Shown here: positions 1-21,932 of the stretch, one piece after another
Position numbering within the stretch: position 1 is the stretch's first letter
Layout of the letters: every line of letters begins with the position of its first letter
Virus record (IMG/VR): IMGVR_UViG_3300033064_003752
Coordinates: 1-21,932 of that record
Strand: one strand, 5' to 3'
DNA length: 21,932 bases
Source: a virus
Translations under genes and position numbers: made by a program
Notes under the pieces: generated by a model
The model's database searches: none
What the model was told of the DNA's origin: nothing
The model's input: only the letters and a program-made list of their open reading frames with translations

Positions 1-16
1 CGCATGATCCCTCCCT

Positions 17-730
17 ATGGAAAAAGTTCGGAATTCCTGGGAAATAACACGCCAATCGGGGCGTCTAGTGAGACGTGCCCCAGACTATCCCTACACGATG
101 GTCCTGTCAAACGAACGGCTTCGGAGCGCCTTCCATGGATCATTTTTTCCCGTCGTCTCCGGCGGGGTCGAGCGCGGGGCCGGACGCGAGGAGATGGCGA
201 GGCAGCTTCGAGACGCCGCCCGGGGCACGGTCGCCGCCCGGCCGGTTCATTACTGGGAGGTCGTCGCCAGCTCGTTCGTGACCCGCGGCCGGACCTTTGG
301 GCAGCTCTCGTCGTACTCGGAGGCCGGGGTCGAGCGGTACCGCATCGAGGCAGTGCTCGACGAGGTGACGACCGAGATCTGTCGGGGCCTCCACGGTCGG
401 ATGTTCACGGTCAAGTCGGGGCTCGGCGTCTTCGCCCGCCACGAGGCGGCGGCGGAGAAGGGGGTCGACGAGTTCAAACTCGCCGCGCCCTGGGTCCGCG
501 AGCGCACCAATAGCAAGGGCGACACCGAGCTGTGGGCGAAGGGGGCGAACGGGAGCCGCCGGATCGCCTCGGTCGTTCAGTCCGCGATGGGGACATCAGG
601 CCCGAACGCGACGGGGACCTTCTCGGGGGTGCTCGACGCCAAGGGCATGGAGGGCGTGGGGGTGATGTTCCCGCCGTTCCACGGGTTGTGCAGGAGTACG
701 ACGATCCCGGAGATCTCCGCGGCTGGCTAG
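17..730 (+). CDS. Minor head protein, SPP1 gp7 / Mu gpF-like
   Basis: Probable minor capsid protein of the phage head morphogenesis family, which sits near the portal and acts in head assembly and DNA delivery. The family core lies around residues 91-131: a GRTFGQLSSY stretch, then YRIEAVLDEVTTEICRGLHG with Cys122 and His126. The C-terminal signature PPFHGLCRSTTIPE (residues 219-232) supplies His222 and Cys225, as in the family's terminal PP-x-H-x2-CR-x-T motif. At 237 aa it is short for a gpF-type protein, so it may be only the C-terminal half of the usual polypeptide. An in-frame TGA at 5-7 lies just upstream, so this ATG is the earliest one possible, but no good ribosome binding site precedes it; initiation may be coupled to an upstream gene ending at that TGA. 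The portal gene would be expected just before the window. The family call is fairly firm; the exact start is not. Confidence 0.75.
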   Translation: MEKVRNSWEITRQSGRLVRRAPDYPYTMVLSNERLRSAFHGSFFPVVSGGVERGAGREEMARQLRDAARGTVAARPVHYWEVVASSFVTRGRTFGQLSSYSEAGVERYRIEAVLDEVTTEICRGLHGRMFTVKSGLGVFARHEAAAEKGVDEFKLAAPWVRERTNSKGDTELWAKGANGSRRIASVVQSAMGTSGPNATGTFSGVLDAKGMEGVGVMFPPFHGLCRSTTIPEISAAG

Positions 731-845
731 CTCCCACCCGGGCCTCCGCTCGTCCCCGTCGACCCGCCGAAGTCAAAAACCGTCGCCGCTGCCCCCGGGC
801 GCGATCCGGTAGCACTCCCGGCTCCGGGTCTGGTAGCGTCTGGGA

Positions 846-2120
846 ATGTTCGCCGTCTACAAGGCCTCCGCAGACTCGTTCTGTGTCATGGCGCTGCTCC
901 CAGCCCTGATCGCGGACCAATTCCCAGCGGACGGACGGGTGGGAGAGGACTCGTCCCCTCCCCACGTCACCGTCGCCTACATGAAGATCCGGCCCGGGGA
1001 GCCCCCGGTCGCGGAGGCGATCGCGGCGGTGGAGAAGGCGGTTGGCGGGTTCGCCCCGTTCAATGCCGACCTCCGCGGGCTCAGCCATTTCGAGATCCCC
1101 GAGCACGCCGTGGCTGTCGTAGTCGCGCTGGGCAAGCAGTTCGCTGCGCTCCACAAGGCGATCCTCGCCGCGCTCCGGGCCGCCGGGTTCGCCGCCGAGC
1201 AGACGTTCCCCGAGTACCGCCCCCACGCCACGCTCGCCTACCTCGAGCGCGGGGCCAAGTGGGAGGGCCACGTCCCGTCCGGGGAGTTCGAGGTCTCGTC
1301 CCTCGCCGTCTACCAGAACGACGGTCAGATCGCCGAGGTCAGGCTCGCCGGGTGGCCGGACGACATCGCCGAGACGGTCGCCCGGAAGGAAACCGCCCCA
1401 GGCCCTTCCCCAGGCGAGCACTCGGCCACACAGGCGCCGCGTCATTCCGCGGTCCGCCCGCTCCGCGTACACCCAAAGGGCCTCCCCGCGGGCGTGGACT
1501 TCATTGTCGAGGTTCAGCCGAACGGACGGATCCGCGTCATGGCCGTCCTATTCGATGAGAAGACGTGGTCTCCGGTCGCTGCTGGTAAGTGGCTCCGGAG
1601 GCACGGGTTCAAAGAGACGCAGCTTGACGCGGCCGACCCGTCGGCCGTTCGTAGTGTAAACTCTCGTGGAGGAGGTAATCCGATGCAAGCCGTCAAGTCC
1701 GCCATCGCCGATGTCGTCGCCAAGACCGAGGGTCTCCCCGCGGAGAGCATCGCCGGGATCGCAAAGGCGTTTGAGGACGCCGCCGCCGACCTGCGCAAGA
1801 AGGCCAAGCTCGACGAGGACGCCGAGAAGGCGAAGCGGGACGAGGAGGAGAAGGCCAAGGACCCCGACGACGCCGAGAAGGCGAAGCGGGACGAGGAGGA
1901 GAAGGCCAAGGACCCCGACGACGCCGAGAAGGCCAAGCGGGACGAGGAAGAGAAGGCCAAGGCGAAGACCGACGAGGAGAAGGCCCGCCGGGACGCCGAC
2001 GCTGAGAAGGCGAAGACCGACGAGGAAGAGAAGGCCAAGCTCGACGACGCCGAAAAGGCCAAGCGCGACGCCACCGAGAAGGCGGCGGACGTGGATTGGC
2101 CGATGGACATGGGCTCCTAG
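846..2120 (+). CDS. 2H phosphoesterase-like protein with C-terminal scaffold-like coiled coil
   Basis: A 424-aa protein with three parts. Residues 1-175 look like a 2H phosphoesterase (2'-5' RNA ligase/LigT superfamily): the two HxT/S motifs are HVTV at 40-43 and HATL at 127-130, spaced as expected. Such enzymes hydrolyse 2',3'-cyclic phosphates, 2'-5' linkages or cyclic oligonucleotides; the substrate here is unknown. Residues 216-262 carry a short module (VLFDEKTW, then KWLRRHGFK) resembling a segment often seen in phage head proteins. Residues 280-424 are Lys/Glu/Asp/Ala-rich, with 17-residue tandem repeats, a predicted long helix and a terminal WPMDMGS. A strong ribosome binding site inside the gene precedes Met280, so the tail can probably also be made alone. 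The ATG at 846 has only a weak ribosome binding site; M15 at 888 is an alternative. The position before protease and capsid genes suggests a head-assembly role for the tail. Confidence 0.7.
   Translation: MFAVYKASADSFCVMALLPALIADQFPADGRVGEDSSPPHVTVAYMKIRPGEPPVAEAIAAVEKAVGGFAPFNADLRGLSHFEIPEHAVAVVVALGKQFAALHKAILAALRAAGFAAEQTFPEYRPHATLAYLERGAKWEGHVPSGEFEVSSLAVYQNDGQIAEVRLAGWPDDIAETVARKETAPGPSPGEHSATQAPRHSAVRPLRVHPKGLPAGVDFIVEVQPNGRIRVMAVLFDEKTWSPVAAGKWLRRHGFKETQLDAADPSAVRSVNSRGGGNPMQAVKSAIADVVAKTEGLPAESIAGIAKAFEDAAADLRKKAKLDEDAEKAKRDEEEKAKDPDDAEKAKRDEEEKAKDPDDAEKAKRDEEEKAKAKTDEEKARRDADAEKAKTDEEEKAKLDDAEKAKRDATEKAADVDWPMDMGS
1668..1682 (+). promoter_or_regulatory. Internal ribosome binding site within the 2H ORF
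   Basis: GGAGGAGGT occupies 1668-1676, leaving 6 nt before an in-frame ATG at 1683. This is one of the strongest Shine-Dalgarno matches in the window, and it sits in a locally AT-richer patch inside an open frame. It points to separate translation of the C-terminal 145 residues. Confidence 0.7.
1683..2120 (+). CDS. Nested scaffold-like protein (in-frame internal start)
   Basis: A 145-aa product is predicted from ATG 1683, in the same frame as the 2H ORF and sharing its stop. It starts MQAVKSAIADVVAKTEG, has a short helical head of about 35 residues, then a charged heptad-like coil rich in AEKAKRD and EEEKAK, and ends with WPMDMGS. Size, charge and position between head genes suit a scaffolding or capsid-assembly protein. 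The layout resembles lambda Nu3, which is made from an internal in-frame start in the protease gene C, although here the upstream partner is a 2H enzyme rather than the protease. The start call rests on the strong ribosome binding site at 1668-1676; expression is inferred. Confidence 0.6.
   Translation: MQAVKSAIADVVAKTEGLPAESIAGIAKAFEDAAADLRKKAKLDEDAEKAKRDEEEKAKDPDDAEKAKRDEEEKAKDPDDAEKAKRDEEEKAKAKTDEEKARRDADAEKAKTDEEEKAKLDDAEKAKRDATEKAADVDWPMDMGS
1821..1973 (+). repeat. Three tandem 51-bp (17-aa) repeats
   Basis: Units begin at 1821, 1872 and 1923. The first two encode the identical peptide AEKAKRDEEEKAKDPDD; the third starts the same way but diverges after AEKAKRDEEEKAK. The repeat builds the charged helical rod of the scaffold-like domain. 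Copy number is probably variable between relatives. Confidence 0.85.
1970..2010 (+). repeat. 41-bp direct repeat, copy 1
   Basis: By eye this 41-bp stretch is identical to 4365-4405 in the second scaffold-like gene. It encodes DEEKARRDADAEK in both places. The two copies lie on either side of the methylase-protease gene. A further shared 18-bp stretch encoding the WPMDMG end lies at 2097-2114 and 4567-4584. Confidence 0.85.
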
Positions 2121-2174
2121 CGGAGCGGATCCGTGATCGGGGGACGCCGACGGTTGGCCGGAGGACATGGGGCG

Positions 2175-3650
2175 ATGAGTGACGTGATCTGGCCGACCGA
2201 CATGACCGATCTGATCGCAAAGGGGGCCGACCCGCTCGCCGCCGACGTGGACCTGGACGAGGGGGACGACGGGGCGATCGAGGTCGCGAAGCGGCTCGCC
2301 GGGACCGGGTACGCCGCCGAGGAGCCGATCCGCTCGCCGGTGCTCTGTATGGGCACGTACCGCCACATGGCGGCTGCCATTTCGAGCCAGATGCCCCCGC
2401 ACTCGACCTACATCGAGCCATTCGTCGGCCCCGCGGACATCATCTTTGCCAAGAAGCCCTCCGATGAGGAGGTCATCAACGATCTCGACCCGCGGATCAC
2501 CCGCATCTACCGCACGATCAAGTCGCTGACCGACAACCAGATCCGGTCGCTCAAGCGGCGCAACTGGAAACTCACCGTCCAGCGGTTCCGCCACGTCCGC
2601 AAGATGGGCATCGGTGGCGACCTCGACATGCTCTACAAGGTCTTCTACCTCATCGGATTCTCGTTGTACGCCAAGGGAGTGATGTTGGCTGACACCTTTG
2701 ACGGCGGATCCCCCCACTACAAGAGGCTGGGGCGGCGCCTCCAGGTGCCCGACCGGCTCGAATCGTACCGGGCCCGGCTCCGTGGGGTGACGATCACCAC
2801 GGATGACTATCGCGAGGTGTACAAGCGATTCGGGAAGCGCAAGGGCGCGCTGTGGATCATCGATCCCCCCTACCCGGGCACAGTTCAATATTACAAGGTT
2901 GCTGACGTAGACTTCGACGAGATGGCGGCGAAAACCAAGGCCCTCGCCGGCAAGTGGATGCTCCTGTTCGAGGCGACCAAAGAGGCGGCCCGGTTCAAGG
3001 GGCAGGGGGTTTCCACCTCCAAGATCCGCCGCCGGAACACGGCCCCCCTCACCCCCGCCGATCCTCGTCGCCGGGCGGCGAACATCGACCATTCGAAGAA
3101 GTTTGCCCTGTTCGCATCCAACGATAGCGACTGGCTCCGCGGCGTCGTCCGCGAGGATCGACGCAACCGCCCGGACACGACCTCGACGAAGAAGGATGCG
3201 GACGGGGACGAGGACGCCGGAGCGGCGATCCTGGTCGCCCCTCCCGTCCCCGCCCCCGACATCAAGATCTCGGTCTCGATCCGCAAGGACCAAGGGGGGG
3301 ATGAGCAATACGTCTTTGGCGTCGTCCTGGTCCCCGACGAAACGGACTCACAGGGCGACACCTACAACGAGCAGACGGTTCGCGACGCCGCCCACAATTT
3401 CCTCGCAGAGTACAACGTCGGAACGGGCCTCGGGCTCCAACACAAGAAGCGCATCGACAGGCTCGCGAAGCTCGTCGAGTCGTACCTCGCCCCCGTCGAC
3501 ATGGTGGTGGAGGGGGTGTCGATCAAGCGAGGAACGTGGTGTATGGCGTGGCGGGTACTAGACGCTGACCTGTGGCGCGCTATAAAATCCGGGGAGTTCA
3601 CCGGGTTCTCCATCGGCGGAGACGCGATCCGGCGCCCGATCAAGGACTGA
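2175..3650 (+). CDS. DNA adenine methylase (D12) domain fused to XkdF-like prohead protease
   Basis: A 491-aa two-domain protein. Residues about 45-320 resemble D12-class adenine-N6 methyltransferases: YIEPFVG at 80-85 (motif I region), EVINDLDPRITRIYR after it, and the catalytic DPPY at 230-233. After a charged, Pro-rich linker (about 335-370), residues 372-491 match the XkdF/Peptidase S78-like prohead protease family: FGVVLVPDETDSQGD, then NEQTVRDAAHNFL, ESYLAPVDM, and TGFSIGG near the end. Candidate catalytic residues are His423 (LQHKKR) and Ser479 (GFSIG). In the head, the protease would cleave scaffold and capsid precursor; the methylase could protect or mark phage DNA. The start at 2175 is chosen because GGAGGA at 2160-2165 precedes it by 9 nt; an earlier in-frame ATG at 2133 lacks a ribosome binding site. 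The N-terminus carries WPTDM (6-10). The usual methylase motif X (GGK) and the second Gly of motif I are not evident, so activity is uncertain. Confidence 0.85.
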   Translation: MSDVIWPTDMTDLIAKGADPLAADVDLDEGDDGAIEVAKRLAGTGYAAEEPIRSPVLCMGTYRHMAAAISSQMPPHSTYIEPFVGPADIIFAKKPSDEEVINDLDPRITRIYRTIKSLTDNQIRSLKRRNWKLTVQRFRHVRKMGIGGDLDMLYKVFYLIGFSLYAKGVMLADTFDGGSPHYKRLGRRLQVPDRLESYRARLRGVTITTDDYREVYKRFGKRKGALWIIDPPYPGTVQYYKVADVDFDEMAAKTKALAGKWMLLFEATKEAARFKGQGVSTSKIRRRNTAPLTPADPRRRAANIDHSKKFALFASNDSDWLRGVVREDRRNRPDTTSTKKDADGDEDAGAAILVAPPVPAPDIKISVSIRKDQGGDEQYVFGVVLVPDETDSQGDTYNEQTVRDAAHNFLAEYNVGTGLGLQHKKRIDRLAKLVESYLAPVDMVVEGVSIKRGTWCMAWRVLDADLWRAIKSGEFTGFSIGGDAIRRPIKD

Positions 3651-3654
3651 GACG

Positions 3655-4596
3655 ATGCCCGACCCCGACCGCGAGCCAGAAGCCGAACTCGAGGACATCG
3701 TCACAAACGAGGTCTCCGCGGTCGATGCGGCAGCGAACGGCAAGCGGTTTATCGTTGTGAAAGCGGAGGAGAACGACGTGCCGAAGGCGAAGACCGAAGA
3801 GGAGAAGGGCGGAGGGGCGACGACCGAGGAAGACGCCGAGAAGCGCGCCAAGGAAGACGCCGAGAAGGCCGCGACCGCTCATGAGACGCTTCTCGCCGAG
3901 AAGCTCGCCGCCCTCAAGAAGGGCGCCGACAAGATCGCAGCGGCGGTCGGGGCGGGGTCCATATCCGACGCCAAGGAGCTGATCCGGTCCCTGACCGAGG
4001 TCGCATGGGGCCTGTCGGACTCGTTCGGGATCGTCAAGCTCTCGAAGGCCGCCGCCGACACCAAGGGTGTCGCCGAGGTTCTCGATGCCGTCAAGGCCAA
4101 GCTCGACGACGCCGAGAAGGCCAAGCTCGACGAGGACACCGAGAAGGCCAAGCGCGACGCCGAGGAGAAGGCGAAGCTCGACGAGGAAGAGGCAGAGGCG
4201 GAGGGCAAGCCCGGCTCCGCGTTCCTCGCGAAACTCTCCAGCATCGACGGCCACCTCGCCGCCCTCGTCTCCGCGACGAAGAAGCGCGACGAGGAGGAGA
4301 AGGCCCGCCGCGACGACGACGCCGAGAAGGCGAAGCGCGACGACGAGGAAAAGTCGAAGCGCGACGACGAGGAGAAGGCCCGCCGGGACGCCGACGCTGA
4401 GAAGGTGAAGCGCGACGCCGAGAAGGCGAAGCGCGACGAGGCCCTCGACGGGATCGCCAAGGCGATGAAGGCGCTCGGCTCCCGAGTCGCCTCCGTCGAG
4501 AAGAGCACGACCGGACCGAGAAGCGTCCCGCCCGGAGGCGGAGGCGCTCGCGCAGATGACCCCGAGTGGCCGATGGACATGGGCGCCGGGGAGTAA
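3655..4596 (+). CDS. Scaffold-like coiled-coil protein with XkdF C-terminal-type N-terminus
   Basis: A 313-aa charged protein starting 4 nt after the protease stop. Residues 12-40 (EDIVTNEVSAVDAAANGKRF followed by IVVKAEE) resemble the VDEVSLVDxPAN-KRxF-x-VVK segment that usually continues an XkdF-type protease, so the normal protease C-terminus seems to have been separated onto this gene. The remainder is mostly predicted helix: a middle region (about 80-145) with ordinary sequence, flanked by Lys/Glu/Asp/Arg-rich coils (AEKAKRD, EEEKAR and similar) related to the tail of the 2H gene. It ends in WPMDMGAGE. Location directly before the major capsid gene, high charge and helicity suggest the scaffolding protein. 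AAGGA at 3642-3646 can serve as ribosome binding site, with coupling to the upstream stop likely. Function is inferred from context, not from a recognised scaffold family. Confidence 0.65.
   Translation: MPDPDREPEAELEDIVTNEVSAVDAAANGKRFIVVKAEENDVPKAKTEEEKGGGATTEEDAEKRAKEDAEKAATAHETLLAEKLAALKKGADKIAAAVGAGSISDAKELIRSLTEVAWGLSDSFGIVKLSKAAADTKGVAEVLDAVKAKLDDAEKAKLDEDTEKAKRDAEEKAKLDEEEAEAEGKPGSAFLAKLSSIDGHLAALVSATKKRDEEEKARRDDDAEKAKRDDEEKSKRDDEEKARRDADAEKVKRDAEKAKRDEALDGIAKAMKALGSRVASVEKSTTGPRSVPPGGGGARADDPEWPMDMGAGE
4365..4405 (+). repeat. 41-bp direct repeat, copy 2
   Basis: Second copy of the stretch at 1970-2010, 2,395 bp downstream of the first and in the same coding phase relative to the encoded peptide. 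It lies in the C-terminal coil of the second scaffold-like gene. Confidence 0.85.
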
Positions 4597-4603
4597 CGAG
4601 AGG

Positions 4604-4617
4604 GGGGGCATACCCCC
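4604..4617 (+). promoter_or_regulatory. Short hairpin in the leader of the major capsid gene
   Basis: A GGGGG run (4604-4608) can pair with CCCCC (4613-4617) around a CATA loop. It lies between the scaffold-like gene stop and the AGGAG ribosome binding site (4626-4630) of the capsid gene. It could stabilise the 5' end of a processed capsid mRNA, or be incidental. Confidence 0.45.
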
Positions 4618-4637
4618 GACACAGCAGGAGAAGGACC

Positions 4638-5579
4638 ATGCCCATCCCCAACCGCACGCTGATCGAGAAGGCAGACCTCGCCCTCAGCGAGCTGACCACT
4701 GGCGGCGGCGATCTCGTCCCCGCCCAGGCGCAGCAGTTCATCAAGCTGCTCGTCGAGCAGTCGACGTTCATGCGGCAGTGCACCGTGGTGCCGATGAAGG
4801 CGCAGAAGCAGCGCGTCTCGAAGATCGGGATCACGGGGCGCGTGCTCAAGCCCGGGTCGCCGTCGACGGCGCTCGACAATCCGGCCGACCGCCAGCGCCC
4901 GGTCTTCTCGTACGTCGAGCTGGACGCGCAGCTCTTCCGCGGCGAGGTCCGGATCCCCGACGAGGTGATCGAGGACAACATCGAGGGGCCGAAACTCCAG
5001 AACGCGATCATGGACCTGACCACCGAGTCGATCGCCCGGGATATGGAGGAGGTCGTCCTCCAGGGCGACACCGACTCGGCCGACGTGTTCCTCGCGACGT
5101 TCGATGGGGTCATCAAGCTGATGACCTCCCACACGGTCGATTGCGCCGGGGCGGACGTCAGCTTTGCCAAGCTGTCCGAGATCCAGCGCTCGCTCCCGCG
5201 CCCCTACCAGCGGCTCCGCGAGAAGTATCGGTTCTTCACCTCGCCCATCGCCGAGGACGACTACCGGGCGCTCCTCGAGGCCCGCGAGACCCAGGCGGGC
5301 GACGACAACATCACCGAGTTCATCCCCGCGCGCTACCACGGCACGCCGATCGTTCCGGTCGGGATGATGCCCGCCACGCTCGGGGATGAGTCGGACGAGA
5401 CGGTGGCCCTGTACCTGGACCCCAAGAACGTCCACGTCGGCATCTGGCGCTCGATCCGCATCGAGCTGGACCGCGACAAGCGGGCGGGGTTCGTCAGCAT
5501 CCTCCCCACCGTGCGCTTCGATGTGAAGATCGCGGTCGAGGACGCCTGCGTGAAGGCGATCGACCTCAAGAACGACTAG
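4638..5579 (+). CDS. Major capsid protein (HK97-fold type)
   Basis: A 313-aa protein that would form the icosahedral shell. It begins MPIPNRTLIEKADLALSEL and has features of the HK97-fold coat proteins of XkdG/P22-gp5-distant families: an N-terminal helix (IEKADLALSELTTGGGDLVP), a long QFIKLLVEQSTFMRQ helix and E-loop-like region, a spine-helix-like EVIEDNIEGPKLQNAIMDLT segment (about 115-135), an ARDMEEVVLQGDT motif typical of these coat proteins, and a C-terminal domain closing with PTVRFDVKIAVEDACVKAIDL. The start at 4638 is supported by AGGAG at 4626-4630; in-frame upstream codons to 4566 overlap the previous gene and lack a ribosome binding site. It follows scaffold and protease genes, the classic order. 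No obvious long N-terminal delta domain is present, consistent with a separate scaffold. Hairpins lie on both sides of the gene. Confidence 0.88.
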   Translation: MPIPNRTLIEKADLALSELTTGGGDLVPAQAQQFIKLLVEQSTFMRQCTVVPMKAQKQRVSKIGITGRVLKPGSPSTALDNPADRQRPVFSYVELDAQLFRGEVRIPDEVIEDNIEGPKLQNAIMDLTTESIARDMEEVVLQGDTDSADVFLATFDGVIKLMTSHTVDCAGADVSFAKLSEIQRSLPRPYQRLREKYRFFTSPIAEDDYRALLEARETQAGDDNITEFIPARYHGTPIVPVGMMPATLGDESDETVALYLDPKNVHVGIWRSIRIELDRDKRAGFVSILPTVRFDVKIAVEDACVKAIDLKND

Positions 5580-5604
5580 CGCCTGCCCGGCGCTGACGCA
5601 CCGT

Positions 5605-5628
5605 TGAGGCGGCGGGGTCGTCGCCTCA
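5605..5628 (+). terminator. Stable hairpin just after the major capsid gene
   Basis: TGAGGCGGCG (5605-5614) pairs with CGTCGCCTCA (5619-5628), giving a 10-bp stem with one G-U pair and a GGGT tetraloop, 25 nt after the capsid stop. No U-tract follows, so it is not a textbook intrinsic terminator. It may act as a partial terminator, or as a 3' barrier raising capsid mRNA levels over downstream genes. Confidence 0.55.
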
Positions 5629-5652
5629 GGGATTCCACCAGAGGAGAGATCG

Positions 5653-5964
5653 ATGTCGCTCGAAGAAGAGACCAAGGCCCCGGAAAAGGCCGCCACGCCG
5701 CCCGCCGCCGCCCCGAAAAAGGTCGCCGCCGCCGCCCCGAAACCCGTCTGGGCTCGGCTCCGGGCGTACGACAAGCGGGCGGGCGCGCTCGCCAAGACGT
5801 ACAGCGTCAACGGGGTGCGCTTCGAGGCGGGCGGGGGCGCGAAGGAAGTACCCCCGGAGATCGGGGACCGACTCCGGGGCATCAAGAACGCCTCGCCGAA
5901 GGCCCCCTTGATGTTCGAGGTCTCCGCCAAGCCCTTCCCCGCCGCCCGCAAGCGCCGCAAGTAG
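5653..5964 (+). CDS. Small basic protein of unknown function
   Basis: A 103-aa protein beginning MSLEEETKAPEKAATPPAAA. The first 35 residues are Ala/Pro/Lys-rich and probably unstructured. The rest (about 36-103) includes RLRAYDKRAGALAKTYSVNG, an EVPPEIGDRLRGIKN segment and a basic end, AARKRRK. No family is recognised. GAGGAGAG at 5641-5648 is a good ribosome binding site 4 nt before the ATG. Its place between the major capsid gene and the neck genes fits a head decoration, head-completion or DNA-contacting protein, but this is only positional. The preceding hairpin could lower its expression compared with the capsid gene. Confidence 0.6.
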   Translation: MSLEEETKAPEKAATPPAAAPKKVAAAAPKPVWARLRAYDKRAGALAKTYSVNGVRFEAGGGAKEVPPEIGDRLRGIKNASPKAPLMFEVSAKPFPAARKRRK

Positions 5965-5991
5965 CGACGGAGCCCGCCGCCGGAGGGGACC

Positions 5992-6312
5992 ATGCGAAAC
6001 GTCGAGGCCCGGACGGAGATCGTTGACCAGTTCTCCGTCTGGGCGGACGCGATCAACAAGATCGGCGGGCTCGACTCCGGCGTCTTCACGGTCAAGGTCT
6101 TCCATGACGGAGCGGTCGACGGCGACACGGCGGTGACGCTCGCCGAGATCCCCGACAGCCCCGGCGACTGGAAGGCGTCCTGGACGTTCGGCGGATCGGG
6201 GTTCTGGGAGGTCGAGGTCCTCTACGCCGCGGGGCTTCAGGTCTACCACATGCAGTTTGACGTGGCGGAGCCGGTTGCCGTTGGCGGCTCGCGTCCGCCG
6301 GGGTACGCCTGA
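5992..6312 (+). CDS. Small Ig-like beta protein of the neck/head region
   Basis: A 106-aa protein starting MRNVEARTEIVDQFSVW. Alternating hydrophobic strands (GVFTVKVFHDG, DWKASWTFGGSGFWEVEVLY, VYHMQFDV) suggest a small immunoglobulin-like beta sandwich. CGGAGGGG at 5981-5988 is a strong ribosome binding site. Its stop TGA overlaps the next gene's ATG (TGATG at 6310-6314), so the two are probably translationally coupled, and the next protein's N-terminal domain has a similar look. It could be a capsid decoration or neck accessory protein. No named family is recognised. Confidence 0.55.
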   Translation: MRNVEARTEIVDQFSVWADAINKIGGLDSGVFTVKVFHDGAVDGDTAVTLAEIPDSPGDWKASWTFGGSGFWEVEVLYAAGLQVYHMQFDVAEPVAVGGSRPPGYA

Positions 6313-7364
6313 TGCAGCTCGCACGGAGCCAGTCGTCATCGTGCGACAACCCGGCCCTCGACATCTATGTTTCGGTCGCCGGGTCGCTCGTTGACATCGC
6401 GGTCCTTGAGTTCGAGATCTACGACATATCGACTGACGAGAAGGCGGCGGAGCCGGTCAAGGTCTATCCGGCCGGGGACGGGCGGGCGGAAGTCGACCCC
6501 GCCACTGACTGCCCGAACGGCGGGCGTCTCGGCGTCGGCCGCTACGTCGGGGCGTGGACGGTCCCCGCCGACGAGTCCCTCGGCGCCCACGAGGTGCGGT
6601 GGTACTTCAACGTCGAGGCCGGCTGGGATGAGGGATCGTGGGTCGAGGAGTTCGAGGTCACCGCCACGATCGTTCCCGTGGCAGACGGGTTCCGGCACTA
6701 CTGCTCGGTAGCCGATCTCCGGGCGGAGGGGGTCACTGTCGCCCTCGCGTCAGACGAGCGCCTGGAAGAACTCATCGACGAGGCCACCCGAGAGATCGAC
6801 GGGTGGACCCGATGGTGGTTCGACGTGCAGGCGCGGACCTTGGCGATCGACGGGTCAGGCCACGGGACGCTCATCCTCCCCGCCCCGGTCATCCGGCTCG
6901 ACGGGGTAACGATCTCGTCGGACGAGGGGACGACGGAACTCGACGTCGACGACATCGTGATCGACGGCCCCGCCCCGGTGCGCGAACCCTACTCCGGGCC
7001 TGGCCCCGCACTGCGATACACCGGTGAGCTCCCTGATTCGTGGGCCACTGCGACGTTCGCCGCCGGCGTCGCGAATGTCGCGGTCGAGGGGCTGTTCGGT
7101 CGCACCGAGTACGACGGGACGGTGCAGGGGCGGGTTCCGCGGTCGATTCGGCGTGCGTGCATGCTGCTCGCGATGAAGCGAGTGATCCCGCTCGTCGAGG
7201 ACGACGACTCGCGTCGGTCGCACCGGATCAAGACGATGAAGACCACGTCACAGTCTGTGACATTCGCTGACGTAAACCCGGCGTCGGCCCCGTTCTCCGG
7301 CGACCCGGAGATCGACCAGATCTTGATGCGCCTCGCGAAGCCCATGGCCATCGGTGTCGCCTGA
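6312..7364 (+). CDS. Head-tail connector with N-terminal Ig-like domain
   Basis: A 350-aa protein in two parts. Residues 1-125 form beta-rich segments (LVDIAVLEFEIYDIS, GRYVGAWTVPADESLGAHEV, RWYFNVEA) ending EEFEVTATIVPV, which looks like an Ig-type sandwich. From about 130 the sequence resembles head-tail connectors of the gp6/gp15/YqbG type: HYCSVADLRAEGV, then DERLEELIDEATREIDGW, a pattern of short helices that assemble into the ring below the portal. The C-terminal RRACMLLAMKRVIPLVEDDD segment is a further helix typical of connectors. Start and stop overlap with both neighbours (TGATG). The order capsid, connector, neck proteins, tail terminator supports the call. The Ig-like extension is unusual for a connector. 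Confidence 0.6.
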   Translation: MQLARSQSSSCDNPALDIYVSVAGSLVDIAVLEFEIYDISTDEKAAEPVKVYPAGDGRAEVDPATDCPNGGRLGVGRYVGAWTVPADESLGAHEVRWYFNVEAGWDEGSWVEEFEVTATIVPVADGFRHYCSVADLRAEGVTVALASDERLEELIDEATREIDGWTRWWFDVQARTLAIDGSGHGTLILPAPVIRLDGVTISSDEGTTELDVDDIVIDGPAPVREPYSGPGPALRYTGELPDSWATATFAAGVANVAVEGLFGRTEYDGTVQGRVPRSIRRACMLLAMKRVIPLVEDDDSRRSHRIKTMKTTSQSVTFADVNPASAPFSGDPEIDQILMRLAKPMAIGVA

Positions 7365-7900
7365 TGCGTGGGCGTCTCCTGCAGCGGTTCCTCGCGGGCA
7401 TCCGCCGGCTTGACGCGGGCGCGATCCGCGCGGTCGACCCAGACGGTGCGGGCCCACTCGTCGCGGGCTACGACGACGACTTCCGCGAGCCCAACCTCGA
7501 AGACCCAGACGAAGATGGGGTAGGCGAGGTCGCTCGGCGGGAGGTGGACGAGATCCAGATCCCGTGCCAGGTCGAGAGCGACGCGTTCGAGGCCCTCCGA
7601 CTCTACGCCGCTGGACACTCGCCGCGCATGTCAGTTGACCTGACGACGCATATGCGGGACCTCGAGCGGCTCGGGCTCGTGGGGGACGACGGCGAGATCC
7701 TGATCAGGGCCGGCGACCGGCTCGGGGCTATCTACAACCGAGCGGGGGCGGTCGTCCAGGCGGTCCGCAACCCGCCGGGCCTGTTCGTCTCCGAAGCTGC
7801 GCCCGCGGGGTTCGGGCTCGGCGGGCTCGTGCCGACGCGCAACCTCGTGGTCATCACGTTCGCCGACCGTCGGCAGGCGGCAGGGTCGGTGGCGTCGTGA
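7364..7900 (+). CDS. Neck protein, possible head-closure/stopper
   Basis: A 178-aa protein starting MRGRLLQRFLAGIRRLDAG. The central part (about 64-170) looks like a conserved phage neck protein: PCQVESDAFEALRLYAAGHS, MRDLERLGLVGDDGEILIRA followed by GDRLGAIYNRAG, then NPPGLFVSE and a final RNLVVITFADRR. The GDRL-x-I-Y motif suggests a small beta-barrel, as in head-closure proteins. Its ATG overlaps the connector stop, and its end overlaps the GTG start of the next gene by 4 nt, so translation is coupled. By position it most likely completes the head-tail interface. The specific role is inferred. Confidence 0.5.
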   Translation: MRGRLLQRFLAGIRRLDAGAIRAVDPDGAGPLVAGYDDDFREPNLEDPDEDGVGEVARREVDEIQIPCQVESDAFEALRLYAAGHSPRMSVDLTTHMRDLERLGLVGDDGEILIRAGDRLGAIYNRAGAVVQAVRNPPGLFVSEAAPAGFGLGGLVPTRNLVVITFADRRQAAGSVAS

Positions 7901-8505
7901 GCAGTTCGGTCAGCAAGACGGGTCCCTGGGCGTTGACGCGCCAGATGCTGGCGGCGGGCCCTGCACGGCTCAAGATCGGGATCAGCAAGGCGGTGTTCAT
8001 CGAGGCCCACGCCCTGCGGCGCGAGATCATCGTTGGGCTCCGCAAACAGAACCCGGGCGGGGGCGCACCGTTGCGCGAGTTGTCGCCGTTCACCGTCGCC
8101 GCCCGTCGGCTGCGCGGGAAGGGCGGGCGGAAGGTGCTGATCCGCAGCGGCGAGATGCGCAACTCCATCGACGCTGTGGTGCGCGGCGAGTTCGCGTTCG
8201 TCGGCATCCCGCGAGGCGCGACCGCTCAAGATGGCAGGAGCGTCGTCAGGATCGCGGAACTGCACGAGTTCGGTTCCGACCCGATCATCATCCCGATCAC
8301 ACCGAAGATGCGCCGCTACCCGGGTGTGCTGTTCTCGAAGATCCCCAAGAGTTCCAGGCCCGCCAAGAAGGGCGGCGGGGTCGGGGCTGTCGTGGTCCAG
8401 ATCCCTGAGCGTCCATTCCTCAGGCCGGCGTTCTCGCGGTGGAAGATCGGCGTGAGCCAGCGCGTCATGGCCAGGGTCGCCCAGTCGCTCGGGTGGGCGA
8501 AGTAG
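7897..8505 (+). CDS. Virion morphogenesis protein, Mu gpG / HK97 gp10-like
   Basis: A 202-aa protein starting at GTG 7897. The pattern matches tail-completion/morphogenesis proteins that join head to tail: an N-terminal helix pair with FIEAHALRREIIVGLRKQ, then PLRELSPFTVAARRLRGKGG, a KVLIRSGEMRNSIDAVV segment (the usual L-x-x-TG-x-LR-x-S region), FVGIPRGA, IAELHEFGS (the family's H-E-F/Y-G motif at about 126-133), ITPKMRRY and the closing RPFLRPAFSRW. No ATG fits as well as this GTG, which overlaps the preceding gene by 4 nt. Its own stop TAG overlaps the next GTG start. It would act at the neck before tail joining. Confidence 0.7.
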   Translation: MSSSVSKTGPWALTRQMLAAGPARLKIGISKAVFIEAHALRREIIVGLRKQNPGGGAPLRELSPFTVAARRLRGKGGRKVLIRSGEMRNSIDAVVRGEFAFVGIPRGATAQDGRSVVRIAELHEFGSDPIIIPITPKMRRYPGVLFSKIPKSSRPAKKGGGVGAVVVQIPERPFLRPAFSRWKIGVSQRVMARVAQSLGWAK

Positions 8506-9398
8506 TGGCAGCGCCGACCATCACCAGCGTCGCCCCGGCTGCAGGGCCGGGCAAGGGCGGCGAGATCGTCCAGGTCGTTGGTGCCGACTTCGCAGTGAGC
8601 GTCGGTGTGACGTTCGGCGGGGTCAGTGCCCAACTGCTCGCGCGGTTCCCGCTCGACGGCGACGACATCGCCGAGGTGTGGACGCCTGCTGGCCCGCTCG
8701 CGGCCGGGGCTGTCGACGTGGTCCTGGTCAACCTGGACGACGATGGCGCCCCCGTGGTGGGCGAGACAGTGACCCTGGACGACGGCTACACCTACGCACG
8801 GGAGGAATCGACGGCGGACTCGCTGTTGGTCGCCATCGTCAGGGGGATCGTCCAGGGGCTCAAGCGGTCTGTGCTCGCAGCCACCGGCACGCCGCTCGCG
8901 GTGGACTACGTCGAGGACGAGGACGCCGACGAGGACGCCCGGCTGGTCCACGTCGCGGAGGTCCCGTCCATCGCCATCACCGGCCCGACCGGGACGCTCA
9001 ACAGATTCTTGCGGCGCATCGAGCCCGAAGAAGAGCCTGTCGACGGGGCACCAAACGACAGGATCCGCCGCGGCGCCACGCTCGCGTACGATCTCGCGTT
9101 CGTCGTGACGATCTCGACGCGGAGCACGAAACAGATATTGAATCTCATCGTGGCGGTGGCCGAGTGGCTGAATGCCAATCGGCGGCTGTCTATCGTAGAT
9201 CCAGCAGATGCTGAGGCTACTCTGCGATGGCCGATGGACTCTGGCGCGGTGAGGACCAACCTCCAGGGCGCCGGTGGGTTGCGGACCGCCACGGTGGGTC
9301 TGACTCTTCGCGGGGTCTTCCTGGGTGGCGGCCAGCCGATTGATCGGGGTACTATCGTCGAGGAAATTGAAGCGTCCCAGGTCCCGTCCGGAGGTTAA
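8505..9398 (+). CDS. Probable tail terminator/completion protein with IPT/TIG-like N-terminus
   Basis: A 297-aa protein from GTG 8505, which overlaps the TAG of the preceding gene. Residues 1-98 read like an IPT/TIG domain: PTITSVAPAAGPGKGGEIV, GADF, VTFGGVSAQ, then AGAVDVVLVNLDD and DDGYTYA. The remaining about 200 residues start with a helix (ADSLLVAIVRGIVQGLKRSV) and continue with VTISTRSTKQILNLIVAVAE and TVGLTLRGVFL, an alpha/beta pattern seen in tail-terminator and tail-completion proteins. The place directly before the sheath gene supports that role, capping the tube and sheath at the neck. A WPMDSG sequence at residues 242-247 resembles the head-gene WPMDM motif but is probably incidental. 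The family is not recognised with certainty. Confidence 0.5.
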   Translation: MAAPTITSVAPAAGPGKGGEIVQVVGADFAVSVGVTFGGVSAQLLARFPLDGDDIAEVWTPAGPLAAGAVDVVLVNLDDDGAPVVGETVTLDDGYTYAREESTADSLLVAIVRGIVQGLKRSVLAATGTPLAVDYVEDEDADEDARLVHVAEVPSIAITGPTGTLNRFLRRIEPEEEPVDGAPNDRIRRGATLAYDLAFVVTISTRSTKQILNLIVAVAEWLNANRRLSIVDPADAEATLRWPMDSGAVRTNLQGAGGLRTATVGLTLRGVFLGGGQPIDRGTIVEEIEASQVPSGG

Positions 9399-9400
9399 CC

Positions 9401-11599
9401 ATGAGCGGCGAGATGCTCGCGTCCAAGGTCATCGTGCAGGAGGTCCCGCCCCAGACCAGGGGGATCGCCGGCGTCTCGTCGTCCATCACCGGGGCTGTCG
9501 GCGTCACCGAGCGGGGGCCGCTCAACACGCCGACGCTCATCACGTCGCCGGGCGAGTACGCGGAGATCTTCGGCGGCTACGTCTCCGGGTACTACATGGC
9601 CCAATTCGTCGCCGGGTTCTTCGAGAACGGCGGCGCGTCCCTCTACATCACGCGGACCTGCCACCACACCGACGTCGACGACGCCGCGACCGCGACCGCT
9701 GAGCAGGCGGAGGACGGCCTGACGACCGGCGCGGCCGCGACGCCCGCACGCCTGGTCGGTGGTGCCCCGACGTTCAACCTCGAGCCCGGCGACGTGATCG
9801 TGCTCGACGTGGACGAGGCGGGCGACGACACCGCGACGTTCGACGCCGCGGCAGCGACGTGCACCGCGGTGGGCGCGGCCACCTACGACTTGACGAACGA
9901 CGACACGCTGACCGTGCAGATGGACAGCGGCGAGACGCAGACGATCACGTTCACCGCGGTGAGCGCGCTCATCAGCGACATCGACGCGGTCACCGCCGCC
10001 GAGGTCGTTGCGACCATCAACGACCAGATCCTCGGGGGTTCGGCCGCGGTGGTCGGGGCCGTCCCCGTCATCTCCAGCGACACGCGCGGGACGAGCAGCG
10101 GCGTCCAGGTCATCGGCGGCGCGGCGAACGACGTGTTCCTCTTCCCGACCGCGCTGCAGTCGGGGACGGGGGACGTGGCGGACATCAACGCGGTCACCGC
10201 CGCCGAGGTCGAGACCGTGGTCGAGGCGGACATCGCCGGCGTGGCGGTGGACCTCAGCAGCGGCAACATCCGGATCTCGACGGTCGCGACCGGCGTGGCA
10301 GTGACGCTCGAGGCGGGGGCCGCGACCGCCGACGCGTTCGGCTTCACCGAGGCCGAGGCCGCCAGCGGCGCTGCCGCGTCCGTCGTGGACTGCGTGACCG
10401 TCCAGGGGAAGACCCCGGGCACATACGCGCACCTGCTGACGGTGGCGGTCCAAGCGGCGACATCCGGCGTCAGCGCCGAGTTCAACCTCGTGGTGAGCGA
10501 CGACGGGCGCGTGGTCGAGCGCTACCCGAACCTGTCGATGGTCTCCACGGCTGACCGCTACATCGAGACGATCGTCAACGCCGGCTCGAACCTGATCGCC
10601 GTGACCGACCTCGAACTGGACGATGCCCCGCGGCCGACGAACCAGGAGATCACCCCGGCCGCCGGCGACGACGGTCTGACCGATCTCGCCGACACCGACT
10701 TCATCGGCTCGGCGGCCGGCGCGACCGCCATGTACGCGTTCGTCGCGGTGTCGGACCTCCGCGTCCTGGCGATCCCCGGCAAGGCGTCGAGCGCGATCCA
10801 CAACGCCATGCTCACCTACTGTGACACGGTCCGCGACGGGCTCTGCTTCGCGGTGCTCGACCCGGCCGCGGGCCTGTCGGCTTCGGAGGTCGTCACCTAC
10901 GTGGAGACGACCGCGGCCCTGCTCAACGCCTCGGAGCACGGGGCCATCTATTGGCCCTGGTGCAAGATCGTGAACCCGTCGCAGTCGGTCTTCGGCACCG
11001 ACGCGCAGATCACCGTGCCGCCCTCGGGGATCGTGTGCGGCATCTACGCGCGGCTGGCGGGGACGCCCGGCGGCCTCTACGAGAGCCCGGCCGGCTACGA
11101 GTACGCGCGGGCCAACGGCGTTCTCGGCTTCGAGACCGACACGGTTCTCCAGGAGGCGGTGCGCGACATCGTCTACCCGAAGCGCATCAACCCGATCACC
11201 TCAGGCACAGGGCTGCCCCGCTTCGTCGACGGTGGCCGGACGCTGTCGAGCAGCGGCAACTTCTCGCACGTCGCTCAGCGCCGCGGCGCCATCTACATCG
11301 CGGCGTCGGTGAAGGCGGGCCTCGAGTGGGCCCGCCACCGCAACAACACCCCGAGCCTCCGGGCGCGCGTCCGTCGCTCGGTCACCGCCTTCCTCGTCGC
11401 CGAGATGGGGCTGGGCGCGTTCGTGACCGACGATCCGGCGACCGCCTTCTTCGTGACGTGCGATTCGGTGAACAACCCGCCCGCCGTCACGCGGGCGGGG
11501 CAGCTCATCGTCGAGGTGGGGATCGCGATGTCCGACCCGGCCGAGTTCGTGGTCTTCCGGCTGTCGCAGGACACGCGGGCCTACGAGGCGTCGCTCTAG
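9401..11599 (+). CDS. Tail sheath protein
   Basis: A 732-aa contractile sheath subunit. The N-terminus ([20 protein letters not shown], then [41 protein letters not shown]) and the C-terminal half ([41 protein letters not shown], ending [15 protein letters not shown]) match sheath proteins of T4/P2-type tails and contractile injection systems. The Ala/Thr/Asp-rich stretch from about 85 to 330 is an inserted surface region with a gapless 68-residue tandem duplication (193-260 and 261-328). GGAGG at 9390-9394 gives an ideal spacing to the ATG. The tube gene follows. It establishes that the particle is of myovirus type. Confidence 0.95.
9977..10384 (+). repeat. Tandem 68-residue duplication inside the sheath insertion
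   Basis: Unit 1 covers 9977-10180 and unit 2 covers 10181-10384. They align without gaps: [10 protein letters not shown] and [10 protein letters not shown] at the starts, then conserved I-S, T-x-G, G-A-A and F-x-F positions. A 24-bp stretch is identical between 9984-10007 and 10188-10211. The motif resembles surface-exposed beta modules found in several phage structural proteins. Confidence 0.75.
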
Positions 11600-11606
11600 A
11601 CCAGCC

Positions 11607-11620
11607 GCCCGTCCGCGGGC
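11607..11620 (+). promoter_or_regulatory. Small GC hairpin between sheath and tube genes
   Basis: GCCCG (11607-11611) pairs with CGGGC (11616-11620) around a TCCG loop, in the 39-nt gap before the tube gene. It is followed by the AAGGAG ribosome binding site at 11627-11632. It may tune sheath-to-tube expression, but a short stem in GC-rich DNA may also be chance. Confidence 0.3.
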
Positions 11621-11638
11621 CAGAACAAGGAGCCCCCA

Positions 11639-12094
11639 ATGGGACAGGCGATCGACCCTTACAGCAAGGCGGACTTCATCATCGAGATCGAGGGCATCCG
11701 GCGGGCCGGCTTCAAGTCGTGCTCGGAACTCTCGGTCGAGCTATCGGTCGTCGCCCTCAGCGAGGGCGGGCGCCGCACGCCGCACAAGAAGCCCGGCAAG
11801 CTGACATTCGCAGATCTGACCCTCGACCGCGGCATGACCGACGATCGCGATCTCTACGACTGGATGGAGGAGGTCGCGGCACTGGCCACGGGGAAGGGCG
11901 TCGTGACCAGCGAGGTCAAGCGGACGTTCGACGTTGTCGCCCTCGACCGCGACAATTCGGAGCGCCGCCGGTGGACGATCTTCAACGCGTTCCCGATCAA
12001 GTGGGCGGCCGACGGGTTCGACGCCGACTCAGACACCGACGCGACGATCGAGAGCGTGACGTTCGCGTTCGACTACTTCGTGATCTCGAAGTAG
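11639..12094 (+). CDS. Tail tube protein (T4 gp19-like)
   Basis: A 151-aa protein that polymerises into the inner tail tube. It has the gp19-type pattern: DPYSKADFIIEIEGIRRAGF followed by KSCSELSVELSV, a PHKKPGKLTFADLTLDRGM loop, DLYDWMEEV, then the C-terminal KRTFDVVALDRD, RRWTIFNAFPIKW and VTFAFDYFVISK strands. Length agrees with the family (about 145-170 aa). AAGGAG at 11627-11632 lies 6 nt before the ATG. It directly follows the sheath gene, the usual order in contractile tails and injection systems. Confidence 0.92.
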   Translation: MGQAIDPYSKADFIIEIEGIRRAGFKSCSELSVELSVVALSEGGRRTPHKKPGKLTFADLTLDRGMTDDRDLYDWMEEVAALATGKGVVTSEVKRTFDVVALDRDNSERRRWTIFNAFPIKWAADGFDADSDTDATIESVTFAFDYFVISK

Positions 12095-12127
12095 CGCCGC
12101 CGCCTCCAGATTCCAGGAGCAGATTCC

Positions 12128-12871
12128 ATGACCGAGATCACCTGCCCGTCCGGCCTCCGCGGCCGGATCAGATCACTGACCGTCGAGGAAGAGCGCGTGT
12201 TCGCCCGGAAGGCGCAGGCGTCCGGGCGGTTCACCGGCATGCTCCTGCACGAGTGCTGGACCGAGACGCTCGACCCCGGCCCATACGACATCGACGACGA
12301 GATCAACTGGCGATACGTCCTGCAGGGCGACCGCTTCTACGCGCTCGTCCAGGTCCGCATCGAGACGTATGGTCCCAACTTCGAGTTCAAGGCCTCGTGC
12401 GCGAGGTGCCGCGAGCGGTTCACCTGGCAGGTCGACCTCGCCAGCGATCTGCTGGTGCGCGAACTGTCGGCCAGCAGCCGCGACGCGTTCATCGGCGGTA
12501 ACCGCTTCGTGGCAGAACTCGGCGCTGACCGCCCGCATGTCTTGTTCCGGCTGCTGGTCGGCCAGGACGAAGAGCGTCTCCAAGCCGACCTGCGCAAGCG
12601 CCCCCACCAGACCCTCGCGACCGCGCTCCGACATCGGATCGTGGAGGTCGCGGGCGTCACCCCGAGCCATCTGCACAAGTGGGTCAGGGCGCTCCCGATG
12701 CGGGACGCGACCGATCTGCTCGAGCGCATCATCGAGGCCGAGTGCGGGGTTGACACCGAGATCGAGGTCGAGTGCCCGCATTGTGATGAGGCACAGGACA
12801 TCGACCTCCCTTTTTCGGGGGCGGAGTTCTGGTCGCCGGTCAAGAAGCGGCGTGGAAAGGTGAGGACGTAG
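12128..12871 (+). CDS. Tail assembly chaperone / T4 baseplate-hub-assembly-like protein (zero-frame product)
   Basis: A 247-aa protein between tube and tape measure genes, the place of tail assembly chaperones. It opens MTEITCPSGLRGRIRSLTVE and carries two CxxC pairs, C91-A-R-C94 and C216-P-H-C219, which could bind zinc. The closing DIDLPFSGAEFW is like the end of T4 gp26/gp51-type baseplate assembly proteins. Such proteins bind the tape measure protein and guide tube growth but are absent from the finished virion. AGGAG at 12115-12119 is the ribosome binding site. A slippery heptamer near the end (12808-12814) allows a longer second product, as in lambda G/GT. The family assignment is moderately supported; the chaperone role is inferred mainly from position and the frameshift. 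Confidence 0.7.
   Translation: MTEITCPSGLRGRIRSLTVEEERVFARKAQASGRFTGMLLHECWTETLDPGPYDIDDEINWRYVLQGDRFYALVQVRIETYGPNFEFKASCARCRERFTWQVDLASDLLVRELSASSRDAFIGGNRFVAELGADRPHVLFRLLVGQDEERLQADLRKRPHQTLATALRHRIVEVAGVTPSHLHKWVRALPMRDATDLLERIIEAECGVDTEIEVECPHCDEAQDIDLPFSGAEFWSPVKKRRGKVRT
12808..12814 (+). other. Slippery heptamer C CCT TTT for -1 frameshifting
   Basis: In the chaperone's zero frame the codons read CTC CCT TTT TCG, which gives the canonical X XXY YYZ arrangement with X=C and Y=T. A slip by -1 enters a frame open until the TAG at 13081-13083. The GGGGG run that follows (12817-12821) could assist pausing. The T5 run is conspicuous in this GC-rich gene. Confidence 0.7.
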
Positions 12872-13083
12872 GTCCGCACGCACTCTTCCCGACATTCAGC
12901 GAAGACGACTGGCGCCGCGCCCTGTTCGACCTTTGCTGGCGTCAACACGGGGGGAGCGGCCTCCAGATCGACTACTCGACCGCACTGCGGCTGACACCGG
13001 CCGACCGGGACTGGTATCGTGAGGCGATCGGTGAACGGCGCAAGGTCGAGGCGGCTGCGCTGCGCAAGGCCGCAAAGGAGTAG
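12814..13083 (+). CDS. -1 frame extension of the tail assembly chaperone (GT-like)
   Basis: After frameshifting at 12808-12814, translation would continue from 12814 for 89 more codons, giving a 318-aa fusion of the 229 upstream residues and this part. It reads FGGGVLVAGQEAAWKGEDVG, HALFPTFSEDDWRRALFDLC, then SGLQIDYSTALRLTP, DWYREAIGERRKVEAAALRK and AAKE. The frame is open back only to tandem TGA codons at 12784-12789, and it contains no in-frame ATG, GTG or TTG. It therefore cannot easily be an independent gene, yet it fills the gap up to the tape measure start exactly. Its AAAGGAG end (13074-13080) supplies the ribosome binding site for the tape measure. In lambda-type systems the T domain recruits the tail tube protein while the upstream part coats the tape measure. 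Confidence 0.7.
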   Translation, partial: FGGGVLVAGQEAAWKGEDVGPHALFPTFSEDDWRRALFDLCWRQHGGSGLQIDYSTALRLTPADRDWYREAIGERRKVEAAALRKAAKE

Positions 13084-13085
13084 GC

Positions 13086-15536
13086 GTGCTCAATAACGCG
13101 GGGCTTGGATTCGTCTTCACCGCCCGCGATATGGCCTCGCGCTCGTTCAAGAAGATCAACCGCAACTTCTCGACGCTCGACAACAACACGACCGCAGGCG
13201 CAGCCCGCATCGCGAGCAACTTCTCGCGGGTCAAGATGGGCATCGGGATGCTCGCGGCCGGGGGCCTGATGGTCGCCGCGGGGATCGGCCTCGCGAACAA
13301 GGCCGGCAAGTTCGGGCAGGGGATCGCTGCGGTCGGTGCGGTGTCCAGAGCGTCTGCCGCCGATCTCGAAACGCTGCGGGACGCCGCCCTCGAAGCCAGC
13401 ATGAAGACGCAGTTCTCGCCCGATGAAGCGGTCGAGGGGCTGCGCAACTTCGCGCAGCAGGGGCTCAACGCGAAGGACTCGATGACTGCGTTGACCCCCG
13501 CTCTCGACCTCGCGGCCGCGGGAATGATCTCCGTCGACGAGTCGACGGCGGCGGTTGGCGCAGCAGCAGCCGTCTTCGGCCTCTCGATGGACGAGACGGG
13601 ACTGGCAGTCGACAAGATGATGCGGGTCACGAACATCAGCAAGCTGGCCGCGGGCGACCTCGCGCACGCGATCGGCACGGTGAGCCGCGGGGCCGGGCTT
13701 GCCGGTCAGAGCCTCGACGAGATGCTCATCTCGATGGGCATGGTCAGGGACACCGGCGTGGACGCCAGCGTCGCAGCGTCGTCGGTGTCGAGCGCGCTGA
13801 CGTACATGGCGAAGAACTCAAAGAAGTTCAAGCAGCTCGGGGTCGACGTCACCGACGCGAACGGCAAGTTCAGAGACTTCGGGGACATCGTTCTCGACAC
13901 ACAAGGCGTGCTCGGGAAGTACACGGACGACGCGGAGCGCAGCGCGAAGGCGACCCAGCTGTTCGGTCGCTTCGGCAGCACCGCGTACACGGCGCTCAGC
14001 AAGCAGATGACAGACGGCGTCAAAGACCTCGAGGGCAACGTCCACTACGCAGCCGACGCGCTCGCGATGCTGCGCGGAGAGATCGCCAACGCGGGCGGGG
14101 CAGCCGCCGAGTTCCGAGAGGATATCCTCGACACATACGAAGGCCAGAAGGGACTGATCGGGGGGCTGGCGTCGGGACTCGCCGTCGTGATGGGAGAGCC
14201 GTTCACGCAGGTGCTCAAGCCGGTTTTGAAGGGGATCGTCTCGGTCCTCACCGTCATCGTCCGCGCGATCAAGGACGCGCCCGCGCCGCTCAAGCGATTC
14301 GTCGCAGGCCTGTTTATGGCGGTCGGCGCAGTGCTCGCCGTCATCGGGCTCGGCCTCCTCATCAAGGCGGCCTTCGGTCTCGTCGCTGCAGCGGTTGGAT
14401 CGGCAATCGCAGCGCTCGCGTCGTTCGCGGCAGTGGCCGCCCCGTTCATCGCCATCGCCCTCGTTCTCGCCGCAACTGCAGCGATCGTTTACTACGCATA
14501 CAAGAGGAACCTCGGGTGGTTCGGCGACGCGGTCAGGGAGACGTATGCGAAGGTCTCGCTGTTCTTCCGCGGCCTGATCGACCTCTTCAAATACGGCGGG
14601 TTCTCCGAAGCGGTGATGGAAGAGCTCGACCGCGCGGGGAACAAGGGCGTTCTCGGGTTCCTGATCCAGCTCTACCGGATCGGCTACCGGATCAAGAAGT
14701 TCTGGACGGGACTCGTCGACGGGTTCTCCGAGGTCGCGGGCCCCGCATTCGGCGAACTGGGTGAGGTGTTCGGTGAGTTCTTCGGTGCGCTCGTCGAACT
14801 GGGCCGGGAGATCGCGGGCATCTTCTCGGGGCTCGACGAGGGCGCCGACGCGATGATGCCGACGGGCCAGAAGGTGATGGGCTTCGGCGAGATCATCGGT
14901 AAGGTTTTCGGGTTCGTCATCGGACGCATCGTCGATGTGATCAGGTTCTTCGTCAAAATCGGGACGGTCTCTGCCCAGGTCGTCCGTCACGTCATCGGCT
15001 TCTTCAAGGAGTTTGGCAGCGAGTTGGGCGACTTCATCGCACGGTATTACAACTTGTTCGGGGAACTGTGGCGAGCCGCCGGCGGCTTCTTTTCCAAGAT
15101 CGGGAAGGCGATTCTCTGGGCGGTCCAGCCCGTCATCGACATCATCCAGGCGATGGTGGACAAGATCATCTGGGCGTACGAGAAGGTGTCGGAGCTAATC
15201 TCCGGGTCGTCCGCTGTAGAAACAGTCTCGGCGAAGGTCAAGATGCAGGTCGACCGCCAGGAAGCGGAAGCGGCGGTCCGCGGGTCCGTTGCGATCGAGT
15301 CCCTGCCGGCGATGGCCCAGGCCGAAGCGCAGGGACGCGTCTTCGCTGCGGCTTCGGCCCCGGGGGCGAGCCCTGCGGCCATCGCCCGTGAGGTCATGCG
15401 GGCCGCAGCCGAACTGTCGAAGCGCGGGGACATCGTTGTCCAGATCGATGGGGCAGAGGTCGCTCGCGCAGTAGAGAGCGCACAAGCAGGCTCGTCGAGT
15501 AGGTCGTTCGACCCCGCCCCGATCCCGGTGATGTGA
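13086..15536 (+). CDS. Tail tape measure protein (TP901 family)
   Basis: An 816-aa protein from GTG 13086, preceded by AAGGAG at 13075-13080. Residues 1-60 begin LGFVFTARDMASRSFKKINR, typical of tape measures. Residues about 70-330 match the TP901 core (AADLETLRDAALEASMKTQF, SPDEAVEGLRNFAQQGLNAK, LDLAAAGMISVDESTAAVG). A hydrophobic block at about 404-471 can form three membrane-spanning segments, fitting a role in reaching or crossing the host membrane during DNA injection. The remainder is helical, with Phe/Gly/Glu-rich amphipathic stretches and an Ala-rich end. At the usual 0.15 nm per residue it predicts a tail tube of about 120 nm. Its stop overlaps the following gene's start. Confidence 0.9.
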   Translation: MLNNAGLGFVFTARDMASRSFKKINRNFSTLDNNTTAGAARIASNFSRVKMGIGMLAAGGLMVAAGIGLANKAGKFGQGIAAVGAVSRASAADLETLRDAALEASMKTQFSPDEAVEGLRNFAQQGLNAKDSMTALTPALDLAAAGMISVDESTAAVGAAAAVFGLSMDETGLAVDKMMRVTNISKLAAGDLAHAIGTVSRGAGLAGQSLDEMLISMGMVRDTGVDASVAASSVSSALTYMAKNSKKFKQLGVDVTDANGKFRDFGDIVLDTQGVLGKYTDDAERSAKATQLFGRFGSTAYTALSKQMTDGVKDLEGNVHYAADALAMLRGEIANAGGAAAEFREDILDTYEGQKGLIGGLASGLAVVMGEPFTQVLKPVLKGIVSVLTVIVRAIKDAPAPLKRFVAGLFMAVGAVLAVIGLGLLIKAAFGLVAAAVGSAIAALASFAAVAAPFIAIALVLAATAAIVYYAYKRNLGWFGDAVRETYAKVSLFFRGLIDLFKYGGFSEAVMEELDRAGNKGVLGFLIQLYRIGYRIKKFWTGLVDGFSEVAGPAFGELGEVFGEFFGALVELGREIAGIFSGLDEGADAMMPTGQKVMGFGEIIGKVFGFVIGRIVDVIRFFVKIGTVSAQVVRHVIGFFKEFGSELGDFIARYYNLFGELWRAAGGFFSKIGKAILWAVQPVIDIIQAMVDKIIWAYEKVSELISGSSAVETVSAKVKMQVDRQEAEAAVRGSVAIESLPAMAQAEAQGRVFAAASAPGASPAAIAREVMRAAAELSKRGDIVVQIDGAEVARAVESAQAGSSSRSFDPAPIPVM

Positions 15537-16021
15537 TGGCAGGTTTCGCGCCGGTCGAACCGCAGCGGGCCTTGTTGGTCAACGTCGAAACGGGCGAAGA
15601 GATGCCCGTGCTCGCCAACCCCCCGACGTTCTCCGAGGGGGTCATGGTCAACTACTCTCGGGGCGCAGTGCCGGGGCTCGACCACCAGGTGCTCCAGTAC
15701 CAGGGCACGGGGAACCGGACGCTGAACAACATCGCGTTCACGCTGGACAGCCAGATCGAACCCGCCGAGGCGGGGTACGACATCAGCGACTTCCGCAGGT
15801 TCCTGCTCGAGTTGACCGTGCCGTCATTCCTCGAGTCGGCGCCGCCGCGGGTGCTCTTCATCTGGCCCGGCGTGGTCACCATCGAGACAGTCATCATCAC
15901 CGTCGCGTTCCAGTACCTGCAGTTCGGCTCGGCCGGCGTGCTCGCGTACACCGCCACCTGCGCGTTTGAAGAGATCCTCGACTCGCGCAGGACCGGCGAG
16001 CAGCTACGGGCGGAGGGCTGA
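15536..16021 (+). CDS. Contractile-system tube-initiator / baseplate hub protein
   Basis: A 161-aa protein resembling the contractile injection system tube protein family, the distal tube-like ring connecting tail tube and hub (comparable to T4 gp48/gp54 and Afp7/PVC7-type proteins). Visible features are ANPPTFSEGVMVNYSRGAVP, a GNRTLNNIAFTLDSQ strand pair, ISDFRRFLLELTVPSF, PPRVLFIWPG and FGSAGVLAYTATCAFEEIL. ATG 15536 forms a TGATG overlap with the tape measure stop; a GTG at 15533 would add one residue and cannot be excluded. The LysM-like gene follows 2 nt later, the typical pairing in injection-system loci. Confidence 0.72.
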   Translation: MAGFAPVEPQRALLVNVETGEEMPVLANPPTFSEGVMVNYSRGAVPGLDHQVLQYQGTGNRTLNNIAFTLDSQIEPAEAGYDISDFRRFLLELTVPSFLESAPPRVLFIWPGVVTIETVIITVAFQYLQFGSAGVLAYTATCAFEEILDSRRTGEQLRAEG

Positions 16022-16023
16022 CG

Positions 16024-16362
16024 ATGCCGCCGAACGCCGTCTCGCGGCACCTCCACACGACTGCATACGAGCAGGCCGACGGGCGGTGGTTCCTCTCCGA
16101 CCGCGCCCCGTACCGCTACCGCGACCTACCCGACACGCGCGTCCACACGGCCGCGGGGACCGACACGCTGTTCTCCCTCGCCGGCCGGTACTTCGCGCCC
16201 CTGCCGCGCGCCTGTGGCTTGTGGTGGGCCATCGCGGACTTCCAGCCCGTGCCGATCGTCGACCCGACCCTCGCGCTCGACGCTGGGACGCAAGTCCACA
16301 TCCCCTCGGTGCGCGTCGTCACGACGGTCATCCTCGGCGAGGCCCGCCGGCGAGAGCACTGA
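16024..16362 (+). CDS. LysM-like baseplate protein (gp53-like)
   Basis: A 112-aa protein with a LysM-type fold signature: YRYRDLPDTRVHTAAGTDTL, FSLAGRYF, ACGLWWAIADFQPVPIVDPT and DAGTQVHIPS. In contractile phages and injection systems small LysM-like proteins of this type clamp wedge and hub, as T4 gp53 does. GGAGGG at 16012-16017 is a good ribosome binding site within the end of the upstream gene. Its stop overlaps the next start (TGATG at 16360-16364). Confidence 0.75.
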   Translation: MPPNAVSRHLHTTAYEQADGRWFLSDRAPYRYRDLPDTRVHTAAGTDTLFSLAGRYFAPLPRACGLWWAIADFQPVPIVDPTLALDAGTQVHIPSVRVVTTVILGEARRREH

Positions 16363-17642
16363 TGGACCGGTCAGCCCCGGTGATCAGTGTCTCGGTGCTG
16401 CCCGATCCGAAGGCGGTCGAAGGGCGCCGCCCGGCCGTCCTCGACGGGCGCGTGATGTCGTTCTCCTACGAGGACAACGAGCGCAAGGCCGACCGAGGTT
16501 CGCTGACGATCTGGAACCACGACATGGCGCTGTTCGAGGCCGCCGGCGACGACATCCTCGGTGGCGACGTCATCGAGGTTGCATGGGGCTACGCGGGGCA
16601 GATGTCGCCGCCACGCCGCCTGTCGGTCAAGAAGCTCACCGGGAGCCTGACGCTGACAGTGGAGGCGCTCGCGCTGTCTGCCGAACTCGACAAGGTCGCC
16701 AAGACCCGGGTCTGGCACAACACGACGCGCAGCGACGTGGCCATCGAGATCGCGCGGGAGTACGGGTACGAGGGGGCGTGGGTCGAGGTCGACGACACCG
16801 AAGAGATCGTGGACACGGTGACGCAGGCGGGCTGGACCGACGCCCAGTTCTTGCGGCGGTTGGCGCGCGCCGAGGGCTTCGAGTTCTGGGTGGACGACAC
16901 CGGCCTCCACCTCCACTCCCGCCGTCTCAGCGCCGCGCCGACGCATGTGCTCCACTGGTTCGACGACCCAGGCAGGGGCGACGTGATCTCGTGGGGCATC
17001 GAGTCAGACCTTGTCCGCCGCGTGGGCCGCGCCCAGGTCAAAGGGCGGGACCCGAAGACCAAGAAGGACATCGACGAGTCGTCAGACCAGGAGACGGCGG
17101 ACAGGAGCACCACGCCGGGGGTGGTCCGCAGCCTCGTCGGCGAGACGGGGGCGACGGCCCAGACCGGGGCAATCTCTGGGGCGTTCGGCGTGTTCGATCG
17201 GATGCAGGCGGCGCTCCACCCGACGACGGCCAAGACGCCCAAGGCGGCGAAGCGGCAGGCGGCGACCCGCATCCGTCGCGCCGAGCGCGAGGCTGTCAAG
17301 CTCTCGATGACCATCGTGGGCGACCCGACGATGCGCGCGAAGACGATGGTCGACGTGCGCGGGATCTCGACGATGTTCTCGGGGCTCTACTACGTGGCCT
17401 CGTGCGTCCACCGGATCAGCAGCACCGGCTACCGCTGCGAACTGAAGCTGCTCAGCGACACGCATGGGCGACTCGCCGCGAAGATCGCGGCAGAGCAGGG
17501 CGGCAAGGTGAATCGGCAGAAGCAGAAGCCGCCCGACGAACCCCTGATTATCCAGGACATCGATGACGATTCGGGGCGACGACTGAAGAAGTACGCATGG
17601 CCAGGCGGCGCTGCGTCGAGCGACCCGGAGGCGAAGAACTGA
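16362..17642 (+). CDS. Baseplate hub protein (gpD / T4 gp27-like)
   Basis: A 426-aa protein of the late control D/gp27 type that forms the trimeric hub under the tube. Segments include VMSFSYEDNERKADRGSLTI, GGDVIEVAWGYAGQMSPPRR (the OB-like barrel), then TRSDVAIEIAREYGYEGAWV, TQAGWTDAQFLRRLARAEGF followed by EFWVDDTGLHLHSR, which is the characteristic QSD/W-FLRRLA-x-x-G motif of these hubs. A Ser/Thr/Gln-rich linker (about 235-290) precedes a last beta-barrel part. The Lys/Pro-rich C-terminus is probably flexible. The start at 16362 overlaps the LysM gene's stop; an upstream in-frame extension to 15966 would overlap it entirely and is rejected. Confidence 0.88.
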   Translation: MDRSAPVISVSVLPDPKAVEGRRPAVLDGRVMSFSYEDNERKADRGSLTIWNHDMALFEAAGDDILGGDVIEVAWGYAGQMSPPRRLSVKKLTGSLTLTVEALALSAELDKVAKTRVWHNTTRSDVAIEIAREYGYEGAWVEVDDTEEIVDTVTQAGWTDAQFLRRLARAEGFEFWVDDTGLHLHSRRLSAAPTHVLHWFDDPGRGDVISWGIESDLVRRVGRAQVKGRDPKTKKDIDESSDQETADRSTTPGVVRSLVGETGATAQTGAISGAFGVFDRMQAALHPTTAKTPKAAKRQAATRIRRAEREAVKLSMTIVGDPTMRAKTMVDVRGISTMFSGLYYVASCVHRISSTGYRCELKLLSDTHGRLAAKIAAEQGGKVNRQKQKPPDEPLIIQDIDDDSGRRLKKYAWPGGAASSDPEAKN

Positions 17643-18220
17643 TGTCACACGCTGGCGACGACCAGATCATTGACCCGCGGTTCCTCGGGCCGCGCGTTGG
17701 CGTCGTTGTGGAGCGCGACGACCCGGAGCAGCTCGGTCGCGTCCGCGTCCGGGTCCCCGGTCTCGTCGAACCCGCATCGGCATGGGCGCGCCCGTTCGGC
17801 ACGGGCTGGGGCGGGTCGACGAACATGGGGGCGTTCGGCGTGCCCGCAGTCGGGGCCGAGGTCGTGGTCTTCTTCGAGGCCGGCGACGTGGACGCGCCGC
17901 TCTACACGGGCGGTTACTGGGGCCTGCCGGACGGCGAAAGCGAGGTGCCGCTCGAGGCGCGAAAGACGCCTCCCGACGCGGTCGTGCTGGCCACCGAGCA
18001 CTTCAGGATCGAGGTCGACCAGACAGAGGGCGAGCGGCGGCTCCGACTGACCAACCTCGTGACCGGCGACAACATCATCCTCGACGCCGAGCGCAACTCG
18101 ATCATGATCGCAGGGACCACGCTGGTCCGCATCGAGTCGGAAGGGGCAATCGAGCTCGACGCCCCGGTGGTCACCATCGCCGGCCGCGCTGTCGAGGTCG
18201 GGATCGAGCGGGAGATCTGA
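17642..18220 (+). CDS. Baseplate spike protein (gpV / gp5-like OB-fold)
   Basis: A 192-aa protein. The N-terminal part has the gp5/VgrG-type OB-fold: PRFLGPRVGVVVERDDPEQL, GRVRVRVPGL, WARPFGTGWGGS and PAVGAEVVVFFEAGDVDAPL followed by YTGGYWG. The C-terminal about 75 residues (FRIEVDQTEGERRLRLTN, DNIILDAERNSIMIAG, VRIESEGAIELDAP) look like the start of a short beta-helix needle. It would be mounted on the gpD hub and pierce the outer envelope. GGAGG at 17627-17631 and overlap with the hub stop support the ATG at 17642. It lacks a lysozyme domain. Confidence 0.88.
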   Translation: MSHAGDDQIIDPRFLGPRVGVVVERDDPEQLGRVRVRVPGLVEPASAWARPFGTGWGGSTNMGAFGVPAVGAEVVVFFEAGDVDAPLYTGGYWGLPDGESEVPLEARKTPPDAVVLATEHFRIEVDQTEGERRLRLTNLVTGDNIILDAERNSIMIAGTTLVRIESEGAIELDAPVVTIAGRAVEVGIEREI

Positions 18221-18221
18221 C

Positions 18222-18947
18222 GTGGCTGCCACCCCCCAGGACGCGGTCTTCACCATCCCCGACGACTTTCTCTGCCCGGACATCCCCGAGCTCCCGGACC
18301 TCTGCGAGATGCTCCTGCCCGGCGGCGTCGAGATGGCCGACGTGGACCTGATCCGCCTGGTCCAGCCAGCGCTTGCCCCGCTCGTCCCGATCTTCGACAT
18401 CCTCGAGGCCATCGTAGCAATCAAGAACTGCATCGAGGCCATCCCAGACGCCCTCGGGCCCCCGCCCGATCCGCTGGCGATGAGCGAGTGCATCGGAGAC
18501 CTCGCGAGCAAGATCGCTCAGGTCTTGCGCCTGCTCCCGCAGTATTCGGTGCCGATCTTGGCCCGGCAGATCATCGACTGCCTGATCGCCGAGCTGCTCA
18601 AAGTCCGGCGGTTCCTCGTCGACCTCCAGCAGCAGCTGCTCCGCATCGCGCGGATCGTCGAGAAGGCGGCGGAGCTCGACGATCCGCACCTCCAGCTCAT
18701 CTCGGTCTGTGCGACGGACAGGTTGGCGAACACGCTCAGCAACGAGATGAAGGCGCTGATCGCGCTCGGGCGGCTGCTCGGCATGCTCCGAACGATGCTG
18801 GGGCTCATCGGCGTGGACGACGACCTGATCCCGGATCTCAACGACATCGCCGGGGCCCCGCTCGACGAAGCGATCGAGCCGCTCGACAGCATCATCGACG
18901 CGCTCCGGTCGCTCAAGGATCTGGTCCCACTTCCCGAGGAGGGCTAG
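18222..18947 (+). CDS. Helical protein of unknown function in the baseplate operon
   Basis: A 241-aa protein from GTG 18222 with GGGAG at 18210-18214. The first 40 residues contain FLCPDIPELPDLCEMLLPGG; the rest is almost entirely predicted helix, with Leu/Ile-rich amphipathic stretches (ARQIIDCLIAELLKVRRFLV, DLQQQLLRIARIVEKAAELD, LGRLLGMLRTMLGLIG). Six Cys residues are spread along it (two in the N-terminal segment, then in NCIEA, ECIGD, DCLIA and VCATD). No family is recognised. It lies exactly between spike and gp25 wedge genes, where other contractile systems often encode a PAAR tip or other hub component, but it has no PAAR-like pattern. A structural or assembly role in the baseplate is likely from context only. 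Confidence 0.6.
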   Translation: MAATPQDAVFTIPDDFLCPDIPELPDLCEMLLPGGVEMADVDLIRLVQPALAPLVPIFDILEAIVAIKNCIEAIPDALGPPPDPLAMSECIGDLASKIAQVLRLLPQYSVPILARQIIDCLIAELLKVRRFLVDLQQQLLRIARIVEKAAELDDPHLQLISVCATDRLANTLSNEMKALIALGRLLGMLRTMLGLIGVDDDLIPDLNDIAGAPLDEAIEPLDSIIDALRSLKDLVPLPEEG

Positions 18948-18950
18948 CCG

Positions 18951-19313
18951 ATGGCGACCCCGTGTGGACTGCTGACGCCCTTCCGCCGCGACGCGAGCGA
19001 CATCGCGTCGGGGACTGGTGCCGACCTGCTGCGCTCCAAGGTGGGCCAGGTCGTCGGCGTCGAGCCCGGCGAGCTGCCGTGGCGAACCGGCTTCGGCGCG
19101 GGAACCCACGCCCTCCGACATCGAAAGAACGACGCTGCCCTCGCCGCCCTCGCGACGGCAAGGGTCCGCGCGGGGTTCGCGGCGTGGGCGAAACAGGCCG
19201 CGCTCGTATCGGTCGACCCCAGCCGCCCTGCAGCGAACGTCCTGGAACTCCGGGTCGCATACCGGGACCAGACGGGCGCGACGCCGGACGGGGTCGCTGT
19301 CGTTGAGATCTGA
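18951..19313 (+). CDS. Baseplate wedge protein (gpW / gp25-like)
   Basis: A 120-aa protein with the gp25 signature: a Gly/Asp-rich N-terminus, then VEPGELPWRTGFGAGTHALR followed by HRKND, a long helix DAALAALATARVRAGFAAWA, and the closing NVLELRVAYRDQT strands. Gp25 nucleates sheath assembly at the baseplate. GAGGAGGG at 18936-18943 is an excellent ribosome binding site and includes the end of the upstream gene. It is followed by the gpJ-like gene, the conserved order of P2- and T4-like wedges. Confidence 0.88.
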   Translation: MATPCGLLTPFRRDASDIASGTGADLLRSKVGQVVGVEPGELPWRTGFGAGTHALRHRKNDAALAALATARVRAGFAAWAKQAALVSVDPSRPAANVLELRVAYRDQTGATPDGVAVVEI

Positions 19314-19342
19314 CCCACTGGACGGGTAGCCTCGGAGAGACC

Positions 19343-20830
19343 ATGTCGACGTTACCAACCAACGCGGACTACACGGATAAGGACTTTGACGCCCTGCGAG
19401 CGCGCCTATTCGCGCTCGTCGGATCCGCTTTCCCCGCGTGGTCGGACACCGACACTGCCGGCTTCGGGACTCTCCTTATCGAAATGTTCGCATTCGTCGG
19501 AGACGTCCTGACCGCCTACCAGGACAACCACGCCCGCGAGGGGAAGGTCGTCACCGCGACGCGCAGGCGGAGTCTCATCCAACTCGCCCGCCATGTCGGC
19601 TACGAACTCCCCGGGTCGTCAGCCGCCACAGTGGACGTGACGTTTTCGCTCTCGGCGAGTCCGCAAGCAGACGTGACGTTCCCGGCGGGGACGGAAGTCC
19701 GGACCCCGGAGATCACGAGCCCTGTGCGGTTTCGGCTGCTCGCCGATCTCGTCATCGCCGCCGCTGCAGATCCCGCCACCGGCGTTGGCTCAGTCGAGCA
19801 CTCAGAGCAGCACTCGCAGACCTACGACGCGGCGGGGCTTCGCGACCTGGCCATCCTGCTGGACCGATCCCCGTTCCTCGACGGCTCGGCTGACATCACG
19901 GCGGGCAACGGTGCGTACGAGGAACAGGACAACCTGCTCGAGTCGTCGGCGACGGACCGCCACTTCGAGGTTCTCGTCGACGAGCACGACCGGGCCACGA
20001 TCAGATTCGGCGACGGGACGACCGGAGCGCCCCCCACTGGGACTGTCGCCGTCACATATTCGACGGGCGGGGGAGCTGCGGGCAACGTGGACGCCGCGGC
20101 GATCAACACGATCGAGGGATCGTTCCTCGACGCCGAGGGTCGCTCGATCCGGGTCGCGGTCGCCAACGCCGAAGCCGCGTCAGGGGGCGTGGCCCGCCAG
20201 ACCGTCGAGGCCGCTCGCCTCGCGATCCCCGAAAGCATCCGGGCCACGAGCCGCAGCGTCACCCGCGAGGACTTCGAGATCCACGCTCGCGAGGTCGCGG
20301 GCGTGGCGCGCGCGCTGATGGTCACATCGAACGAGGACGCAGCGGTCGACGAGAACGCTGGGATCGTCTACCCGGTGCCGGACGGCGGGGGGACGCCCTC
20401 TGCTGCGCTGCTCGCCGCGGTCTTGACGATGGTCACCGAGACGAAGCCCTGCACGCTGACGTTCAGCGTCCAGGCGCTCGCCCCCACGTATCTCGACGTG
20501 GACGTGTGGGCCCGCGTCTACCTCGACGCCGACGCGACGGGGGCGACGGTGCGGGCCGCGATCGTGGCCGCGCTGACCGAGTGGTTCCAGATCTCGAACA
20601 CCGACGGGACGCCGAACGAGAACGTGGACTTCGGCCACAACCTCGTGGGGGACGAGGTCGCCTGGTCCGACGTCTTCGATCTCGTCCGTGACACGGTCGG
20701 CGTGCGCAAGGTCCCGCCGACCGGCCTCAAGCTCAACGACGCGCCCGCGAGCCTCGCGGTGCCGACGCACTCGTTCCCCGTCCTGGGCGACGTGACCATC
20801 ATCGACGCATCGACCGGCGAGGCCCTCTGA
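19343..20830 (+). CDS. Baseplate wedge protein (gpJ / T4 gp6-like)
   Basis: A 495-aa member of the baseplate J family, which forms the wedge ring that opens when the sheath fires. Key segments are YTDKDFDALRARLFALVGSA, TDTAGFGTLLIEMFAFVGDV followed by LTAYQDN, TRRRSLIQLARHVGYELPGS, VTFPAGTEVRTPE, then TIRFGDGTTGAPPTGTVAVT and YSTGGGAAGNV (the family core), and SVTREDFEIHAREVAGVARA. Length is usual for the injection-system version. GGAGAG at 19334-19339 precedes the ATG. The stop overlaps the next gene (TGATG at 20828-20832). Confidence 0.92.
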   Translation: MSTLPTNADYTDKDFDALRARLFALVGSAFPAWSDTDTAGFGTLLIEMFAFVGDVLTAYQDNHAREGKVVTATRRRSLIQLARHVGYELPGSSAATVDVTFSLSASPQADVTFPAGTEVRTPEITSPVRFRLLADLVIAAAADPATGVGSVEHSEQHSQTYDAAGLRDLAILLDRSPFLDGSADITAGNGAYEEQDNLLESSATDRHFEVLVDEHDRATIRFGDGTTGAPPTGTVAVTYSTGGGAAGNVDAAAINTIEGSFLDAEGRSIRVAVANAEAASGGVARQTVEAARLAIPESIRATSRSVTREDFEIHAREVAGVARALMVTSNEDAAVDENAGIVYPVPDGGGTPSAALLAAVLTMVTETKPCTLTFSVQALAPTYLDVDVWARVYLDADATGATVRAAIVAALTEWFQISNTDGTPNENVDFGHNLVGDEVAWSDVFDLVRDTVGVRKVPPTGLKLNDAPASLAVPTHSFPVLGDVTIIDASTGEAL

Positions 20831-21363
20831 TGCCGGTCACCAACGGTTCGTTTGAGGAGGGGTCGGTCGCCGACCCCGGTGTGCCGCTCGGGTGGACGAT
20901 CCATGCCGCCACGAGCCTGCGCCGCGTGGCGGCCTTCGGCGTTCCCGCCCGCGGCATCGAGGCTTTCGGCTGGGCGGCCACGCTCGACGACCTCGTGGCC
21001 GAACCACTCGCGGTGGCGCAGTTTGATACGCTTCCCGAGGTCAGAGAGGACTTCGAGGAGGGCTGGTCCAACGACGACTTCTATACTGCGCTCCATGCAG
21101 TCGAGATCGCGACGTTCGACGGCGACCCCGACGAAGCGTTCTCGTGGACGACGCTGCTGGGGTCGCTTGCCGTGGTCGAGGTGGAAGCCGCAGAGCTCGG
21201 CGACCCGGACAACGAGGAACTGTTCGGCCCGGCCGGGTGGCTGGTGGACGACGAGTACTTCGACGACTGGAGCGACATCGGCGGCGACGTTGCCTGTCGC
21301 ATGTTCGACGGTCTACTCGAGGAGCGGTTCGAGACCGACTGGACCGAGATCGGGTCTCTGTAG
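20830..21363 (+). CDS. Acidic repeat-containing baseplate-proximal protein, function unknown
   Basis: A 177-aa, very acidic protein. Residues 1-22 (NGSFEEGSVADPGVPLGWTI) resemble the first strands of carbohydrate-binding or jelly-roll modules (N-x-x-FE ... P-x-GW). Further on, motifs related to F-x-x-x-W/D-F recur: REDFEEGWSNDDF, DDEYFDDWSDIGG and ERFETDWTEIG, each followed by a short beta-like stretch. No family is recognised. It follows gpJ, where P2-like phages have gpI or tail-fibre attachment proteins, so it may be a wedge-to-fibre adaptor or receptor-facing protein. It ends in DWTEIGSL, echoed at the start of the next gene. Confidence 0.55.
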   Translation: MPVTNGSFEEGSVADPGVPLGWTIHAATSLRRVAAFGVPARGIEAFGWAATLDDLVAEPLAVAQFDTLPEVREDFEEGWSNDDFYTALHAVEIATFDGDPDEAFSWTTLLGSLAVVEVEAAELGDPDNEELFGPAGWLVDDEYFDDWSDIGGDVACRMFDGLLEERFETDWTEIGSL

Positions 21364-21373
21364 GAGCTGGAAG

Positions 21374-21932
21374 ATGGCAGAAGCGGATTGGACCGAACTC
21401 AGCGACGGGCTGAACATTGCGACAGTGGATCGTGGAGCCACTGCCGGCATCGACGCCCCGCCCGGCGGGGGGGACTTCGTCTTCGCGTTCAACTCGCTGA
21501 TCGAGGCCAGCGGCGCGGTCGCGTTCCGCGTCAACGGTGGCGGGTTCGACCCGATGGCCAAGGGTGGCTCGATCCGCGGGTGCGTTCAGCGGGGTGCCGG
21601 CGGCGGGGCCACGGGGTTCGCGCCTGCCCTCTTCGTCTGCGCGGCTGGCCCAAGCGTCAACGACAACGCATACCTGCTCGGCCTCTCGAACGATGACCCC
21701 CATCGGGTCGTCCTCGCCAAGGGGCCGATCGCTCTCGCCGTGGACGACTACCAGGGCAGCTACGTCCAACGGGCGGGCGACGCGACGAAGGCGCAGGGCG
21801 AGTGGGCACACCTTCGGCTCGACGCGGTCGTCAACGACAATGGCGACGTGGTCATCAACGTCTACGAGAGCGACCTCGACGAGAACCCGCTCAGCGGTGT
21901 GCCCGACTGGCAGCTGATCCAGGGGATCACCC
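21374..21932 (+). CDS. Lectin-like (concanavalin/LamG-type) tail protein, partial
   Basis: An open frame from ATG 21374 to the end of the window (186 codons, 3' end missing). The TAG stop of the upstream gene is part of the ribosome binding site TAGGAG (21361-21366), 7 nt before the ATG. It begins MAEADWTELSDGLNIATVDR and shows strand-like segments GGDFVFAFNSLIEASGAVAF, FAPALFVCAAG, AYLLGLSNDDPHRVVLAKG and EWAHLRLDAVVNDNGDVVIN followed by VYESD. The H-L-R-L-D-A plus N-G-D-V pattern is like the back-sheet strands of LamG/concanavalin-fold domains in phage tail proteins. It is probably a receptor-binding or fibre-associated protein; substrate unknown. Confidence 0.6.
   Translation, partial: MAEADWTELSDGLNIATVDRGATAGIDAPPGGGDFVFAFNSLIEASGAVAFRVNGGGFDPMAKGGSIRGCVQRGAGGGATGFAPALFVCAAGPSVNDNAYLLGLSNDDPHRVVLAKGPIALAVDDYQGSYVQRAGDATKAQGEWAHLRLDAVVNDNGDVVINVYESDLDENPLSGVPDWQLIQGIT

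Follow-up and report, generated by a model that had tools for sequence, protein, structure and literature searches.

We describe a 491-aa protein, encoded in a virus record of 21.9 kb (the window, i.e., the whole stretch of DNA analysed), in which a Dam-type D12 DNA methylase and an XkdF-type prohead protease are joined in a single chain. Dozens of related viruses fuse one to three methylases, together with DNA-handling or anti-defence parts, to XkdF. This pattern suggests a second role for the protease, as a carrier taking helper enzymes into the virion so that they are delivered along with the DNA. We think it probable that the fusion is a head polyprotein of the "polyvalent" kind: the maturation protease would carry the methylase into the procapsid and free it there, to be ejected with the DNA.

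The fusion gene and its surroundings

The features of the window referred to in the text are as follows, all on the + strand.

17..730 (+), MuF-like minor head protein, its 5' part possibly cut by the contig start (PHROG 13868, E 4.5e-49)
846..2120 (+), 2H phosphoesterase, LigT-like with HVT and HAT motifs; charged tail with KAKxDEE repeats (Pfam 2_5_RNA_ligase2, E 1.5e-16)
2097..2111 (+), WPMDM motif, C-terminal in the 2H protein (sequence)
2160..2165 (+), Shine-Dalgarno-like GGAGGA, 9 nt 5' of the ATG at 2175 (sequence)
2175..3650 (+), Dam-XkdF fusion protein, 491 aa (ORF, Pfam, homologous fusions in contig L002 and further loci)
2190..2204 (+), WPTDM motif, residues 6-10 of the fusion protein (sequence; WPDDL in L002)
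2352..3149 (+), D12/Dam methylase domain, residues ~60-325 (Pfam, AlphaFold2, Foldseek to E. coli Dam)
2415..2429 (+), motif I EPFVG (AdoMet site), residues 81-85 (E81, G85 and A87 invariant in 51 aligned fusions)
2862..2873 (+), catalytic motif DPPY, residues 230-233 (P231, P232 and Y233 invariant, D230 in 50 of 51 fusions)
3279..3626 (+), XkdF (Peptidase_S78_2) protease domain, residues 369-484 (Pfam E 3e-29)
3441..3443 (+), presumed catalytic His423 (invariant across 51 aligned fusions)
3609..3611 (+), presumed nucleophile Ser479, in TGFSIGG (Ser in 50 of 50 sequences covering the site)
3655..4596 (+), scaffold-like protein, a separate gene, coiled and charged (its homologues in related loci are ORFs 5' of the capsid gene)
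4567..4581 (+), WPMDM motif, C-terminal in the scaffold-like protein (sequence)
4638..5579 (+), major capsid protein, HK97-fold family (Pfam Phage_capsid E 6e-12; PHROG 1623 E 4.8e-79)

The 491 codons of the frame at 2175-3650 (+) are open without a break, and both domains of its product scored above the Pfam cut-offs: MethyltransfD12 with 37.5 bits over residues 66-245 (cut-off 22), Peptidase_S78_2/XkdF with 102 bits (cut-off 24). An initial annotation of this DNA, made from its letters, had read D12 features and an XkdF protease in this one frame; the open frame, the motifs at the residues it gave and the Pfam scores agree with that reading. It had also proposed structure prediction, and the AlphaFold2 model, computed from an alignment of 51 fusions, gave the Dam fold for the methylase part. 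Mean pLDDT of the model was 74; the methylase part was well predicted (pLDDT mostly 80-98 as far as residue ~280) and the linkers poorly. Residues ~60-325 were placed by Foldseek in the fold of E. coli Dam (top rank, E 3e-12, TM-score 0.72 on the target), followed in the ranking by DpnM and T4 Dam, and in a fold search against viral models the C-terminal part also matched XkdF proteins. The best viral-model fold match of the whole fusion protein was BFVD A0A0R5K6B7, a 784-aa virophage "DNA adenine methylase"; the same search brought up a 700-aa protein whose name refers to a Zeta-toxin domain, which may be a further case of fused cargo.

By profile, motifs (EPFVG and DPPY) and fold, the first part of the protein is assigned to the D12 N6-adenine DNA methyltransferases and is predicted to methylate adenine; by profile, the His and Ser residues and gene position, the C-terminal part is assigned to the XkdF-type prohead proteases and is predicted to cleave head proteins. 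Each half thus falls in the family first named for it.

The fusion gene lies among MuF-like, scaffold-like and capsid genes, in accord with the head-maturation setting originally supposed, and a contractile-tail module is also present in the window. The Phage_Mu_F match of the 17..730 product (27.8 bits) was slightly below the Pfam cut-off of 29.6. The 2H protein upstream of the fusion was modelled with a pLDDT of 81; its 2H domain gave no match to PDB sequences by sequence search, but the fold search did match, with E. coli LigT at the top (E 1.2e-7), and its KAKxDEE repeat tail matches a scaffold profile. Because the phage anti-CBASS nuclease Acb1 appeared only at rank 50 (E 2.6e-4) among its fold matches, an Acb1-like role for the 2H protein is a guess. 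A stretch of the type LIFDKxxF..A..W...H.F was seen by eye in this protein (846-2120) and N-terminal of XkdF in L012 (1847-3349) and L013 (6088-7116).

Spread of the fusion

The same fusion was found in contig L002, matched over query residues 2-486, with the best segment 50% identical. Scans of viral contigs and prokaryote genomes with a fusion alignment, followed by local profiles, gave 84 loci (window included) with Dam and XkdF in one frame; these form 54 clusters at 90% identity, a few of the loci being overlapping pieces of one contig. The joint search of both domains that had been suggested at the outset therefore shows that the fusion is no one-off. One Dam copy is present in 59 of the loci, two in 19 and three in 6; XkdF is last in every fusion, with at most 37 residues beyond it, and the usual gene order is MuF - fusion - scaffold - capsid. 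Many carriers are Myxococcota prophages; among those named are Myxococcus xanthus, M. qinghaiensis, M. dinghuensis, Corallococcus praedator, C. carmarthensis, Citreicoccus inhibens and Archangium MAGs, the names taken from MAGs being possibly wrong through binning.

The initial annotation had raised a frame error in the assembly as the circumstance that could separate the two domains. The fusion stands: L002 and the 84 one-frame loci, which come independently from viral contigs, MAGs and isolate genomes (Myxococcus, Corallococcus), rule out a frame error or chimera. The purifying selection over both domains (below) likewise speaks against two genes having been joined by assembly or annotation; we found no point in favour of such an artefact and give it next to no credence.

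In a sample of 80 ORFs chosen by XkdF only, 40 contained Dam and 29 more had other N-terminal regions of at least 250 aa, in a set that was drawn from the fusion's kin, was not dereplicated and partly overlaps the first sample. As query, an alignment of nine diverse XkdF members proved too variable, and a narrower one was used. Dam occupies its own ORF directly or closely upstream of the XkdF ORF in L037, L058 and L070 (some of these may be sequencing frameshifts), so tethering appears not to be strictly needed. No record of the annotated phage collection covered 80% of the fusion, and on that account it is not known from any cultured phage. PHROG 13242 covers the fusion family under the label "unknown function"; it spans a Myxococcus prophage fusion end to end (E 1e-292, profile 16-449 of 450) and matches the window protein at E 5e-61.

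A single origin of all fused Dam domains was considered and rejected: a quick tree of the Dam domains forces at least 12 label changes, and gains, losses or domain swaps of the fused Dam must therefore have recurred. The window's Dam is a long branch in this tree, which makes its placement unsure.

In public records, the product name "DNA methyltransferase" is attached to many XkdF proteases from Pseudomonas (Pakpunavirus) and to some from Lactococcus, and these were weighed as extra fusions. In the two labelled proteins checked, L005 5923-6390 (Pseudomonas phage Zigelbrucke gp168, 156 aa) and L004 5905-6954 (Lactococcus phage 98201, 349 aa), PHROG 1530 "DNA methyltransferase" matched only in the XkdF part and no methylase domain was found. 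As both contain XkdF only, the candidates were rejected and no labelled protein of these groups was counted as a fusion.

Catalytic conservation and selection

The DPPY motif is kept in 110 of the 115 fused Dam domains, and motif I (EPFxG, first pattern match) in at least 110 of them. Residues E81, G85, D103, P231, P232, Y233, D391 and H423 are invariant in the 51 aligned fusions. Loss of DPPY was seen as APPY in L131 copy 2 and L038, YPPY in L030 copy 2, and DCPY in L060 copy 1. Pairwise dN/dS (Nei-Gojobori) ranged from 0.03 to 0.27 for Dam and from 0.03 to 0.26 for XkdF, the window-L002 values being only rough because synonymous sites are near-saturated, and was low for single as well as tandem Dam copies. 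Both the Dam and the XkdF domain are under purifying selection.

The motif conservation and the selection fit a working methylase. They bear on the second of two roles offered in the initial annotation, a methylase fold reused as a structural head domain, or more broadly an inert element of the procapsid core, structural or DNA-binding. The few copies without DPPY speak for such a reuse; nonetheless, with the catalytic and AdoMet-site residues kept in nearly all copies and dN/dS low in single and tandem copies alike, we consider an inert fold very improbable, and this part of the earlier proposal is disfavoured.

Conservation of the active site fits any catalytic role, including one in the producing cell, where a late enzyme would methylate the replicated DNA before or during packaging, the fusion holding it near the packaging machine, and little or none of it would be injected. 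Many phages do express ordinary stand-alone Dam enzymes. The other domains found at the same position in related proteins bear on this account.

Other domains joined to XkdF

Several other enzymatic domains were found, above the Pfam cut-offs, in XkdF ORFs: ATP-dependent DNA ligase (e.g., L038, L121, L128, L201 and L239), class I methyltransferase (L038, L079, L080 and L121), inorganic pyrophosphatase (InPase; L218 and L224), 2H phosphoesterase (L055 and L237), a DHH domain (L069) and a Tad3 domain (L049; 34.6 bits, cut-off 27), whose name denotes a type I Thoeris inhibitor. Sub-threshold Pfam matches (LigD_N, RyR, ATLF and others) were left out of evidence. The L049 ORF (1153-5625, 1491 aa) holds three Dam domains, the Tad3-like domain and XkdF in one chain; its Tad3-like region has relatives in Xanthomonas, Erwinia and Rhizobium phages. 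A 1416-aa ORF of L032 with NUDIX, ligase, UDG and Dam lies directly 5' of a Dam-XkdF ORF. Neither the window protein nor any of the relatives scanned showed a SWI2/SNF2-type helicase by Pfam. Intein-like segments (Hint/LAGLIDADG) were observed inside the XkdF polyproteins of L053 (1794-7130) and L245 (1150-6378), partly below the curated cut-offs; in L245, LAGLIDADG_2 was well over its cut-off.

The 2H domain that in the window occupies the neighbouring gene sits within the XkdF ORF in L055, L231 and L237, and L055 and L231 have the 2H domain, Dam and XkdF in one chain. In L002, a second Dam lies inside the scaffold-like ORF (9355-11190), following the N-terminal part and preceding the charged repeat tail, and in the tree this Dam groups with XkdF-fused copies of L107 and L131. 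From the 2H placements and the scaffold-borne Dam, cargo appears to move among protease, scaffold and stand-alone head genes. The interchangeable cargo, the Dam within the L002 scaffold and the MuF-scaffold-capsid context support the first role offered in the initial annotation, loading of the methylase into the head.

Methylation confined to the producing cell leaves unexplained why ligase, pyrophosphatase, 2H and Tad3-like domains occur at the same position, and why a Dam resides inside the L002 scaffold protein; we regard it as a rather unlikely account of the fusion. The interchange of cargo also weighs against a methylase domain that senses or binds DNA and so times protease activation, with methylation as a by-product. 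The fusion of Dam to the protease is indeed very common in the clade, as that proposal would have it; half of the sampled XkdF ORFs are nevertheless without Dam, and up to three tandem copies would be superfluous for a sensor, so that a sensing role seems to us most doubtful.

The WPxD[LMI] motif

Sense-strand ORFs of the fusion loci contain the short motif WPxD[LMI] 93 times vs ~4 predicted by composition; over all loci read for a second count, it occurs 105 times in sense vs 6 times in antisense frames, the loci being related and the counts therefore not independent. Of the 73 scaffold ORFs in fusion loci, 49 have it near the C-terminus, mostly with its end 18 residues short of the terminus, and it is also near the C-terminus of small ORFs immediately 5' of the fusion. 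A role in shell binding, loading or cleavage is possible.

Discussion

The carrier role that we think probable for the fusion would proceed as follows. The XkdF protease at the C-terminus would have to be built into the procapsid in order to mature it, and the N-terminal Dam methylase would enter riding on it. At maturation, XkdF would cut the scaffold, and probably also the linker that joins it to Dam, in which no cleavage motif was found. The freed methylase would stay in the head beside the packaged DNA, be ejected with the genome into the next host, and there methylate the genome, giving early protection against restriction. More tentatively, and with less assurance than for the window protein, the same might be extended to the clade as a whole: DNA-modifying, DNA-joining and anti-defence enzymes might be loaded as N-terminal parts of a self-cleaving protease polyprotein, with the WPxD[LM] tag that scaffold and adjoining head proteins have in common as the loading signal.

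The general theme of virion-borne multidomain proteins is already published (Iyer et al. 2017, PMC5512222). The XkdF architecture was found nowhere described: no account of an XkdF-methylase fusion was found in the literature, searched mostly outside subscription papers. Polyvalent proteins combine unrelated enzymatic domains in one chain encoded among virion genes, and some have capsid-type (assemblin-like) peptidases at their C-termini, proposed to process during virion assembly and termed limited in distribution (PMC5512222). The window protein shares the disparate domains and the virion and packaging gene setting, and may likewise be packed into the particle and passed on along with the DNA; both groups repeatedly contain Dam, 2H phosphoesterase and similar domains. 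Unlike the polyvalent proteins of PMC5512222, those described here have an XkdF (Peptidase_S78_2) peptidase, with one to three D12 methylases at the core, often a DNA ligase and no SWI2/SNF2 helicase found, and the C-terminal protease is the rule within the clade. XkdF has been named a likely alternative head peptidase in some jumbo phages (PMC7824862).

DarB of phage P1 is an antirestriction protein of the virion head whose N-terminal 30 residues suffice to send a reporter there (PMC9024508). It too bears a methylase, is built into the head and is thought to enter the cell with the DNA; the window protein would follow the same course, and an N-terminal head-targeting signal may be common to both. 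DarB is a 250 kDa protein with a helicase part, and its protease (Pro) is a separate gene, whereas the window protein joins a D12 methylase to a protease in the same chain, with no SWI2/SNF2 helicase found by Pfam. The T4 internal proteins with capsid-targeting sequences, and Alt, travel inside the head and reach the host together with the DNA (PMC5512222, PMC9024508); in T4 the protease is a protein apart from the cargo, which has a short targeting peptide, whereas here cargo and protease form one chain with a WPxD[LM] motif.

Since many carriers are prophages of culturable myxobacteria, the carrier idea is directly testable. If it is right, these viruses would have solved cargo loading by fusion to the one enzyme that enters every procapsid and is able to cut the cargo free. 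The domains preceding XkdF would then be a readable list of early-acting phage enzymes, and the fusion would offer a natural route to packaging foreign enzymes in phage heads.
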